Notes under the pieces: generated by a model
What the model was told of the DNA's origin: nothing
The model's database searches: none
The model's input: only the letters and a program-made list of their open reading frames with translations
Shown here: one piece after another, positions 1 to 64,000 of the stretch
Numbering within the stretch: position 1 is the first letter of the stretch
Layout: each line of letters starts with the position of its first letter
Made by a program: the position numbers and the translations under genes
Source: Sulfurimonas sp. C5
Lineage (GTDB): Bacteria > Campylobacterota > Campylobacteria > Campylobacterales > Sulfurimonadaceae
Length of the DNA stretch: 64,000 nt
Reading direction: 5' to 3'
NCBI RefSeq assembly: GCF_029872055.1
Contig: NZ_JARXNQ010000002.1
Coordinates: 1-64,000, forward strand

Positions 1-112
1 CACTCCATACAGCTGGTTTAGATTTTCTGAAATCCTCAGCTCTTACGCTTGCAGGTACAACAGCTAAAGCTAATGCACCTAAAGTCATACTTAAAAATTG
101 TCTTCTTTCCAT
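1..112 (-). CDS. soxY: SoxY thiosulfate-oxidation carrier protein (N-terminal 37 codons, cut by window edge)
   Basis: Only the start is present. It opens MERRQFLSM, a twin-arginine-type export signal (RRQF) followed by a hydrophobic stretch and an AxA-like cleavage region near residue 26. AAAGGA lies about 8 nt before the ATG. It starts 22 nt after soxD, so it is the next gene of the same operon. SoxY carries sulfur intermediates on a C-terminal Cys in the periplasm together with SoxZ, and SoxCD oxidises the bound sulfane. The SoxY call rests mainly on position and the Tat signal, because the diagnostic C-terminal motif lies outside the window. Confidence 0.7.
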   Translation of the reverse strand, partial: MERRQFLSMTLGALALAVVPASVRAEDFRKSKPAVWS

Positions 113-134
113 AATCTTTTCCTTTAATTGAGAT

Positions 135-1274
135 TTATTTGCTTTGGTTAACTATATAGTCAACTACAAGTTTAAATTGTTTATCACTTAGTGATGAACC
201 ACCTTTAGCCGGCATACCAGCATCTGTACCGTTTATACCGTTTTTGTAAAGTGTATCCATACCTTGAGCGATCAGACCTTCCCAAGCAGCTTTATCACCA
301 GGAGCCGGAGCTGCACCAGTATCGTGACACATTGCACATGATTCAGCGTAAGCAGCTTTAGCGTCAAAAGCAGCATTTCCTTCTTCTTCTGCAGGTAAAT
401 CTCTTACATCTGAAAGAGCTGGATGGAAGTCAGCAATACCAACAGTGATTTCAGCTACATGAACAGTAGGCTCTTGACAGTTAGTCATACAACGCGTAGC
501 GTTTTTGTTTGCACCACTTATTTTTTGTGCACCGAAGTTATCCGGATTAGCATAGTAAGCACGTACATTTTCAGGACCTTGAGGACCATCAATTACCGGC
601 TCGTAAACACCTTTAGCTGGCATTTTGATTTTTAAGAATTTCTCACGATTAAGAACATATTCATCATCAACTAATTCACCGTCAATTTCCATCTCGTTAA
701 CATTTAATACATATGCAACTAAAGCATATACTTCATCATCTGTTAATGTATCAGTCGCTGGATGTGGCATTGCATCTTTAATGTACCACCACATTGTACT
801 AGCTTCTGCCCAGTAGCTTCCGAAGAATCTTGATGGACCGTCAGTATCTGGTTTAAGTCTTTGACGTGTTAATGTTTTGTACGCTTCATAAGCATTACCT
901 TTAGAAAGTGCTGGATAACCACCACCACCAGAACCAAAGTCACCGTGGCACATTACACATTTTGCTTCGTATACTTCTGAACCTTCTTCTGCAGAGCCTT
1001 CACCTTCTGGTAAACCTGTACCGTCTGGCATTACATCTGTATTCCAAGCATTGTACTCATCTTTTGTCGGTACACGACCATTGTTGATAGTATATTTGTC
1101 TGCTTGTGTATTTACAAGGTAAGGACCAGTTTTTCCATTTTCTACAGGATAATATACACCACCATCGATAGATACTTTAGTAGGTGTAGCACTTTCCATA
1201 CATCCAGAGAATCCTAATGATACTAATGCAGCTACTGAAGCAGATAGTAATAATTTATTATTAAACTTGATCAT
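135..1274 (-). CDS. soxD: SoxD-type cytochrome c subunit of sulfur dehydrogenase SoxCD
   Basis: 379-residue periplasmic cytochrome. It has a lipoprotein-type signal (LGFSGC, Cys25) and two haem c sites: CVMCH at 106-110 and CAMCH at 313-317. A MPAKGG segment near 354 gives the likely distal Met ligand of the second haem. A further CMTNC pair in the middle is not a haem motif. SoxD accepts the electrons released when SoxC oxidises sulfane sulfur on SoxY. The ATG overlaps the soxC stop by one base (TAATG), implying translational coupling. The lipobox suggests membrane anchoring, which is inference. Confidence 0.88.
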   Translation of the reverse strand: MIKFNNKLLLSASVAALVSLGFSGCMESATPTKVSIDGGVYYPVENGKTGPYLVNTQADKYTINNGRVPTKDEYNAWNTDVMPDGTGLPEGEGSAEEGSEVYEAKCVMCHGDFGSGGGGYPALSKGNAYEAYKTLTRQRLKPDTDGPSRFFGSYWAEASTMWWYIKDAMPHPATDTLTDDEVYALVAYVLNVNEMEIDGELVDDEYVLNREKFLKIKMPAKGVYEPVIDGPQGPENVRAYYANPDNFGAQKISGANKNATRCMTNCQEPTVHVAEITVGIADFHPALSDVRDLPAEEEGNAAFDAKAAYAESCAMCHDTGAAPAPGDKAAWEGLIAQGMDTLYKNGINGTDAGMPAKGGSSLSDKQFKLVVDYIVNQSK

Positions 1275-2665
1275 TATGCTTCTCCTTTCTCAATTACAAC
1301 ATTACCGTTTGCATCACGTGTAAGATCTGAACGGATTTGAACGTGAGTAACTTTACCGTCTTTTTCAACTTTCCAAGTTTCAACAGCGTTTCTGTGGTAA
1401 ACAGCTTCAACACCAACTTTTGTTAACTCTTGGTCAATTGTTGGTTGAATATATCCTGCATCATCCATAGCACGTGAAGTAAGTAATAACTCTTCACCTT
1501 TTTTGTATGTATGAATATAGCTGAAACGAGTCCAACATTTAGGTAATACTAAACCTTTAAGTTGTGCTTCAACGTAGTTTTTACCACCGTCGAAAGAGAT
1601 GTCAACACCAGTAATTGTTCCCATACCTGACCATGCAAGACCTTCGATCTCTACAATGTCACCGTCTTTTAGGTTTGACCAGTCAATCTCTGGAGATGGA
1701 GAAGTTACAGTTGAGTTAACTTCGTTTGCATAAGTGTGTTGCATGATGTGACCATCAGGTTTTAATACTGTATATTTAGAAGTTTCTTCTTTACAGTACC
1801 ATGGCTCGCTAGCGAAGTCTAATCTTCTTAGCCATTTAACACATAAGTTACCTTCCCAACCTGGAACAAGTAAACGAATAGGGTAACCTTGCTCTGGACG
1901 AAGAGCTTCACCATTTTGTCCCCATACGATCATAGCATCGTCAAGAACTTTTTCCATAGGGATAGTTCTACCCATTTTAGATGAGTCTCCACCCTCTGCA
2001 AGCATCCATAAAGCTTCAGGTTTTACACCAAGGTCTTTTAGGATATCTTTGATGTATACACCAGTCCACTCAGCACAAGACATGAAACCTTTAGAGAATT
2101 GAACAGAGTTGTATTGAGGACCTCTCCACTCTTGTCCACCATTAGCAGGACATTCAATAAAGTGTGTACGAGTTACACTTGGATATCTTTTTAATTCTTC
2201 CATAGTTAATACTAAAGGTTTTTCTACTAAACCTGTAATCATTAATCTATGCTCATTTGGATCGATATGAGCTACACCACCGTGTGAACGTGAAAAGAAT
2301 AGTCCGTTTGGAGTGATAATACCCATTGATTCTTGAATTGGTGTTACAGCAATTGATGCTCTGAAGTTACCAGATGCAAGAAGTTTAGTATATCTTCTAG
2401 TTACGTTATGCTCATATTTTGAAGGCATACCGTAAAGGTTTTTAGTAACTGGATCACCCCATTTTGTAGCCCATTCTGGTTGACCTAGAATAGCTTTGTC
2501 ACCTTCTCCACCCGCATGCTCATTAGCCATAGCGTTTGAAGAAAGAAGTGATGTACCAGCGATAGCAGTACCAGCTAAAGCAGCTGTTTTTCTGAAAAAG
2601 TCTCTTCTGCCAATACTATTTTCAGTACTGTTAGATAAAGTATCTGTTTGAGATTTTTTATCCAC
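1274..2665 (-). CDS. soxC: SoxC molybdopterin subunit of sulfur dehydrogenase
   Basis: 463 residues of the sulfite-oxidase/SoxC family. A Tat signal (RRDFF at 20-24) is followed by a hydrophobic segment ending ANAMA-like near 48. The Mo-pterin domain contains ECPANGGQEW, and Cys172 is the expected molybdenum ligand. A C-terminal Mo-co dimerisation domain follows from about residue 330. SoxC oxidises the cysteine-bound sulfane of SoxY and passes electrons to SoxD. It is the first gene of a soxC-soxD-soxY operon, with AAGGAG just upstream of the ATG. SoxC rather than SorA/YedY is supported by the linked diheme SoxD and SoxY. Confidence 0.93.
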   Translation of the reverse strand: MDKKSQTDTLSNSTENSIGRRDFFRKTAALAGTAIAGTSLLSSNAMANEHAGGEGDKAILGQPEWATKWGDPVTKNLYGMPSKYEHNVTRRYTKLLASGNFRASIAVTPIQESMGIITPNGLFFSRSHGGVAHIDPNEHRLMITGLVEKPLVLTMEELKRYPSVTRTHFIECPANGGQEWRGPQYNSVQFSKGFMSCAEWTGVYIKDILKDLGVKPEALWMLAEGGDSSKMGRTIPMEKVLDDAMIVWGQNGEALRPEQGYPIRLLVPGWEGNLCVKWLRRLDFASEPWYCKEETSKYTVLKPDGHIMQHTYANEVNSTVTSPSPEIDWSNLKDGDIVEIEGLAWSGMGTITGVDISFDGGKNYVEAQLKGLVLPKCWTRFSYIHTYKKGEELLLTSRAMDDAGYIQPTIDQELTKVGVEAVYHRNAVETWKVEKDGKVTHVQIRSDLTRDANGNVVIEKGEA

Positions 2666-2689
2666 ATTCTCTCCTTTGTTAAATTGTTT

Positions 2690-2697
2690 ATTGTATA
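2690..2697 (-). promoter_or_regulatory. possible -10 region of the sox operon
   Basis: On the minus strand this reads TATACAAT, about 25 nt before the soxC start, leaving a leader of roughly 18 nt with the AAGGAG ribosome site. No convincing -35 box is seen. The rest of 2698-2904 is AT-rich and shows no coding signal. Confidence 0.3.
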
Positions 2698-2904
2698 AGT
2701 TAATTAATATACTCCGAAATTCGAAACAGGTATTATGCCATTTTATACTTAATTATAAATTTTAGCAAAACTAATTATACTGCATTTGTGAAAATAATGT
2801 GATATTCAATGTTTTGAGTTGTCAGAAAAGTTACAAATCGAAACATATTTTTGAAGAATCCGTTTCAATTATAAGAAGCATTCATGTTTATTATAAGGAC
2901 TATG

Positions 2905-3174
2905 CTATATTTTGATGATTCCTAATATTAAATAAGTGTTTTTTTGTTTATTGTGATAAAAAGGGATCGTAAAACCTTCATGTTCGATGTCTCGAACATC
3001 TTCATCATCAAAAAATTTAGAAATTTTATATTTACCAGCTTTTGTAGGCATATTGATTAATATAGTATCGAGATACATTTTAAACTTTTGAGCATCTTGC
3101 GATTTGTCTGCAATCATTTCATCTAAAACAGCTTTTAGTTGTTCTTCAAAAGTATGCGTAACTAAGATATTCAT
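2905..3174 (-). CDS. RelE/ParE-like small toxin
   Basis: 89 residues starting MNILVTHTF. The start at 3174 is chosen because its ATG overlaps the TGA of the upstream 46-residue gene (ATGA); a TTG at 3198 would give eight more residues that match that gene's coding sequence in another frame. Size and pattern resemble RelE/ParE toxins: an N-terminal beta strand, two charged helices, then short beta strands, with a Lys/Arg-rich middle and a terminal ILGIIK strand. Such toxins cleave ribosome-bound mRNA or inhibit gyrase; which applies cannot be told here. The family call is by pattern only. Confidence 0.6.
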   Translation of the reverse strand: MNILVTHTFEEQLKAVLDEMIADKSQDAQKFKMYLDTILINMPTKAGKYKISKFFDDEDVRDIEHEGFTIPFYHNKQKNTYLILGIIKI

Positions 3175-3311
3175 TTTTCCAGTTTCTCTTTGAGCCAAGA
3201 TGAAGAGTCCTTCATAGATTGAAGGAGCTCTTTCGTTGTAGAACTATCGCCGGACTTATATTTGTCCAGCTCTTTTTGCATCTCTTTAATTTGTGTAGAA
3301 GTTGCATCCAT
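3171..3311 (-). CDS. small antitoxin-like protein (46 aa)
   Basis: A 46-residue reading frame beginning MDATSTQIKEMQKELDKY and ending LKEKLEK, highly charged and almost entirely helix-forming. It ends in TGA overlapping the toxin ATG by four bases and starts 6 nt after the DUF2231 stop, with GAGGAA in that gene's tail as ribosome site. Small gene first, toxin second, with overlap, is the usual order of type II toxin-antitoxin modules. No DNA-binding domain is evident, so it may be only the toxin-binding part of an antitoxin, with regulation from elsewhere. Confidence 0.6.
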   Translation of the reverse strand: MDATSTQIKEMQKELDKYKSGDSSTTKELLQSMKDSSSWLKEKLEK

Positions 3312-3317
3312 TATGAA

Positions 3318-3899
3318 TTATTCTTCCTCATTCTCTTTAGCTTCTTCTTCACAACCGATTTTTGCACAAGTTTCTTCACCTATAGAAGATATTTTTTCAT
3401 TGATTGCAGTTTTTGCTTCATCCATATCTTCTATAAAACCAAAGTCATCACCTGTAAGATACTTTTCTAGTTGTGTCATTTGAAATGGCTTACCGTGTTC
3501 ATATACGATTTCACCACCGTGTTTTCCTTGAATAAATGTTACAGCCATTACAACTACAGTTAAAATAACACCTAATGCTTGTAGACCGAATTTTTGTAAT
3601 TTACAACCAGCGAATTGGATTAATGCAACTATAGTCATTGCAATAGCAAGGTAAAGTCCTAATTCTTTGTGTTCTAGAAGTTCGTGTTTTCCTGCTTCAC
3701 TTAAAAAGTTATATATCTGAGGACCAGCCTGTGAACCTGTGTACCATACTCCTATCATAGCTAGTGCTGCAACTACAGCTGTACGAGCTGAAATTTTTGA
3801 CATAGTTTCCGATCTGCTTACAAGATATGCAAGTCCAAAAACTGCTGCGACTACTGGTAATACCATACCAAAGTGTGCTGAAGCCGGGTGTAACATCAT
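3318..3899 (-). CDS. DUF2231-type four-helix membrane protein
   Basis: 193 residues with four probable membrane segments (about 12-28, 40-56, 81-98, 104-124) and an acidic Glu-rich tail. The N-terminal HPASAHFGMVLP fits the HPxxxHFP-like opening of DUF2231 proteins, and other His residues (72, 77, 127) lie near helix ends, so haem or metal binding is possible but unproven. Tail cysteines (about 178 and 183) are notable. A TATAAT box on the minus strand at 3931-3936 lies about 30 nt before the start. The toxin-antitoxin pair follows with a 6-nt gap, so it may share this transcript. Confidence 0.65.
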   Translation of the reverse strand: MMLHPASAHFGMVLPVVAAVFGLAYLVSRSETMSKISARTAVVAALAMIGVWYTGSQAGPQIYNFLSEAGKHELLEHKELGLYLAIAMTIVALIQFAGCKLQKFGLQALGVILTVVVMAVTFIQGKHGGEIVYEHGKPFQMTQLEKYLTGDDFGFIEDMDEAKTAINEKISSIGEETCAKIGCEEEAKENEEE

Positions 3900-3985
3900 T
3901 ATTGATCCTTTTAAATATTAAAGTTTCTCAATTATATTGAAGTTTTTTAAAAACTAGCTTTAATAGCAGTATAATAAATTATAAT

Positions 3986-4981
3986 TTAACTTTTATTTTT
4001 ATCTATAACGTCTTTTGCTGTTTTAATTGCACTGCCTAAAGCAATTTTAGCAGTTTCAAAAGCTTGCTTTCCAATTCTTTTAGCTTCTTGTGCTTTTGGT
4101 GAATGTATAGCTGAATCAGCTTTTTTGACTGCTATTTTTGCAAAATTCGCAAATCTGTTTTTCATCACTTCAGCAGTTTCTTTTGAAACAAGGAGTAGCT
4201 CTTCTAGATCATATTTCATCTCTTTGTTAAGATCAAGAAGAATTTTATGTACAACTGATGAACTTTGGGATGCCTGGTTGATAATAACTTGAGAGAAGAT
4301 TGTATCTGTTTGGTTAAGATCTTCCATGATAGTATCATAATCCTCGATGAGTATATGTTTTGCTTCTACAGGCATATAAACCAGTCTCTTTTTAAATCTG
4401 TGAATTGATTTTATAAGACCTGAACGCATCCCTTTGGTTGTAGCTGTTAAAATATCTTCTGCTTTATTTGGTTCTGCTTCAGCAATCTCTATAGCAATAC
4501 CCAAAATTGTTGAAAGAATTTTTCTGATACGGATTGTGTTAAGAGGTCCCTCTTTTATAGATTCAAATGTAATCTCTTTGATTGTTTCAATGAGGTATTC
4601 TTTAAATTCACTGTCACGCTCTTTTTCTAATGCGGTAATAATTGCAGACTCAACGATTTCACTCAATATTTCATACAGATCGATTGACTGTAATTTAATT
4701 TGATGTAGTCTTGCATAGCTTTCGGGATAGTTTTGGAGTTTTGCTTCAAGGGCATTAAATACTTCATACTTTTTTTCCTGAATAGCTTCCGATTTTTTTT
4801 CAATCGCACGTTCCAACTCTTCTTTCTTCTCTAAAAGGTTTTCAAGTTCCTCTTCAATGCTAGAGATCTCTGTCTGGACTAAACCAGTAGAGATAGTCTC
4901 AATTTTTTGCAGTTCTAAACTTGCAGGATCTAAGTTTTTAAAAAGTTCATCAACTTTTTTTTCTAAAGTATTTGTTGCCAT
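3986..4981 (-). CDS. coiled-coil helical protein of unknown function
   Basis: 331 residues, not recognised. Residues about 35-80 are a Glu/Lys-rich coiled coil (EELENLLEKKEELERAIEKK), followed by a long, mostly helical region with alternating Ile/Leu and charged residues, and a basic Ala/Lys-rich C-terminus. No signal peptide or convincing membrane span is seen, although a short AIEIAEAE-containing apolar stretch sits near 155-170. It lies 9 nt after the DUF493 gene and could be read from the same transcript as moaC. A scaffold or membrane-peripheral role is possible but nothing shows it. Confidence 0.6.
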   Translation of the reverse strand: MATNTLEKKVDELFKNLDPASLELQKIETISTGLVQTEISSIEEELENLLEKKEELERAIEKKSEAIQEKKYEVFNALEAKLQNYPESYARLHQIKLQSIDLYEILSEIVESAIITALEKERDSEFKEYLIETIKEITFESIKEGPLNTIRIRKILSTILGIAIEIAEAEPNKAEDILTATTKGMRSGLIKSIHRFKKRLVYMPVEAKHILIEDYDTIMEDLNQTDTIFSQVIINQASQSSSVVHKILLDLNKEMKYDLEELLLVSKETAEVMKNRFANFAKIAVKKADSAIHSPKAQEAKRIGKQAFETAKIALGSAIKTAKDVIDKNKS

Positions 4982-4990
4982 GTAGTACTC

Positions 4991-5266
4991 CTATAACACC
5001 ATTTTAATATTTTGATGTTGTTTTAAAGCATCATAAATAAACTGTCTATCATCCTCATTATGTACCAAAAGATCAAGGTTCATACTTACATATTTACCTG
5101 TTCTGGAATTATTTGAATGTGTAAGTTTATGTTCTCTTTCGTCTAGTACATCTCTGATAGCTTGTTCAAGTGCTTCTCTTTCACTTGCGATGACTTTATA
5201 ACACCAAGAACATGGATATGTAAGCTCTAATTTTTCATCTTTTAGTCTATCGTTTAAAGTCTCCAC
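4991..5266 (-). CDS. DUF493 (YbeD/HP0495-like) small protein
   Basis: 91 residues fitting the DUF493 family: [12 protein letters not shown] strand, a helix with [13 protein letters not shown], a [15 protein letters not shown] strand pair and a final helix ending in a short strand, an ACT-like ferredoxin fold. Members are small cytoplasmic proteins thought to bind small ligands or regulate neighbours; no fixed function is known. The gene overlaps the 3' end of moaC by 20 bp, so translation is probably coupled. The CSWC pair is worth noting as a possible redox or metal site. Confidence 0.8.
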
Positions 5267-5717
5267 TTTTGCCTCCTGATTTGGATTCTAATTGTACATT
5301 GCGAATAATCATACCTTTATCAATCGCTTTTACCATATCGTAGATCGTTAAAAGCCCTATCGAAGTTCCAGTGAGGGCTTCCATTTCTACACCTGTTTGC
5401 CCTTTGAGTTTCGCAGTGACTGTAAGCTTAAAACCGGGAAGCTCCGGTAACTCTTCAACGTTACAGTTGATACCGCTTAAATTGAGCGGGTGGCACATAG
5501 GGATAAGTTCACTTGTCTTTTTGACACCCATAATTGAAGCGATTACTGCTGTTTGTAGTACGGGTCCTTTTTTTGCAGTTTCATTAACGATTGCATCATA
5601 AGCATCCTGACTCATTTCTATGATACCACTTGCTACTGCTACACGAGTTGTTTCGTTTTTATCACTGACATCGACCATTTTTGGCCTTTGATTTTCATCT
5701 AAATGTGTTAAGTTCAT
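5247..5717 (-). CDS. moaC: cyclic pyranopterin monophosphate synthase MoaC
   Basis: 156 residues, full length for MoaC, which converts the MoaA product to cPMP in molybdenum-cofactor synthesis. Family motifs are present: PMCHPL at 73-78, GVEMEALTG at 109-117, and DMVKA at 127-131, containing the Asp and Lys (127, 130) that match the catalytic pair. It sits between mobA and the DUF493 gene on the minus strand. SoxC in this window needs a molybdopterin cofactor, so the clustering of moaC, mobA and sox within 6 kb is sensible though not proof of co-regulation. Confidence 0.95.
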
Positions 5718-5742
5718 ATTTTATTTCTTTACTTTTTTACTA

Positions 5743-6327
5743 TTATATCAAAGAGGCGTTAATAATTTCCAATGCTTTTTGGTATTCCTCTTTGTTGTTA
5801 AGGTTTAAAAATTTGTTTTTATCCTCAAAAGGGACAAATTTTACGTTAGAGTTTTTCAGCAAATAATTAAGTTTATGTATATTTTGTTCTTCCATATCTG
5901 TAAATGCAGAGAGTAGGGTTCTGTGGTAAATACCGCACAAAGGTTGTATTTGTTCGTCTACTACTGCGACGACAGCATCGAAAGAACCATTGTCCTCTTC
6001 CACTAAAGTTTTAATAATGGTGTTATCTATAAAAGGGGTATCGACGCTGATTGCAAAAAAACTATCATTATCTAATCTATGAAATATAGAGATAAAAGCA
6101 GTTGTAGGAGCAAAGAGCTCTTGGTTTAGATCTTCTATAAAATTTGCGTTAAAATCAAATTTTTCTTTAGATTTGCAAGAGATATAGATATTTTGAAAAG
6201 TTTTCGAATGTTGATTGAGTTGGTACTCTGTCAGAGTGTTATGTTTTTCAAATGGAAGAAGCGCTTTGTCTTCTCCCATTCGAGAGCTTTTTCCACCAGC
6301 AAAAATGACGCAAGGAATATCAATCAT
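5743..6327 (-). CDS. mobA: molybdenum cofactor guanylyltransferase MobA
   Basis: 194 residues. The N-terminal nucleotide-binding loop reads FAGGKSSRMGEDKALLPF (9-26), the MobA signature LAGGxSxRMGxDK, and SVDTPF gives the metal-binding Asp. MobA transfers GMP from GTP to molybdopterin for DMSO-reductase-type enzymes. It abuts the stop of the OmpA-like gene with no gap and lies 25 nt before moaC. The sulfite-oxidase-type cofactor of SoxC itself does not need guanylylation, so MobA probably serves other molybdoenzymes such as a nitrate reductase outside this window. Confidence 0.88.
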   Translation of the reverse strand: MIDIPCVIFAGGKSSRMGEDKALLPFEKHNTLTEYQLNQHSKTFQNIYISCKSKEKFDFNANFIEDLNQELFAPTTAFISIFHRLDNDSFFAISVDTPFIDNTIIKTLVEEDNGSFDAVVAVVDEQIQPLCGIYHRTLLSAFTDMEEQNIHKLNYLLKNSNVKFVPFEDKNKFLNLNNKEEYQKALEIINASLI

Positions 6328-7449
6328 CTAGTGTCTAGTAAGCTGAGCTTCGATTCTTCTGTTTTGTGAACGACCTTCAGAAGTTTTATTGTCGGCAATA
6401 GGTTGCTCTTCACCCATACCTTCCCAAGAGAGTTGCTTAGTGTCCACGCCTCTTGCTATGAGTGCCTGAACTACGGCTTCTGCCCTTTTTTCTGAGAGCT
6501 TTTTGTTGTATGCAGCTGCACCGCGGCTATCTGTATGTCCAACGATATGAGCACTATAATTTGTATATGTCGTTAAGAATTTTGCATATTCGTCTAGAAG
6601 TGTAGATGATGAGTCTTTGATTTTTGCAGAGTTAGTCGCAAAATTAATGTTCAATGTTACTTCTTTTGGACACCCTTCATCATTAACCTGTGCACCTAAA
6701 GGTGTATTTGGACAAATATCTTGTGCATTTACAACGCCGTCTTTGTCTATGTCATTATCACAACCGTTCGCATCAACCTCTACCCCTGCAGCTGTATTTG
6801 GACATTGATCTTTTGAATTTAGAATACCGTCGTTATCATCATCACCGTCAACAGGTGCTGCAACAACTTCCTCTTTTGGCTCCTCTTTAATAGGTTCTTG
6901 TTTCGGTTCTTCTTGAACAGCAGTTTCACCAAAAGCAAATGTTAAACCGACCATTGCAATAAGATTGTTATCAAAACGTTTGTTCTGGATTCCAGTAGCT
7001 TTGGCAAGATAAATTGCTTCTGCTTTTAAAGCGATATTATCATTAAAAAAGTATTTTAAACCTGCACCTGCATCTAAGAAGAAACCGTTTTTATTTCCAG
7101 AAGTTTCGTTGTTTACGTTTTCAATTCCAATACCTGCTTTAGCGAAAGGTACTAGATTGTCTATACTGTCAAAAGTATATACACCGTTAAAAGCACCGCG
7201 AGTGATAGCTGTATCGCCACCAATATCATATTTTGCTTTTGGTGAATAAAGAATAGAAAATTCCGGAGAGATTTTAGAATTAGGAGAGTTAAACTGCACC
7301 TCTAAGGCACCTAAGTAGTGACCATTGTGTTTGATACCTATATTTCCCTCCGCTAGATCATAACCGATCATCGGAGAGATTTCATACTGTTTTTGTCCAG
7401 CTAGCAGTACGCTAGAAACGAGTGCTGAAAGTAATAGAAATTTCTTCAT
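6328..7449 (-). CDS. OmpA-family outer-membrane protein with calcium-binding TSP3 repeats
   Basis: 373 residues. Signal peptide (1-18), an N-terminal eight-stranded-type barrel (about 20-180), a Pro/Glu linker, then thrombospondin type 3-like repeats rich in Asp (DGDDDNDGILNSKDQCPNT and a second DKDGVVNAQDICPNT), and a C-terminal OmpA peptidoglycan-binding domain (about 265-373) with HIVGHTDSRGAA and SEKRAEAV. It resembles OprF-type proteins that tie the outer membrane to the cell wall. Cys pairs in the repeats may form disulfides. A perfect dyad overlaps its promoter region (7464-7487). Confidence 0.9.
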   Translation of the reverse strand: MKKFLLLSALVSSVLLAGQKQYEISPMIGYDLAEGNIGIKHNGHYLGALEVQFNSPNSKISPEFSILYSPKAKYDIGGDTAITRGAFNGVYTFDSIDNLVPFAKAGIGIENVNNETSGNKNGFFLDAGAGLKYFFNDNIALKAEAIYLAKATGIQNKRFDNNLIAMVGLTFAFGETAVQEEPKQEPIKEEPKEEVVAAPVDGDDDNDGILNSKDQCPNTAAGVEVDANGCDNDIDKDGVVNAQDICPNTPLGAQVNDEGCPKEVTLNINFATNSAKIKDSSSTLLDEYAKFLTTYTNYSAHIVGHTDSRGAAAYNKKLSEKRAEAVVQALIARGVDTKQLSWEGMGEEQPIADNKTSEGRSQNRRIEAQLTRH

Positions 7450-7463
7450 CTGAATTCCTTTGT

Positions 7464-7487
7464 AAGTTTAATGCTATAATTAAACTT
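7464..7487. promoter_or_regulatory. perfect 9-bp inverted repeat before the OmpA-like gene
   Basis: AAGTTTAAT and ATTAAACTT arms are separated by GCTATA. The dyad centre lies about 27 nt upstream of the OmpA-like start, overlapping the likely -10 (TAATTATAG on the minus strand). It could be an operator or an mRNA 5' hairpin; the position over the promoter favours an operator. Confidence 0.4.
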
Positions 7488-7530
7488 GAGAGATTTGATA
7501 AAGTTTAGTCTCATTTACCTTATAGTTTTA

Positions 7531-8790
7531 TTATCTAGGATCTGTAATGTATCCAGTGATTGCAGAAGCTGCTGCTACTGCAGAATTTGCCAAATAAACT
7601 TTTGAACTACGTGAACCCATACGCCCTACGAAGTTTCTGTTTGTTGTAGAGATCGCAACTTCGCCATCCCCTAGGATACCCATGTAACCACCAAGACATG
7701 CACCACAAGTAGGATTACTTACAACGCCACCTGCATCAACGATGATATCTATATACCCAAGTTTTGTTGCTTCACGTAAGATTTGTTGTGTTCCCGGAGT
7801 AACGATAAGTCTTACATCTTCATGTACTCTTTTACCGTCTAAGATCTCAGCTGCAACTTTTAAGTCTGCTAAACGGCCGTTTGTACATGAACCGATAAAT
7901 GCTTGGTCAACTTTGATTTTATCAGCTACTGCTTGAACAACACTGTGTCCGTTTGAAGGTAAGAAAGGGTAAGCAATAACAGGATCAAGTTTATCAACTT
8001 CGATGTTTAATTCCATACAATATGTAGCATCTGCATCAGACTGATGAATTTTTGGTTCACGTGCGAGATTTTTGTTAGCTAAGAATTCCGCAGTAATATC
8101 ATCATAAGCTACGATACCGCTTTTTGCACCAGCTTCGATAGCCATATTACACATAGAGAATCTGTCATCCATAGTTAAATAAGGGATAGTTGAACCAGTG
8201 AATTCTAAAGTTTTATAAAGTGCACCGTCAACACCGATCATTCTAATGATCTCTAAGATAATATCTTTACCCGTTGTATATTTACCCGGTTTACCAGTTA
8301 GATTTACTTTGATAGTTTCAGGTACTTTAAACCAGTTGCCACCTGTAATCATCGCAAATGCCAAGTCAGTTGATCCCATACCAGTTGAGAATGCTCCAAG
8401 TGCACCGTGTGTACAAGTATGTGAATCAGCTCCAATGATTACATCACCTGGAACAACAAGTCCTTTCTCCGGTAAAAGAGCGTGTTCGATTCCCATGTCT
8501 TTTTCATCAAAAAAGTTTTTGAGTTTATGTTTTTTAGCAAAATCACGAGAGATTCTTGCTTGATTAGCCGAAGCAATATCTTTTGCAGGGATGAAGTGGT
8601 CAAGTACGATCGAAAAACCATCAGGATTTGCTAATTTTGTCGCACCACTATCTTCGAATGCTTTGATCGAAATAGGAGTCGTAATATCATTTCCGATAAC
8701 CATATCAATCGGTGAGCGAACGATTTCTCCAGCATACACCTCTTTGCCAACATGTTCAGAAAATATTTTTTCAGTTATGGTTTGTCCCAT
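7531..8790 (-). CDS. leuC: 3-isopropylmalate dehydratase large subunit LeuC
   Basis: 419 residues, the length of the bacterial/archaeal type-2 LeuC. It holds the [4Fe-4S] cysteines Cys302 (GSCTNGR), Cys362 and Cys365 (NPTCGACLGG), plus the aconitase-family GADSHTCTHGALG loop. It isomerises 2- to 3-isopropylmalate in leucine synthesis with the small subunit LeuD. No leuD or other leu gene is adjacent, so the partner must be elsewhere. Homoaconitase is an alternative within the same family, but leucine synthesis is the likelier role in this group. Confidence 0.9.
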   Translation of the reverse strand: MGQTITEKIFSEHVGKEVYAGEIVRSPIDMVIGNDITTPISIKAFEDSGATKLANPDGFSIVLDHFIPAKDIASANQARISRDFAKKHKLKNFFDEKDMGIEHALLPEKGLVVPGDVIIGADSHTCTHGALGAFSTGMGSTDLAFAMITGGNWFKVPETIKVNLTGKPGKYTTGKDIILEIIRMIGVDGALYKTLEFTGSTIPYLTMDDRFSMCNMAIEAGAKSGIVAYDDITAEFLANKNLAREPKIHQSDADATYCMELNIEVDKLDPVIAYPFLPSNGHSVVQAVADKIKVDQAFIGSCTNGRLADLKVAAEILDGKRVHEDVRLIVTPGTQQILREATKLGYIDIIVDAGGVVSNPTCGACLGGYMGILGDGEVAISTTNRNFVGRMGSRSSKVYLANSAVAAASAITGYITDPR

Positions 8791-8824
8791 TTTAAACCTC
8801 TTAAAAAGTTAAATAATTCCGCGA

Positions 8825-9334
8825 TTATACCATATCATACTTAAGTGCTTTTTTAGTAAATTCAACTGAACAGAAGAAAAAGGCTAAAAAGATAGGATTG
8901 AATTTTACAATTTCATTATCGAGATCCAAAGTATCAAATACTCCAAAACTAAAGCCATTACCATCATTAGGGTTTTGCGGTGTTACTACAAATTCGATAG
9001 GTTTAAGGGTTTTGACAAAGTTGATAATTTTCTTTTTCTTTTTTAAACTTTTTTCATCTAAAATGTTAAATTCTTTATTTTGAGCTTGTCGATGCATCAC
9101 TATAATATTATCCAGTACAAGAAGTTTATCTTTGAAAATTACTTTATTCCATTTTAAAATTGTTTTATTGGAAGCTATTTGTGATTTAGAACTTATAAGT
9201 GGGGAGTGTTTTGCTCTAATCGCTTCTATTAATGAAAGCAGATTATTTTCCCCTCCAACGCTTGCAGCAGCTTTTTTCATAAAAAGGCTTAAAAATGTTT
9301 TTGTCTCGTCGTTGAGGTCGTTAAAGTTGCACAT
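8825..9334 (-). CDS. conserved-looking protein of unknown function
   Basis: 169 residues, not recognised. The N-terminal part is helical (DETKTFLSLFMKKAAASVGG), the middle is Lys-rich with a KSLKKKKKIINF run, and the C-terminal part has an apolar stretch (FNPIFLAFFFCSVEF). No signal peptide is seen. It is followed by leuC after 34 nt on the same strand and faces nifS head to head. The C-terminal apolar segment could be a buried strand-helix rather than a membrane span. Confidence 0.5.
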   Translation of the reverse strand: MCNFNDLNDETKTFLSLFMKKAAASVGGENNLLSLIEAIRAKHSPLISSKSQIASNKTILKWNKVIFKDKLLVLDNIIVMHRQAQNKEFNILDEKSLKKKKKIINFVKTLKPIEFVVTPQNPNDGNGFSFGVFDTLDLDNEIVKFNPIFLAFFFCSVEFTKKALKYDMV

Positions 9335-9457
9335 AGAGGTACTCTTTGGAGGAAATTTTCGGTATTATATGCTGTTTTAATTCTTAAGTCAAATTAGGTG
9401 TAAGTTTTCCTTAAGCTATTCATAACCATAAAGCTATTATGATGTCAAAACTAAAAG

Positions 9458-9474
9458 AAGACAAATTTTGTCTT
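9458..9474. promoter_or_regulatory. 17-bp dyad upstream of nifS
   Basis: AAGACAAA and TTTGTCTT are perfect arms around a single T. It lies 44 nt before the nifS start and 8 nt before a second dyad. A spacing of one base is too short for an RNA hairpin at full arm length, so a protein-binding site is more likely. Confidence 0.4.
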
Positions 9475-9481
9475 ATTTAAA

Positions 9482-9500
9482 AAGAATGAAAATCATTCTT
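9482..9500. promoter_or_regulatory. Fur-box-like dyad before nifSU
   Basis: AAGAATGA-AAA-TCATTCTT, a perfect 8-bp inverted repeat with the ATGA/TCAT core of ferric-uptake-regulator boxes, centred 27 nt before the nifS ATG. Iron control of an iron-sulfur assembly operon would be sensible. No IscR or other Fe-S regulator gene is in the window. A -10 box is uncertain: TATTAT at 9435-9440 is the best candidate and would place the dyad in the 5' leader. Confidence 0.5.
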
Positions 9501-9508
9501 AATATTAA

Positions 9509-10738
<1,230 letters not shown>

Positions 10739-10771
10739 GAAATTATAAGAATTAAATAACAGGAGAATATT

Positions 10772-11752
10772 ATGGCTAAGGCTGATATGTTAGGCGAGTC
10801 TCTTTGGGACGCGTATTCAAATAAAGTAACGACATTAATGAATAATCCTCAACATCAAGGGGAGATCTTTGAAGCAGATGCAGAGTCACGTGGAAACAAA
10901 CTGATTGTTGCTGACTTTGGTGCTGAATCTTGTGGTGATGCAGTTCGTTTATACTGGGAGATAGATCCAGAGACTGATAAAATTGTAGATTCGAAATTCA
11001 AATCATTTGGTTGTGGTACGGCTATCGCTTCATCAGATGTTATGACTGAGCTTTGTATTGGTAAAACTGTACAAGAAGCTGTAAAAATTACAAATATCGA
11101 TGTTGAGTTTGCACTTCGTGACGATCCGGATACTCCGGCTGTTCCACCTCAAAAAATGCACTGTTCAGTTATGGCTTACGATGTAATTAAAAAAGCTGCT
11201 GGACTTTATATGGGTGTTGATGCAGATAGCTTTGAAGAAGAGATCATTGTTTGTGAATGTGCTCGTGTTTCTTTAACAACGTTAAAAGAGGTTATCAAGT
11301 TAAATGACCTTAAAACTGTTGAAGAGATCACTGACTATACAAAAGCAGGAGGTTTTTGTAAATCTTGTATTAAACCGGGTGGACACGAAGCTATGGATTA
11401 CTACTTAGTAGATATCTTGGCAGATACAAGAAAAGAGATGGATGAAGAGAAGATGAGAGCTGCTGCTGATGCTTCTCTAGCTGGGAATGCAAACTTTACA
11501 GAGATGACTTTAGTACAACAAATTAAAGCGGTAGATGCAATCATTGATGAAAATATTCGTCAATTCCTGGTAATGGACGGTGGAGATATGGAAATCATCG
11601 ATATCAAAGCAAACGATCCATTTATTGATATCTATATCCGTTATCTTGGTGCTTGTAGCGGATGTGCTTCAAGTGCAACAGGAACTTTATACGCGATTGA
11701 AAGTACATTAAAAGAAAAACTTTCTGACAAAATCCGCGTATTACCAATCTAA
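10772..11752 (+). CDS. nifU: NifU three-domain iron-sulfur scaffold
   Basis: 326 residues with the complete NifU layout: an IscU-like scaffold domain with Cys54, Cys81 and Cys131; a BFD-like [2Fe-2S] domain with Cys161, Cys163, Cys196 and Cys199; and a C-terminal Nfu domain with GACSGCASS (Cys295, Cys298). It receives sulfur from NifS, assembles clusters and hands them to apoproteins. AGGAG lies 9 nt before the ATG. Together with nifS it forms a two-gene operon under the dyads at 9458-9500. Confidence 0.95.
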   Translation: MAKADMLGESLWDAYSNKVTTLMNNPQHQGEIFEADAESRGNKLIVADFGAESCGDAVRLYWEIDPETDKIVDSKFKSFGCGTAIASSDVMTELCIGKTVQEAVKITNIDVEFALRDDPDTPAVPPQKMHCSVMAYDVIKKAAGLYMGVDADSFEEEIIVCECARVSLTTLKEVIKLNDLKTVEEITDYTKAGGFCKSCIKPGGHEAMDYYLVDILADTRKEMDEEKMRAAADASLAGNANFTEMTLVQQIKAVDAIIDENIRQFLVMDGGDMEIIDIKANDPFIDIYIRYLGACSGCASSATGTLYAIESTLKEKLSDKIRVLPI

Positions 11753-11765
11753 AACACTCCTCTTC

Positions 11766-11803
11766 CATTTTACTTGACACTTTCACGGTGTCATAGTAAA
11801 ATG
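11766..11803 (+). promoter_or_regulatory. strong promoter inside a long dyad before the CitE-like gene
   Basis: TTGACA (11774-11779), a 17-nt spacer and TAAAAT (11797-11802) make a near-consensus sigma-70 promoter. The same bases form a near-perfect dyad: CATTTTACT/AGTAAAATG outer arms and TGACAC/GTGTCA inner arms with one bulged base. The predicted start of transcription falls on the ATG at 11809. There is no T-run after the dyad on the plus strand, so an intrinsic terminator for nifU is less likely than an operator-promoter. Confidence 0.55.
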
Positions 11804-11808
11804 ACCTT

Positions 11809-12690
11809 ATGAAAAGAATAATTACTCACATAGAACTCGGTGGAACACTGTTCATTCCTGCAATTCATAAAAACTTAGCACCTATTATTTCAAAACAAAA
11901 ATATCCGCAATTGCGTTCATTAGTTATTGATTTTGAAGATGGACTTGATGATGAGCAACTACAAAATGGTTATGAAAAAGTTGTTTCTACTTTAGAGGTT
12001 TGTAGTGATACATCTCCATTTATATTTATCCGTCCGCGTGATGTAAATCATCTACAAACACTTTTAGAAATGGAAGGTATAGAGAATATAGATGGTTTTG
12101 TTTTACCAAAATTTTCACTAACAAATGGAACACAATATCTACATCTTCTGGAGAGAACAGATTTTTATATAATGCCTAGTATAGAGGGTGAAGAGCTCTT
12201 TAATGTAGAGAAATTACAACAATTAAAAGAGTTAATACTAACACACAAACATAAAATTTTGTTAGTTCGTTTCGGACTTGAAGATATGTTGAGGCAGCTG
12301 AGTATGCGAAGGTCTTGTGATGAATCTGTTTTCGATTTTGCAGCAGGCAGTGCAGTTATTGGAAATTTGATAGCAATTTTTAAAAGTGCAGGACTCTCGA
12401 TCAGTGGAGGCGTATATCCTTGTTTTCAAGATGATGAAGGGTTTAAGCGTGATGTTTTACGTGATCTTAAAGAGGGGCTTTTTGGAAAAACTATTATTCA
12501 CCCTGCACAGATAGATATTCTAAATGAACTTTATAAGGTGACTCAAGAGGAGTATGACGAAGCACAAGAGATCCTTCAGAGTGAAAATGTAGTATTTGAG
12601 CAAAACGGAAAAATGGCAGAGCAAAAAACGATGCAGCACTATTCAGAAACTATTGTGCAGCGTGCAGAAGTTTATGGGATTAAAAGTTAA
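11809..12690 (+). CDS. CitE-like HpcH/HpaI-family C-C bond lyase
   Basis: 293 residues of the TIM-barrel citrate-lyase-beta/HpcH type. Seen motifs are HIELGGTLFIPA at the start, RSLVIDFEDGLDD with acidic metal ligands, IMPSIEGEELF with the metal-binding Glu, and SGGVYPCF late. The opening THIELGGTLFIPA resembles the lyase-like proteins found with tellurium-resistance or stress operons, but no ter genes are nearby and the substrate is unknown. There is no ribosome site, and the promoter puts +1 at the ATG. The 3' end overlaps the convergent kinase gene by 11 bp. Confidence 0.7.
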   Translation: MKRIITHIELGGTLFIPAIHKNLAPIISKQKYPQLRSLVIDFEDGLDDEQLQNGYEKVVSTLEVCSDTSPFIFIRPRDVNHLQTLLEMEGIENIDGFVLPKFSLTNGTQYLHLLERTDFYIMPSIEGEELFNVEKLQQLKELILTHKHKILLVRFGLEDMLRQLSMRRSCDESVFDFAAGSAVIGNLIAIFKSAGLSISGGVYPCFQDDEGFKRDVLRDLKEGLFGKTIIHPAQIDILNELYKVTQEEYDEAQEILQSENVVFEQNGKMAEQKTMQHYSETIVQRAEVYGIKS

Positions 12691-13816
12691 GCGTTATTTT
12701 TGTTCCTATACCCTCTTGCGATTCTAGTTGAATTATATAGTCGTACTCTTTCGCAATCTCTTCAACAATATTGAGTCCGACACCAAAGCCACCGCTATAC
12801 TCTGAAGCTCTGACAAATCTTTGAAATACAGTATGAAGCTTTTCTTTGGGTATCCCTATGCCATAATCTTGAATACTAAAAAAGTTTTCTTTCGTTATTA
12901 TTTCTATAGTTCCGTTTTGGTGTGAATATTTGATTGCATTACCCAGCAGATTACTGATAAGCATTTTTGCCTTTGTTGGTGTGATAGTGAGATAACAAGG
13001 TTGGAGATCTGCTTTAATTGTAATATTCTTTTTGTTACTTAACTCGTTTACATAGTTTATCTGTTCCTGGACAATTTGTGCAAAGTTGATTTCCTCTTCT
13101 GCTTCTTGCGTATCAAAGCTGACATAGGAGAGAATTGCATAGATATCATGCAATTGTTTTGTACTGATTGAGATGTTATTTAAGATGTTTGGATCATATG
13201 TTTGCTTGGCTTTAAGACGTGAAAGTGACATCATGAGAGCAGTAATAGGTGTATTTAATTCATGTGTAGTGTCTCTTACGAAGGCTTCAATCTCGTTCAT
13301 TTTATCTTTAATCGGTTTGAGAAAAATATATGATAGAAAGACTGCAATAATAATAATTAAGATAGCTGTGATTACAACTACATAAGCAACTTTGTTTTTA
13401 ATTTTTTCCATGTTTTTAATACATTCATCACTTTGTATAACTATGTATGCTACTCCAAGATGGCCTGCAGAACGTGTTGAGACGAGTGTAAACATATCTT
13501 TATCCATATAAAAATCTTTTGTAAAGTCTACTTTTTGTACCAAGTTTCCTATGATGAGTTTTTTGTTTTTATCAATCAATGCCACACTCGCTCGATCGAA
13601 ATGTTTTAAATGAAACTTTTCATGCATCATAGCTGCATGTATAACCTCCGAACTAACCACATCTGCAATATGATTCATTTTATAAAAGTTATTATTTTTT
13701 TCCATTGCAACTTGGGAAGAATAAAACCAGTAAGCAGTAAGAGAGAGAAATATAAAAGAGCTGATAAGATAAAGTGCCAAAAAGGAGTAAAACGATTTTT
13801 TAGTGATATTATTCAT
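12680..13816 (-). CDS. sensor histidine kinase with His/Met-rich periplasmic segment
   Basis: 378 residues. Membrane helices at about 11-34 and 143-166 enclose a periplasmic domain of about 108 residues. The kinase core has His185 in FVRDTTHELNTPI, an N box (LISNLLGNAIKYS), and glycine boxes (DYGIGI, GFGVGLNI). Its first codons overlap the regulator gene, so the pair is one operon (regulator first). The sensor contains IHAAMMHEKFHLKHF (59-73), rich in His and Met, which would suit a transition-metal sensor; this is inference only. No HAMP domain is evident. Confidence 0.88.
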   Translation of the reverse strand: MNNITKKSFYSFLALYLISSFIFLSLTAYWFYSSQVAMEKNNNFYKMNHIADVVSSEVIHAAMMHEKFHLKHFDRASVALIDKNKKLIIGNLVQKVDFTKDFYMDKDMFTLVSTRSAGHLGVAYIVIQSDECIKNMEKIKNKVAYVVVITAILIIIIAVFLSYIFLKPIKDKMNEIEAFVRDTTHELNTPITALMMSLSRLKAKQTYDPNILNNISISTKQLHDIYAILSYVSFDTQEAEEEINFAQIVQEQINYVNELSNKKNITIKADLQPCYLTITPTKAKMLISNLLGNAIKYSHQNGTIEIITKENFFSIQDYGIGIPKEKLHTVFQRFVRASEYSGGFGVGLNIVEEIAKEYDYIIQLESQEGIGTKITLNF

Positions 13817-14462
13817 AGATGTATCCTTCAGAGCGGATAGTTTTGATTTTATCTTTGCCTATGATATTTCTCAGATCGCGTATATGGGAACGAAGAGTGG
13901 CCTCACTGGGTATTGAATCATAATCCCATATATTTTGTGTGAGCTCCTCACTTGAGATGATACGTGAACGATTTTTCAAAAAATAATTTAAAAGTTGTGT
14001 GTTTTTTTGTCCGAGAGATATTGTCTTGCCCTCTTTAGAGATTGTTTTTAAGAGTGGACTGAAGAAAACGGTTGGTGCGAGTTCGATCGACTGTTCATCT
14101 TCTATATGAAAAATTTTTTTGAGATTTAAGATTCTGAGATTAAGTTCATCAAGTTCAAACGGCTTTTTGATATAGTCGTGAGCTCCGGCATCAAAAGCTT
14201 TTTTTAAATGGTCTGTATCTTGATAAGCGGTAATAAAAATTGCAGGTGTGTTATAACTGAATTTACGAAGTTCTTGAAGCAATTTTATCCCGTTTTTTCC
14301 TGCAACATTGATATCAAATATAAAAAGGTCATATTGATTTTTATCCAACAAGGTATCTACCTCATTTGCATTATAAGCATGTGAAACCTGGTAAATTTCA
14401 CGTAAATAGTCTATTAATATATCTGCTAAAACAGGATCATCTTCAAGTAACAAAATATGCAT
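13809..14462 (-). CDS. OmpR-family response regulator
   Basis: 217 residues from the ATG at 14462, chosen because AAGG lies 9 nt upstream; a TTG nine bases earlier would overlap that site. The receiver domain has the acidic pocket Glu7-Asp8-Asp9, phosphoacceptor Asp50 (FIFDINV), Thr in FITAY and Lys in YIKKPF. A winged-helix DNA-binding domain follows (about 125-217) with SEATLRSHIRDLRN as recognition helix. Partner of the overlapping kinase gene. OmpR-type regulators bind 10-11-bp-phased direct repeats; see the promoters at 21092, 21998 and 30204. Confidence 0.92.
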   Translation of the reverse strand: MHILLLEDDPVLADILIDYLREIYQVSHAYNANEVDTLLDKNQYDLFIFDINVAGKNGIKLLQELRKFSYNTPAIFITAYQDTDHLKKAFDAGAHDYIKKPFELDELNLRILNLKKIFHIEDEQSIELAPTVFFSPLLKTISKEGKTISLGQKNTQLLNYFLKNRSRIISSEELTQNIWDYDSIPSEATLRSHIRDLRNIIGKDKIKTIRSEGYIYE

Positions 14463-14563
14463 GTTATACAACCTTATAGAACTATTTTAGCAGAAGTGAA
14501 AAAATAAAAAAAGAGTTATTTGTGATATACTTATATTAATAAGAACGAAAATGGTATGGAATT

Positions 14564-15793
14564 ATGGAACACGTATATTTAGCAAGACAAGTTATTTTAA
14601 GAGACGATGCATCTTTATTTGCATATGAAGTGTTATATAGAGACTCAAAAAAAAGAAGTGATGTTACGGATGACAGATATGCCAGTTCTGCCGTAATCAG
14701 TAGTATTCTAAATAGATTTGGTACCAAAGAGGTTTTAAAAGAGAAGCGTGCTTTTATTAAAATTGATGAAAAGTTTTTACTCAGTGACCTTATTTTTTCA
14801 ATACCGAATGAATTTTTTATTTTCTCATTGTTTGATGACATTGAAATGGATGAAAGAATTCTTGAAAGGTTACATCAGCTTCATAAGAAAGGGTATCTGC
14901 TTGGTATATCAGATACTACTTTAACGATTCATACTTTTGAAAAATATCATGTCGTAATGGATTATATCTCTTACTTTAAACTTGACTTCTCACAAGAGTT
15001 GGAAAAAGAAGTTGAGACGATGATTGAGAGTTTAAAAGCATCAAATATAAAAGTTATTGGTTCGAAGATAGATACTCATGAAAAGTTTGATTTGGCCAAA
15101 GAGATAGGATGTGATTATTTCCAAGGGTACTATTTTGCAAAGCCAAAAATTTTAGAAAGTGAAAAACTTGAAGCTTCCAGAGCAAATGTTCTGCACCTTT
15201 ATAATCTTTTGATGCAAGAGACAAATATTGACGAGTTGGCAAATGAGTTTGAGAAAAATCCTGAGATCTCTTTACAATTATTGCAGTTTATCAATTCGGG
15301 TGCATTCTTTTTTATGAAAAGAATATCAAGTATTCACCATGTAATCACACTTTTAGGACGTATGAAACTAGCGGAATGGTTGATGTTGATGATTTACTCT
15401 AAAACAGTTTCCCACTCTAATGAACACTCCCCTTTAATGCAAACGATTCAAACACGTGCGGTTATGATGGAAAAAGTATTAAAAATCGTCAAACCTGAGA
15501 GTGGTTCAAATATGTTGGGAGAAGCGTATTTTACAGGCATACTTTCTGCATTGGATGTTGTCTTGAATGCACCTTTGGCAGAACTGTTGGATAGTTTACA
15601 TATTTCTAATGAAGTAAAAGATGCTATTTTAGAGCATAAAGGACTTATGGGAGATATTTTTCAGTTGGTACAAGATGTCGAAGTGTTTAATATAGAGGGC
15701 ATTATTACATTTGAAACAAAATATAATTTAGAACCTACAAGTATTAAAAAAGCACTTGCAGATTGTATTGATTTTGAGGCAAAAAAAGCTTGA
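14564..15793 (+). CDS. EAL-HDOD (YuxH-type) signalling protein
   Basis: 409 residues. An N-terminal EAL-like domain (about 1-200) begins FAYEVLYRD in place of ExLxR and ends DYFQGYYFAKP; the catalytic EAL signature is degenerate, so phosphodiesterase activity is doubtful and c-di-GMP binding is the more cautious guess. A C-terminal HDOD domain (about 205-400) has NPEISLQLLQFINS and the MKLAEWLMLM helix. Such proteins link second-messenger sensing to motility or adhesion. The stop overlaps the helicase start by four bases, tying the two genes in one operon. Confidence 0.82.
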   Translation: MEHVYLARQVILRDDASLFAYEVLYRDSKKRSDVTDDRYASSAVISSILNRFGTKEVLKEKRAFIKIDEKFLLSDLIFSIPNEFFIFSLFDDIEMDERILERLHQLHKKGYLLGISDTTLTIHTFEKYHVVMDYISYFKLDFSQELEKEVETMIESLKASNIKVIGSKIDTHEKFDLAKEIGCDYFQGYYFAKPKILESEKLEASRANVLHLYNLLMQETNIDELANEFEKNPEISLQLLQFINSGAFFFMKRISSIHHVITLLGRMKLAEWLMLMIYSKTVSHSNEHSPLMQTIQTRAVMMEKVLKIVKPESGSNMLGEAYFTGILSALDVVLNAPLAELLDSLHISNEVKDAILEHKGLMGDIFQLVQDVEVFNIEGIITFETKYNLEPTSIKKALADCIDFEAKKA

Positions 15794-17148
15794 GCGATAA
15801 AAAAACATTTTCAACTTTAAATCTGCCAGAAAGTATGGTAGAAAACCTTCAAAAACTTGGATATGAGTTTATGACTCCTATTCAGGAGCAAAGTCTGCAA
15901 CATATATACTCGAAACAAGATATCCTAGCTAAAGCAAAGACAGGAAGCGGTAAAACGGCAGCATTTGGAATCTCTCTTTTATTAAATCTAGATGTGAAAA
16001 AGTTCCGTGTACAGTCTTTAGTATTATGTCCGACAAGGGAACTTGCACAGCAAGTAGCACAGGAATTACGTGCACTTGCCAAATTTCAACATAATATTAA
16101 GATTTTGACTCTTATCGGTGGTGAATCATTTAACAAACAGCTTGGAAGCTTGGCACATCATGCTCATATAATTGTAGGAACTCCAGGCAGAGTATTAAAA
16201 CATTTAAATCATGCTAGTTTGGACTTGAGTGCTTTAAATACGTTTGTTCTGGATGAAGCTGACCGTATGTTGGATATGGGATTTTTAGAAGAGATAGAAC
16301 AGGTTCATTCTCATATGAAATCAAGACCGCAGACACTCCTTTTTTCAGCAACTTATAACGATGAGGTATTAGAAATCAGTAAAAAGTTTCAAGAAAATCC
16401 TATAGAGGTAAGCAGTGCAGAGATCGAAGAAAAAAATGAGATTGAAGAGTTGTTTATATCTACCAAAAACAAAAGAGAGACACTTGTAAATGCACTGGCA
16501 CATTACAAACCGAGTAATGCAATTATTTTTGTCAATACAAAATTAGAATCTGATGAGATAGCGGAGTTTTTGCAAGAGAGTAAAGTTGATGCTTTATCTC
16601 TTCATGGGGATTTAGAACAGTATGACCGCATAGATACTTTGGTACAGTTTGCAAACAAATCTTGCAGGGTATTAATTGCGACAGATGTTGCTTCAAGGGG
16701 ACTAGACATTAAAGAACTAGCTATGGTTATAAACTATGATTTACCGCATTCCAAAGAGATTTATACACATAGAATAGGGCGAACCGCACGTGCAGGTGCA
16801 AAAGGTTTAGCGGTAAGTTTATATAGTGAAGCTGCTGAAGTAGAAGAGTACCAGCCTATTAAGGCAATGAATGATGAACAGCTAAAAAATGATGAACATT
16901 TTAGTATGTTTTCTGAATATGCAACGCTTGTAATAGAAGGTGGGAAAAAAGATAAGTTACGAGCAGGGGATATCTTGGGTGCTTTGACTTCAGAAAGAAC
17001 TTTTACAAGAGAAGATATTGGTAAAATAGATATATATGACAAACAGTCTTATGTCGCTATTAAAAGTGATTTAATCGAAAAAGCGCAAAAAAAGTTAAGT
17101 AAAGACACAATCAAAAAGAAGAAATTTACAATTTGGATACTTGATTAA
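15790..17148 (+). CDS. DEAD-box RNA helicase with DbpA-type RNA-binding tail
   Basis: 452 residues from a TTG overlapping the upstream TGA. Helicase motifs in order: Q motif (Gln32), AKTGSGKT (49-56), PTRELAQ (81-87), TPGR (131-134), DEAD (155-158), SAT, RVLIATDVASRGLDI and HRIGRTARAG. The last 75 residues (KLRAGDILGALTS..., DIGKIDIYDKQSYVAI) match the DbpA-type RNA-binding domain that directs the E. coli enzyme to 23S rRNA helix 92. A role in 50S ribosome assembly is therefore likely. The residue after position 445 is a short basic tail. Confidence 0.9.
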   Translation: MSDKKTFSTLNLPESMVENLQKLGYEFMTPIQEQSLQHIYSKQDILAKAKTGSGKTAAFGISLLLNLDVKKFRVQSLVLCPTRELAQQVAQELRALAKFQHNIKILTLIGGESFNKQLGSLAHHAHIIVGTPGRVLKHLNHASLDLSALNTFVLDEADRMLDMGFLEEIEQVHSHMKSRPQTLLFSATYNDEVLEISKKFQENPIEVSSAEIEEKNEIEELFISTKNKRETLVNALAHYKPSNAIIFVNTKLESDEIAEFLQESKVDALSLHGDLEQYDRIDTLVQFANKSCRVLIATDVASRGLDIKELAMVINYDLPHSKEIYTHRIGRTARAGAKGLAVSLYSEAAEVEEYQPIKAMNDEQLKNDEHFSMFSEYATLVIEGGKKDKLRAGDILGALTSERTFTREDIGKIDIYDKQSYVAIKSDLIEKAQKKLSKDTIKKKKFTIWILD

Positions 17149-17217
17149 ATAATGCCTATTTGACGCTTTTACAGGAAAAAATAAAAGTAAACTATAGACT
17201 TCCTTCAGAGTAAAAAC

Positions 17218-17247
17218 TTGAAAAAATATTTTTAATAGTGTTATAAT
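17218..17247 (+). promoter_or_regulatory. sigma-70 promoter of the 70-aa gene
   Basis: TTGAAA at 17218-17223, 18-nt spacer, TATAAT at 17242-17247. Transcription would begin near 17254, giving a leader of about 26 nt with the strong AAGGAGG ribosome site. Confidence 0.6.
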
Positions 17248-17279
17248 ATTAGAAATAGAAGCTGATGAAGGAGGAAGTT

Positions 17280-17492
17280 ATGCAAGTTAAACAGTATCTT
17301 TTTCAATCTCCTTATTCAAGTCCCGTACAGTTTGGTAGAGTTGATCCCTCTTCAAAAGAGAGTAGTTCACAGGATAACAAACAACTTTTAAGTTCTACAA
17401 ACCAAACAGCGAATAAGGCACAGGTTTTTCAATCTACTCAGACGCAAGAGGTTACACCTACAGTGAGTGGGAAAATAGATGTTTATGCATAA
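17280..17492 (+). CDS. small Ser/Gln-rich protein of unknown function (70 aa)
   Basis: Starts MQVKQYLFQSPYSSPVQFG. The ATG at 17280 is chosen over one 15 bases earlier because GGAGGAAG sits 6-7 nt before it. The protein is polar, rich in Ser, Gln, Thr and Asn, without Cys, signal peptide or hydrophobic core, so it is probably disordered. It has its own good promoter and lies 9 nt from the convergent cheR stop. The function is unknown; proximity to chemotaxis genes is only context. Confidence 0.65.
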   Translation: MQVKQYLFQSPYSSPVQFGRVDPSSKESSSQDNKQLLSSTNQTANKAQVFQSTQTQEVTPTVSGKIDVYA

Positions 17493-17501
17493 GGAACAGA
17501 G

Positions 17502-18281
17502 CTAAAAAAGATCGGCATGTCCGAAAAATATTTTTTTAGCTTGATCTTTTCGCATTGATTCTAGTATTTTTACCGCTTTTTGTTTTGTCTGCATATCAAA
17601 ATAGATAAGCATGTTACGTGAAAAAATATAATCAAATTTTTCTAATTTTTTAAAATTCTCTTCAAAGATATTGAATATTTTAAATTCAATAAGTGATTTG
17701 ATTTCCGGTGTAAGATGAAACATATCTCCATGTTGCGTGAAGTAGCGTTGACGTATTTCATCGGAGAGGTTACGGACATTACGTTCCCTATAAATACCTT
17801 CTTTTGCTTTTTCGATAGCTTCTGAATTTATATCTATCCCCATGATTGTAAACTTTGTTTTTGGAACACCTGCTTCTAAAAGAGCGATAGCAATTGAATA
17901 GCTTTCCTCTCCCGTAGCACACGGAGCACATAAAATCCGAACAGGATGAGTATCTTGTTTGATAAGTGAAACGAGTTCGGCAATTTGATTGAACTCTCTG
18001 TAAAAAAATGTTTCGTTTGTGGTAAGTCTATTGATAAGGTCTTGTTTGAGGTCTTCATCGTGTGAAATCTTTTCTAATAATTCGTTATAAGAGTAAATTC
18101 CATAACTTAGACAAAAACTTTTTGTTTTTGAATTAAGTATAGAGATTTGCTTATCAAACGTAACACCTGTTAAATCTTTAAAATAATCAGCGATGCTCTC
18201 GATATTGGAAAAATCTTCTTGAATTTCTTGATCTCCAAAGCTTGACGAAGGTGTCTTTTTCGGAAATAACCAACTTAACAT
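17502..18281 (-). CDS. cheR: chemotaxis protein methyltransferase CheR
   Basis: 259 residues. N-terminal helical CheR domain, then a SAM-dependent methyltransferase fold with ILCAPCATGEESYSIA as the SAM-binding loop, TNETFFYRE before it, and IFSRNMLIYFD as the later family motif. It methylates glutamates of chemoreceptors to reset sensitivity. Its ATG overlaps the cheB stop by one base, and it is last in an MCP-cheB-cheR operon. No C-terminal receptor-binding pentapeptide is evident on the linked MCP, which ends LEVFRT. Confidence 0.93.
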   Translation of the reverse strand: MLSWLFPKKTPSSSFGDQEIQEDFSNIESIADYFKDLTGVTFDKQISILNSKTKSFCLSYGIYSYNELLEKISHDEDLKQDLINRLTTNETFFYREFNQIAELVSLIKQDTHPVRILCAPCATGEESYSIAIALLEAGVPKTKFTIMGIDINSEAIEKAKEGIYRERNVRNLSDEIRQRYFTQHGDMFHLTPEIKSLIEFKIFNIFEENFKKLEKFDYIFSRNMLIYFDMQTKQKAVKILESMRKDQAKKIFFGHADLF

Positions 18282-18862
18282 TATGCTGCTCCAAAAGTTT
18301 GTATAGCATCAATTATTTGATCAAGATCTAAAACATTGATGTTGGGAATTTGCTCTTTTGCTCGGGCGGGAATACCATATACGATCGCAGTTTTTTCACT
18401 CTCAGCTATACACTCTGCACCATGCTCGGCAAGAAGTTGACACCCTTGTACACCGTCATCACCAATTCCTGTTAACAATATGGCAAGAAGTTTATTTGTT
18501 GAAATAATTGAGACAGCTGAGCCAAAAAGTTGGTTTATCTCAGGATTAAACATAGCATTATTGGATTTTTCTACCTGAAATTTTATATGTTCAGCATCTT
18601 TAGACAGACGGCAATGGTTTGTAGCAATATAGATATGCCCTTTTTGCAATGTTTGGTTATTTTCACTTAATAAAATAGGATGACCTGTTTTAAGTGAAAG
18701 GCGCTTAACAAAACTGGGTAAAAATTCTGCTCCCATATGTTGCGCAATTATAAGAGTATAGTTGAGGGGGCTTTGTAGTGCACTTAAAATTTTTTCTATA
18801 TGTGCAGGTCCCCCTGTCGAGGCACCGATAAGCACAATCTTATTACGTTCTAAAGACTTCAA
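18281..18862 (-). CDS. cheB: CheB methylesterase lacking a receiver domain
   Basis: 193 residues, only the catalytic domain: Ser15 in IGASTGGP, His42 in AQHMG and Asp136 in TGIGDDG form the expected triad. The N-terminal response-regulator domain of enteric CheB is absent, as in other Campylobacterota, so phosphorylation by CheA cannot control it directly. It removes methyl groups from receptors or deamidates glutamines. The start lies inside the last 20 bp of the MCP gene. Confidence 0.93.
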
Positions 18863-20465
18863 GTTTACTGTTTAACTCTTCTGTCATTGAGTTTAAATGT
18901 TCTGCAGCTGCTGCAATCTCTTCAACATTTCTTGCATTAGTAGCTGAAATCTCATTAATTGAAGATACTTTTGAAGCAATTTCATCTACACTTTTACCTG
19001 TAGCTTCAAAGTCAGATACCGTAGCATCAGTTGCTTTCACTGCCAATTGTACAATCTCAACACTTTCATTGATTTTAGCTTCTATCTCCGAAGCAGACTG
19101 TGCTAAAGCTTGGATCTCTTGAGAATTGTCATTCATCTGCATACTTGCATCAATAATAGACTGAACGATTACATTAATAGTAGCATTAATCTCTACAAGA
19201 GATTTTTGTGTACGCTCTGCCAGTTTTCTTACTTCATCGGCAACAACGGCAAAACCACGACCGTGTTCACCTGCACGCGCTGCTTCTATTGCAGCATTTA
19301 GTGCTAATAAGTTTGTTTGATCTGCAATATCGCTAATAACTTCCAAGACAGATTTTACTTGATTCGCATCACTTGAAAGTGTATTCATTCTATCAGAGAG
19401 CTCAATTTCAGTTTGTGCAGTGTATTGTACTTTTGTATTCATTGCCCTTACATCGTTACTTGCAGATGTCAGGTTTTCGTTTGCACGGATAATTTCTTGT
19501 TTGCTTTCAACAGCATCCGCTATGGATGTTTGAATCTCATCACGAATTTTCACAGCTGTATCATTCGCTTCTTGAATCACCGTTACCGATTTTTCTACAT
19601 TTGTTCCAACACCTAAAGCAGTTGTTGAAAGTTCATGTGCGATTGAAGCATTTTCATTTGAAGAACGTTTTGTATTGTCAATCAGACTATGAAGTTCAGT
19701 CGTAAATGTATTGAACTCTATCGCAATTTCACCTATCTCTTGCGGGGCATTAGTATCTACTTTAAGTGTTAAATCCTTATTTTGAGCAATCTGCAACATA
19801 GTACTTTTGAATTTAGCTAACGGTTTATTGATACCGATAACAATAATATAATATGCTATAGCAATACTGATAAGAAGTGCAAGAGTCAATACTATAATCA
19901 TTAATGTTGATGATTTCTCAAGTGCATTGATTGATGCTGTAGAAAGTTTTTGTGTCCCCGCTAATCCAGCTTTATTAACTTTTTCAACAGAATTTAATGC
20001 TGCCAAAGCATATTGAGTAGCCTTTTTATTGAGCTCTGAAACGTCTGCATTTTCTCCATTTTGTTTGTATAGTTTCGCTAGATCATCGCTAACTTGTTTA
20101 TAAGAAATTAGTTTTGCTTGAACATCAGGTAACTCTTTTTTGAGAGCTTTTAAACGAGGATATTCTATAGCATGTGCATTTAAAGCTTCTATCTCTTTAA
20201 AAATAGTTTCAAAGTTGGTATCGAGTTGAGCTTTACTTGACAGATCCCCTCCGCCGAGTTTAATCATTTTGATTCTTGCTTTTGCAAAATCTCTCTCTAG
20301 CGCACTAGCTATTTCTACCTCTTTAATATAGGCATCATTTAGAATTTTAGAATTAGTAGTTGCACTTGACATATTACTAATTGCTACAACCCCCATAATA
20401 ATCATACCAGCTAGGATAAGAGCAAATCCTAAGCTTATCTGTTTACTCAGACTGAGTGAAGACAT
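18843..20465 (-). CDS. membrane methyl-accepting chemotaxis protein
   Basis: 540 residues. A membrane helix at about 10-30, a helical periplasmic sensor (about 32-188, four-helix-bundle type, Lys/Leu/Ala-rich), a second helix at about 190-212, a HAMP region, and a cytoplasmic signalling domain with the hairpin tip [20 protein letters not shown] and VRKLAERT. No PAS or Cache pocket is recognised, so the ligand is unknown. It is transcribed with cheB and cheR, suggesting a receptor with a dedicated adaptation pair, or simply a compact chemotaxis operon. Confidence 0.92.
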
Positions 20466-20530
20466 TTAAACCCCTTTTTTGTAATACAGAATTATATCCA
20501 ATAGTCATTAAAGTTCATTATAAAAATATT

Positions 20531-21070
20531 TTACGGTAAATCTTTAATATCTTTTAAGATCCACTCCCATTTTCCAAAGTTACTATCACTATTGATATGT
20601 CCGGCATTTTCAAGTTTAACAGTACGTACACTTAATTGTTCTTGTAAATGTTGTGCTTCTTTTTCATCCATATATGGATCGTTAGTTGAGTAGATAAATG
20701 TTGTGTTTTGTGCATACAGGTTGTGAGGAAGAGCAACGGGAAAAAATTCTTGAAGTTCTGCGATCTGGCAAGTTAGGCTTGGAGGAGCTACGAGGTAAAG
20801 ATCTTTTATTTGTGGCAAGAGTCCTTTATTGGCAAGATGAAACCATAAAATATTTGCCAAAGAGTGACATAGAACAATATCTGGTTTGAACTCGTTTAAA
20901 GTATGAATTAATTCTTTACTCCATGTCTCGAATTTAGGAACATCAAAATTACTGAACTTTAAAAAATTCACACATCCGTAATCTTTAGCTATTTCTCCTG
21001 CCAGCCAACTTTGCCAATGGGGGAAATCACTTCCACCCCAGCCATGTAAGAGTAAAATTTTTTTATACAA
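20531..21070 (-). CDS. RBBP9/YdeN-type alpha/beta serine hydrolase
   Basis: 179 residues from a TTG at 21070 (MYKKILLLHGWGG), chosen because AAAAGG lies just upstream and homology-like sequence starts there; the open frame continues further upstream but that extension is antisense to the next gene. Features are the LLHGWGG oxyanion loop, nucleophile Ser in VLCHSLAN, Asp in STNDPYMD and His in ENAGHIN. Members are small serine hydrolases of uncertain substrate. It is divergent from the HvfA-like gene. Confidence 0.78.
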   Translation of the reverse strand: MYKKILLLHGWGGSDFPHWQSWLAGEIAKDYGCVNFLKFSNFDVPKFETWSKELIHTLNEFKPDIVLCHSLANILWFHLANKGLLPQIKDLYLVAPPSLTCQIAELQEFFPVALPHNLYAQNTTFIYSTNDPYMDEKEAQHLQEQLSVRTVKLENAGHINSDSNFGKWEWILKDIKDLP

Positions 21071-21091
21071 AATAAACCTTTTATTATAATT

Positions 21092-21123
21092 TACACAAAT
21101 ACTACACACAAATGTTATACAAT
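21092..21123 (+). promoter_or_regulatory. promoter with 11-bp-phased TACACAAA repeats before the HvfA-like gene
   Basis: TACACAAAT at 21092-21100, TACACACAA at 21103-21111, and a -10 TACAAT at 21118-21123. The repeat starts are 11 bp apart and the second starts 15 bp before the -10. The same geometry occurs at 21998-22029 and, on the minus strand, at 30235-30204. No TTGACA-like -35 is present; the repeats occupy that region, as in activator-dependent promoters. +1 would be near 21130, giving a leader of about 23 nt with AAAGGA. Confidence 0.65.
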
Positions 21124-21152
21124 ACTTGAAGTTTAACACAAAAGGATGAAAA

Positions 21153-21464
21153 ATGAAAAAGTTAGGTTTTATCAGTGTAATCACATCTGCTATGCTGTTG
21201 GTATCTTTCAGTACTATGACATTAAGTGCTGATGAAGGCATGGGAAAATGCGGTAACTCAAAAGAGAAAATGAAGGATCGCAAGATGATGGATGACGAAA
21301 AGATGAAAGAGGGTAAATGCGGTACGAAAAAAGAGATGAAGCGTAAAAACATGATGGATAATGAGAAATGTGAAGGTAAAAGAAGTGAGATGACGAAAGA
21401 GAAAATGATGAAAAAAGATGATAAAAAACCGATGAAATGCGGTGTAGGTAAGTGCGGTTCATAA
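21153..21464 (+). CDS. HvfA-like secreted Cys/Lys/Met-rich peptide (putative copper-binding RiPP precursor)
   Basis: 103 residues. A signal peptide (about 1-26, cleavage after LSA) is followed by a low-complexity segment of Lys, Met, Glu and Asp with five cysteines (33, 56, 73, 96, 101). Four are in KCG units: MGKCG, EGKCG (53-57), MKCG and VGKCG. EGKCG is the core motif of HvfA-type precursors, whose Cys are converted to oxazolone-thioamide groups by an MNIO enzyme and a partner. Such enzymes are not in this window, so modification is unproven. A DoxX-type gene follows, as in hvf operons. Neighbouring efflux genes suggest a copper role. Confidence 0.65.
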   Translation: MKKLGFISVITSAMLLVSFSTMTLSADEGMGKCGNSKEKMKDRKMMDDEKMKEGKCGTKKEMKRKNMMDNEKCEGKRSEMTKEKMMKKDDKKPMKCGVGKCGS

Positions 21465-21490
21465 CACCTGCACTCCGTTAGGAGTTAGTT

Positions 21491-21931
21491 ATGTGTATAA
21501 AAGATATCTATATGGAGTTTTCAAGACTCTCGGAAAATTTAAAGTCTTGTGCATTATTGTTTGCAAGGTTGATAGTCGCATACGGTTTTTATGAACCTGC
21601 TATGATGAAATGGAGTGATATTTCTGCAGTTGCCCAGTGGTTTGGTACATTAGGGATTCCACTACCGACACTAAATGCTTACATGGCTGCAACTACAGAG
21701 ATTACGGGTGTCGTTTTACTTACTTTAGGACTATTTATTCGAGCTATTTCAATCCCTCTTATTATTGTAATGATCGTTGCTATTGTAACGGTACATTTGC
21801 CTCATGGATTTCAAGCAGGACAAAACGGTTTTGAAATACCGCTTTATTATATGTTGTTTTTATTGATATTTTTGTCTCATGGAGCTGGAAAATTCTCTTT
21901 AGACAGAATGATTTTTGGAGATAAAAATTAA
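21491..21931 (+). CDS. DoxX/HvfX-type membrane protein
   Basis: 146 residues with four probable membrane helices (about 20-38, 62-82, 84-104, 117-134) of the DoxX family; ARLIVAYGFYEPAMMKW and GIPLPTLNAYMAATTEITGVVLLTLG are typical segments. DoxX proteins accompany HvfA-like peptides in copper-related RiPP operons (HvfX). It lies 26 nt after the peptide gene, with AGGAG before the ATG, and is surely co-transcribed. Its biochemical role is unknown. Confidence 0.8.
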   Translation: MCIKDIYMEFSRLSENLKSCALLFARLIVAYGFYEPAMMKWSDISAVAQWFGTLGIPLPTLNAYMAATTEITGVVLLTLGLFIRAISIPLIIVMIVAIVTVHLPHGFQAGQNGFEIPLYYMLFLLIFLSHGAGKFSLDRMIFGDKN

Positions 21932-21997
21932 GCTATAAAAACTTTTATACAGAAGATAGGAAACATATTCCTATCTGGATGCTTTCGTTAAAATTTT

Positions 21998-22029
21998 TAC
22001 ACACAACATACACAAATTTACTATATAAT
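21998..22029 (+). promoter_or_regulatory. second promoter with 11-bp-phased TACACAAA repeats
   Basis: TACACACAA at 21998-22006, TACACAAAT at 22009-22017 and TATAAT at 22024-22029: repeat spacing 11 bp and second repeat to -10 spacing 15 bp, as at 21092 and 30204. The predicted +1 coincides with the ATG at 22036. The preceding 21932-21997 shows no other signal. Confidence 0.65.
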
Positions 22030-22035
22030 TTTCGG

Positions 22036-22524
22036 ATGGATGCTTCAAAACGAAAATTTTTACAATATGGCTTTTTAAGCTCATCGGTATTTTTATTTGA
22101 CGGATGTAGTTTATTTGGTGTTACTACACCCTATAAAACGATAGAAGTTCTACAAAAAGATCTTGTCCCAAAAATAGTGGAATTAAATATCAAAACTATA
22201 TCGTATATGCACTTGGTTTTCAGACATAAAAAAATCTCTAAAAGTGATAAGGAGTTTTTGAAAAACGGTGTGAAATGGTTAAACGAAGAGGCAATTAAAA
22301 AGTATAAACGTGAGTATATCAAACTGCCTGCACATCAACGACAAAACATCCTAACAGAAATTGCTGATACGAAGTGGGGAGAGGATTTCTTATATGACAT
22401 TATGAGTTACACGTTTGAAGCGATGTTAGGCGATCCTATCTATAGCGGTAACAATAATCAAGCAGGTTGGAAATGGCTTGAATTTTCGGGTGGTCTGCCG
22501 CGTCCGAAGAAGGTGTATATATGA
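22036..22524 (+). CDS. gluconate 2-dehydrogenase subunit 3-like protein (small subunit of a GMC dehydrogenase)
   Basis: 162 residues from MDASKRKFLQYGF. The start is chosen because it begins the Tat-like signal (KRKFLQ) and lies exactly at the predicted +1; an earlier in-frame ATG would lie upstream of the promoter. The signal ends in LFDGC, a possible lipobox. The C-terminal part (GDPIYSGNNNQAGWKWLEFSGG) matches the gluconate dehydrogenase subunit 3 family, which helps export or anchor the flavoprotein subunit. It overlaps the GMC gene by four bases (ATGA). Confidence 0.78.
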   Translation: MDASKRKFLQYGFLSSSVFLFDGCSLFGVTTPYKTIEVLQKDLVPKIVELNIKTISYMHLVFRHKKISKSDKEFLKNGVKWLNEEAIKKYKREYIKLPAHQRQNILTEIADTKWGEDFLYDIMSYTFEAMLGDPIYSGNNNQAGWKWLEFSGGLPRPKKVYI

Positions 22525-24185
22525 GCTATGACGTTTGTATAATAGGAAGTGGAGCAGGTGCTGCTCCGATAGCTTATGAACTTAGCAATGCCGGATACAA
22601 AGTAATTGTTTTGGAAAAAGGGGAATATTACAGTGAAAAAGATTTTAATAAAGATGAACTGGCAGTTTCTCGCCGTGATTTTTTTACTCCGCCACTAGAT
22701 GAACAAAAGCATATTATAAACGAATATGAAGACGGAAAATATACCCGTTATGATGGGGCAGAATATAACTGGAATTTTTGGAACGGCTCTTTAGTTGGTG
22801 GCTCTTCAAACCTGATGAGCGGTTATTTTCACAGACTCAAACCGCAGGATTTTAGGCTCCTTTCTACATATGGAGAAATTGAAGGTGCAAATGTTGTTGA
22901 CTGGCCTATCTCTTATGAGGATTTAGAACCTTATTACGATAAAGTGGAAAAAGTGATCGGTGTAAGTGGCAGGGTTGTACAGCATAAATTTCAGGAGATG
23001 CGATCGAGCAAAGATTTTCCCTACCCTGAATTGCAAACCAATAATGCTGTCAAATGGTTTGATAAAGCTTGTGAAGAGTTAGGCTACAGCTCTATTCCGA
23101 CACCGCGTGCCATTTTGTCAAAAAGTGCTTTAGAGAGAAACAGTTGTTATTATTCAAATTTTTGTGGAAGTTATGGTTGCGCAAGTGGTGCAAAAGGGAG
23201 TGCAAGAGCAGCACTTTTGCAAAAGTGCAAGGCAAAAATAATTACCGATGCATTTGTGTATCATCTGGAGAGTGACGGTGAAAGAGTTACAAAAGCTTTT
23301 TACAAGACAAAACATAACGTTACTCATGTAGTCAATGCCAAGATTTTTGTTGTAGCAGCTCAAGCGATCGAGACTTCAAGACTTCTGTTGAATTCAAAAG
23401 ATGAGTATTTCCCAAGCGGTTTGGCAAACTCTAACGGGCAAGTTGGAAAAAATCTGATTTTTTCGGCAGGTGGGACTGGAAGCGGGCGTTTTATTTTTGA
23501 TAAATTGACATTGCAGCAGCAAAAAGAGTTGATGCAAGTGGGTGTATTTTTTAACAGAAGCCTGCAAGACTGGTATGAATATACAGAGGATGAAAAGAAC
23601 TATAAAGGCGGTACGATTGATTTCTTGTTTGAGCATCAAAATATAATTCCCCGAGTTAATCAAGAACTTTATAATGAAAATGGGAATTTGATGTGGGGTG
23701 AAAAGCTGATGGAGAAGATTCATAATCGTTTGACTACCTCAAGAGTGCTTACTTTTGAAGTGTTTAATGATTGGTTGCCTACCGATAAATGTTTTGTAAG
23801 TGTTGACGAGCAAGAGAAAGACAAATACGGTGTAAATGTAGGTGTTATTAACCTTTGCGGGCATAAACACGATCTAAAAGTTGGAGAGTTTTTGGCACAA
23901 AAGGCTATTTCAGTACTAAAGCAGATGGGAGCAGTTGAAATAGAGTCTAATATCTCAAATGCTCCACCTCCTAATTTGGTAGCGGGCGGATGCAGATTTG
24001 GAAATGATCCGGAAACCTCGGTACTCGATAAGAACTGTAAAGCACATGAAGTGGAAAATCTTTACGTAAGCGATGCGAGTTTCATGCCGACAGGGGGAAG
24101 TGTTCCTTATACGTGGACGATTTATGCCAATTCTTTCCGTGTGGCAGATCGGATTCAAGAGCATTTGAAAACTTTGCAGCTTTGA
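22521..24185 (+). CDS. GMC-family FAD oxidoreductase
   Basis: 554 residues. FAD-binding start IIGSGAGAAPIAYELSNAGY, GGSSNLMSGYFHRL as the GMC flavin loop, AAQAIETSRLLL mid-protein, and a C-terminal region NLYVSDASFMPTGGSVPYTWTIYANSFRVADRI typical of sugar/alcohol dehydrogenases. It has no signal of its own, so export would depend on the Tat signal of the upstream subunit. The substrate is unknown; sugar acids and alcohols are typical. No cytochrome subunit gene follows. The gene meets the convergent HMA gene with a 15-nt gap and no visible terminator. Confidence 0.86.
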   Translation: MSYDVCIIGSGAGAAPIAYELSNAGYKVIVLEKGEYYSEKDFNKDELAVSRRDFFTPPLDEQKHIINEYEDGKYTRYDGAEYNWNFWNGSLVGGSSNLMSGYFHRLKPQDFRLLSTYGEIEGANVVDWPISYEDLEPYYDKVEKVIGVSGRVVQHKFQEMRSSKDFPYPELQTNNAVKWFDKACEELGYSSIPTPRAILSKSALERNSCYYSNFCGSYGCASGAKGSARAALLQKCKAKIITDAFVYHLESDGERVTKAFYKTKHNVTHVVNAKIFVVAAQAIETSRLLLNSKDEYFPSGLANSNGQVGKNLIFSAGGTGSGRFIFDKLTLQQQKELMQVGVFFNRSLQDWYEYTEDEKNYKGGTIDFLFEHQNIIPRVNQELYNENGNLMWGEKLMEKIHNRLTTSRVLTFEVFNDWLPTDKCFVSVDEQEKDKYGVNVGVINLCGHKHDLKVGEFLAQKAISVLKQMGAVEIESNISNAPPPNLVAGGCRFGNDPETSVLDKNCKAHEVENLYVSDASFMPTGGSVPYTWTIYANSFRVADRIQEHLKTLQL

Positions 24186-24200
24186 AAAGGACTTGAAAGC

Positions 24201-24491
24201 TCATTGCTCTTTAGAAAGTTCAAACTTTCCAACAGCACAGGAAACAAAACTTTTTGCTTTTGCTGTGCTATCCTGTAGAAATCCAAGATGTTCATCTGCC
24301 ATTGGATAGCCGAGAGCTCTGAGCTCTTTACGGAGCTCTTGCTCCTGCTTTGGATCAAAATTGAGTGTAATCTCTCTAGGCATCACTTCAAGATTTACTT
24401 CAATGGTACCAAACAGAGGTTCCAGCTTTGTTTTTAAAGTATTGGCGCAACCGCCGCATTTGACATTTTGCACTTTAAATATTTGTTTCAT
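24201..24491 (-). CDS. HMA-domain copper chaperone-like protein
   Basis: 96 residues. An N-terminal heavy-metal-associated domain (1-65) with VKCGGCANTL (Cys12, Cys15), then a 30-residue tail with one more Cys (SFVSCAVGKF). It resembles CopZ/Atx1-type chaperones that pass Cu(I) to pumps. Its start lies within the last 17 bp of the CusA-like gene, so it is the final gene of the efflux operon. Metal choice is by context. Confidence 0.85.
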   Translation of the reverse strand: MKQIFKVQNVKCGGCANTLKTKLEPLFGTIEVNLEVMPREITLNFDPKQEQELRKELRALGYPMADEHLGFLQDSTAKAKSFVSCAVGKFELSKEQ

Positions 24492-27400
24492 GTTTCATCT
24501 CCCATCGTGCATAGATCTCATAAAGTATTGGAATTATAACAAGACTTAAGATCGCAGAGCTGACAATACCTCCAAGCATAGGTGCGGCAATACGCTGCAT
24601 CACTTCACTCCCTATACCGTTTGTGTACATAATAGGTGCAAGTCCTGCAAGTATTGCAAATACAGTCATCAGTTTTGGACGTACCCTTTGTACAGCTCCT
24701 ATATAGATTGCTTCATGAAGCTCTTTTATAGCAAATTCTTTAGAGTGTTTTTTCGCCTCATCTACAGCTTCTTGCAGGTATACAATCATTACAATCGCAG
24801 TCTCAGCGGCGACACCAAGCAGGGCTAAAAAACCTACGATCACGGCAACACTCATTGCAAAGTGCAACATATAGATATAGAGTAACCCGCCAAGCAATGC
24901 AAAAGGTAGGGTAAAAAATACGATTAGTGAAGGGATCGTTTTTTTCAGTGCGAAATAGATCAGTACTAAAATAAACAATAGTACGGCAGGGATGATCCAA
25001 ATTATCTGCGCCATAGCACGTTCAAGATACTTGGATTGCCCTGCCCACTCTATGTAATAGCCGTCTTCAAAATTTATTTTATCAATATATTTTTGTGCCT
25101 CTTGTACGTACTCTTTTGCACTAACACCCTCTTTTGGAGTGATATAGATAAAAGTAACCGGTTTTGCAAGTTCACTTTTAATCACCGATTGGTTTTGTTT
25201 ATAGTAAACATTAGCAAGTTCGCCAAGCGGTACAAAGCCGAATTGAGTCTTAATTTGAATATTTTTGATTGCTTCAAGAGAGTCCCTGTCAATATCTTCC
25301 AAACGAATTGTGATAGCATATCTCTCAAGGCCTTTGTAAAGAGTAGAGACTTTGAGCCCTCCGATTGCCAAAGATGTGTATTCAAGTATTTTTTCTTTGC
25401 TGAGATGATATCTTTTTATTTTTTGTTCATCAATATCGATATAGAGGTAATACCCAGTACTAGCCTGATCCGCAAACACGGAAAGTGTTTTATCAAAACT
25501 GCGAAGTTGCTCCTCTATCGCTTTGCCGTATTTTTGCAATCCTTTGGCATCTTTACCGTAAAGTTTTATTCCGATGGGAGTTCTTATACCGCTAAGAAGC
25601 ATATCAATGCGTCCGCGGATCGGATATGTCCATGAATTAGTAAGCCCAGGAACTTGTAGGGCAGTTTCAAGTTCATTTCTTAGAGAATCATAAGTAACGC
25701 CTTCTCTCCACTGCGACTTAGGTTTAAAAGTGATGATACTCTCGATCATACCAAGAGGAGCGGGATCTGTAGCAGTAGTAGCACGTCCCCCTTTACCAAA
25801 GACATGCTCGACTTCAGGGATACTTTTGATAATCATATCGGTCTTTTGTGTAAGAGCTTTGCTTTGATCGACACTGATACCATAAGGAGTGACCGGCATA
25901 TACATAAAAGTTTGCTCATTGAGCATAGGCATAAATTCCCATTTTAGTGAATAAACAAGCGGAAAGATCATGTTTAGCAGTAAAATGACAACAATTATGA
26001 TGAAGTACTTGAATTTAAGGGCATAAATAATTATTGGACGATATAGCCAAATAAAAAAGCGATTGATCGGGTTCTTTGATTCATGGATGATTTTGCCTTT
26101 GACAAAAAGAAGTATCAGTACCGGTACCAGAGTGATACTTAGAAGTGCACCCGCAGTCATAGCAAAGGTTTTTGTGTAAGCAAGGGGTGTAAAAAGCAGA
26201 CCTTCTTGACCGCCCAGTGAAAATATAGGTAAAAATGAGACAACGATAAGTGCAAGAGCAAAAAAGATAGGACGTCCAACTCTTTGAGAGGACTTTAAAA
26301 TGATCTCAAAACGTTCTTGTTTATTTGGTACTCTTTGTTGGATATTTTCAAATTTATGCAGCATTTTATGGGAGTTCTCTATCATTACGATAGATGCATC
26401 CACCATCGCACCGATTGCAATGGCAATACCCCCAAGACTCATAATATTGGAGCCTATACCAAAGAGTTTCATTAGAAGAAATGTTACACCGACTGTAAGT
26501 GGCAGTGTGATAAGCACAATTAAAGATGAGCGCAGGTGGAGTAAAAAGAGTGCAATGACAACAATCACGATAATACTCTCTTCGATCAGAGTGTCTTTGA
26601 GAGTATCTAAAGCACCGTCAATAAGAGATGAACGGTCATATACAGTTGTAACGTTCACATCATCAATTTTGAGCTCTTGCATCTTCTTTTTTATGTTTTG
26701 GATAGTTTTATAGACATCTTCTCCATAGCGTACGAGTACAATTCCCCCTACAACTTCGCCTTTTCCATCAAGGTCTGCCATACCGCGGCGAGGAGCCGGA
26801 ACTTTCTGTACTGTTGCTATGTCACCGAGAGTAAGAGGGATATTCTCTTTATTTGTAATTGTAAGTGAGCGTATACTTTTGAGGTCTTGGACATAACCTT
26901 TTGCCTGTACCATCCATTCATAACCGTTTTTAATAACAATACGTCCCCCTGTATCATTATTGTTTTGCTTGAGTATTTTAGCGATATCCCCAATATCAAG
27001 GTTGTATTTAACCAGAGTGTCATTCTTGATAGTCACTTCATAATTTGGTACAAAACCACCGATAGAAGCTACCTCACTGACACCATCAACACCCATGAGT
27101 GCATATTTATAGTAATAGTCTTGAATAGTTCTGAGTTCGGAAAGGTTTTTTGTTTTTGAGCTCAGGGCATATTCGTAAACCCATCCTACACCGCTTGCAT
27201 CAGGTCCTAAAGTTACTTTCATATTTTTTGGCAATTGAGACTGTACACTTGCGAGTTGTTCAAGAACACGGCTTCTTGCCCAGTAAAGATCAGTTCCGTC
27301 TTTAAAAATGATGTAGATGAGTCCCGTTTCGTAAGTGGAATATCCACGTACCGTTTCAATATCAGCGATTGCTAAAAATTGTGATACAAGCGGGTAAGTC

Positions 27401-27594
27401 CCTTGCTCCTCTACTGTTTGAGGGGATTGTCCATTGTATTTTATCTGTACGATTACCTGAGGCGGTGAGAGATCTGGCAGGGCATCAAGAGGGGTGTGTT
27501 TCATACTCCAGATACTTCCCGCTATTAAAAAGAGCGTTGTAAACAATATAAGAAATTTATTTTTTAGGCTAAAAGCTATTATTTTTTCTATCAT
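24475..27594 (-). CDS. cusA: CusA/CzcA-type heavy-metal RND efflux pump
   Basis: 1039 residues of the HME-RND family: N-terminal membrane helix, two large periplasmic loops and twelve helices in the usual two blocks. Seen motifs are DALPDLSPPQVIVQ near the start, GGIAIAIGAMVDASIVMIEN in helix 4 with the proton-relay Asp, GKGGRATTATDPAPLGMIE, and LLGVAAETAIVMIVYL in the second half. Met-rich porter segments (MYMPVTPYG) favour copper/silver over zinc. It is the pump of a tripartite system with the adaptor and outer-membrane genes upstream. Start overlaps the adaptor stop by one base. Confidence 0.9.
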   Translation of the reverse strand: MIEKIIAFSLKNKFLILFTTLFLIAGSIWSMKHTPLDALPDLSPPQVIVQIKYNGQSPQTVEEQGTYPLVSQFLAIADIETVRGYSTYETGLIYIIFKDGTDLYWARSRVLEQLASVQSQLPKNMKVTLGPDASGVGWVYEYALSSKTKNLSELRTIQDYYYKYALMGVDGVSEVASIGGFVPNYEVTIKNDTLVKYNLDIGDIAKILKQNNNDTGGRIVIKNGYEWMVQAKGYVQDLKSIRSLTITNKENIPLTLGDIATVQKVPAPRRGMADLDGKGEVVGGIVLVRYGEDVYKTIQNIKKKMQELKIDDVNVTTVYDRSSLIDGALDTLKDTLIEESIIVIVVIALFLLHLRSSLIVLITLPLTVGVTFLLMKLFGIGSNIMSLGGIAIAIGAMVDASIVMIENSHKMLHKFENIQQRVPNKQERFEIILKSSQRVGRPIFFALALIVVSFLPIFSLGGQEGLLFTPLAYTKTFAMTAGALLSITLVPVLILLFVKGKIIHESKNPINRFFIWLYRPIIIYALKFKYFIIIVVILLLNMIFPLVYSLKWEFMPMLNEQTFMYMPVTPYGISVDQSKALTQKTDMIIKSIPEVEHVFGKGGRATTATDPAPLGMIESIITFKPKSQWREGVTYDSLRNELETALQVPGLTNSWTYPIRGRIDMLLSGIRTPIGIKLYGKDAKGLQKYGKAIEEQLRSFDKTLSVFADQASTGYYLYIDIDEQKIKRYHLSKEKILEYTSLAIGGLKVSTLYKGLERYAITIRLEDIDRDSLEAIKNIQIKTQFGFVPLGELANVYYKQNQSVIKSELAKPVTFIYITPKEGVSAKEYVQEAQKYIDKINFEDGYYIEWAGQSKYLERAMAQIIWIIPAVLLFILVLIYFALKKTIPSLIVFFTLPFALLGGLLYIYMLHFAMSVAVIVGFLALLGVAAETAIVMIVYLQEAVDEAKKHSKEFAIKELHEAIYIGAVQRVRPKLMTVFAILAGLAPIMYTNGIGSEVMQRIAAPMLGGIVSSAILSLVIIPILYEIYARWEMKHETNI

Positions 27595-28595
27595 CAGTAC
27601 AATCCGTTTATTTGCGCATCGCTATCCATCATAAACAGCGCATTATTGACTACTTCATCGCCTTCGTTTAATCCCTCTGTAATAATGTAATGCTCAGTGT
27701 CAAGGAGTTTCGCCATGATTTGCAGCGGTTCATATTCACCTTCATACTCACCTACCATGAAAACATAGAATTTTCCGTTTTTACGAATAACAGCAGTTTT
27801 TGGCAGTACGAGATACTGCTTTTTGATATCTATCCCTTTGAGTGTTGCATATTGTCCCAAAATAAGTTTATGTGTAGGATCATTCACTATCAGCCGCAGG
27901 GTATAAGCTGCGGCTTTTGGATCTACATCTGGATAAAGCACTTTTTTATTTGTAACTAATGGGGTGTCGGTTGTTGCCGTCGTAACTTCAAAACTTTGTG
28001 TGTTTTTAATCGATGCGAGCTGAGTGTCAAAGAGTTTTGCCTCAATCCAAAGAGAGTCGGTATTGATAATTTTGTACAGCATGTTTCCTGCTTTAAAAGC
28101 ACTGCCATCTACTATGGTTTTTGCAAACAAATAACCGTTTTTCGGTGTATAAATGGTAGTAAGTTTAGAGACTTTTTTGTTTTTTATAACATCTTCTATC
28201 TCTTTGTTACTTATTCCAAGAAGCTCAAGTTTTGTACGTGCACTTTTAAGCATACCGTTTGTATTGTTTCGTTTTGTATAATAGTAAGAGTTGAGGTAAT
28301 CCTCTTTTGCTTTGTATACCTCAGGTGAGTAAATAGCTGCGAGTGCTTGTCCTTTTTGAACATAACTATAGATTGCATCAACATAAATTTTCTCTACAAA
28401 TCCGCTAAAACGGGGCATAATCATATAAATATTAGCTTCATCAGCTTTGACGTAGCCGTAACTTTTAAAGCTTTTTGCAACATCCATCTTTTGTACTTTA
28501 ACTGTCTGGACACTAAAAAGTTGCGTAACATTCTCTCCGGCGTTTAAGAGAGTGACAAAGGTTAATAAAACTAAAATTTGTTTGAAGATACTCAT
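27594..28595 (-). CDS. cusB: CusB-like periplasmic adaptor of the metal efflux system
   Basis: 333 residues. Signal peptide (1-18, ending LNA), then membrane-fusion-protein order: beta-barrel/lipoyl half (AYGYVKADEANIYMIMPRFSGFVEKIYV), a short helical hairpin (EVYKAKEDYLNSYYY), the second lipoyl half (IYTPKNGYLFAKTIVDGSAFKAG) and a C-terminal barrel. GFVEKIYV with GYVKAD is typical of CusB. It is shorter than E. coli CusB and lacks the N-terminal Met-rich extension. Overlaps the TolC-family gene by four bases. Confidence 0.87.
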   Translation of the reverse strand: MSIFKQILVLLTFVTLLNAGENVTQLFSVQTVKVQKMDVAKSFKSYGYVKADEANIYMIMPRFSGFVEKIYVDAIYSYVQKGQALAAIYSPEVYKAKEDYLNSYYYTKRNNTNGMLKSARTKLELLGISNKEIEDVIKNKKVSKLTTIYTPKNGYLFAKTIVDGSAFKAGNMLYKIINTDSLWIEAKLFDTQLASIKNTQSFEVTTATTDTPLVTNKKVLYPDVDPKAAAYTLRLIVNDPTHKLILGQYATLKGIDIKKQYLVLPKTAVIRKNGKFYVFMVGEYEGEYEPLQIMAKLLDTEHYIITEGLNEGDEVVNNALFMMDSDAQINGLY

Positions 28596-29773
28596 TGTAA
28601 TGCTCCTGTTAAGGCCTCTATGTTTGCTTTGTTCTTATGGTATGAAGCTACTGCAAGAATGCTTTTTTTCTCCAAAGAGAGTTTTGTAAAAAGCACATCG
28701 ATATATTTGAAAAGATCAGCACCAGTACTTACCGAAGCACTTGAGAGTTCAAACATATGCTCCACTTTAGGCAGTGCGTCATCGTGAACAATATGATAGA
28801 TCTCATAGGCTGAGAGCATTTGTGCATAATAAATGCCGAGTTTTGCATCTATAAGAAGGACTGTATCTTGTCTTTTACTCTTAGAAGAGAGTAGTTCAGC
28901 CTGTTGTATCTGCTCTTTGTCGTCTTCAGTTGAGTAGATAGGTAAAGTGATGCCGACTCCAAAATTGAAGTAGTTATCAAATTTCTCTCTATGAGCATAG
29001 CCTACAAGTAAAGAGATATTTGGATAATTATCAAGTGAGATTGCCTCAAGTTTGGCACTTTGCAGAGCAACTTTTTTATCTTCAATACCCAGTTCAGGAT
29101 TTTGAGAAAGTTCATTTTTCAGCTCGCTTAGTGAGGGTTTAGTATCTATTGAAAGATCAATATCAAGTTTATCAATATGTGTAGATGCAAGATAGGAAAG
29201 TTCTTCGTAGGTACTTTGTATTTGTGCTGTCAGTTTACTTCGTTCAATACGCAGATCGCTAAGACTGAGTTCCGCTTTCATGATCCCCATATGTTGGCTA
29301 CTGTTGATCGAAGCATAAGATTCATAAAGTTCTATATTTTGTTGTGTCAGTTGTATATACTCATCAGTAACGCCTAAGAGTGCTTGTAGTTGCCAAAGAG
29401 TATATGCCTGCTGTTTTATTTTTTTAACAAGTTGTACTTTTAGAAGTTTTAACTGCTCTTTGAGTAAATCTTCATTAGAAGTTGCAACTGCCTCCTCGGC
29501 ATCAAGTTTACCGTAATACGGAATCTCCTGCTGAAGCGTTACAATACTCTGAGACATCTTTTCATTACTGTCAAGGGAGTTTGAAGTGATGGTAAGCTTT
29601 GGATTTTTGAGATTGTCACTTGCTTCTATAGCAAAGGCAGAACCTTGGATCTTCTCGTTGATCGAAGCAAGCGAGTTATTTTTGATAATTGCATCTTGAA
29701 TAATTTCATCCAGAGTAGCACCGAATAAACTACTCAAAAAAATGAATATTATCGATAACCTATATAAGTGCAT
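28592..29773 (-). CDS. TolC-family outer-membrane efflux protein
   Basis: 393 residues with a signal peptide (1-18, ending LFGA) and two long helical repeats separated by a short barrel part, the outer-membrane-efflux pattern; SNEDLLKEQLKLLKVQLVKKIKQ and the mirrored C-terminal helix are visible. It is the CusC-equivalent exit duct for the CusB/CusA-like proteins. At 393 residues it is somewhat shorter than CusC (about 440). No lipobox is seen. Confidence 0.82.
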   Translation of the reverse strand: MHLYRLSIIFIFLSSLFGATLDEIIQDAIIKNNSLASINEKIQGSAFAIEASDNLKNPKLTITSNSLDSNEKMSQSIVTLQQEIPYYGKLDAEEAVATSNEDLLKEQLKLLKVQLVKKIKQQAYTLWQLQALLGVTDEYIQLTQQNIELYESYASINSSQHMGIMKAELSLSDLRIERSKLTAQIQSTYEELSYLASTHIDKLDIDLSIDTKPSLSELKNELSQNPELGIEDKKVALQSAKLEAISLDNYPNISLLVGYAHREKFDNYFNFGVGITLPIYSTEDDKEQIQQAELLSSKSKRQDTVLLIDAKLGIYYAQMLSAYEIYHIVHDDALPKVEHMFELSSASVSTGADLFKYIDVLFTKLSLEKKSILAVASYHKNKANIEALTGALQ

Positions 29774-29783
29774 GAATGGCTCT

Positions 29784-30170
29784 TTAAAAGTTTAGAGTCG
29801 TTTTTACACGGAGCTTCTTACCTTTTTTAGGTGTTATAAAAACGTGAAGCTGCCAAGTACCGTTCATTACAAGATTGAGTTTTACAATATATTCTCCATT
29901 ACCTTTATTTACGGCATCTGCTTTTGATTCCATTGCCGGCATACCAGGCATCGCAGGCATAAAAGCTTTTACAGAGACTTTGGCATCACTTATGAGTGTA
30001 TTCTCTTTTTTAATAAGTAATACCAACTCATTAGAACCAGCAGTTAAAGGTTTTTGTGCAGAGATATTGATATGCGTTGTTCTGAAATTTGCATTTTTTT
30101 CAAATGCTGCTGCATGTGCTAGTGTAATAGTGACGAGCATTGCAAACAAAAATTTTATTAATGATTTCAT
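29784..30170 (-). CDS. YtkA/FixH-like periplasmic protein with Met-rich loop
   Basis: 128 residues from the ATG at 30170, with GGAG 6 nt upstream (a TTG six bases earlier overlaps that site). Signal peptide ending AHAAA, then an immunoglobulin-like YtkA domain: SAQKPLTAGSNELVLLI, a MPAMPGMPAM loop (about 82-92) and a final strand pair. The Met-rich loop would suit Cu(I)/Ag(I), similar in idea to CusF, but the fold is YtkA-like. It is the first gene of the operon and lies 10 nt before the TolC-family gene. Confidence 0.78.
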   Translation of the reverse strand: MKSLIKFLFAMLVTITLAHAAAFEKNANFRTTHINISAQKPLTAGSNELVLLIKKENTLISDAKVSVKAFMPAMPGMPAMESKADAVNKGNGEYIVKLNLVMNGTWQLHVFITPKKGKKLRVKTTLNF

Positions 30171-30203
30171 ATTCAACTCCTTTTTTATTTTGGTTTTAAG
30201 GGT

Positions 30204-30235
30204 ATTTTACTGAAGTTTTGTGGTCTCTTTGTGTA
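30204..30235 (-). promoter_or_regulatory. promoter of the metal-efflux operon with 11-bp-phased repeats
   Basis: Read on the minus strand: TACACAAAG (30235-30227), ACCACAAAA (30224-30216) and -10 TAAAAT (30209-30204). Repeat starts are 11 bp apart and the second starts 15 bp before the -10, as at 21092 and 21998. The second repeat matches less well (CACAAA core). +1 near 30197 leaves a leader of about 27 nt with AAGGAG. Confidence 0.6.
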
Positions 30236-30378
30236 CTTGAAAAATCTGGAGCCAATGTGGCTGAAGGCACAGGTGTATTAGCAAAGAAAAAAACAATATA
30301 TTATTGCAAATGCGTGAAGATGAACCGGGAAAAGATAGTGTATTTAATGCTAAAACAACAAAACGAATTTATAATTGA
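30236..30378 (+). pseudogene. possible frameshifted 3' remnant of a gene
   Basis: The 401-nt gap 30171-30571 holds the efflux promoter, this segment, a weak hairpin and the pilus promoter. Here one frame reads EKSGANVAEGTGVLAK and, after an A-run at 30286-30293, another frame continues NNILLQMREDEPGKDSVFNAK up to TGA at 30376-30378. Codon content looks protein-like, yet there is no start codon and a frameshift is needed. It may be the tail of a lost gene. The family is not recognised. Confidence 0.35.
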
Positions 30379-30462
30379 GTCTGCTTATCTGTAATCAATA
30401 GACACACAATCAAATGTATAAATATTACTAAAACAAATACTGATATGAAGTTTAAATAATTG

Positions 30463-30486
30463 AACAATATTTAAAATTGTTTTTTT
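30463..30486 (+). terminator. weak AT-rich hairpin followed by T-run
   Basis: AACAAT and ATTGTT arms around ATTTAAA, followed by TTTTT. The stem has only two GC pairs, so termination would be weak. It would end any transcript of the upstream remnant. Confidence 0.3.
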
Positions 30487-30497
30487 ATGTATTTCAA

Positions 30498-30540
30498 TTG
30501 AAGTTAAGCTCTCTTCCCCTATAATCACAAAATTATCACA
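30498..30540 (+). promoter_or_regulatory. promoter region of the Tad pilus operon
   Basis: TTGAAG at 30498-30503, 16-nt spacer, TATAAT at 30520-30525. Overlapping the -10 and +1 are two ATCACA repeats (30524-30529 and 30535-30540) 11 bp apart. The same ATAATCAC-N6-ATCACAAAAA string stands before the pilin gene at 40553-40576. Confidence 0.5.
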
Positions 30541-30571
30541 AAAAGTTATATTATTTGATTAAATGGAGTAA

Positions 30572-30973
30572 TTGTTGTTATTAGTATTTTTTATAATAAT
30601 TGCAACAATTATCTCTTTTATAGACTATAAAAAAAGATTAATTCCAGACAAAATTATACTCCCGTCAATAATAATGATGTTGTTTTTAAAATGGGGAGAT
30701 GGAATACTCACTGTAAACGATTTTATAGCTATGGGTATCGTTATCGTGGTTTTTGTTATCCCTATCCTTTTTGGCATGACCTTTGGGGGAGGGGATATCA
30801 GGTTTGGTGTGTTTTGTGCACTTTTTTTAGGTTTAGAGCAAGTTGGTGTTTTTATAGCATTATCGGGAGTAATACACCTTCTTATCTTGGCAGTATTACA
30901 AAAAAAGTCGTTTGCTTTCGCACCAGCAATGACACTAGCTTCACTAGTTGCTTATATGGTAGGAAATATATGA
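30572..30973 (+). CDS. tadV: TadV/CpaA-type prepilin peptidase
   Basis: 133 residues from a TTG (GGAG upstream). Several membrane helices and the two aspartates of A24 peptidases: Asp18 in SFIDYKKRLIP and the second in FGGGDIRFG. The short form without methyltransferase domain is typical of Tad loci. It would cleave the Flp-like pilin and pseudopilins of this cluster. Stop and next start overlap (ATGA). Confidence 0.87.
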   Translation: MLLLVFFIIIATIISFIDYKKRLIPDKIILPSIIMMLFLKWGDGILTVNDFIAMGIVIVVFVIPILFGMTFGGGDIRFGVFCALFLGLEQVGVFIALSGVIHLLILAVLQKKSFAFAPAMTLASLVAYMVGNI

Positions 30974-31251
30974 GAAAAGCTTCGGCTGCATTAGTACCAT
31001 TGTTAATTGCAGTAATGATGCTGTTTTGGTTTATTGCATTTATGGGTGGATCAAATGATGATCTTCATACCGTAAATAATGTGACAAACTTACAACATTT
31101 ACAAGAAAAGCTTTTGATCTCTTCTGTACGCTATAGAAATAAAGTCAAGGCTGAAGCAGAAGCACAAAACCTTACTTTAACTGAAGACGAAATAGATCAA
31201 AAAGTTGATGCCTATATAGAATATATTATGGTTTCAAATAAAATAGAATAA
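30970..31251 (+). CDS. small single-helix membrane protein of the Tad locus (TadE-like?)
   Basis: 93 residues beginning MRKASAALVPLLIAVMMLFW; one N-terminal hydrophobic helix (about 6-26) and a charged helical periplasmic part (KVKAEAEAQNLTLTEDEIDQ). The start is fixed by the ATGA overlap with tadV; the open frame extends upstream only as an out-of-frame shadow of tadV. It may be a pseudopilin, but no clear cleavage Gly is present. Function unknown. Confidence 0.6.
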   Translation: MRKASAALVPLLIAVMMLFWFIAFMGGSNDDLHTVNNVTNLQHLQEKLLISSVRYRNKVKAEAEAQNLTLTEDEIDQKVDAYIEYIMVSNKIE

Positions 31252-31268
31252 GGGATGGAATAAAGTTG

Positions 31269-32921
31269 ATGAGAAGAATAACAATATTTTTAATGATGTT
31301 TGTAAGTACAACTTTATTGGCAAACGCAACTGATACAAATGTAACATTTACAAGTGAAACATATATTGGAGATGATAAATACGGAAACAATTTGTATGAA
31401 CAAACAGTTACTATAAAAACAACAGATTTTAAAGTGGACAATTTTTGGAAAAAGTTTTCTTGGAGTGGGACAGGCTCAAATGAAACAAATTTTGCTGAGA
31501 TTATAACATCAGGAAAAGTAAGAATGAGTGTTGAGAGCAGTTATTTATGTAAAGATGCCGGGCTTGACTCTCAAGGGTGTTCAGGTCAAAAACCTTTTTT
31601 AGTAAACAAAGGGATACTGAACAATGCAGATATGAAAGTTGATGCATCGGGGAATAATTTAGCTTCTGGTGAATATAGAATCCCTTTTGACGGCGCATCA
31701 AATTACAACTCTGCAAATGATGATGCATTCTATGCTTTAGATGTTTTTAGAGATAGTGCTTATTATCAAGACAGTAACGGTTCAGATGCTACTCAAGACA
31801 AACCAACAAGTTTCTTTGGAACATTGATTAAAATGATGAGTAGCTTCTTCTCTACTTCTGCAGGGACAACTCTAACTTCTACAGATTCTCCAGAGATTAG
31901 AAACAGATATATTGCAAATATCTCGTTTGGATTACAAGATGATTATATGCTTGAAAAAGCTATCAGTAATGAATTAGATACGGCTTTGACTAATGGTGCG
32001 ACTGCTACACAGGCCACTTTACTTGATTATAATAGTGAACTAGTTGGAGAACGTACAGAGTGTAATATTCTTTTTTTAACATTGAATTCAAGTAGTTTTA
32101 CATGTAAAGCAGTCAGTTTTTTTGGGCTTTCGAATTTTATCCCTTTTGTAAATACTACAACAGAGGTAAAGATGACACCCCATCTTGTTGCAGAAGATAC
32201 AGAGACCACACTGCTTAGTCTTGCAGGAAAACTTGACGGGGTAAATTATTTAAGTACCAAAGCTACTGAAACAGTAAGTGGACGTACTACATTTCTAAGT
32301 GAATTATTTAAACCGATAACTTTTGTTTTTAGCTCTATTTTTCGTTTCTTTGGCAGTGAGTCAACGACTGATACAGAAGTGGTAAGCGTAGATTTTAACT
32401 TTACAAACCCTATGCCTTTAACTTTTATAGAAACAGATGGCACGAATGTTACAGACTTTCTTCATTTTTCATTGTTAGGGTTGGAGAGTTCATACGGAAC
32501 AGAAGTAGAGTCTTGTACCGTAAGACATAGAAAATCTGTTTTTATGATGATGTTTCCGACTTATGACGAACATACATATGCTAATGATGGCAGTGTATAT
32601 AATTTAAAAATTGTGTCAGCCATGGGGATGACATATTATAGAAATGTTCCATCAGCTGATTTGATGGACTGGTGTAATCGTAACAAAGATCAAAGTACAA
32701 GTATGTTTAGTGGTTTTTTCTCTTTCTTTAGCTCTTTTGGTTCTTCTGGTAGCGGGACGTATGACAGTGATTTTGACACAGGAGATTATAGTGTTGTCAG
32801 TTATGATGAAAAAGTACACAAAGGGCTGATTTTACACCTAAAACAAGAAGAAGGCTTTACACCTGAAGCTGCTGGAACAACATCAACATATAAATTAATA
32901 GAGATTAAAAGAGGCGAGTAA
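31269..32921 (+). CDS. secreted protein of unknown function in the Tad locus
   Basis: 550 residues from the ATG at 31269 (a TTG codon directly precedes it). A signal peptide (about 1-20, ending LANA) leads a Thr/Ser/Asn-rich extracellular-type protein. Three Phe/Ser-rich amphipathic stretches recur (SFFGTLIKMMSSFFST, VFSSIFRFFGSEST, MFSGFFSFFSSFGSSG). Cysteines occur in pairs (KDAGLDSQGC-type loop; ECNILF...FTCKA; ESCTVRH...DWCNRN), suggesting disulfides. Not recognised. Its place between pseudopilin and TadZ suggests a surface or periplasmic pilus component. Confidence 0.6.
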   Translation: MRRITIFLMMFVSTTLLANATDTNVTFTSETYIGDDKYGNNLYEQTVTIKTTDFKVDNFWKKFSWSGTGSNETNFAEIITSGKVRMSVESSYLCKDAGLDSQGCSGQKPFLVNKGILNNADMKVDASGNNLASGEYRIPFDGASNYNSANDDAFYALDVFRDSAYYQDSNGSDATQDKPTSFFGTLIKMMSSFFSTSAGTTLTSTDSPEIRNRYIANISFGLQDDYMLEKAISNELDTALTNGATATQATLLDYNSELVGERTECNILFLTLNSSSFTCKAVSFFGLSNFIPFVNTTTEVKMTPHLVAEDTETTLLSLAGKLDGVNYLSTKATETVSGRTTFLSELFKPITFVFSSIFRFFGSESTTDTEVVSVDFNFTNPMPLTFIETDGTNVTDFLHFSLLGLESSYGTEVESCTVRHRKSVFMMMFPTYDEHTYANDGSVYNLKIVSAMGMTYYRNVPSADLMDWCNRNKDQSTSMFSGFFSFFSSFGSSGSGTYDSDFDTGDYSVVSYDEKVHKGLILHLKQEEGFTPEAAGTTSTYKLIEIKRGE

Positions 32922-32923
32922 AT

Positions 32924-34117
32924 ATGGTTATAGCATATGTGACACCAAACTATGAAGAGTGTTGTTTTGAATTGCGAGATGAGTATACAGAACTAGAAAA
33001 TTTTTCATCTATTCAAGAGTTTATAAATTATTATGCAGCAAATAGAAACCGTGATATTGTTCTTTTATATAAAGTTGATACATTGGAAGATATTCATGCA
33101 TTGGAGAATATGGGATTTTCAAGCAATATTTATATGATTTTAATGGGAAAAGATGATGTGGCTTTTTCGTTATTGGCTGGAAAGCTTGGAGTTGATATTT
33201 ATCTCAATATTGCAGAGGTAGACTCTGATGAACTAATCAAGTATATTACAAATTCTCAAAACATAATTAAAGAAAGAAAAGGTAACAGTAATGTCTCTGT
33301 TTTTACTGGTATCAATGGTGGAGTAGGGACAACAACTATTACTATGAATCTGGCAAAAACGATAGCGGATGAGCATTTAGATAAAAATGTTTTATTACTT
33401 GACTTTACCGATACAAAGGCGATCTCAAATCTGTTTTTTGATGTTATTCAGCCAAGTAAGACTATTGTAGACATTACACATGCTCAAAGTATGGAGTTTG
33501 AAGAGCTTTTCAATAATGGGCTCATGAAATTAAGCAACAATCTTTTTTTTATTCCCGGTATTCAAAAACATACAGATAAAGAGGAATTTTCCCGTACTGA
33601 AAACATTCAAATATTTTTGAATTTTATTATGCATATAAAAGAGAGTTTTGACTTTATTCTAATTGATGTAGGTGTATTTAAAGATAAAGATTTAGAAATT
33701 GACATTCAAGAATTAGCAGATGATATTTTTGTAATTACAGAGTTTAATATACCATCAATGTCAATTTTAAAAACATATATAGATATTATTGACCGCAGCG
33801 GTTGGTATAACAAAACACATATTATTGCAAATCGTGCAGATGCTTATGGAAGCGTTACACATGAAGAAGCAAAAAAAATCCTCTCTAAAGGGTTAAAACA
33901 CAACTTTGAAATAGCACACTCTCTACCAAATGACGCACTTCATTTACGAGAATGCTGGAATGAAGCAAAATTAGTATGTGATGCTTGTCCTGATGCACCG
34001 TTTATGGATGGTTTACGTAAAATGATCAATAAATTTTTTATTGTTGAGCAACAAAACAATCAGTATGAACAGGAACATAGTAAATCTATCTTGGCAAGGA
34101 TAAAAGAGTGGCTTTAA
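32924..34117 (+). CDS. tadZ: TadZ/CpaE-like ATPase, pilus localisation
   Basis: 397 residues. An N-terminal receiver-like domain (about 1-115) without conserved phosphorylation site, then a MinD/ParA-type domain with a deviant Walker A NGGVGTTT (131-138), LLLDFTDTKA and FDFILIDVG. The first Lys of KGGxGK is replaced by Asn, and the second is Thr, as is common in CpaE/TadZ, so ATP hydrolysis may be weak. TadZ marks the pole or site of pilus assembly. It overlaps the tadA start by 10 bp. Confidence 0.83.
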   Translation: MVIAYVTPNYEECCFELRDEYTELENFSSIQEFINYYAANRNRDIVLLYKVDTLEDIHALENMGFSSNIYMILMGKDDVAFSLLAGKLGVDIYLNIAEVDSDELIKYITNSQNIIKERKGNSNVSVFTGINGGVGTTTITMNLAKTIADEHLDKNVLLLDFTDTKAISNLFFDVIQPSKTIVDITHAQSMEFEELFNNGLMKLSNNLFFIPGIQKHTDKEEFSRTENIQIFLNFIMHIKESFDFILIDVGVFKDKDLEIDIQELADDIFVITEFNIPSMSILKTYIDIIDRSGWYNKTHIIANRADAYGSVTHEEAKKILSKGLKHNFEIAHSLPNDALHLRECWNEAKLVCDACPDAPFMDGLRKMINKFFIVEQQNNQYEQEHSKSILARIKEWL

Positions 34118-35673
34118 GAGAAAAAATAAAAGGTTTTTCAAATGCTTTAGAGAATGAAACAGAAGCAAAAAATTTGGAAGATGTAATTACTACTGAAGAT
34201 TTTTCTTGTACAACTTTTTGCTTTCCACTTCTATATAGAAATGAACAATATTATGAACTCGCTTGTAATATTTATGACAAATTTATTGAAAAACTAAATA
34301 TTAAGGCAGAACTTACAGAGAAAATGGTTCGAGAGGTCGTTTTAAAACACATTAGTGAATTTAATATTCCAAAAACGACTTTAAAAACTGAAATAGCAGA
34401 CTTTTTAATAGATAATCTTTTATATTATGGACCGATCACAACAATTATTAAACTTGCTGGAAGCGGACTTAATGATATCATTGTTAATACAAAAGATTAT
34501 ATAGATGTAATTTATGAGGGGCAAACTCTTGCAACACCGTTTCGTTTTCGTAGTGAAGAGGACCTAAGAAGAATTATCTCTCGTATGTTAAGTGTTTCAA
34601 ATAGAAAAGTTGATGAGTCATCTCCAATCGCTTCAGCTAAACTTCCTGATGGTTCCCGTATTGAAATACAAATTCCTCCAATCGCTGCCAACCTAGATAA
34701 AGATGGTAAAGCAGGTTCATATGTAACAGTTAGAAAGTTTCGTGAGATTCCATTACTTTTTGAGAGCTTAATCGATAGCAATATGATTGATTTAAAAATG
34801 GCATATTTTTTGATAAAAGCAATCAAAGGAAAGCTCAATATTGTAGTTTCAGGCGGTACTTCAAGCGGTAAAACTACTTTTTTGAATGCACTTACGCGCT
34901 TTATAGATGAAGGGGATCAGCTACTTACAATTGAAGATACAAAAGAGATGAAGCCTCAAATGCCTTGTCATGCAATTCGTTCATTTGAAGCACGTCCGGA
35001 AAATGAAGAGGGTGCAGGAGCAGTGACTATAGAAACACTACTTCGTACAGCGTTACGTTCAAGTCCTAGAAGAATCATAGTAGGAGAGTGTCGTGGTCCT
35101 GAAATTGTAACCATGCTTAATGCTATGAATACAGGACACCCCGGTTCAATGACTACAATTCACGCAGATGATACTAAAGAGGCAATTGTAAGAATTGAAA
35201 ACATGTTTTTAGAAGCACGTCCGACGGCAAATATGAATTTTGTTCGATCACAGATCATTTCAGCTGTTGATTTGATTGTACAAATAGTGCGTTTTCCTGA
35301 CGGTAGAAGAAGAATTGTAAAGATTTCAGAACCAGAAAAAAGGGTAGAGGATAACGGTGTAGTTTCTATGCTAGATATTTTTGAATTTTCAAGAGTTTTA
35401 AATAGCGATAATCCGATGGATTCATCCGGAAATTTTAAAGCGGTATCTGCATCAACAAGGGCTGTAAATAAAATGTTGCAACACGGTGTTACTCTTGAGA
35501 ATCGTATTTTTGATAACGATTTTGTAGTAACAAAAGAGATGATTATAAAAGAGTTAAGAGATTTTCATCCAAGTAGAATGTGTGGCTGGAAAAGCAACTA
35601 TATGTCAGAAATTGTTCAAGCATCGCTAGGTAATTCAAAAAATATTTTAGAAAGATGGCCGAACCTGCAATGA
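34108..35673 (+). CDS. tadA: TadA/CpaF secretion ATPase
   Basis: 521 residues from GTG (AAGGA 7 nt upstream). The VirB11/CpaF-type ATPase core has Walker A GGTSSGKT (249-256), LLTIEDTKEM as the Asp box, and RIIVGECRGPE with the Walker B; HADDTKEAIVRIENM holds the His box. It powers Flp pilus assembly or retraction at the inner membrane with TadB and TadC. The C-terminal 60 residues, including FHPSRMCGWKSNYMS, extend beyond the usual core. Confidence 0.93.
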   Translation: MALREKIKGFSNALENETEAKNLEDVITTEDFSCTTFCFPLLYRNEQYYELACNIYDKFIEKLNIKAELTEKMVREVVLKHISEFNIPKTTLKTEIADFLIDNLLYYGPITTIIKLAGSGLNDIIVNTKDYIDVIYEGQTLATPFRFRSEEDLRRIISRMLSVSNRKVDESSPIASAKLPDGSRIEIQIPPIAANLDKDGKAGSYVTVRKFREIPLLFESLIDSNMIDLKMAYFLIKAIKGKLNIVVSGGTSSGKTTFLNALTRFIDEGDQLLTIEDTKEMKPQMPCHAIRSFEARPENEEGAGAVTIETLLRTALRSSPRRIIVGECRGPEIVTMLNAMNTGHPGSMTTIHADDTKEAIVRIENMFLEARPTANMNFVRSQIISAVDLIVQIVRFPDGRRRIVKISEPEKRVEDNGVVSMLDIFEFSRVLNSDNPMDSSGNFKAVSASTRAVNKMLQHGVTLENRIFDNDFVVTKEMIIKELRDFHPSRMCGWKSNYMSEIVQASLGNSKNILERWPNLQ

Positions 35674-36605
35674 TGAATTTCTTTGATATCTTTTTGCTCT
35701 TTATTTTGAGTGCCAGCGGTACGATGTTACTCTATATTTTTTATTCGCAATATGAAAGAGCAATCCACTTAAAGTATGTTAAAGAGGTAGTCTTTTCCAA
35801 AGATTCTGAAGTAGAAGCACTTTTGGCAAAAAAATATCAAACTACAGATAAGCAATCTTTACTTGCAAAACTGCGTTCCTATTTACTTTTAGCAGGAATA
35901 AAACTACCGGTATGGTTATATCTATTGTTTGTTTTAGTATTTGTAGGTGTAGTAGATTTTTTAGTAGCTTTATTTTTACAACACTGGGCAGGCTTTGTAA
36001 TCGGTACTCCGTTTGGATTGTTACTATCATATATGTTTTTAATGGTTCTTATTAGAAACAGAAAAAAAGAGTTTAATCGTGCTTTAGCACTAGCTATCTC
36101 TGTGCTTGTAAAGATGATGAAAAACGGTATAGGGTTTGAGCAGGCACTTTCAAAGTCCATTTCTGTATCAGGTTCAAAACTACTCAAAGAAGTGTTTTCC
36201 GATTTTTTTCAAGAGAAAAATACCGTTGGTGAAATGCAAGCTTTTGAAAATATGTATAAACATGTTGATTCAAAAGAATTAAAAATATTTGCATTAGCAA
36301 TCAAAATAGGTCGAGAGAGTGGTGGACAATTTTCCAACACATTGGCAAAAGTTGAGCAGACCATTACTTATAGAAAAAAGATGCAAGATAAAGTGGATGT
36401 AGTTACAAGGGAAGGAAACTTTGGTTCTTATGTTGTTGTAGGGATAGCTGTTCTTTTATACTTTATGTTAAATAGCAATTTTGATGGAAAAATTCATCAA
36501 TATTTTATGGAGTCCGAATATGGAAGGTTTCAGCTTTTAGGAATTATATTATGGATCTTTCTTGGAATGCTGGCAAATAACTTTATAACAAAGGTAGATA
36601 AGTAA
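35655..36605 (+). CDS. tadB: TadB inner-membrane platform protein
   Basis: 316 residues with a T2SSF domain (about 150-270: NRALALAISVLVKMMKNGIGFEQAL, IFALAIKIGRESGGQFSNTL). Membrane helices at about 10-28, 85-130 and near the C-terminus. An alternative start at 35670 would overlap the tadA stop as ATGA and is equally plausible. TadB pairs with TadC to form the platform on which TadA acts. Confidence 0.88.
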   Translation: MAEPAMMNFFDIFLLFILSASGTMLLYIFYSQYERAIHLKYVKEVVFSKDSEVEALLAKKYQTTDKQSLLAKLRSYLLLAGIKLPVWLYLLFVLVFVGVVDFLVALFLQHWAGFVIGTPFGLLLSYMFLMVLIRNRKKEFNRALALAISVLVKMMKNGIGFEQALSKSISVSGSKLLKEVFSDFFQEKNTVGEMQAFENMYKHVDSKELKIFALAIKIGRESGGQFSNTLAKVEQTITYRKKMQDKVDVVTREGNFGSYVVVGIAVLLYFMLNSNFDGKIHQYFMESEYGRFQLLGIILWIFLGMLANNFITKVDK

Positions 36606-37441
36606 TGATTGGATTTGCAACTCTACTTTTAGTGTTATCAATAGTGTTTATGGGCGTAGGACTTTTTTTATTACTTGCTATTAAATATAAACATTATAAG
36701 CTCATTCATCATATTTTTAATTTGGATGATTCGATCTCTTTAATAAGCAAATCGGAAAATAGGACAAAAGAGAAGTTTAAAGTTAAGCTTACGCGTGCAG
36801 GGCTTACACAAAAAGCTTTCAATGAGATTCTTCTTGCTTCTATTTTAGCCGGAGCTTCTATTATTTCACTGGTTTTTATTTTGAATATGGATCAGCTATT
36901 TAATATTTTGTTTGTCATTATCGGTTTAGGAATTATGGGTGTAGCTCCATTTCTGTATATAGATGAACAAATGAAAGCAAGAATTACAAGAATAGAGAAT
37001 GATTTAGCTATTTTTATCGACCTTTTAATCATTATTTTAGAAGGTGGTGGGGGACTTAACAATGCTATAGATAAAGTAACACAAGATGCTACGGATGTTT
37101 TGGGAAAAGATCTTATTGAAGAATCAAAAATTTTTAAATATGAGTTTATTACATACGGAAATGAAGTGGCATGTACAAACTTAGCAACAAGAACAGGCTC
37201 AGAAGCGATAGCTACTATTGCTGGTTTTATGCGTTTATCGGAAGAGACGGGGATAGGCGTAAAATCTGTTTTTGAAAATCAGGCAGTTGAGATTAAACAA
37301 GAAGAGATGTTGAATATCGAAAAAAAAGCGGCAACGATGAATATAAAGATCACATTTATTATGTTTTTATTCATTTTACCAGCCATCATTGCAATGATGG
37401 TTTTTCCAATGGCTGCAGATGCTTTGATGCCGGGATTTTAA
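36605..37441 (+). CDS. tadC: TadC inner-membrane platform protein
   Basis: 278 residues, T2SSF domain in the second half (ENDLAIFIDLLIIILEGGGGLNNAI, ATIAGFMRLSEETGIGVKSVFENQ) with helices at about 4-26, 78-120 and 250-272. Starts on the base that ends tadB. Pairs with TadB. The motif MRLSEETGIGV is characteristic of TadC. Confidence 0.88.
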   Translation: MIGFATLLLVLSIVFMGVGLFLLLAIKYKHYKLIHHIFNLDDSISLISKSENRTKEKFKVKLTRAGLTQKAFNEILLASILAGASIISLVFILNMDQLFNILFVIIGLGIMGVAPFLYIDEQMKARITRIENDLAIFIDLLIIILEGGGGLNNAIDKVTQDATDVLGKDLIEESKIFKYEFITYGNEVACTNLATRTGSEAIATIAGFMRLSEETGIGVKSVFENQAVEIKQEEMLNIEKKAATMNIKITFIMFLFILPAIIAMMVFPMAADALMPGF

Positions 37442-37455
37442 TATAAAGGGGAATT

Positions 37456-38340
37456 ATGAAAAATAAACAGATGAAGACAATAATACTTATTTTAATTGGA
37501 TTGGTGTTGTTTATGACGTCACTTGCTTTATTGATGTACTCAAAACAAAGTATGCTTGAAGAACAAGTGAAACAAGTAAAGCTTGTTGAAGTTTTTGTAA
37601 CTGCAAGAGATATTCGTAAAGGGGAACTTTTAAATGCTGATACGATTAAGAAAGCTGCTTTGCCAAAGGAGTATATTGTAGGGACACCACTTACGGCAAG
37701 TGAGATAATTGGAAGATATGCAGTAGTTGACATTTATCAGAATGAGCCTATTAGAGAGCAAAAGATAGCACTTGCAAAGCCCGAGGAAAAAAAGAGTATA
37801 ACGCTAAAAGCAGATACTAAACAAGAAGCATTGGAATTAGAAGAAACTAAAGGTGATACGATCTCACTTCCGTTATCTGTCTTTAAAAATATTGATTCAT
37901 CCTTGCATAAAGGAGACAAGATAGATATTGTTTCAGTTGAGAATAAAAAAGATGGTCGTCAAAGTGAATTTAAAACGAAATATATTGCTTTAAATGTAAC
38001 TATTGAGAGTTTTGTCGTAAACGGAAGAACAATCAAGAGTTATATTTCATCAGATGCGAAAGGTAATTCTGTATTTGCTCAAAATATAGTATTGTCGTTC
38101 TCCCCTAAAGAGATTAAAAACTTTTTGATGCTTTATTATAAAACCCTTGAACTCAATGGAAATAGAGTTTATAACACAAACAATACTGGACATCTGTGGA
38201 TAGTTAAATGCTCAAAAATACAGGATGAAGACGTTCAAAAGAAAAAAGAGAAGATGTTAGCTGATTACGTTTCACAGGTAAAACGCACAACAAAAAGAAT
38301 ACTTCAAGCAGATGAGGCACGTATCTCATATGAACAATAA
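37456..38340 (+). CDS. rcpC: RcpC/CpaB-type pilus assembly protein
   Basis: 294 residues. One membrane helix (about 7-28), a coiled linker, then a SAF domain (about 44-110: VEVFVTARDIRKGELLNADTI, IIGRYAVVDIYQNEPI) and the RcpC/CpaB C-terminal domain with HKGDKIDIVSVENKKDG. The SAF fold is thought to gate or stabilise the secretin. AAGGGGAA lies just before the ATG. Confidence 0.85.
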   Translation: MKNKQMKTIILILIGLVLFMTSLALLMYSKQSMLEEQVKQVKLVEVFVTARDIRKGELLNADTIKKAALPKEYIVGTPLTASEIIGRYAVVDIYQNEPIREQKIALAKPEEKKSITLKADTKQEALELEETKGDTISLPLSVFKNIDSSLHKGDKIDIVSVENKKDGRQSEFKTKYIALNVTIESFVVNGRTIKSYISSDAKGNSVFAQNIVLSFSPKEIKNFLMLYYKTLELNGNRVYNTNNTGHLWIVKCSKIQDEDVQKKKEKMLADYVSQVKRTTKRILQADEARISYEQ

Positions 38341-38782
38341 TAGTAGAACGTTTAGAAAAGGTAGTCTTGGATTACCTCAGATTATGGCTACACTTTTGGT
38401 TGTATTACCAACACTTGTATTCTCCATTGTTATTTTATTGGATTATTGGAATGTTATGCAAGCAGACTATAAACTTAAGCTTGTTGCGAATATGACGTCA
38501 GACTTTATGGTTGCTAGGGCAGATTTACGTGATTTTACAGATGGTTCAGATGGTAATGCAACTGACTTTCAAAGGTATTTGGAACGTGTAAATACATTGT
38601 GTCCAAATCAAACAAGTGCAACTTTTTCAAGTATAAGCGATGCTCAAAAACTTGGGGAAATTGCAATTACGACAACCTATGATTACAATGGAACATATAT
38701 AAAAAACAAAACATTAACAACACAGATGAATACTTATTCTTATGCAGATCAAAATATCTCTGTCGTAGTTAAATGTCAATAA
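38330..38782 (+). CDS. TadE-like minor pseudopilin
   Basis: 150 residues from MNNNSRTFRKGSLG. An ATG 18 bases earlier is possible; neither has a strong ribosome site, and the later one gives the shorter overlap with rcpC (11 bp). A basic N-terminus is followed by a single long hydrophobic helix (about 16-38, PQIMATLLVVLPTLVFSIVILLDY) with no signal-peptidase site, then a small extracellular domain with two Cys. TadE/TadF-like architecture; family assignment is by form. Confidence 0.6.
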   Translation: MNNNSRTFRKGSLGLPQIMATLLVVLPTLVFSIVILLDYWNVMQADYKLKLVANMTSDFMVARADLRDFTDGSDGNATDFQRYLERVNTLCPNQTSATFSSISDAQKLGEIAITTTYDYNGTYIKNKTLTTQMNTYSYADQNISVVVKCQ

Positions 38783-38791
38783 GGGAATAAA

Positions 38792-40492
38792 ATGAAAAAG
38801 ATTATAACACTGATATTTTTATTTATAAGTGTATATTTAAATGGGAATGATTTAGTTGTATTTGATAATGAGTATAACATCGTTCCTCTTCATAAAAGTA
38901 TAAAAAAAGTGGTTGTCGGAAATAGGGAGATGATCAATGTTTCTTTATTAAGAGGTGAAGGTGCAAGCAGGTTTTTAAAAATATTTGGAAAACGAACGGG
39001 AACTACATCTATCTTGTTGGTTTATAGAGATGGCTCTATGCAAAATTATCATGTTTACGTGAATAAAAACCTAGGTTATATTCAAAAGATGCTCAATTTT
39101 GTAGAACCTAGTTTGAAAATCAATAAAATTGGTGACGGTTCTACAGTTATGACAGGAACTTTCAGAGACCCACATAATAAAAAGAGAGTTTATAAATTAC
39201 TAAAAAATGCAGGAGTTGATCTTAATACTACAATGGATCTGACTGAAACAAATAGAGTAAATAAAATGATTAGAACTAAATTGTATTTAGTTGAAATCAA
39301 TAATCAAAAAGCGAAAGATCTTGGCGGTGTGACAGGACTAGGATTTTTAGATCGTCATACTAATGTTGCATTAAACCCTTTGGCTGGAAACGGTGCAACC
39401 TTTAGTGGCTGGCTTTTAGATAACTTTGGACAATTTAGTTCATCAACAGGTAGGTCTGTAACAGCTACACTGAATTTTTTAGAGCAAAAAGGTATAGGGA
39501 AAATTTTAGATGATACGGTACTGATTACAACAGAGGAGCAAAATGCATCATTTCGCGTTGGTGGAGAAGTATATATTCCTACAGGAATGACACAAAACAC
39601 AGGTACTGCTCCAACTATTCGAGTCTCAGAAAAAGAGTATGGTTTAACATTGACACTTAAGACAAAGTTTATGGAAAAAGAAAACTTTATGTATATCGAT
39701 GTGGATATTCAAGATAGTTCTTTTGATACAAATATGGATCATAACGTTCAACTAGGGGCAGGCATTTCCGTTCCCTCTTTTGTAAGTAAAACAATTAAAA
39801 CAAACGTAGTTGTTAAATCTGGGCAAATTATAGCCCTTGGAGGACGCCTCCATTCCGAAGAGATAGATCAGAAAGAAAAGGTACCGGTACTTGGAGATAT
39901 TCCCCTTTTGGGAAGACTGTTTACACATACTGTAACTAGTACCAAAGGGAATGACCTCTTATTCTTCTTAGTACCAGAGATAGTTGATACAAACAATGAA
40001 CGTGATGACAGTAGAATTTACAGGGACTTTACAAAAGAGAGTATAAAACTGCATGATACATTCTTAGATATGAATAATGACAAAGAAGTTGTAAAAGAGC
40101 CTTTAGCGGTAAGAAATGATATTGTAGTACAAAAAACTGTAGTTGAAGATCTAAACCGTTCTACGGAGGATGAGATTGGTGTAGATGTAATTGAAGAGGA
40201 AAAGCAAGAAGTTGTTGCAGATGATATTATAGAAGTCTCTCAAGAAACAGAAGAAAAAGCACAGCAGCCTATGTATGCGGTGAGCATTGAAAATATTTAT
40301 ATACGAGATAAGCCTTCAACTATTGACTCGGCTAGGGTTACTGTTTGGAAATATGGACATAAATTTAAATCAAACAATACTCAGTTTATTGATGGAATAG
40401 AGTGGCTTGAGATTACGGAGGATTGTTTAGAAGAATGTGAAAAATTAGAACCTTCATTATGGATTTCAAGGAAGTATACAAATAAAATATAA
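38792..40492 (+). CDS. rcpA: RcpA/CpaC-type pilus secretin with SH3-like C-terminal extension
   Basis: 566 residues. Signal peptide (1-18), N-terminal pilus-secretin domain (about 20-110), BON-like part, and secretin barrel domain (about 250-400) with GGEVYIPTGMT, VVVKSGQIIALGGRL and KVPVLGDIPLLGRLF. After an acidic linker rich in Glu/Val (about 430-490), residues about 493-566 form an SH3-like domain (MYAVSIENIYIRDKPST, KYGHKFKSNN, EWLEITED). That extension is unusual for a Tad secretin and might bind peptidoglycan in the periplasm. Confidence 0.85.
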   Translation: MKKIITLIFLFISVYLNGNDLVVFDNEYNIVPLHKSIKKVVVGNREMINVSLLRGEGASRFLKIFGKRTGTTSILLVYRDGSMQNYHVYVNKNLGYIQKMLNFVEPSLKINKIGDGSTVMTGTFRDPHNKKRVYKLLKNAGVDLNTTMDLTETNRVNKMIRTKLYLVEINNQKAKDLGGVTGLGFLDRHTNVALNPLAGNGATFSGWLLDNFGQFSSSTGRSVTATLNFLEQKGIGKILDDTVLITTEEQNASFRVGGEVYIPTGMTQNTGTAPTIRVSEKEYGLTLTLKTKFMEKENFMYIDVDIQDSSFDTNMDHNVQLGAGISVPSFVSKTIKTNVVVKSGQIIALGGRLHSEEIDQKEKVPVLGDIPLLGRLFTHTVTSTKGNDLLFFLVPEIVDTNNERDDSRIYRDFTKESIKLHDTFLDMNNDKEVVKEPLAVRNDIVVQKTVVEDLNRSTEDEIGVDVIEEEKQEVVADDIIEVSQETEEKAQQPMYAVSIENIYIRDKPSTIDSARVTVWKYGHKFKSNNTQFIDGIEWLEITEDCLEECEKLEPSLWISRKYTNKI

Positions 40493-40533
40493 CAATTTAT
40501 GATAATTATTGTAACTAAATTCTATTTGCGTAT

Positions 40534-40576
40534 TATAATTTTTTGTGATAAAATAATCACATGTATATCACAAAAA
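40534..40576 (+). promoter_or_regulatory. promoter and repeat region of the pilin gene
   Basis: TATAAT at 40534-40539 gives +1 near 40546. ATCACA repeats at 40556-40561 and 40567-40572 are 11 bp apart, and TGTGAT at 40544-40549 forms an inverted repeat with the first (N6 between). The pilin would thus have its own transcript, distinct from the pilus operon upstream. Confidence 0.5.
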
Positions 40577-40587
40577 AAGGAAAGAAC

Positions 40588-40767
40588 TTGAAAAAAATAT
40601 TCAAGCGTTTAAAGTCTCAAAAAGGTATGAGTGGAGTGTTAGTTGCATTAATGTTAGTAATTGTAGGTGTTGGTTTAGTAGCAGGTGTACAGACATTTAT
40701 GACTAGTTCTCAACAGACGTTAATTCAGGATGCTAATACTACAATCCAAAATGCGTTAACTAACTAA
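40588..40767 (+). CDS. flp: Flp-like pilin without the usual Glu5
   Basis: 59 residues from TTG at 40588, chosen because AAGGAA lies 6-7 nt upstream; an ATG at 40561 would overlap the operator-like repeats. The basic leader KKIFKRLKSQKG ends at a Gly suited to prepilin peptidase, followed by MSGVLVALMLVIVGVGLVAG (hydrophobic helix) and a short polar tail with SSQQTLIQDANTT. Length and layout fit Flp pilins, but the Glu-Tyr pair of Flp is missing. Probably the major pilin of this locus. Confidence 0.6.
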   Translation: MKKIFKRLKSQKGMSGVLVALMLVIVGVGLVAGVQTFMTSSQQTLIQDANTTIQNALTN

Positions 40768-40802
40768 GGGGGATAAAGAAAGTAAAAACTTTCTTCCCTT
40801 TA
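40768..40802. terminator. bidirectional hairpin between pilin and gltX
   Basis: AAGAAAGT and ACTTTCTT arms (40776-40783, 40788-40795) with an AAAA loop; GGG (40770-40772) can pair with CCC (40796-40798) beyond a bulge. A short TTT follows on the plus strand. It lies directly between two convergent genes and overlaps the end of gltX. Confidence 0.5.
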
Positions 40803-42185
40803 AAGAGAGCCTAAAAAGCTCTCGATTCTTTTTAAAGTTTCCTCTTTTCCGATTACAGACATAATTACATCCAGACCTGGTCCACCCATTTTTCCAAGAA
40901 GTGCTATACGTAGAGGTTGTCCTATTTTTCCAAATCCAATTTCCATTTCGTTTACAACAGCTTCAACTAGATGATGATACTCTGTAGGCATATGAATTCC
41001 TTCAGCGGCAATAAGTTTTGCTTTAAAGTTATCGATAATTGCAGATGTATCTTCTTTGACTGCTTTTTTTACAGCTTTTTCATCATAGCTAGCAGGTGTA
41101 GCAATAATCTCTTTAGATAAGTTACTTAATTCCTCAACAGTTTTTGCTCTCTCTTTTAGTGCATCTAGGAGGATCTCTTTTTTATCGTGAGAAGTAAGAA
41201 CTAGGTCATAATCACTTAATAGTTCAACAAGTCTTTCGTTGGACGTATTTTTAATATAGTGAGAGTTCAACCAGTCTAATTTTTCAGTGTTATATATTGA
41301 AGCAGATCTGTTGATATCTTTTGGATTAAACAGTTCAATCATCTCCTCCATTGAGAAGATCTCTTGATCACCGTGACTCCATCCAAGGCGTACTAAAAAG
41401 TTTAGCAGTGATTCCGGAAGATAACCCATATCTTTGTATGCCATTACATCTGTCGCACCGTCACGTTTAGAGAGTTTTTTCCCTTGTGAGTTGTGGATCA
41501 TCGGTACATGGTAAAACTTAGGAATGTCAAATCCGAGTGCTTCGTAAACTACGATCTGTTTTGGAGTGTTTGAAAGATGATCATCCCCACGGATAACTTC
41601 ATTGATCCCCATTAATGCATCATCAATAGCAACAACAAAATTATAAGTCGGACTTCCATCAGCTCTTGCAATAATAAAATCATCTAAGATGTCTTCCGCT
41701 TTAAAAACAACATCTCCTTTTACGCCGTCTCTTACTACAATCTCACCACTTTCAGGAGCTTTGATACGAATAACAGGATCAATTCCTTCAGGTGGAGTAC
41801 CTTCAAAATCACGGTATCTTCCGTCGTATTTTGCTCTTTGTTTATTTGCCATTTGTGTTTCACGAAGAGTTTCAAGTTCCTCTTTTGTCATGTAACATTT
41901 GTAGGCTTTACCTTCATTTAGAAGTTGCTCAATATATTTTGCATAAATATCATCACGCTGGCTTTGGTATGTTACTTCACCGTCAGCTTCTAATCCTAGC
42001 CACTCAAATGCTTTTAAGATAGCCTCTGTAGCTTCTTCAGAGTTTCTAGCTTTATCAGTATCTTCGATACGAAGAACAAATTTTCCACCATTTTTCTTAG
42101 CCCAAAGATAAGAAAATAGAGCAGTTCTTAAACCACCGATGTGTAAGTATCCAGTAGGACTTGGAGCAAAACGAGTAACAACCAT
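40800..42185 (-). CDS. gltX: glutamyl-tRNA synthetase
   Basis: 461 residues. Class I motifs: APSPTGYLHIGG (HIGH region, residues 7-18), VLRIEDTD, and GKKLSKRDG (KMSKS region). A C-terminal anticodon-binding helical domain follows. Campylobacterota often carry two paralogs, one charging tRNA-Glu and one tRNA-Gln as a misacylating enzyme; which this is cannot be read directly. No transamidation genes are near. Confidence 0.95.
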   Translation of the reverse strand: MVVTRFAPSPTGYLHIGGLRTALFSYLWAKKNGGKFVLRIEDTDKARNSEEATEAILKAFEWLGLEADGEVTYQSQRDDIYAKYIEQLLNEGKAYKCYMTKEELETLRETQMANKQRAKYDGRYRDFEGTPPEGIDPVIRIKAPESGEIVVRDGVKGDVVFKAEDILDDFIIARADGSPTYNFVVAIDDALMGINEVIRGDDHLSNTPKQIVVYEALGFDIPKFYHVPMIHNSQGKKLSKRDGATDVMAYKDMGYLPESLLNFLVRLGWSHGDQEIFSMEEMIELFNPKDINRSASIYNTEKLDWLNSHYIKNTSNERLVELLSDYDLVLTSHDKKEILLDALKERAKTVEELSNLSKEIIATPASYDEKAVKKAVKEDTSAIIDNFKAKLIAAEGIHMPTEYHHLVEAVVNEMEIGFGKIGQPLRIALLGKMGGPGLDVIMSVIGKEETLKRIESFLGSL

Positions 42186-42278
42186 TTATAAACCCTTTTC
42201 ATTTTAGTGGTGCAATTTTAGGGTATTGTTGGTTAAAAATGGGTAAAATAACTTTCAATTTAAAATATATGGAAAAGT

Positions 42279-43118
42279 ATGAGAAAAGTTTTATTTGTTT
42301 TATTATTTATTACGGGATTATTAGAAGCAAAAGTATATGATGGTGTGGCAGTTGTTGTAAAAAATGAAGCGATTACCTTGGAAGATATTAAAAAAGAGAT
42401 GAGTGTCTCCAAAGTGGATGCAAAAAAAGCAACGGATGCTCTGATCCGTCAAAAACTTGAAGCGGCTGAAATTAAAGATCGTAAGATTACAGTTTCATCT
42501 TCTGAAGTGTATGACGATATTAAAAATCTCGCTTCTCGTAATAATATGAGCATCAGTGATTTTTACGATGCGGTTAGAGAATCAAGTGGAATGAGTTCAA
42601 CTCAGTTCAAAGAGAAAATAAAACAAAAACTTTTATCTCAAAAACTTTACTCTGCGATAGCGTATTCTTCTATTGAGGAACCGAGTCAAGAGGAGATTGA
42701 AGAGTATTATAAACTGCATCAAAAGGAGTATATGCACCCTTCGTCATTTACTGTAGTAATTTATGATGCAAAATCAAAAGCTCTTTTACAGGAAAAAGTT
42801 GACAATCCGATGTTTTACTCTCCAGAGATTGCTACAAATGAACAAGTACTTCCATATGACAAAATCTCTCCAGAACTTGCTTCTCTTTTAGCACAAACAC
42901 CTAAACACGGTTTTACTCCTATTGTTCCAAACGGTAAAGGGGGTTTTATGAGTTTTTATATCAAGTCTATTACATCTGCAGAAGAGGGTGGCATTGAAAG
43001 TGTTAAAAATCAGATCATTAATGAGATTATGGCAGAGAAAAGAGAAGTAGTTTTGAGTGATTACTTTGCTCGTTTACGTGACAATGCAGATATAAATGTA
43101 ATCAGGATGCCTGAGTAA
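42279..43118 (+). CDS. SurA/PrsA-like periplasmic chaperone-peptidyl-prolyl isomerase
   Basis: 279 residues. Signal peptide (1-17, ending LEA), then a SurA-type N-terminal domain (YDGVAVVVKNEAITLEDIKKEM, RQKLEAAEIKDR) and a parvulin-like segment (about 130-240) in which the typical active-site histidines are not obvious, so isomerase activity is uncertain. Likely an outer-membrane-protein chaperone. Its stop overlaps the start of the deaminase gene by one base. Confidence 0.83.
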   Translation: MRKVLFVLLFITGLLEAKVYDGVAVVVKNEAITLEDIKKEMSVSKVDAKKATDALIRQKLEAAEIKDRKITVSSSEVYDDIKNLASRNNMSISDFYDAVRESSGMSSTQFKEKIKQKLLSQKLYSAIAYSSIEEPSQEEIEEYYKLHQKEYMHPSSFTVVIYDAKSKALLQEKVDNPMFYSPEIATNEQVLPYDKISPELASLLAQTPKHGFTPIVPNGKGGFMSFYIKSITSAEEGGIESVKNQIINEIMAEKREVVLSDYFARLRDNADINVIRMPE

Positions 43119-43555
43119 TGCTTAGCGACCAAAATTTTATAAATATTGCCTGTGAAATAGCAACTGCATCTAAGTGTGTTTCAAAACAAGTTGGTGCTGT
43201 GATTGTAAAAGATGGCAGAATTTTAAGCACGGGCTATAACGGTACACCAGCAGGATATGTAAACTGTTGTGAACACTGGGATAATGAATATACTCAAGAG
43301 CATCATGACTGGAGTAAAACATACGAAATTCACGCTGAAATGAATGCCCTTATCTGGGCTGCAAGAAAGGGAATTTCTATTGAGAATGCTACTATATACG
43401 TAACGTTAGAGCCTTGCAGCGAATGTAGTAAAAACCTTATTGCCGCGGGGATAAAACGTATAGTTTTTTTACGCGAGTATGAACATACTCATTCCGAGGT
43501 TGTTTCAAAGTTTTTACGCGATAATGGTGTGAGTATTGAAAAACTAGCAGAGTAG
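43118..43555 (+). CDS. deoxycytidylate (dCMP) deaminase
   Basis: 145 residues. The zinc site is HAEMNALIW (His and catalytic Glu) with PCSECSKNLI (two Cys). The insert region NCCEHWDNEYTQEHHDW is typical of dCMP deaminases of the ComEB/DCD type. Converts dCMP to dUMP for thymidylate synthesis. Coupled to the chaperone gene by TAATG overlap, with no functional link evident. Confidence 0.9.
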   Translation: MLSDQNFINIACEIATASKCVSKQVGAVIVKDGRILSTGYNGTPAGYVNCCEHWDNEYTQEHHDWSKTYEIHAEMNALIWAARKGISIENATIYVTLEPCSECSKNLIAAGIKRIVFLREYEHTHSEVVSKFLRDNGVSIEKLAE

Positions 43556-43565
43556 CTAAAAGTTC

Positions 43566-44519
43566 TTAGCATTCTCTATTTTGTATATGGCAGGCGATTG
43601 CATAACCGTGATTAAGCCCTAGTGCAATACTTCCACCGCTTTCTTGTGTAATGTCACCTGCTACGAAAAGCCCTTCTATATTTGTTTCGTAATATCCATT
43701 ATGTACGGGTTTTCCATCTTTCTCTTTAATACCCGAGCTAGAAAGAAATGCACTCGGTGTTGTGCCCCCGATAGCATAGATCACGCGATCATAAGTATCG
43801 ATAGTATCATCATTAAACAATACTTTTACTTTACCTTCTTCATCTTCTAAACCTTCTATATCAACACCTAGAAGAGGATTTACCTCTTTATGCATGATGG
43901 CGTTTGCTATATCCCTTTGATTTGTCGGATTTGCACGTCTGAAAGTTTCACGTCTATAACAGATGGAAACATCATTTTTGGAGCAAAGATCAACGGCGTA
44001 TTCAACAGCACTGTCTCCACCGCCTACGACTAAGATCTTTTCATCTGCACTACACTCATCAGTCGTATAATTCACTTTTTTTCTAATGCTTGGTGGAATT
44101 TTATAAGAGGGTTTGTTTGGTTTTCCCATACGTCCGATCGTTACAACTACATATTTCGCTTTAATACTTTGACCAGCCATGAACACTTCAAAATAGTCTT
44201 CTTCTTTCTGAATAGACTGTACTTCAACTTGTGTTTGGAGCTCAACTGAATGGTTATCGAGGATTTCGTCAAAAAAGTCTAAAGTTGATTCTTTTGTGCC
44301 GTCTATAAAGTAGATGTTGCCGTCAAGTTCAACTTTTTGCCCTTTCCATTCAACATCGACACGTTTGTTGTCTTTATAGTATTTTCTAATAGTGGAGTTG
44401 TGGTTTACGTCTTTTTCTAAAAGGACAATGTCCCGAATACCCAGAAGATAACTCTCAACTGCAGTTGCAATTCCTGCCGGCCCTGCACCTACAATTGCTA
44501 AATTATATATTTTTTCCAT
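43566..44519 (-). CDS. thioredoxin-reductase-like FAD/NAD(P) oxidoreductase without CxxC
   Basis: 317 residues from MEKIYNLAIVGAGPAG. Start chosen at 44519, because GGGGAG lies 9 nt upstream; an earlier start would add an unrelated 15-residue stretch. FAD motif VGAGPAGIATA, NAD(P) motif LVVGGGDSAVEYA, and GLFVAGDI late. The redox-active CxxC of thioredoxin reductase is absent, as in YpdA-type or ferredoxin-NADP reductase-like relatives. Electron acceptor unknown. Convergent with the deaminase gene (10-nt gap). Confidence 0.82.
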   Translation of the reverse strand: MEKIYNLAIVGAGPAGIATAVESYLLGIRDIVLLEKDVNHNSTIRKYYKDNKRVDVEWKGQKVELDGNIYFIDGTKESTLDFFDEILDNHSVELQTQVEVQSIQKEEDYFEVFMAGQSIKAKYVVVTIGRMGKPNKPSYKIPPSIRKKVNYTTDECSADEKILVVGGGDSAVEYAVDLCSKNDVSICYRRETFRRANPTNQRDIANAIMHKEVNPLLGVDIEGLEDEEGKVKVLFNDDTIDTYDRVIYAIGGTTPSAFLSSSGIKEKDGKPVHNGYYETNIEGLFVAGDITQESGGSIALGLNHGYAIACHIQNREC

Positions 44520-44588
44520 TTGTAAAACTCCCCTAGAAATTTTGATTCTGGAAAAGTTTAACATAATTATCGGTAAATGAGTGTTTGC

Positions 44589-44939
44589 CTATGAAAGTAG
44601 CTCTAATGCTTTTTCCGGTGGTCTTGCAATGATTGCTTTACCGTTTTTTATAAGTACTGGACGCTCTATAAGTTTAGGATTGGCTACCATTGCATCGATA
44701 AGCTTCTCTTCATCTGTTTCATTTTGAAGATCTAATTCTTTGTAAAGGTCTTCTTTTGTTCTCATAAGTTCTCTAGCCGATATTCCAAGCATTGATAAAA
44801 CATTTTTTAACTCTTCTTTGCTTGGAGTGCTTTCAAGGTATTTTATAACCTCTTTTTCACAACCGTTGTCTTCTAAAAGTGAGAGTGCTTGACGAGACTT
44901 TGAACATCTCGGATTATGCCAGATTGTTATTTTTTCCAT
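44589..44939 (-). CDS. ArsC-family (YfgD-like) glutaredoxin-type reductase
   Basis: 116 residues from MEKITIWHNPRCSKSR, the start placed by AAGGAG 5 nt upstream. The CxxS-type active Cys is Cys11 in NPRCSKSR, and the conserved C-terminal RPVLIKNGKAIIARPPE matches ArsC/YfgD. Arsenate reductase activity is possible, but no ars regulator or efflux pump is adjacent, so a general thiol role is as likely. Divergent from the GAF gene. Confidence 0.83.
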   Translation of the reverse strand: MEKITIWHNPRCSKSRQALSLLEDNGCEKEVIKYLESTPSKEELKNVLSMLGISARELMRTKEDLYKELDLQNETDEEKLIDAMVANPKLIERPVLIKNGKAIIARPPEKALELLS

Positions 44940-45008
44940 AACAACTCCTTTTTTTTCTTGCAATTTTACACTATAATATTTCCAATACAAATTAAGAGGG
45001 CTGTTGCG

Positions 45009-45518
45009 ATGAAGTATGAAAACAAATCACAAAAATTAGCCGAGTTTGCAAAAGAGCTACTGAATAAAAAATCTTTAGAAAGTGGGATCCCCCATATTGC
45101 AAAGTATGTTAAAGAGATAGTAGGAGCAGATAGATGCTCTATTTTTATCTATAACAGCATAAAAAATGAATTATGGACTACATTGGCCGATGAGGTAGAA
45201 AGAATCACTATCCCAGCCAATAAAGGGATTGTTGGGTATACAATTAAAGTCAAAAAACCGGTAGTAACAAATGATGCATATTCACATCCAGAATTTTTAA
45301 CAGAGATTGATGAAAAGACAGGATATCGAACACATAATATCGTTACAGCTCCAATTTTTAATTCACAGAGAAATATTATCGGTGTTTTAGAATTGCTGAA
45401 TAAACCTGAAAATTTTGATGACGAAGATGTGAGATTTATGATCTTTTTTGCTCATTACGTGAGCGGTTTTATTGAGTTATTAAACAGTTATGCTAAAGGT
45501 GAGGAAGGTAATGAATAA
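45009..45518 (+). CDS. single GAF-domain protein, first of a tandem pair
   Basis: 169 residues from MKYENKSQK (GAGGG upstream). One GAF domain fills residues about 20-160 with GADRCSIFIYN, GIVGYTIKVKKPVVTNDAY and IIGVLELLNK. No effector domain is attached. TATAAT at 44972-44977 is the likely -10. The next gene is a close paralog overlapping by eight bases. Ligand unknown; cyclic nucleotides or oxidants are family options. Confidence 0.8.
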   Translation: MKYENKSQKLAEFAKELLNKKSLESGIPHIAKYVKEIVGADRCSIFIYNSIKNELWTTLADEVERITIPANKGIVGYTIKVKKPVVTNDAYSHPEFLTEIDEKTGYRTHNIVTAPIFNSQRNIIGVLELLNKPENFDDEDVRFMIFFAHYVSGFIELLNSYAKGEEGNE

Positions 45519-45999
45519 GTTTAATCAAATAGCGGCATTTGGAAAAGAGTTAGTTAAAGTAGAAAACATTGAAGATAGTTTAGAGCTTATTTCAAAAGAA
45601 GCAAAAACGATAGTACATGCAGATCGCTGTTCAATTTTTATAGTAGATGTAGCTGAAAATATTTTATGGACAAAATTAAGTGACGGTATAGGTGGGCGTA
45701 TTGTTATCTCTTTAGATTCAGGAATTGTCGGCGATACATATACGAAAAAAGAAGCACAGGTAGTTAATAATCCATATGAAGATCCAAGATTTTTACCTAG
45801 TATCGATAAAAAAAGCGGTTATAAAACAAAAAATATAATCACAATTCCTATTTTTAACTCAAAAAGAGAGATAATGGGAATCATGCAACTTCTCAACAAA
45901 AGCCGTTTTGATTTTGACGAAAATGATCTTGAAGTACTGACTTTCTTTGCAAACTATATCAGCGGTACTTTAGAGCTAGTTTTACTTAGCGAGAAGTAA
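45511..45999 (+). CDS. single GAF-domain protein, second of the tandem pair
   Basis: 162 residues from MNKFNQIAAFG; GAGGAAGG just upstream sets the start inside the end of the first gene. The GAF domain matches the neighbour closely (HADRCSIFIVD, GIVGDTYTKKEAQVVNNPY, IMGIMQLLNK), so the pair arose by duplication and may form a heterodimer. The 3' end overlaps the convergent lytic transglycosylase gene by 18 bp. Confidence 0.8.
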   Translation: MNKFNQIAAFGKELVKVENIEDSLELISKEAKTIVHADRCSIFIVDVAENILWTKLSDGIGGRIVISLDSGIVGDTYTKKEAQVVNNPYEDPRFLPSIDKKSGYKTKNIITIPIFNSKREIMGIMQLLNKSRFDFDENDLEVLTFFANYISGTLELVLLSEK

Positions 46000-46965
46000 A
46001 GAGGCATCATGTGCCAATCGGAGTACGCCGATTGCATAGTTCGATGAATTGTTATAGCGTAGAATCTTTTTCATGTATTCTTTAAGATAATCAAGTTCGG
46101 GTTTGTCACTACAAAAATAATTGTACGGTTTACCCGTTTTAGAATTTTTTTCATACGCAAAAGAAGTATTTTCATTGTCAAATTCATACTGATACCACTC
46201 TTGTTCTATTTGTGGGACATTATCCATTTTTTTCCAGTCTATTAAAGTATCAAAACCGGCTTTTTTATGTAAAAATTTTGCTACAGAGACAATAGCATCA
46301 TCCATATCCGTTAGATCGGGAACTTTGTTTTTATACGATTCGGCATAAATGAAACTGTTTGGCATAAACTGCGGAATACCGATAGCCCCTGCATAAGAGC
46401 TTGGAAGATTACATTTTTCAGGTGCTAACTTGTTTTTATAACAATACTCTATGATTGTAGCCATATTCGTTTTTCCCATCTTGAGCAGCCATTTTTCTCT
46501 TGATGTTTCTGGCTTTGGCAGTCTTGTTACGATTGTATTAAAAACTATAAAGGCATCATGTGTCGGCTTGATTTTTCCCAGATTTGTCTCTTTTAATAAA
46601 ATTGCCGCGATGATCTCTTTGTTTACAGCGTATTTTTTTTCTGCATAATCATACGCTTTTTGATGCTTGTTTATATTTTTTACAATATTGGGAACACGTG
46701 ATACCAGTACATTATTTGCTTTTCTCTCTTTATGTTTATGGTACTGAACATATTTCGGTTTGAGATACTTCCAACTAACTTCGTCAAACTTTTGTGTTTT
46801 AAAATAAGAGAGTAAAAATTTATTGGCATAGTCATAGCTTACACCACGTTTAACCACTTTTTTACATATATCACTGTGGTGCAGATTTTGGAACGTACAG
46901 TTAGTGTAGTGTTTTGCAAAAAGGGAAGTGGAAAAAATGCTAAGAAGAAGTAGTAAGTATCTCAT
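45982..46965 (-). CDS. MltB-like lytic murein transglycosylase
   Basis: 327 residues with a signal peptide (1-17, ending LFA). The SLT/MltB fold has catalytic Glu126 in LLKETNLG and the family motif SYAGAIGIPQFMPNSF. It cleaves the glycan strand to release 1,6-anhydro-MurNAc fragments, the substrates of NagZ and AnmK encoded upstream. Last gene of the seven-gene recycling operon; its start lies within the last 26 bp of murU. No lipobox Cys, so probably soluble periplasmic. Confidence 0.87.
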   Translation of the reverse strand: MRYLLLLLSIFSTSLFAKHYTNCTFQNLHHSDICKKVVKRGVSYDYANKFLLSYFKTQKFDEVSWKYLKPKYVQYHKHKERKANNVLVSRVPNIVKNINKHQKAYDYAEKKYAVNKEIIAAILLKETNLGKIKPTHDAFIVFNTIVTRLPKPETSREKWLLKMGKTNMATIIEYCYKNKLAPEKCNLPSSYAGAIGIPQFMPNSFIYAESYKNKVPDLTDMDDAIVSVAKFLHKKAGFDTLIDWKKMDNVPQIEQEWYQYEFDNENTSFAYEKNSKTGKPYNYFCSDKPELDYLKEYMKKILRYNNSSNYAIGVLRLAHDASLLLAK

Positions 46966-47611
46966 TTATCTCTTGTAACCTTTCTGGTGTCCCTATATCT
47001 CTCCATAAGCCCTTAAAAATCTCTCCGCTTACTTGTTGTTGTTCTATCAGGTTTCTAAGCAGAGGTGCAAGGGCTGATTTTTCGAGTTTTAGATCATTAA
47101 ATATTTCTGGATTATAGTAAGCTATACCTGAAAATGTCCACATTTCATTATCTTGGTTTAATACTAAAGAGTTCTCTAAGCCAAAATCCCCTTTTTCATT
47201 ATGTGAGGGGTTGGGGACTAAAATAAGGTGTGCAAGCTTGTTTTGGAGGTCAAAATCAGGATCAAAATCGTACTCGCAAAAAACGTCTCCATTGACAACC
47301 AAAAAAGGTTCTTTATCTAAAAGTGTCAGAGCTTTTTTAATCCCCCCAGCACTCTCTAAGGCTCCCGTATCTTGCTCATCTGAGTAAGAGATGTTTACTC
47401 CCCAGCGACTGCCGTCTCCCAAGACTTGCGGGATTTGATCTCCTAAATGAGCAATATTGATCACAATCTCCTTAAAACCATTTTTTGCAAGTTTTTCCAG
47501 ATGCCAGACAATCAGTTCTTTACCGGCTGCTTTTAAAAGTGGTTTTGGAGTAGTGTCTGTAAGTGGGCGCATACGTTCACCACGTCCAGCTGCGAGTATC
47601 ATCGCTTTCAT
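46940..47611 (-). CDS. murU: MurNAc-1-phosphate uridylyltransferase MurU
   Basis: 223 residues. The nucleotidyltransferase loop LAAGRGERMRPLTDTTPKPLL and VVNGDVF give the sugar-phosphate uridylyltransferase core; small size without a C-terminal hexapeptide domain fits MurU. It would make UDP-MurNAc from MurNAc-1-phosphate, bypassing de novo MurA/MurB. It overlaps the AmgK-like gene by four bases, the usual partner. Confidence 0.88.
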   Translation of the reverse strand: MKAMILAAGRGERMRPLTDTTPKPLLKAAGKELIVWHLEKLAKNGFKEIVINIAHLGDQIPQVLGDGSRWGVNISYSDEQDTGALESAGGIKKALTLLDKEPFLVVNGDVFCEYDFDPDFDLQNKLAHLILVPNPSHNEKGDFGLENSLVLNQDNEMWTFSGIAYYNPEIFNDLKLEKSALAPLLRNLIEQQQVSGEIFKGLWRDIGTPERLQEINEILTTSS

Positions 47612-48543
47612 TGAAATTTTCCTAAAAATTCGGCTAACTCTTTTGTTTCATCATATCTCGAAGCTGTATCTAATACATATGAAAGAGTAAGTGGGATATC
47701 TTTTAAATACCCCTCTTTACCGTCACGAAGATGTAAACGTGAAAAGATACCAAGCACTTTAATATGGCGTTGCAGACCCATAAAATCAAACCATTTTAAA
47801 AAAAGCTCATTTGTAACTTCCGGTGTAAGCTGATCACGAAAATAAAGTACCAATTTCTCAATCGAACCACGATCAAAAGAGATGTAACAGTCTTTTAACA
47901 GTGAAACAAGATCGTAAGTGATTGCACCGTTCATGCCATCTTGATAGTCAATTACTCCAAGTTCATTGTTTTCATTAAGCATAATATTACGGGAGTGAAA
48001 ATCTCGATGAACAAAAACACCTTGGGGTTGGGAAAGCACAACTTCTGAGATGCTGTCAAGTGTTTTCTTTAACATCTCCTCTTGGGCTTGAGTGAGTGAG
48101 TGAGAAAGTTTTTTTTCCAAATACCATTCCCGCATCAAGTCCATCTCAAAATGTAAAAACTCTTTATCGTACAGAGGCAGGGCAGTGGTATCTGCCTGCT
48201 GCATCTTTACAATCTCATCGATAGCCTGTTTATATAGAGTTTGAAAGTTCTCTTGATTTAAAACATCTAAAAGATTCGTATTACCGAAATCTTCAAGTAC
48301 CAAATAACCGTTTTGCAAGTCTTCGTAAAAAATGTTTGGTGCTTTCACATTAACATTCAGCAGTTTTTTCGTGACATCTAAAAATGGTTTGAGAGATTCT
48401 TTTTCAAGTGAAGCATCCATTAAAATATAAGTTTGCTCTTTATTTTTTAAACGGTAGTAACTTCTAAAACTTGCATCTGCAGAGGCTACTTCAATTTTAT
48501 AATCTTGATAGGGGGTGTTTTGTAAAACCTGTTCTAATTGCAT
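47608..48543 (-). CDS. amgK: AmgK MurNAc/GlcNAc anomeric kinase
   Basis: 311 residues, APH-type phosphotransferase. Catalytic loop VHRDFHSRNIML and metal motif VIDYQDG; N-terminal SADASFRSYYRL is typical of AmgK. It phosphorylates MurNAc at the anomeric position for MurU. Position directly before murU and after anmK supports the recycling role. Overlaps the anmK gene by 10 bp. Confidence 0.88.
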   Translation of the reverse strand: MQLEQVLQNTPYQDYKIEVASADASFRSYYRLKNKEQTYILMDASLEKESLKPFLDVTKKLLNVNVKAPNIFYEDLQNGYLVLEDFGNTNLLDVLNQENFQTLYKQAIDEIVKMQQADTTALPLYDKEFLHFEMDLMREWYLEKKLSHSLTQAQEEMLKKTLDSISEVVLSQPQGVFVHRDFHSRNIMLNENNELGVIDYQDGMNGAITYDLVSLLKDCYISFDRGSIEKLVLYFRDQLTPEVTNELFLKWFDFMGLQRHIKVLGIFSRLHLRDGKEGYLKDIPLTLSYVLDTASRYDETKELAEFLGKFQ

Positions 48544-49610
48544 GTAATTACACCTAGGATCGAATTTTTTTGTGCTCCGGTTACAGATTGAAGATCAACG
48601 TGTTCTTCATGGATCCTTTTGTGTGCAAGCCAGGCAAAGATCATTGCTTCTAAAAAGTCGCTGTCTACACCGTAGTCATTAGTGGTTTTGACACTCTTTT
48701 GACTTAAATCTGCAATTCGCTCTTGCAGATAGCTGTTTTTAGCTCCGCCTCCGCAAAGGATTATATCCTCTGCATCAGTACAATCTTTGGCAATTGTTTG
48801 AGCGGTAAGCTCGGTAAGCGTTGCTTGAATATCTGCATCACTTAGATCTGAAAATTTGATGAGATAATGCTCTAACCATGTAGGATTGAAATACTCACGT
48901 CCCGTACTTTTTGGCGGCTTTTTCGAAAAATAGGGGTCATCCAACATCTTATTTAAAAGTGCTTCATTGAGTTTGCCGCTCTTTGCGAATTCACCCTCTT
49001 TGTCGTAAGGTTTGTTTTGTGTTTTTTCGATCCAGTAATCGAGTAAGACATTCCCGCAGCCACTATCCCATCCGAGATACTTATCGCCAAGAAGCGTGAT
49101 ATTTGCCATCCCTCCAATGTTTACAACTGCGATGTTTTTATAGAGTCTGTCAAAAACAAAATGATGAAATGCGGGAGCAAAAGGCGCTCCTTGTCCGCCA
49201 TTTGCTATGTCGTTTGAGCGAAAATCACTGACTACTTGCAGACCTGTTTGTGCCGCTACAACACTTGATTTTCCCAGTTGCATAGAAAATGGATGTTCAG
49301 AATTCGGTTCATGCCAAAGTGTTTGCCCGTGCAGACCGATAGCAGTTATTTCCTCTTTGTAAATTTTGTTTTGTTCTATAAACGTATTGATGGCAGAGGC
49401 AAACATTTTTCCCAGTTTTACATCTAGTTCACCTATGGCTTTTAGAGTTGTTGTAGAGTGAATCATATCAAGGATTTCTGTTTTTAAACTCTGATCGTAG
49501 GAAAATTCGCCTGCTTTTAGGAGTGTACACGTTGATTGGTCTATTTCGCATAATACTAAATCAATACCGTCAAGACTAGTCCCACTCATTACGCCGATAT
49601 ATTTAGCCAT
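48534..49610 (-). CDS. anmK: anhydro-N-acetylmuramic acid kinase AnmK
   Basis: 358 residues of the ASKHA fold. The ATP loop GVMSGTSLDGIDL, GLHGQTLWH, NIGGMANIT and ILCGGGAKN are the AnmK motifs. Converts 1,6-anhydroMurNAc to MurNAc-6-phosphate. The next step to MurNAc requires a phosphatase (MupP in Pseudomonas) not seen in this operon. Overlaps the symporter gene by eight bases. Confidence 0.94.
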   Translation of the reverse strand: MAKYIGVMSGTSLDGIDLVLCEIDQSTCTLLKAGEFSYDQSLKTEILDMIHSTTTLKAIGELDVKLGKMFASAINTFIEQNKIYKEEITAIGLHGQTLWHEPNSEHPFSMQLGKSSVVAAQTGLQVVSDFRSNDIANGGQGAPFAPAFHHFVFDRLYKNIAVVNIGGMANITLLGDKYLGWDSGCGNVLLDYWIEKTQNKPYDKEGEFAKSGKLNEALLNKMLDDPYFSKKPPKSTGREYFNPTWLEHYLIKFSDLSDADIQATLTELTAQTIAKDCTDAEDIILCGGGAKNSYLQERIADLSQKSVKTTNDYGVDSDFLEAMIFAWLAHKRIHEEHVDLQSVTGAQKNSILGVITCN

Positions 49611-51075
49611 TGTTTTTCCCTATCATCATAATACAAAATGCTACCACAGAACCTGCTACAATCTGCCAATCATATCCGAGCGAAAAGCCAAAAGCAGAAG
49701 TTTGTAAAAGCAGTACAGTGATAAATCCGCCAAAAAGAGCTACCGGTACAAGCTTGGCACTTCCTCGTTTTGTAAATATAGCTCCAAAGTATACACCTAA
49801 AAGTCCCGTGTAGGCAAACGCCATTACGCCAAGAGCAAAAGAGATCAAAGAAACTTCTAAATATCTTTGCCAAAAATAGCTCAGAGTTGCCATGGCAAAG
49901 AGTAAAAATGCAAAAAACAGTACGCTCAATCTGGAAGCTTTTAAAAAGTGTGTTTCATCGATATTTTTAGAGTGTTTTAGTTTGTAGGGTTTGTAAAGAT
50001 CCTCTATAGCTACCGAACTCATAGCACCTAAAACGGAGTTAGTTGAAGAAAGAGCCGCGGCAATTGCCCCTACCGTTACAAAACCGCGTAAACCTTCAGG
50101 CATCTCATTGAGGATATAGTACATGAATATAGTGATTTTTTCAGAGCCGAAACTTTGAACCACGTCGTTGTTTTGATAATGTAAAAACAGTAGGGCTCCA
50201 AGTCCAAGAAATAAAAGAACGATAGGAATCGTAATAACTATAGAGAGTATGAGTGAGTATTGTGCTTGTTTAGTCCCTTTACAAGATAAAACTCTTTGTG
50301 TCATATCCTGATCAAGTCCGAAAGCGGCAATGTTTAAAAGCAGCCAGCCTCCAAGAAGACCAAAGATACTGAACTTTCCATCTAGTGATGTTTCAACAAC
50401 TTGTAATTTTCCAAGAGAGTTTAGAGTTTCGTAGATATTTTCTATTCTCAATGAAGTATACAGATAATAAAACACGACAATACCGGCACTTACATAGACG
50501 ATAGTTTGGATAATATCACTGTAAATGACTGAGCGGACACCGCCGAAATAGGTATAGATCAAAGCTCCTGCAAGTAAAAGTGAAATCGAGATAAGCATGT
50601 GAAATAAAGAGATATCTAAAAAGAGTATCATGCTAATCGCAAGTGCAGCGATGTAAAGGCGTGCACCGCTTGCTAATACACGTCCGACCAGAAACATTAA
50701 ACCTGCTTGCTGTTTTGCTTTTGCTCCATAGCGTTTTTCTAAGAGTTCGTACACGGTGAGGGCTTTGATCTCATAAAATTTAGGGACAAAAACATAGGCT
50801 ACAAATAACACTGCCAGTAAAGATGAAAAGTAAAATCCAAGGAGAGTAAAGTTGTTTTTGTAAGAAAATTCAGGAACACCTAAAAAAGTCGCGGCAGATT
50901 GTGTTGTTGCCACAATTGAAATTGCCGCAGCTAATGCCGAGATAGAGTTTGATGAAGTAAAGTACTCTTTTGTCGAGTTTATTTTTGCACGTGAAAAGAT
51001 ATAGGAGCTAAAAGCTAAAACAAGCAGATAAAAAACAAATATTGCCCAGTCAAGAGGGGAAAATGCACTATTCAT
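49603..51075 (-). CDS. sodium:solute symporter, possibly for amino sugars
   Basis: 490 residues with about 13 membrane helices of the SSS family (SISALAAAISIVATTQSAATFLGVPEFSYK, GGVRSVIYSDIIQTIVYV). The substrate is not readable, but the position between the secreted NagZ-amidase and cytoplasmic AnmK suggests uptake of 1,6-anhydroMurNAc or a related sugar. No AmpG-type permease gene is in the operon, so this would replace it. Confidence 0.85.
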   Translation of the reverse strand: MNSAFSPLDWAIFVFYLLVLAFSSYIFSRAKINSTKEYFTSSNSISALAAAISIVATTQSAATFLGVPEFSYKNNFTLLGFYFSSLLAVLFVAYVFVPKFYEIKALTVYELLEKRYGAKAKQQAGLMFLVGRVLASGARLYIAALAISMILFLDISLFHMLISISLLLAGALIYTYFGGVRSVIYSDIIQTIVYVSAGIVVFYYLYTSLRIENIYETLNSLGKLQVVETSLDGKFSIFGLLGGWLLLNIAAFGLDQDMTQRVLSCKGTKQAQYSLILSIVITIPIVLLFLGLGALLFLHYQNNDVVQSFGSEKITIFMYYILNEMPEGLRGFVTVGAIAAALSSTNSVLGAMSSVAIEDLYKPYKLKHSKNIDETHFLKASRLSVLFFAFLLFAMATLSYFWQRYLEVSLISFALGVMAFAYTGLLGVYFGAIFTKRGSAKLVPVALFGGFITVLLLQTSAFGFSLGYDWQIVAGSVVAFCIMMIGKNNG

Positions 51076-52720
51076 AGCGAGATTTTAATCCTAAATCATG
51101 AACTTTGGAGCGGACTGCATTCATGAATTTCTCTCCGGGATCTGCTTTTTCTGTTCTGTATCCTTTGTCGCGTTCAAGCCAAAGCGGAGTGTTTTCAAAT
51201 TCGCGGTATTCTTGATGACCGATAAGGTAGTTAATCGTAGGGTATTTAGCTTTGAGATAGCGAACAAGAGCTATATTAGATTTTACCTGTGCAGGTGTGA
51301 GATCCTCTTTTTTATTCCCTTCACCGCCGACATTTTCAACACCGATTGTAGAGTAGTTCAACCCAATTACATGACGGGCCATCCAGTTGTCCGGCATAAG
51401 CTGGTAGATTGTACCGTCTCTGTCAACCAAAAAATGGGCAGAGACATTGAGCAGTGATGCAGATGCTATATCTTTGCGATCGGTAAATAGCTCTTCCTGA
51501 TAGAGACGTTTATAGGAGTCTTCAAAGCCGATCACCGCCGTCCAGTGCAGGACAATCATCTCCGGTGTGATTCTAATATTCTCAACGTTTTTGCCGTAGT
51601 GTTGTTTGATATACTCTTTGGTCATTGTAATTCTACGGTTTGTAAAGATGATAGGTTTTTGTACAAGTTTAGATTTAAAAGCCAAGAGGTCTATTTTCTT
51701 ATTGGAATCCAGAATTCTTTGCAGAGGAATTTTATGGTTTTTGACTTGTTTAAAAACAGTCTCTACAAGCTCTTCGGGTGTATTAGTGCCTAATTGATTG
51801 CCAAAAAGGAGCATATCTACACCGCTGTTAATTGCCAGTGTTACAGCTTCTTTGAGTGAATAGTGCTCTGAAATCGCTTTCATCTGCATATCGTCGCTCA
51901 CAATCACGCCTTTAAAGCCGAGTTGTTCACAAAGCAGTTTTGTATTGATTTTGTATGAGAGTGTTGCTGGATATGTAGGATCAAGCTTTTTGTTGAACAC
52001 ATGTGCTGTCATAATCACATCGACTTTGTGTTGTACAATAAGCTCTTTATAGGGTTCAAGCTCTTTTTCCTGCCAAGTGTTTGTGATGTCTACAAACCCT
52101 TTATGGGAGTCTTCGAGAGAAGAACCGTGTCCCGGAAAATGTTTGAGTACTGATACAATTCCCGCTTTGTTTTGTTCTTCGATCATAATTGAAGCGTATT
52201 TGACAACCTCTTTGGGTGTTTTCCCGTATGAACGCTCAAGCTTTGCGATCACTTTGTTGTCTGGATTGAGATTTAGATCAACTACCGGAGCAAAGTTCAT
52301 ATTAAAACCGTATCGATGGAGCATTTGAGATTGTTTTTGATACGCATGATGTACTTTATCAAGAGAAAAAGTTGCTACCTCTTTAGCCGAAGGGGCTTTA
52401 GAAAAACCGCGATCTTCTTTCAGACGTGCCACTTTGCCGCCCTCTTGATCTATAGAGATAAAAAGCGGGGCATTTTTAGCTGTTTTTATCTTGTTTGTTA
52501 GTTGTGTTAGTTGTTCCACAGAGATAATGTTTTTTGTTTTTTGAGGCTCTTTGAGGTTTTTGTCAAAAAGGATAACTCCGCCGAGTTTGTACTTTTGTTC
52601 TGTCTGCTCACCTTCAAATCCTACTATCAACATCTTTGCGATCATATCTTTGAGTTGTGTATCGCTTACATCCGCGTGTAGTGAAAGGAATAAGAGTAAA
52701 AAGCTAAGCAGTAGTTTCAA
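51068..52720 (-). CDS. secreted NagZ-AmpD fusion: beta-N-acetylglucosaminidase plus N-acetylmuramoyl-L-alanine amidase
   Basis: 550 residues. Signal peptide (1-16, ending LHA). Residues about 20-345 are GH3 NagZ-type with KHFPGHG (193-199), Asp204 and His206 of the general-acid loop, and the nucleophile Asp276 in GVIVSDDMQM. Residues about 375-545 are an Amidase_2/AmpD-type zinc domain with His392, His502 and Asp527 as probable ligands. One protein could strip GlcNAc and the peptide from anhydromuropeptides in the periplasm. In E. coli these are two cytoplasmic enzymes. Confidence 0.92.
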   Translation of the reverse strand: MKLLLSFLLLFLSLHADVSDTQLKDMIAKMLIVGFEGEQTEQKYKLGGVILFDKNLKEPQKTKNIISVEQLTQLTNKIKTAKNAPLFISIDQEGGKVARLKEDRGFSKAPSAKEVATFSLDKVHHAYQKQSQMLHRYGFNMNFAPVVDLNLNPDNKVIAKLERSYGKTPKEVVKYASIMIEEQNKAGIVSVLKHFPGHGSSLEDSHKGFVDITNTWQEKELEPYKELIVQHKVDVIMTAHVFNKKLDPTYPATLSYKINTKLLCEQLGFKGVIVSDDMQMKAISEHYSLKEAVTLAINSGVDMLLFGNQLGTNTPEELVETVFKQVKNHKIPLQRILDSNKKIDLLAFKSKLVQKPIIFTNRRITMTKEYIKQHYGKNVENIRITPEMIVLHWTAVIGFEDSYKRLYQEELFTDRKDIASASLLNVSAHFLVDRDGTIYQLMPDNWMARHVIGLNYSTIGVENVGGEGNKKEDLTPAQVKSNIALVRYLKAKYPTINYLIGHQEYREFENTPLWLERDKGYRTEKADPGEKFMNAVRSKVHDLGLKSRYE

Positions 52721-53244
52721 AAAAGCTCCAAATTGTCTAGTTGTTTAAATATTAGCGATTTTACCATATCTTTATTTAGGGTATGGGGCTCAAAGTGATC
52801 GCTGACAACTTTATATATTGTAAAATGTTTAATGGCAGGATTATGAATAACTGCATCGTAAAAACCGTAACTTTCCATATCAACTGCTTCATATACCCCA
52901 CCTGTTATCTCTTCATCAACACAAGTAAGGATAATACCTTCATCAAATTTATAAGGGAGTTCTTTGTGGATGATTGAACCGACTTTGAGCAGTTCTCCAA
53001 TATCGTATTTTTTATCCGAGCCGCATACACCAATATTGACATAGAGATCATCATCTGTTATATCAAAGTGGTTAATGAGAGTTTGTGTCGCTAAACGGGT
53101 GTTTTCCACACCAATGCCGCTGACAACTATTTTCATTGTGTCATTAAAGAAAAGAGTATAGTTTTTTAAAGTTGTTTTTGTAAGCTTATATTTGTCAACA
53201 AAAGCTTGTGCTTCGCTTTTAAGTGCAGTTACTATATAGATCAT
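52717..53244 (-). CDS. nucleoside phosphorylase-family protein (MTA/SAH nucleosidase-like)
   Basis: 175 residues from the ATG at 53244. Matches the phosphorylase superfamily start (MIYIVTALKSEAQAF, VVSGIGVENTRLATQTL) with VDMESYGF and KVVSDHF late, the MTA/SAH-nucleosidase pattern with the Met-Glu of the ribose site. It is shorter than the family's usual 230 residues, missing part of the middle. It heads the recycling operon and overlaps the next gene by four bases; a link to wall recycling is not obvious. Confidence 0.75.
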   Translation of the reverse strand: MIYIVTALKSEAQAFVDKYKLTKTTLKNYTLFFNDTMKIVVSGIGVENTRLATQTLINHFDITDDDLYVNIGVCGSDKKYDIGELLKVGSIIHKELPYKFDEGIILTCVDEEITGGVYEAVDMESYGFYDAVIHNPAIKHFTIYKVVSDHFEPHTLNKDMVKSLIFKQLDNLELF

Positions 53245-53295
53245 GACCAATTATACAGAAATTTTGTTTAAGCTTTTTTCGTTATAATTCCGTCG

Positions 53296-53402
53296 CTCTT
53301 CTTTAGACCTGTGCAATAGGTTTGTAAGATAATGTGTCAGGGTGGGAACACAGCAGCACACCTTACGCTCTTATGTGCCGCAGGGATCTGGAGGGGGGCA
53401 CC
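53296..53402 (+). ncRNA. ffs: signal recognition particle RNA (small bacterial type)
   Basis: The core TGTG-TCAGG-GTG-GGAA-CAC-AGCAG-CACA folds as SRP domain IV: paired TGTG/CACA, the asymmetric loop CAGG/AGCAG, a GTG/CAC stem and a GGAA tetraloop. Flanking GTAAG/CTTAC and CCTG/CAGG extend the rod. TATAAT at 53283-53288 places +1 near 53295. Ends are estimated within about 5 nt. It binds Ffh for membrane-protein targeting. Confidence 0.85.
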
Positions 53403-53523
53403 TTCAAAAAATCATCATTATTTCATCACTTACCTTTTTATTAAAACAAAACTCATTAGATTACTTTAAGATCCAAGTTATATAATTTATTTTAATAACA
53501 GAAAAATATTGAAGGTTGTATCT

Positions 53524-54042
53524 ATGAAAGATGTTACTCCTAATAACCATGAATTGGTCATGCAAGAAGATGATTTTATCGTCTCTAAAACAGATCTAAA
53601 AGGAAGAATTACCTATTGTAATGAGATCTTTATCCAATTCGCTGGATTGGATGAAAAAGAGTTGTTGGGACAGCCACATAATATCATTCGTCATCCCGAT
53701 ATGCCAAAACTAATTTTTAAATTTTTGTGGGATAGGGTGCAAAACAAGCAAGAGATCTTTGCCTACGTGAAAAATCTTTCAGCTGATGGTAGTTACTACT
53801 GGGTATATGCGAACGTAACTACATCAGTTGATGAAAATCATCAAGCAATCGGATATTATTCAGTCCGTAGAAAACCGAATGTAGAAAATCTAAATATTAT
53901 CATAGAACTTTATAAAAAACTTTTAGAAGAAGAGAAGAAGGGTGGCATAGAAGCTTCAAATACTTATCTGACAAATGTCTTGCAAGAACGTGGTATGAGT
54001 TATGATGAGTTCATCAATACAGTCCAAAATGGGAGTTTATGA
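53524..54042 (+). CDS. PAS-domain protein, Aer/CetB-like
   Basis: 172 residues from the ATG at 53524 (AAGG 8 nt upstream; a TTG 15 bases earlier overlaps that site). The PAS domain (about 15-120) has the Aer-type signature [33 protein letters not shown], and [24 protein letters not shown]. In Aer/CetB this domain binds FAD and reports redox state. No transducer part is attached; the soluble receptor gene overlaps by four bases, suggesting a split energy-taxis sensor. TATAAT at 53481-53486 is the likely -10. Confidence 0.85.
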
Positions 54043-55331
54043 TGTTCGGTAAAAATACAAATGAAGTGCAAGTTGACAAAAAACTATTTGAAAAACTTCT
54101 CAATGTAGTAAAAGATGCTGCGGCTGGAAAATTGGACTCTAGAATTGTGGGTATTGATAAATCTGATCCGCTTGGAGAGATTGCATGGTCCGTTAATAAT
54201 TTACTCGATCAGACAGAAGCGTTTATGAGGGAAACAAAAACCTCAATCGACAGTGCCAATTCAGGGCTTGATTATAGAAATATTGATCCTCATGGCTTAA
54301 AGGGTGCTTTTAAACAGAACGCTCTGCTTGTAGCACAAGGGGTTGAAGGTGTTATACTTGGGCAAAAATCTAAAACTAAAGGTGAATTAACAAGCACATT
54401 TAATAAACTTGGCGGAGGTATGAAATCTAGCTTGCAAAAAATCCAACATGCCATGGATGATAGTTTGGAAAATATTCATAAAATTGCTGGTTCATCTAAA
54501 GAAATGGCTAGAGAAGCAGGTCAAAGTCTTCTTTCTATAGATGAGCTTAGTGTCAAGATAGAACATTTAACAAATCTGATTATCAAGAGTAGTGAAGCTA
54601 TCGATACTCTCTCAACACAAGCAAATGATATTACATCAGTTTTAGATCTGATCAAAGACATTGCTGATCAAACAAACTTACTGGCGCTTAATGCGGCAAT
54701 TGAAGCTGCTCGTGCAGGGGAACATGGTCGTGGTTTTGCCGTTGTTGCCGATGAGGTGAGAAAACTTGCCGAACGTACACAGCGTGCTACTGCGGAAATT
54801 TCTGTGACAACAAAATCATTGCAACAAGAAGCAAATGGTATTCACGAGAATTCCGAAGAAATAGAGAGCATAGCAGTTGAATCTAATGAAGGGATTCAAG
54901 GGCTAAAAATAGCTTTAGAAAATGTAAATCAAAGTGCAGCTGACAACGCACAAGTTTCTTCATTAATGGAAAACTCTAATCTCGCTACAATTATAAAAAT
55001 CGATCATATCGTATATAAAAATATGGCATATTCTGCAGTGATTAGTGAATCATTAAATGAAATTTCTATGTGTGATCATGACCATTGTAGTTTTGGACAT
55101 TGGTATCATGGAGAAGGGGAAGCAGAGTTCGGACACACGAAAGCCTATATAGCAATGAAACAGCCACACAAAACTATCCATACTCGTGTTACAGAGAATA
55201 TGAAATTTGTTAAAGAAAAGTCGGTTTTTAAAAATAAAGAAGTTATTATTAAAAACTTTTCTGAAATGGAAGAGGCAAGCAGTGAATTGTTTAGACTACT
55301 GGATATTATGGTGCAAGAGGCGCATGAATAG
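54039..55331 (+). CDS. soluble chemoreceptor with C-terminal zinc-binding (CZB) domain
   Basis: 430 residues, no membrane helices. Signalling hairpin at about 205-260 ([20 protein letters not shown]). The C-terminal CZB domain (about 318-400) carries His323, Cys350 (CSFGHW), His377 and His381, the expected zinc ligands. Starts ATGATG overlapping the PAS gene stop. CZB receptors respond to zinc or oxidants such as HOCl. The pairing recalls CetA/CetB, but CetA is membrane-bound and this one is not. Confidence 0.9.
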
Positions 55332-55339
55332 TTTTGAAA

Positions 55340-55567
55340 CTATTCATCCCTGTATTTTGAAATACCGCACGGTTGGTTTGGTGAAGGTGGATTATCGCGT
55401 AGATATTCCAAGTCTTCCAAAGTTTGTGTTAAAACCTTTTTCTGCAATAACAGAGGCAGCATAAGATTGTCTTTTTCATTAAGCGGAATCGACCAATCCA
55501 ATAATATTTTTTCTACTTCGTTATCCAGCTCGCTTAGAGCATTTTTTACGTGATTTATTGAATTCAT
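55340..55567 (-). CDS. small hypothetical protein (75 aa)
   Basis: 75 residues from MNSINHVKNALSEL. ATG at 55567 preferred to a TTG six bases upstream. Helical, acidic (SELDNEVEKILLDW, LEDLEYLRD) with a C-terminal NPPSPNQPCGIS. Not recognised. Convergent with the chemoreceptor gene (8-nt gap) and divergent from rpmI. Confidence 0.55.
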   Translation of the reverse strand: MNSINHVKNALSELDNEVEKILLDWSIPLNEKDNLMLPLLLQKKVLTQTLEDLEYLRDNPPSPNQPCGISKYRDE

Positions 55568-55603
55568 ATACAAAGTATAGCAAAAGATTAGAAAAATTAT
55601 GGT

Positions 55604-55628
55604 ATAATTCGCGTCTCAAATTTTGAGA
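55604..55628 (+). promoter_or_regulatory. rpmI promoter and leader dyad
   Basis: TATAAT at 55604-55609 and a TCTCAA-TT-TTGAGA palindrome at 55615-55628 around +1. AAGGAG precedes the rpmI ATG. Confidence 0.5.
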
Positions 55629-55648
55629 ATTTTACAAAGGAGCCAACG

Positions 55649-55840
55649 ATGCCAAAAATGAAATCGGTAAAAGGTGCTGTTAAGCGCTTTAAAGTTAAGA
55701 AAAATGGTCAAGTTAAACGTGGAACTGCGTTTAGAAGCCACATCTTAACTAAACAAGATGCACAAACTCGTCGTGAGCAAAACACTCCAAAAGTGGTTGC
55801 TAAAGTTGACGCTAAAAATATTAAGGCAATGATTAACTAA
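55649..55840 (+). CDS. rpmI: 50S ribosomal protein L35
   Basis: 63 residues, the usual size: MPKMKSVKGAVKRFKV opening, FRSHILTKQ mid, very basic. Followed by rplT after 103 nt; infC, often first in this operon, is not here. Confidence 0.97.
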   Translation: MPKMKSVKGAVKRFKVKKNGQVKRGTAFRSHILTKQDAQTRREQNTPKVVAKVDAKNIKAMIN

Positions 55841-55856
55841 TTTTAGTTGATTTAAC

Positions 55857-55905
55857 TCTCCAACATTCTTGTTGGGCAAGTCCACCACAGTAGTGGCACC
55901 TTGAC
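55857..55905 (+). promoter_or_regulatory. hairpins between rpmI and rplT, possible L20 control site
   Basis: CCAACA-TTCT-TGTTGG (55860-55875) and a second CCAC...GTGG stem (55881-55895) lie in the 103-nt gap. L20 represses its own operon by binding RNA in other bacteria; whether this is such a site is unproven. Confidence 0.35.
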
Positions 55906-55943
55906 TATAAAAATAGCTAGGTAAAGAAAAATAAGGAAATAAA

Positions 55944-56300
55944 ATGCCAAGAGTAAAAACTGGTGTTGTTCGTAGAAGAAGACACAAAAAAATATTAAAA
56001 TTAGCAAAAGGTTTCTATAGTGGTCGTCGTAAACACTTTAGAAAAGCTAAGGAACAATTAGAACGTTCAATGATGTATGCGTTCCGTGACAGAAAGCAAA
56101 AGAAACGTGAATTCCGTAAATTATGGATCATCCGTATCAATGCTGCTTGTCGTTTAAACGATATGAACTATTCAACTTTCATGAACGGACTTAAAAAATC
56201 TGGCATCGAGCTTGACCGTAAAATTCTTGCTGACATGGCTATGAATGATGCTGCTGCTTTCTCTAAAGTAGTAGAAGCTTCAAAAGCTGCATTAGCATAA
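55944..56300 (+). CDS. rplT: 50S ribosomal protein L20
   Basis: 118 residues, the family's length: [19 protein letters not shown] opening, [18 protein letters not shown], and the conserved RRLWI-like [20 protein letters not shown]. Binds 23S rRNA early in 50S assembly. TAAGGAAA precedes the ATG. Confidence 0.97.
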
Positions 56301-56306
56301 TTATAA

Positions 56307-56338
56307 ACTAAACCCATCTTCGGGTTTAGTCTGTTTTT
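56307..56338 (+). terminator. intrinsic terminator after rplT
   Basis: ACTAAACCC-ATCTTC-GGGTTTAGT hairpin (56307-56330) followed by TTTTT at 56334-56338. A clear Rho-independent terminator. Confidence 0.85.
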
Positions 56339-56381
56339 ATCCTCTATTAAAATTTCGAATATAATCACGTAACAATATATT

Positions 56382-57254
56382 ATGATCCAAGATTCCACTT
56401 TTTTAACTATTATTAATATCATTCCAAACCCTCTTATTGTGACCAACGGGAAAGAAGTTGTACTGTCAAATCAAAATTTTTTAGATTTTTTGGGACTCGA
56501 TTCTTTAGATGATTTAAAAAAAAATAACAGATGCATATGTAATTTTTTTTTAGAACATCCTGATTATTTCTCTGCAAAAAATTTAGAAGAGGATGAAGGC
56601 TGGATTGATTTCTTATGTAAAAATCCTAAAGGTATAAAGGTGTCGATGTTAAACTCTCATGGAGAGGGAAGAGCTTTTGAGATAAGCATAGGCCGTTTAG
56701 ATGAGTATCATGACATGTATGTCATCGTGTTTACAGATATTACCTCTTTACAAAACGAAAAAAGAATTTTAGAAAAGCTAGCGTACAAAGATCCTTTAAC
56801 AGATATATACAATAGACAAATTTTCAATACAATGCTACAGCAAGCCTATGCTGACAAGCAAAAAGACGGTGCACAAGTTTCGCTGATCTTATTTGATATT
56901 GATCACTTTAAAATGGTAAATGACAACTACGGTCACGATATGGGGGATAAAGTATTAATTGAGTTAACCAAGATTATTGGTAAAAATATACGTACTAGTG
57001 ACGTGTTTGCCAGATGGGGTGGGGAAGAGTTTGTGATTCTCTTGCCAAATACAGGGAGTGATGCAGCATATAAAAAAGCAGAGTTTTTACGAGAAATTGT
57101 CGAAAATAACGAAGTAGAGTACATCCCAAAAATTACAATTAGTTTAGGCGTTACCGAAATAGCATTATCGGATAAGGAAAGAACATGTTTTAAACGTGTT
57201 GACACAGCTTTATACAAAGCAAAAGAGACACGTAATAAAGCAGTACTTATTTAG
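56382..57254 (+). CDS. PAS-GGDEF diguanylate cyclase
   Basis: 290 residues, soluble. PAS-like domain (about 8-120) and GGDEF domain (about 130-290) with DPLTDIYNR, FDIDHFKMVNDNYGHDMGD, the active site GGEEF (213-217) and an inhibitory-site RTSD (204-207) five residues before it. It should make c-di-GMP and be product-inhibited. TATAAT at 56360-56365 puts +1 about 10 nt before the ATG, with no ribosome site. Confidence 0.92.
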   Translation: MIQDSTFLTIINIIPNPLIVTNGKEVVLSNQNFLDFLGLDSLDDLKKNNRCICNFFLEHPDYFSAKNLEEDEGWIDFLCKNPKGIKVSMLNSHGEGRAFEISIGRLDEYHDMYVIVFTDITSLQNEKRILEKLAYKDPLTDIYNRQIFNTMLQQAYADKQKDGAQVSLILFDIDHFKMVNDNYGHDMGDKVLIELTKIIGKNIRTSDVFARWGGEEFVILLPNTGSDAAYKKAEFLREIVENNEVEYIPKITISLGVTEIALSDKERTCFKRVDTALYKAKETRNKAVLI

Positions 57255-57279
57255 TACTTTATATCCCCCCCACTTCTAT

Positions 57280-57300
57280 AGCTACAAGTAGCTTTTACTT
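57280..57300 (+). terminator. weak hairpin after the diguanylate cyclase
   Basis: AGCTA-CAAG-TAGCT followed by TTTACTTT. Five pairs only; modest. Confidence 0.35.
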
Positions 57301-57371
57301 TCACAGCAATACCTAAGATTCAGTATTACTCACTACAAAAGATAAGAAAACATAATGTAAAAACTTAACAT

Positions 57372-57437
57372 ATCACAAAGTTATCATAAATTTTTGTTAT
57401 TTTTGTGAGAAATTAAGTTTCATAAAACAACTATGAT
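57372..57437 (+). promoter_or_regulatory. upstream region of the envelope-lipid operon
   Basis: The 224-nt gap 57255-57478 has ATCACA and ATCATA 11 bp apart (57372-57388) and a possible -10 TATGAT at 57432-57437, 41 nt before the GTG start. No strong -35. Nothing else is recognised. Confidence 0.35.
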
Positions 57438-57478
57438 GCTACCATCTGACAATTTTTAACAAAAAAGGTGATTTTATA

Positions 57479-58237
57479 GTGAAAAAACTGCTTCTACTAG
57501 GGATTTTATCTATCAATTTATTGGCAATAAGCAATTTGGATGTTGCAAAGAAAAGTGAAGCTGCTATGAGCGGTTTTCAAGACTCCTCTTCAGAGATGAC
57601 AATGACTTTGATCAATGCAAATAATCAAAAGCGTGAAAGAAAAATGAAGATGATCGTACTTGAACAAGATAAAGGTGATAAATCGCTAATGACTTTTATA
57701 TCTCCTGCAGATGTAAAAGGGACAAAGTTTTTAAACTATGAACATGTTAATAAAGATGATGAACAGTGGCTTTATTTACCAGCCTTAAAAAGAGTGAAGA
57801 GAATTGCATCGAAAAGTAAGTCAGGTTCCTTTATGGGGAGTGAATTCTCGTATGAAGATTTAAGTTCGTTTAGTATCGATAAGTTTATTTTTCTTGGGGA
57901 TGCAAAGGTCGTCACATTAGATGGGGAAAAACTTTACGAGGTACAAAGAAAACCAAAAAGCGAATATTCAGGATATACAAAACAGATTTCATGGGTTGAC
58001 CAAAAAACATACCTGATTAAAAAAGTTGATTATTATGATCGTAAACATGAGCTTTTAAAAACTGCATACTTTGAAGATTACAAAAAGATCTCTGGAGTAT
58101 GGCGTGTTGGAAAAATGAGAATGGTCAATCATCAAAATGATAAAAAAACAATCTTGGTGTGGAAAAATGAAAAAATAAAAACAGGACTCAAAGAGAAGAA
58201 TTTTCACAAAAGAGTTCTAAAAAATAATAGAATTTAA
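57479..58237 (+). CDS. LolA-like outer-membrane lipoprotein-sorting protein
   Basis: 252 residues from GTG (AAGG upstream). Signal peptide (1-16, ending LLA), then a LolA-like half-barrel: MIVLEQDKGDKSLMTFISPADVKGTKFL, EQWLYLPALKRVKRI, SGSFMGSEFSYEDLS and ISWVDQKTYLIKKVDYYD. This family commonly sits beside MMPL transporters, as here, and is thought to ferry lipid or lipoprotein across the periplasm. First gene of a tight operon. Confidence 0.86.
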   Translation: MKKLLLLGILSINLLAISNLDVAKKSEAAMSGFQDSSSEMTMTLINANNQKRERKMKMIVLEQDKGDKSLMTFISPADVKGTKFLNYEHVNKDDEQWLYLPALKRVKRIASKSKSGSFMGSEFSYEDLSSFSIDKFIFLGDAKVVTLDGEKLYEVQRKPKSEYSGYTKQISWVDQKTYLIKKVDYYDRKHELLKTAYFEDYKKISGVWRVGKMRMVNHQNDKKTILVWKNEKIKTGLKEKNFHKRVLKNNRI

Positions 58238-58245
58238 GAGTCTGT

Positions 58246-59820
58246 ATGCGTATAGTAGTTCTTTTAATTCTTAGTATAAGTATTGTATTTGCAAAAGATA
58301 AAGATACTTGTTATTCTGTACAGTTAACAAGTTTTGTAAAGAAAGAAAACAGTGTTTATGATTTTGAGGCACAAAACTATCCAGAATCATGTAAGCTGTT
58401 TAGCTTTTCGAATGTGAATGCAGTTCGTTGTGGATGTTTTGAAAAATACGGTAAAGCTAAACAGCAACAAAAAGTATTTGAACAAAGATACAACAATACA
58501 TTGGTAGTTTCTACATATAAGTACCGTTTTGCACCTAAAAAATCGATGGAGACTAAGGATGTCTCCAAGACGATTGTAGAAAATAATAACCTAAGTGAAG
58601 AGACAACTCTAGAACCAGAAGAGCAAGAAAATATTCTTGAGAATATAACTGTGCAAGGACATATCAATTTATCGGCACAAAGATATTTGACAAAACCATC
58701 AGGAAAACATGCAAGCAACTATACGGCTTCTGCAGAATTGGAGATGGCATATAACAAAGAAGCATTAAAAGCATTCGCAAAGCTTCGGGCACAACAAGAT
58801 TATTATGACCTGCAAGGTACTAGTGCACACAACAATAGAAGCTATTTACGTTTGCAAGAGTTGTATATGAAGTATGACCTAGAAAACTCGCAACTGTTTT
58901 TTGGAAAAAACATTCGTTTTTGGGGTGCTTTAGAGTTAAAAAATATAACAGACGTATTTAACTTGAGTGATTTTCGATCTGACCCGACTGAAAACGACAA
59001 AATGGGCTCATGGAATGCGGCATATACTTATTATAGTGATGATGCTGAGATCAGTGCTATAGTGAAGTTTTATGAACAAGATAGAAAAATGCCAGCATTT
59101 CCGTATGTCTATTACCCTTTTACAAATCAGTTAGTAACATATGACTCTACAGTGCAGAGTGAAAAGTCTCGCATGAGACCAAGCGTTTATCTGAAATATT
59201 CAGGAACGGCAGATAGTGAATATGCATTGGATTATGCATTCATTTTTGAAAATGGTTACGATTCACAAAGATATTTTAATACACCGATTGCACCTGATTT
59301 TAAAGTATATGAAAATGCATACCTTGTGAATAAGTTGATCACATACAATACACTTGTTATTGATTCAACACTGTACAAGCTTGAAGCAGTCTATACAGAT
59401 GTTTTAAACAATAAAATGATTTCCGATTATTACCATCTTGGTTTTGGTGTGGAACATACTTTAACACAGATATATAAAGAAGCAGACCTTGGGCTTTTAG
59501 TGGAGTATTATAGATATGGAAGATTCCAGAGTGATAGATATGACGATCTTGAACTTTTTGAAGTGTTTCAAAACGATCTTTTTATTGGTGCAAGATACAG
59601 TTTTAACGAAGGGAATAATGCAAGTATTGTAGGTGGAGCTATGCTTGACCTTGAATACAATGAACAGGTTTATTATATAAAATATGAAGGGCGTATTAAC
59701 GACATTATCAAATTACATCTTGATTATCGTCAAACAGAACCATCAAGTACGTATGAAACTGCATTAAAACGGATGGGAAAACAAAAGCGTGTCAGTATCA
59801 AAGCGGGATACTACTTCTAG
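58246..59820 (+). CDS. outer-membrane beta-barrel protein with N-terminal SPOR-like domain
   Basis: 524 residues. Signal peptide (1-16, ending VFA), a SPOR-like domain (about 20-95: CYSVQLTSFVKKEN, CGCFEKYGKAKQQQKVF), a Glu-rich linker, then from about 135 alternating aromatic/polar strands ending in a C-terminal Phe (IKAGYYF), typical of porins. SPOR domains bind denuded peptidoglycan. Eight bases after the LolA-like gene; likely the outer-membrane part of the transport path. Confidence 0.75.
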   Translation: MRIVVLLILSISIVFAKDKDTCYSVQLTSFVKKENSVYDFEAQNYPESCKLFSFSNVNAVRCGCFEKYGKAKQQQKVFEQRYNNTLVVSTYKYRFAPKKSMETKDVSKTIVENNNLSEETTLEPEEQENILENITVQGHINLSAQRYLTKPSGKHASNYTASAELEMAYNKEALKAFAKLRAQQDYYDLQGTSAHNNRSYLRLQELYMKYDLENSQLFFGKNIRFWGALELKNITDVFNLSDFRSDPTENDKMGSWNAAYTYYSDDAEISAIVKFYEQDRKMPAFPYVYYPFTNQLVTYDSTVQSEKSRMRPSVYLKYSGTADSEYALDYAFIFENGYDSQRYFNTPIAPDFKVYENAYLVNKLITYNTLVIDSTLYKLEAVYTDVLNNKMISDYYHLGFGVEHTLTQIYKEADLGLLVEYYRYGRFQSDRYDDLELFEVFQNDLFIGARYSFNEGNNASIVGGAMLDLEYNEQVYYIKYEGRINDIIKLHLDYRQTEPSSTYETALKRMGKQKRVSIKAGYYF

Positions 59821-62133
59821 ATGGAGATGAAAAAAATTTTTTCAAGTATCATAAAATTTCGATGGTTTATCGTTATTTTAATCCCGTTGCTTACACTTTT
59901 ATTTGCATGGCAGTTAAAAAATATCCAGTTTGATGGCTCATATCGTATCTGGTTTGGAAAAGACTCCGATGCACTTGTCAAGTTTGATAAGTTCCGCTCT
60001 GTTTTTGGCAATGACGATGCGATTATTATCATCTTAGACCTGAAAGAGGGTGTGTTCAATAAAAAAGCACTTAGTACAATTGATAGACTGACAAATAAAC
60101 TATGGGAAACACGTTTTATTGCAAGGGTAGATTCTATTACGAATTACCAATATATTCATAAAAGCGAAGAGTATCCAGATGAGATTGTAATTGAGAACTT
60201 TATAGAAGATATTGAACATTTAAGATCTGATGATTTAGAGCAAAAAAAAGAGATTGCACTCAAAGAGAATATGTTACAAGGCAAGTTGCTAAATTGCGAT
60301 GCAACAACAACGATGATTGTAGGACGCCTCACTCCAAAAGCGAGTCAGTATTTTGGTTCTTCTAAAATTATCAAAGACCTTGTGGATGGGTATATTCAAG
60401 ATGAAACTAAAAAAACAGGTTATAAGTTCAGACTTGCCGGAGGACCGCCGCTTAATGCAACATTTAGTTCTTTAGGCAAGCACGATGCGACAACTTATAC
60501 ACCTCTGGCAATTTTAATTGCAATGGTGCTTTTATGGTTCATCTTTAAACGTCTTTCCGGTGTACTGCTAAGTGTTGCGGTTGTAGTATTTACTTTTGTA
60601 ATCGTTCTCGCTATACAGGTGATGCTTGGATTTAAACTCAATAATTTTACGGCAAATATGCCTATTTTTATTATAGCTATCGGTATAGCTGATGCAATGC
60701 ATTTGTATTGGATCTATCTGCTTGGACGAAAAGAGGGCTTAGATAATCATGGAGCAATACACTACTCTTTGGAGAAAAACTTTTTACCGACGTTTTTAAC
60801 TTCGATTACAACAGCGATAGGATTTGGTTCACTTGGAATTTCTGAAATAGTTCCTATCCAAACATTAGGGATAGCTACAGCTACGGCAGCACTTTTGGCA
60901 TTTTTGATCACTATCATTTTTGTTCCGGCAGTACTTGCAATAATCAATCCGAATATCAAAGTGAAAAAAACAAAAGCAAAAGAAAAAAGAAAGAATAGTT
61001 TTGCGCAAAACTATGCGAGCTTTATCCAAAATTACGATGGGAAAATATTAGCTGTTACGACACTCCTTTTTATTGTTTTAGGAGTGGGACTGTTCCAGCT
61101 TCGAGTCGATTCAAATACTATACGATACTTCCGAGATGATGTAGTATTTAAACAGACAATAAATTTCATACAAAAACAGCTTACAGGACCGATGGCGTAT
61201 GAAGTTGTAGTTGATTCCAAAGTAAAAGACGGGATAAAAGATCCAAACTTTATGAAAACAATTGAAAAATTTTCAAGTGACTTTGAAGAAAAATATAGTG
61301 ATGTGCGTCATATCTCTTCCCTTATAGATGTGGTGAAGAAATTTAATGATGTGATGCAAGGAAAATACGTAATTCCAAATGATCAAAATTTGATTGCTCA
61401 GTACTTGCTCCTATATTCTCTTTCTCTACCTCAGGGGATGGAGATCAACGATAAAATGGATGTAGATGAGCAGCGTTTGCGTGTGACTGCTTCAATGAAT
61501 GTAGTCGATACATCTTTAGACCTTGAGATGATCGAGTGGATAGAAGAGTGGTGGAGAAACACACCTTATAGTGCAGAGGTAAACGGACAAACAGCAATGT
61601 TTGCACATATGCAGCATGATGTAACAGATACCTTAGTAGAGTCTATTTTACTTGCAATTACCACTGTATCATTCGTGATGCTTTTAATTTTTAGAAATAT
61701 TCGCATGATCCCTCTTTTTATTATCCCTAACGTACTTCCGATTGTTCTGGTAATAGGGGTAATGGGCTGGTTAAACATGCAGATCGATATTGGTGTGGCT
61801 ATATGTGGTGCGATCATCATAGGCGTCGCAGTAGATGATACGATTCACTTTTTGGTAAAGTACAAAGAAGCACGAGAAAAAGGGATGAATTTTCATGAGG
61901 CACTGAGTTATACAATTGAGTATGCGGGGCTAGCAATTGTATTTACAACAATAGTACTGAGTCTTGCATTCGCGATTTTTAGTTTATCGCAGTTTATGCC
62001 AAATGTAAATTTTGGAATTATCACGACAATAGCACTGATTATTGCAGTAGTGGTGGATCTTGTGATGCTGCCTGCAATTTTAAGTAAATTTGATGGAAAA
62101 GATAAAAGTTTTTTACAAGGGAATGATAGATGA
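59821..62133 (+). CDS. MMPL/RND-family lipid-type transporter
   Basis: 770 residues in two MMPL halves, each with a large periplasmic loop and about six helices. Motifs: FIIAIGIADAMHLYWIYLLG and AIIIGVAVDDTIHFLVKYKEA, both with Asp residues of the proton path, and TTAIGFGSLGISEI. It resembles HpnN-like and other lipid exporters, not drug or metal RND pumps. It begins right after the barrel gene stop. Substrate unknown; the next gene suggests ornithine-type lipids. Confidence 0.86.
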   Translation: MEMKKIFSSIIKFRWFIVILIPLLTLLFAWQLKNIQFDGSYRIWFGKDSDALVKFDKFRSVFGNDDAIIIILDLKEGVFNKKALSTIDRLTNKLWETRFIARVDSITNYQYIHKSEEYPDEIVIENFIEDIEHLRSDDLEQKKEIALKENMLQGKLLNCDATTTMIVGRLTPKASQYFGSSKIIKDLVDGYIQDETKKTGYKFRLAGGPPLNATFSSLGKHDATTYTPLAILIAMVLLWFIFKRLSGVLLSVAVVVFTFVIVLAIQVMLGFKLNNFTANMPIFIIAIGIADAMHLYWIYLLGRKEGLDNHGAIHYSLEKNFLPTFLTSITTAIGFGSLGISEIVPIQTLGIATATAALLAFLITIIFVPAVLAIINPNIKVKKTKAKEKRKNSFAQNYASFIQNYDGKILAVTTLLFIVLGVGLFQLRVDSNTIRYFRDDVVFKQTINFIQKQLTGPMAYEVVVDSKVKDGIKDPNFMKTIEKFSSDFEEKYSDVRHISSLIDVVKKFNDVMQGKYVIPNDQNLIAQYLLLYSLSLPQGMEINDKMDVDEQRLRVTASMNVVDTSLDLEMIEWIEEWWRNTPYSAEVNGQTAMFAHMQHDVTDTLVESILLAITTVSFVMLLIFRNIRMIPLFIIPNVLPIVLVIGVMGWLNMQIDIGVAICGAIIIGVAVDDTIHFLVKYKEAREKGMNFHEALSYTIEYAGLAIVFTTIVLSLAFAIFSLSQFMPNVNFGIITTIALIIAVVVDLVMLPAILSKFDGKDKSFLQGNDR

Positions 62134-64000
62134 TTAATGTAGAAAAATTATTAGAAAATAACTATGAAAACCAATTAAAAAAACTTCCACCCTGGTCGGT
62201 CAAGTTATTAGTTTCAGGATTTAAAAAACTTTTTTGTGAAAAGAAGCTCAATAAGATAGACCAAGGTAAAGAACATCTGAGAGGTTTGGAGTTTACCGAT
62301 AATCTTTTAGACGGTCTTGGTATTACATATAGGGTAAAACCAAAAGAGTTGCAAAATATTCCGGCAACAGGAAGGCTGATTGTAATTGCAAACCATCCAA
62401 CAGGGATGCAAGATTCTTTTTCTTTAGTGCAGCTAATTGCGAATGCAAGAGAAGATAAAAAGGTAAAACTTCTTATAAATTCAATGTTGTATGAAACATC
62501 GAAAGGGTTTGGCTGGGGGATACCAGTAGATGTAAGAGGGGGGATATCTAAAACAAGTCTGCAAGCGATCAATGAAACCCTCGAAAATGAAGAAGCACTT
62601 ATTATTTTTCCTGCAGGGTTTGTAAACCGTTTCTCATTTCTCCAAGGTTTAAAAGATAGTGAGTGGAAAGTTAGTTTTCTAAAAATAGCACAAAAAACCC
62701 AAACACCGATATTGCCAATAAAGGTCAAAGGAAGAAATTCTTTACTGTTTTATATAGCTTCATTTCTTTTACCAAAACATATTTCTGGACTTTTACTGAT
62801 GCGTGAATTTGTCAATGCCGGTAAGCAAAAAGCACTTAACTTTACGATCGGAAAAGTGATTCCTCCTGAGTCGTTTGCAAATAAAGCAATTACAACACAA
62901 GAGTATTTGCAGATGTTTTATAAACACCTGTACACTTTAGAGAAAAATAAAGGGGATATTCTAAAAACAGAGATTACAATTGGAGCACCTAAAAATAAGA
63001 AGATGTTAAAAGATGAGGTACAAAGAGCTGAGTATCTCGGGGAGACTGCTGATGGCAAAATGATTATCTTAGCTGATGCAAAACATTCACCTTTTTTACT
63101 CCGTGAGCTTGGACGTGTTCGTGAGATCTCATTCCGTGCGATTGGTGGAGGTACGGGTCAGGCACATGATAATGACTTGTATGATCAGTATTATAAACAT
63201 CTTATTCTTTGGGATAGTGAAGAGCTCGAGATCGTAGGAGCCTATAGAATAGGTGAGTGTGAGGATATTATAAAAGATAAGGGACGAGAGGGGTTATACA
63301 CATATAACTTATGTACTTTTAGTAATGATTTTCAGGAGTATTGTGGTAATTCGGTAGAACTAGGACGTAGTTTTGTACAGCCGAAGTACTGGAGTACACG
63401 TGCTCTTGATAATCTCTGGCAGGGTGTTGGTGCATATCTCGCACATAATCCAAAGATCAAATATACTTACGGAACTGTTACAATCAATGCAAATACTCCC
63501 AAAAAAGCTGTAGCTGCTTTAGTTTACTTTTATTCAACATATTTTTCATGCAGTACTCATATGATGCAGGCAAAAACACCTTATGTAATGTCGGATGCAA
63601 GTAAAGAAGAGTTTGATATCCTTTTTGAAGGACTTTCATATAAAGAGGGTTTTGTAGTACTCAAAAAATATCTTAAAGAGTTAAACACATCAGTACCGAC
63701 ACTTTTTAAGCAATATACGGAACTTTATGAAGATGGAGCTGTAAGGTTTTTTGATTTTAGTGTAAACGAGTCTCTCTTTGGAGTAGTTGAGGGATTTATT
63801 ATCGCAGATAATTCGCGAATGAAAAAAGAAAAAAGAAAACGTTATATTGAAAGTTATGAAAAACTAAAAACTATAGATAAACTCACAGGACTTTCTACAA
63901 AAGCTCATTTCTGTGAACAGCTAAGTACGATGCTGAAGTATAAAAGAAAGACAGATACAAATACTGCCGTTGTTGTACTAGAACTGGATGAAAACGAGAT
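62130..64000 (+). CDS. olsF: OlsF-type bifunctional ornithine-lipid synthase with C-terminal GGDEF-like domain (partial, cut by window edge)
   Basis: At least 623 residues; the frame is open to the edge. Start overlaps the transporter stop (ATGA). Residues about 50-280 are an OlsA/PlsC-like acyltransferase with NHPTGMQD (88-95) and IIFPAGFVNRF. Residues about 310-560 are an OlsB-like GNAT/acyl-transferase domain (RELGRVREISFRAIGGGTGQ, EIVGAYRIG). From about 575 a DKLTGL (583-588) and VVVLELDEN read like the start of a GGDEF domain. OlsF makes ornithine lipids from ornithine and acyl-ACP; a signalling fusion is unusual. Confidence 0.8.
   Translation, partial: MINVEKLLENNYENQLKKLPPWSVKLLVSGFKKLFCEKKLNKIDQGKEHLRGLEFTDNLLDGLGITYRVKPKELQNIPATGRLIVIANHPTGMQDSFSLVQLIANAREDKKVKLLINSMLYETSKGFGWGIPVDVRGGISKTSLQAINETLENEEALIIFPAGFVNRFSFLQGLKDSEWKVSFLKIAQKTQTPILPIKVKGRNSLLFYIASFLLPKHISGLLLMREFVNAGKQKALNFTIGKVIPPESFANKAITTQEYLQMFYKHLYTLEKNKGDILKTEITIGAPKNKKMLKDEVQRAEYLGETADGKMIILADAKHSPFLLRELGRVREISFRAIGGGTGQAHDNDLYDQYYKHLILWDSEELEIVGAYRIGECEDIIKDKGREGLYTYNLCTFSNDFQEYCGNSVELGRSFVQPKYWSTRALDNLWQGVGAYLAHNPKIKYTYGTVTINANTPKKAVAALVYFYSTYFSCSTHMMQAKTPYVMSDASKEEFDILFEGLSYKEGFVVLKKYLKELNTSVPTLFKQYTELYEDGAVRFFDFSVNESLFGVVEGFIIADNSRMKKEKRKRYIESYEKLKTIDKLTGLSTKAHFCEQLSTMLKYKRKTDTNTAVVVLELDENE

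Follow-up and report, generated by a model that had tools for sequence, protein, structure and literature searches.

Promoters and genes in the window

The window, a stretch of 64,000 nucleotides from Sulfurimonas sp. C5, contains three promoters in which two tandem half-sites lie upstream of a -10 box. Aligned from its first half-site, site 1 (21092-21123, plus strand) reads TACACAAATACTACACACAAATGTTATACAAT and is composed of TACACAAA-TAC-TACACACA and a -10 box TACAAT at 21118-21123. Site 2 (21998-22029, plus strand; TACACACAACATACACAAATTTACTATATAAT) has its half-sites in the order TACACACA-ACA-TACACAAA and TATAAT at 22024-22029, and site 3 (30235-30204, minus strand; TACACAAAGAGACCACAAAACTTCAGTAAAAT) combines TACACAAA-GAG-ACCACAAA with TAAAAT at 30209-30204. 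In all three, the second half-site starts 11 bp past the first and 15 bp ahead of the -10 box. An earlier note on this DNA had placed repeats with this geometry at 21092 and 21998 on the plus strand and at 30235 on the minus strand, which is correct to the base. It had also described the second repeat of site 3 as weaker. The half-site ACCACAAA does differ, but it does not appear to be a mere product of decay, since CCACA-type halves recur at the crdA promoters of relatives. With a direct repeat of 11-bp period over the -35 region and a fixed distance to the -10 box, both borne out by the spacing matrices, the promoter architecture is PhoB-like.

Site 1 serves two genes. The first (21153-21464, plus strand), with its ATG 30 nt past the -10 box, encodes a secreted, Cys/Met/Lys-rich peptide of 103 amino acids that ends in KCGVGKCGS. 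The second (21491-21931, plus strand) starts 26 nt behind it and encodes a DoxX protein (PF07681) that belongs to the HvfX family, associated with the maturation of Cu-binding RiPPs (NF050144, 118.8 bits, cut-off 80). The earlier label "HvfA-like" for the peptide fits its counterparts in the genus, which match the HvfA model, but not the window copy itself, which matches none of the HvfA models. As no MNIO (PF05114) was found in the host genome either, the peptide does not qualify as an HvfA/bufferin RiPP metallophore, and it is not proven to be a bufferin.

The pair behind site 2 consists of a Gluconate_2-dh3-like subunit (22036-22524, plus strand; PF13618), the N-terminus of which agrees with relatives, and a GMC oxidoreductase (22521-24185, plus strand; PF00732, PF05199). 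The likely ATG at 22036 is only 7 nt downstream of the -10 box, and the mRNA is therefore probably leaderless. At motif promoters in relatives, the distance from the -10 box to the ATG is mostly 25-34 nt, as expected of promoters.

Site 3 precedes an operon on the minus strand for a CrdA protein and a CusCBA-type pump. It begins with a CrdA-like YtkA-domain protein (29784-30170; PF13115), followed by an outer-membrane efflux protein of the CusC/CrdB type (28592-29773; PF02321), a CusB/CzcB-like membrane-fusion protein (27594-28595; PF16576) and a CusA/CzcA heavy-metal RND pump (24475-27594; PF00873; TIGR00914 960.9 bits, cut-off 701). The last gene (24201-24491) is an open reading frame for a small heavy-metal-associated (HMA-like) protein, with a GGCANT motif recognized by eye and homologues near cus in relatives.

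Occurrence of the paired repeats in the genome and in relatives

Both strands of the host genome (2,059,954 bp in 25 contigs, G+C 34.7%) were scanned. The pattern MCACA-11-MCACA-15-TANNAT has 5 matches, compared with a mean of about 0.1 and a maximum of 1 for 129 other spacings, in which the repeats were set 7-16 apart and the -10 box at a distance of 9-21. A 32-base IUPAC pattern matches 6 times with up to 3 mismatches, and its reversed control does not match in the host genome. Across the 60 genus genomes scanned, the pattern was found 93 times and the control 4 times; a looser pattern gave 117 and 5 matches, respectively. In the surroundings of related regulators (80 named loci), 30 cases of the 11/15 spacing were counted, and at most 4 of any other. 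The concern that the pattern might be equally common at random intergenic sites is thus not borne out by the spacing controls, the reversed controls or the cross-genome matrix.

This matrix was trained on 52 sites, all from other genomes, and its null maximum on reversed sequence is 14.4 bits. Seven sites in the host genome exceed this value. Those in the window rank first (21092, 38.3 bits), second (21998, 28.6 bits) and fourth (30235, 26.9 bits) genome-wide, although these ranks are not fully independent, because the window sites supplied the pattern by which the training sites were found. The other high-scoring sites near copA and SHOCT peptide genes played no part in drawing the pattern, and the spacing controls are likewise independent. 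The third-ranked site (C1:496288, 28.4 bits) lies 28 nt upstream of copA, which encodes a copper P-type ATPase (TIGR01511 594 bits, cut-off 397). Beside copA, the site at C1:498732 (25.5 bits) precedes the gene for a small membrane peptide with a SHOCT domain, and a weaker match at C1:763771 (18.9 bits) precedes a second small SHOCT-domain membrane peptide; the two look like paralogues. The remaining site, C3:489 (21.2 bits), has the repeat TTCACAATCACTTCACAA with the same 11/15 geometry and TTCAC halves. It stands in front of a gene for a cytochrome c, immediately after the regulator/kinase pair that is next-closest to the pair in the window, and is treated here as a putative operator of this C3 paralogue, outside the copper regulon. 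Altogether, the genome contains at least six, perhaps seven, promoters with the paired boxes. A further candidate, C1:353571, scores 9.4 bits, below the null maximum, and was discarded as a false positive.

The motif is kept at the same genes in relatives, so that the absence of conservation upstream of orthologues, which would have spoken against the earlier proposal, is not observed. In the genus, sites precede genes for HvfA-like KCGxGKCG peptides, HvfX, the GMC subunit and CrdA, and in one genome (G011) a divergent CopZ-type protein. At the 80 named loci, from Sulfurimonas, Sulfurovum and others, they are also found ahead of CopA with a YHS-like start, CusC, SHOCT peptides homologous to the C1:763831 peptide, and Tat-signal "QRRTFVKG" proteins that resemble multicopper oxidases by eye only. 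In Sulfurovum, TGCACA halves are favoured, and two loci have a site ahead of the regulator gene itself. At 39 of the 80 loci, the sequence stretch searched contains no site that reaches 17 bits. In two genomes of the genus (G001 and G018), the motif stands before an operon with genes for an HvfA-like lipopeptide and an MNIO and with one more gene, which is hvfC-like. MNIO is missing in 29 of the 31 genus genomes checked, including the host. For three other loci (L186, L188 and L198), an MNIO beside the peptide was considered and dropped, since the divergent neighbour of 234-298 amino acids matches no MNIO model.

The candidate regulator and its probable signal

About 7 kb from the operator sites, the window contains genes for a response regulator (RR-A; 13809-14471, minus strand) and its cognate histidine kinase (HK-A; 12680-13816, minus strand). 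RR-A is of the OmpR/PhoB type, with PF00072 and PF00486 above cut-off and D53 in an invariant FDIN motif. It does not belong to the CopR/SilR/CusR subfamily, as it scores far under the curated cut-offs of the copR/silR/cztR model TIGR01387 (95.6 bits, cut-off 279.2) and of the copper/silver regulator model NF007346 (68.6 bits, cut-off 420). HK-A (PF00512 and PF02518, supported by alignment) has a short periplasmic sensor region. In a small alignment, Met63 and His119 are nearly invariant in the sensor regions of both HK-A and HK-B, and the C3 paralogue has lost the two; these residues are consistent with a role as copper ligands.

Orthologues of RR-A (58-73% identity) are encoded in 28 of the 60 genus genomes, the host included. 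The exact TACACA motif is present in 27 of these 28 genomes, but in only 3 of the 32 that lack RR-A (Fisher p = 2.4e-12, a statistic that ignores shared ancestry). Among genomes that are at least 90% complete, the counts are 19 of 20 with RR-A and 1 of 21 without. G009, the only genome that has RR-A and lacks the exact motif, was considered as a counterexample and rejected: variants with a single mismatch are present in it, among them one shortly before hvfX. Conversely, four genomes (G004, G005, G037 and G045) have no RR-A and no exact motif, and yet contain hvfX above cut-off, which argues that the motif goes with the regulator and not with the target. RR-A also adjoins motif promoters, or lies within about 1 kb of them, in G026 (C61), G052 (C140), G047, G032 and G055. 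The regulator at 13809, which the earlier note had named, is thus the one that motif presence follows.

With these observations, the earlier suggestion that one activator controls all three promoters, in a regulon that probably responds to copper or silver, has gained support. The phased repeats are very probably the operator of a copper-defence regulon that would be run by HK-A and RR-A as a CrdRS-type two-component system. HK-A would sense excess periplasmic Cu (or Ag) and phosphorylate RR-A, which would then bind head-to-tail to two tandem T(A/C/G)CACA half-sites at an offset of 11 bp, one turn of the helix. If the -10 box spans -12 to -7, they would start at about -38 and -27. Campylobacterota housekeeping promoters are not known to have a strong -35 box, and an RR-A dimer would therefore stand in for the -35 element and recruit RNA polymerase, like PhoB at the pho box. 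In this way RR-A may switch on, in the window, the genes for the Cys peptide and HvfX, the GMC dehydrogenase pair and the crdA-cusCBA operon and, outside it, copA and the genes of one or two SHOCT peptides.

Copper as the signal is suggested by gene content, namely CopA, CusA, CrdA, the CopZ-type protein and HvfX. The regulon could be real and yet respond mainly to something else, such as silver or gold only, thiol or envelope stress, or nitrosative stress. Pumps of the CusA/CrdA type are able to transport other ions, one genome has the motif ahead of a gene for a pyridine-nucleotide-disulphide oxidoreductase that by eye resembles MerA, and the CrdRS system of H. pylori is reported to respond to nitric oxide too (PMC9696931). 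However, all five of the proteins named above indicate Cu, and the same H. pylori system activates crdA with copper (PMC9696931, PMC9927306). We therefore regard a main signal other than copper as unlikely.

It is rather improbable, too, that the shared sites, though real, are bound by another OmpR-type regulator, for example those encoded at C3:1680-2345 or C2:162351-162989. The host genome codes for 11 such regulators with Trans_reg_C above cut-off. Among them, the C3 regulator comes nearest to RR-A and lies beside a repeat with the same geometry. Its own adjoining site, however, has TTCAC and not TACAC halves, and both the distribution of the motif and the proximity of RR-A to the sites in many genomes point to RR-A. 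In other families, the regulators beside crdA have RR-A as their best match in the host genome in 9 of 10 loci, the family of L312 being the exception; for the kinases of family f14, the C3 kinase scores above HK-A. Profiling of regulators against the motif took in RR-A and RR-B. RR-B forms a second paralogue group, which is 46-49% identical to RR-A and present in about 20 genus genomes. In the loci examined, crdA/cus is its neighbour, with sites of the CACAAAC..CCACAC type. Among the genomes that lack RR-A, the motif does not clearly track RR-B (2 of 8 compared with 1 of 24, p = 0.15). RR-B is absent from the host genome, which has RR-A alone, and the host crdA site has a CCACA-type second half. 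In the genomes that encode RR-B, it may share the sites or split them.

That the sites are a product of chance, or of base composition in an AT-rich genome where CACA-type repeats abound, has a negligible probability: lone matches do occur within coding sequences of relatives, in a histidine kinase gene (L131) and a dapE-like gene (L132, L135 and L139), and were set aside as false positives, but the spacing and reversed-pattern controls, the training on other genomes and the functional coherence of the targets refute this explanation.

Known systems and the crdA promoters of Campylobacterales

The kind of regulon proposed for HK-A and RR-A, of the OmpR/PhoB type and CrdRS-like, is a known one, whereas we did not find its operator documented, and some of the putative members are unexpected. 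The closest parallel is the CrdRS system of H. pylori (HP1365/HP1364) with its target operon crdA-crdB-czcB-czcA. Both systems have an OmpR-type regulator with a membrane kinase and a target operon of crdA and a CusCBA-type pump, and RR-A-type regulators adjoin crdA across the order. In Sulfurimonas, the regulon would further hold the Cys peptide, HvfX, the GMC pair, CopA and SHOCT peptides. For H. pylori CrdR, a 21-nt binding sequence has been reported, as cited in PMC9927306. A consensus for the CrdR operator, Helicobacter included, was not found in the accessible literature.

PhoB binds the pho box through tandem half-sites that are 11 bp apart and replace the -35 element upstream of the -10 box. 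This arrangement is common to both systems, but the pho box has TGTCA half-sites before phosphate genes, and the Sulfurimonas operator TACACA before metal genes. Within the same phylum, the DccR box of Campylobacter jejuni is reportedly WTTCAC-N6-TTCACW, according to Wosten 2010. It shares the 11-bp period over -35, but has TTCAC halves and other targets, in contrast to the TACAC halves of the Sulfurimonas regulon; the TTCAC-type site of the host genome sits before the cytochrome c gene. The E. coli CusRS/CopRS systems employ an OmpR-type copper regulator for the Cus pump. They are alike in regulator type and pump, but RR-A is far below the thresholds of the corresponding models. As for the bufferin/HvfABCD clusters, HvfX passes its model and the operons with hvfA-like and MNIO genes in two genomes carry the motif, but most of the genus genomes checked are without MNIO. 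The regulation of bufferin clusters has been ascribed to listed sigma factors (PMC12452194), in contrast to the two-component-type site in Sulfurimonas.

For Sulfurimonas and Sulfurovum, the analysis provides a searchable operator and a candidate regulator of copper defence. These are common bacteria of vents and redoxclines, where they are exposed to metal-rich fluids. The operator would also tie orphan genes to copper, among them the SHOCT peptides, the GMC/gluconate-dehydrogenase pair and the Cys peptides without MNIO.

Similar promoters are found beyond the family. At 20 of 27 crdA loci of other families, two NCACA halves repeat at 11 bp, with a -10 box 15-16 bp further on. These 20 loci span six families besides that of the host; one has ACATA as the second half and two have ACACG as the first. 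The spacing matrix has a clear peak, with 13 loci in the 11/15 cell, and linkage of the regulator to crdA is seen in several families, as in a CrdRS system. It is conceivable, with a little less than even confidence, that T-N-CACA pairs with an 11-bp spacing, in place of the -35 element, are an ancestral copper operator of the whole order Campylobacterales that is read by CrdR-type regulators. In Sulfurimonas, it would have been duplicated into RR-A/TACACA and RR-B/CCACAC-type pairs, and would have recruited the set of Cys peptide, HvfX and GMC dehydrogenase for copper buffering, mostly without MNIO and thus with unmodified peptides. The analysis gives a testable model of the CrdR operator for the whole order, including Helicobacter.

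In the genomes of family f7, a fusion joins an HvfA-like MKCGAGKCG stretch to crdA, a hint that the peptide and CrdA may be functionally linked.

Cysteine-rich peptides, HvfX and MNIO

In nearly all genus genomes checked, HvfA-like peptides and the DoxX protein HvfX occur without the MNIO enzyme, as is the case for the Cys-rich peptide of the window (21153-21464). PF05114 (MNIO) is absent from 29 of the 31 genomes, the host among them; only G001 and G018 carry it, and there its gene likewise lies downstream of the motif. In two stretches from another Campylobacterales family, f7 (L315 and L316), a CrdA-like YtkA protein is fused behind an HvfA-like N-terminus (MKCGAGKCG), a naturally occurring fusion that ties the Cys peptide to CrdA.

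Further motif-bearing promoters

The proposed copper regulon includes two small SHOCT-domain membrane peptides on host contig C1 (498487-498702 and 763831-764037), which resemble each other and have homologues in Sulfurovum that likewise carry the motif upstream. In G011, divergent crdA and CopZ-type genes have one site apiece (G011:C1:115654-115737, equivalent to L191:7655-7738) and adjoin the second regulator/kinase pair, RR-B/HK-B. At the GMC promoter, the -10 box is followed after only 7 nt by the small subunit's ATG (window 22029-22036), and the mRNA is therefore predicted to be leaderless.

The kinase and its paralogue

Met63 and His119 in the sensor region of the window kinase (12680-13816) are nearly invariant among crdA/cus-linked kinases and missing from the kinase of the C3 paralogue, and are candidate copper ligands. 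This paralogous regulator/kinase pair (C3:1680-2345/533-1720) immediately precedes a TTCACAATCACTTCACAA repeat (C3:489-520, minus strand; L057) with the 11/15 geometry of the copper motif, upstream of genes for a cytochrome c and then a possible Sox protein. The repeat agrees with the C. jejuni DccR box, WTTCAC-N6-TTCACW, and suggests an operator of the paralogous two-component system.
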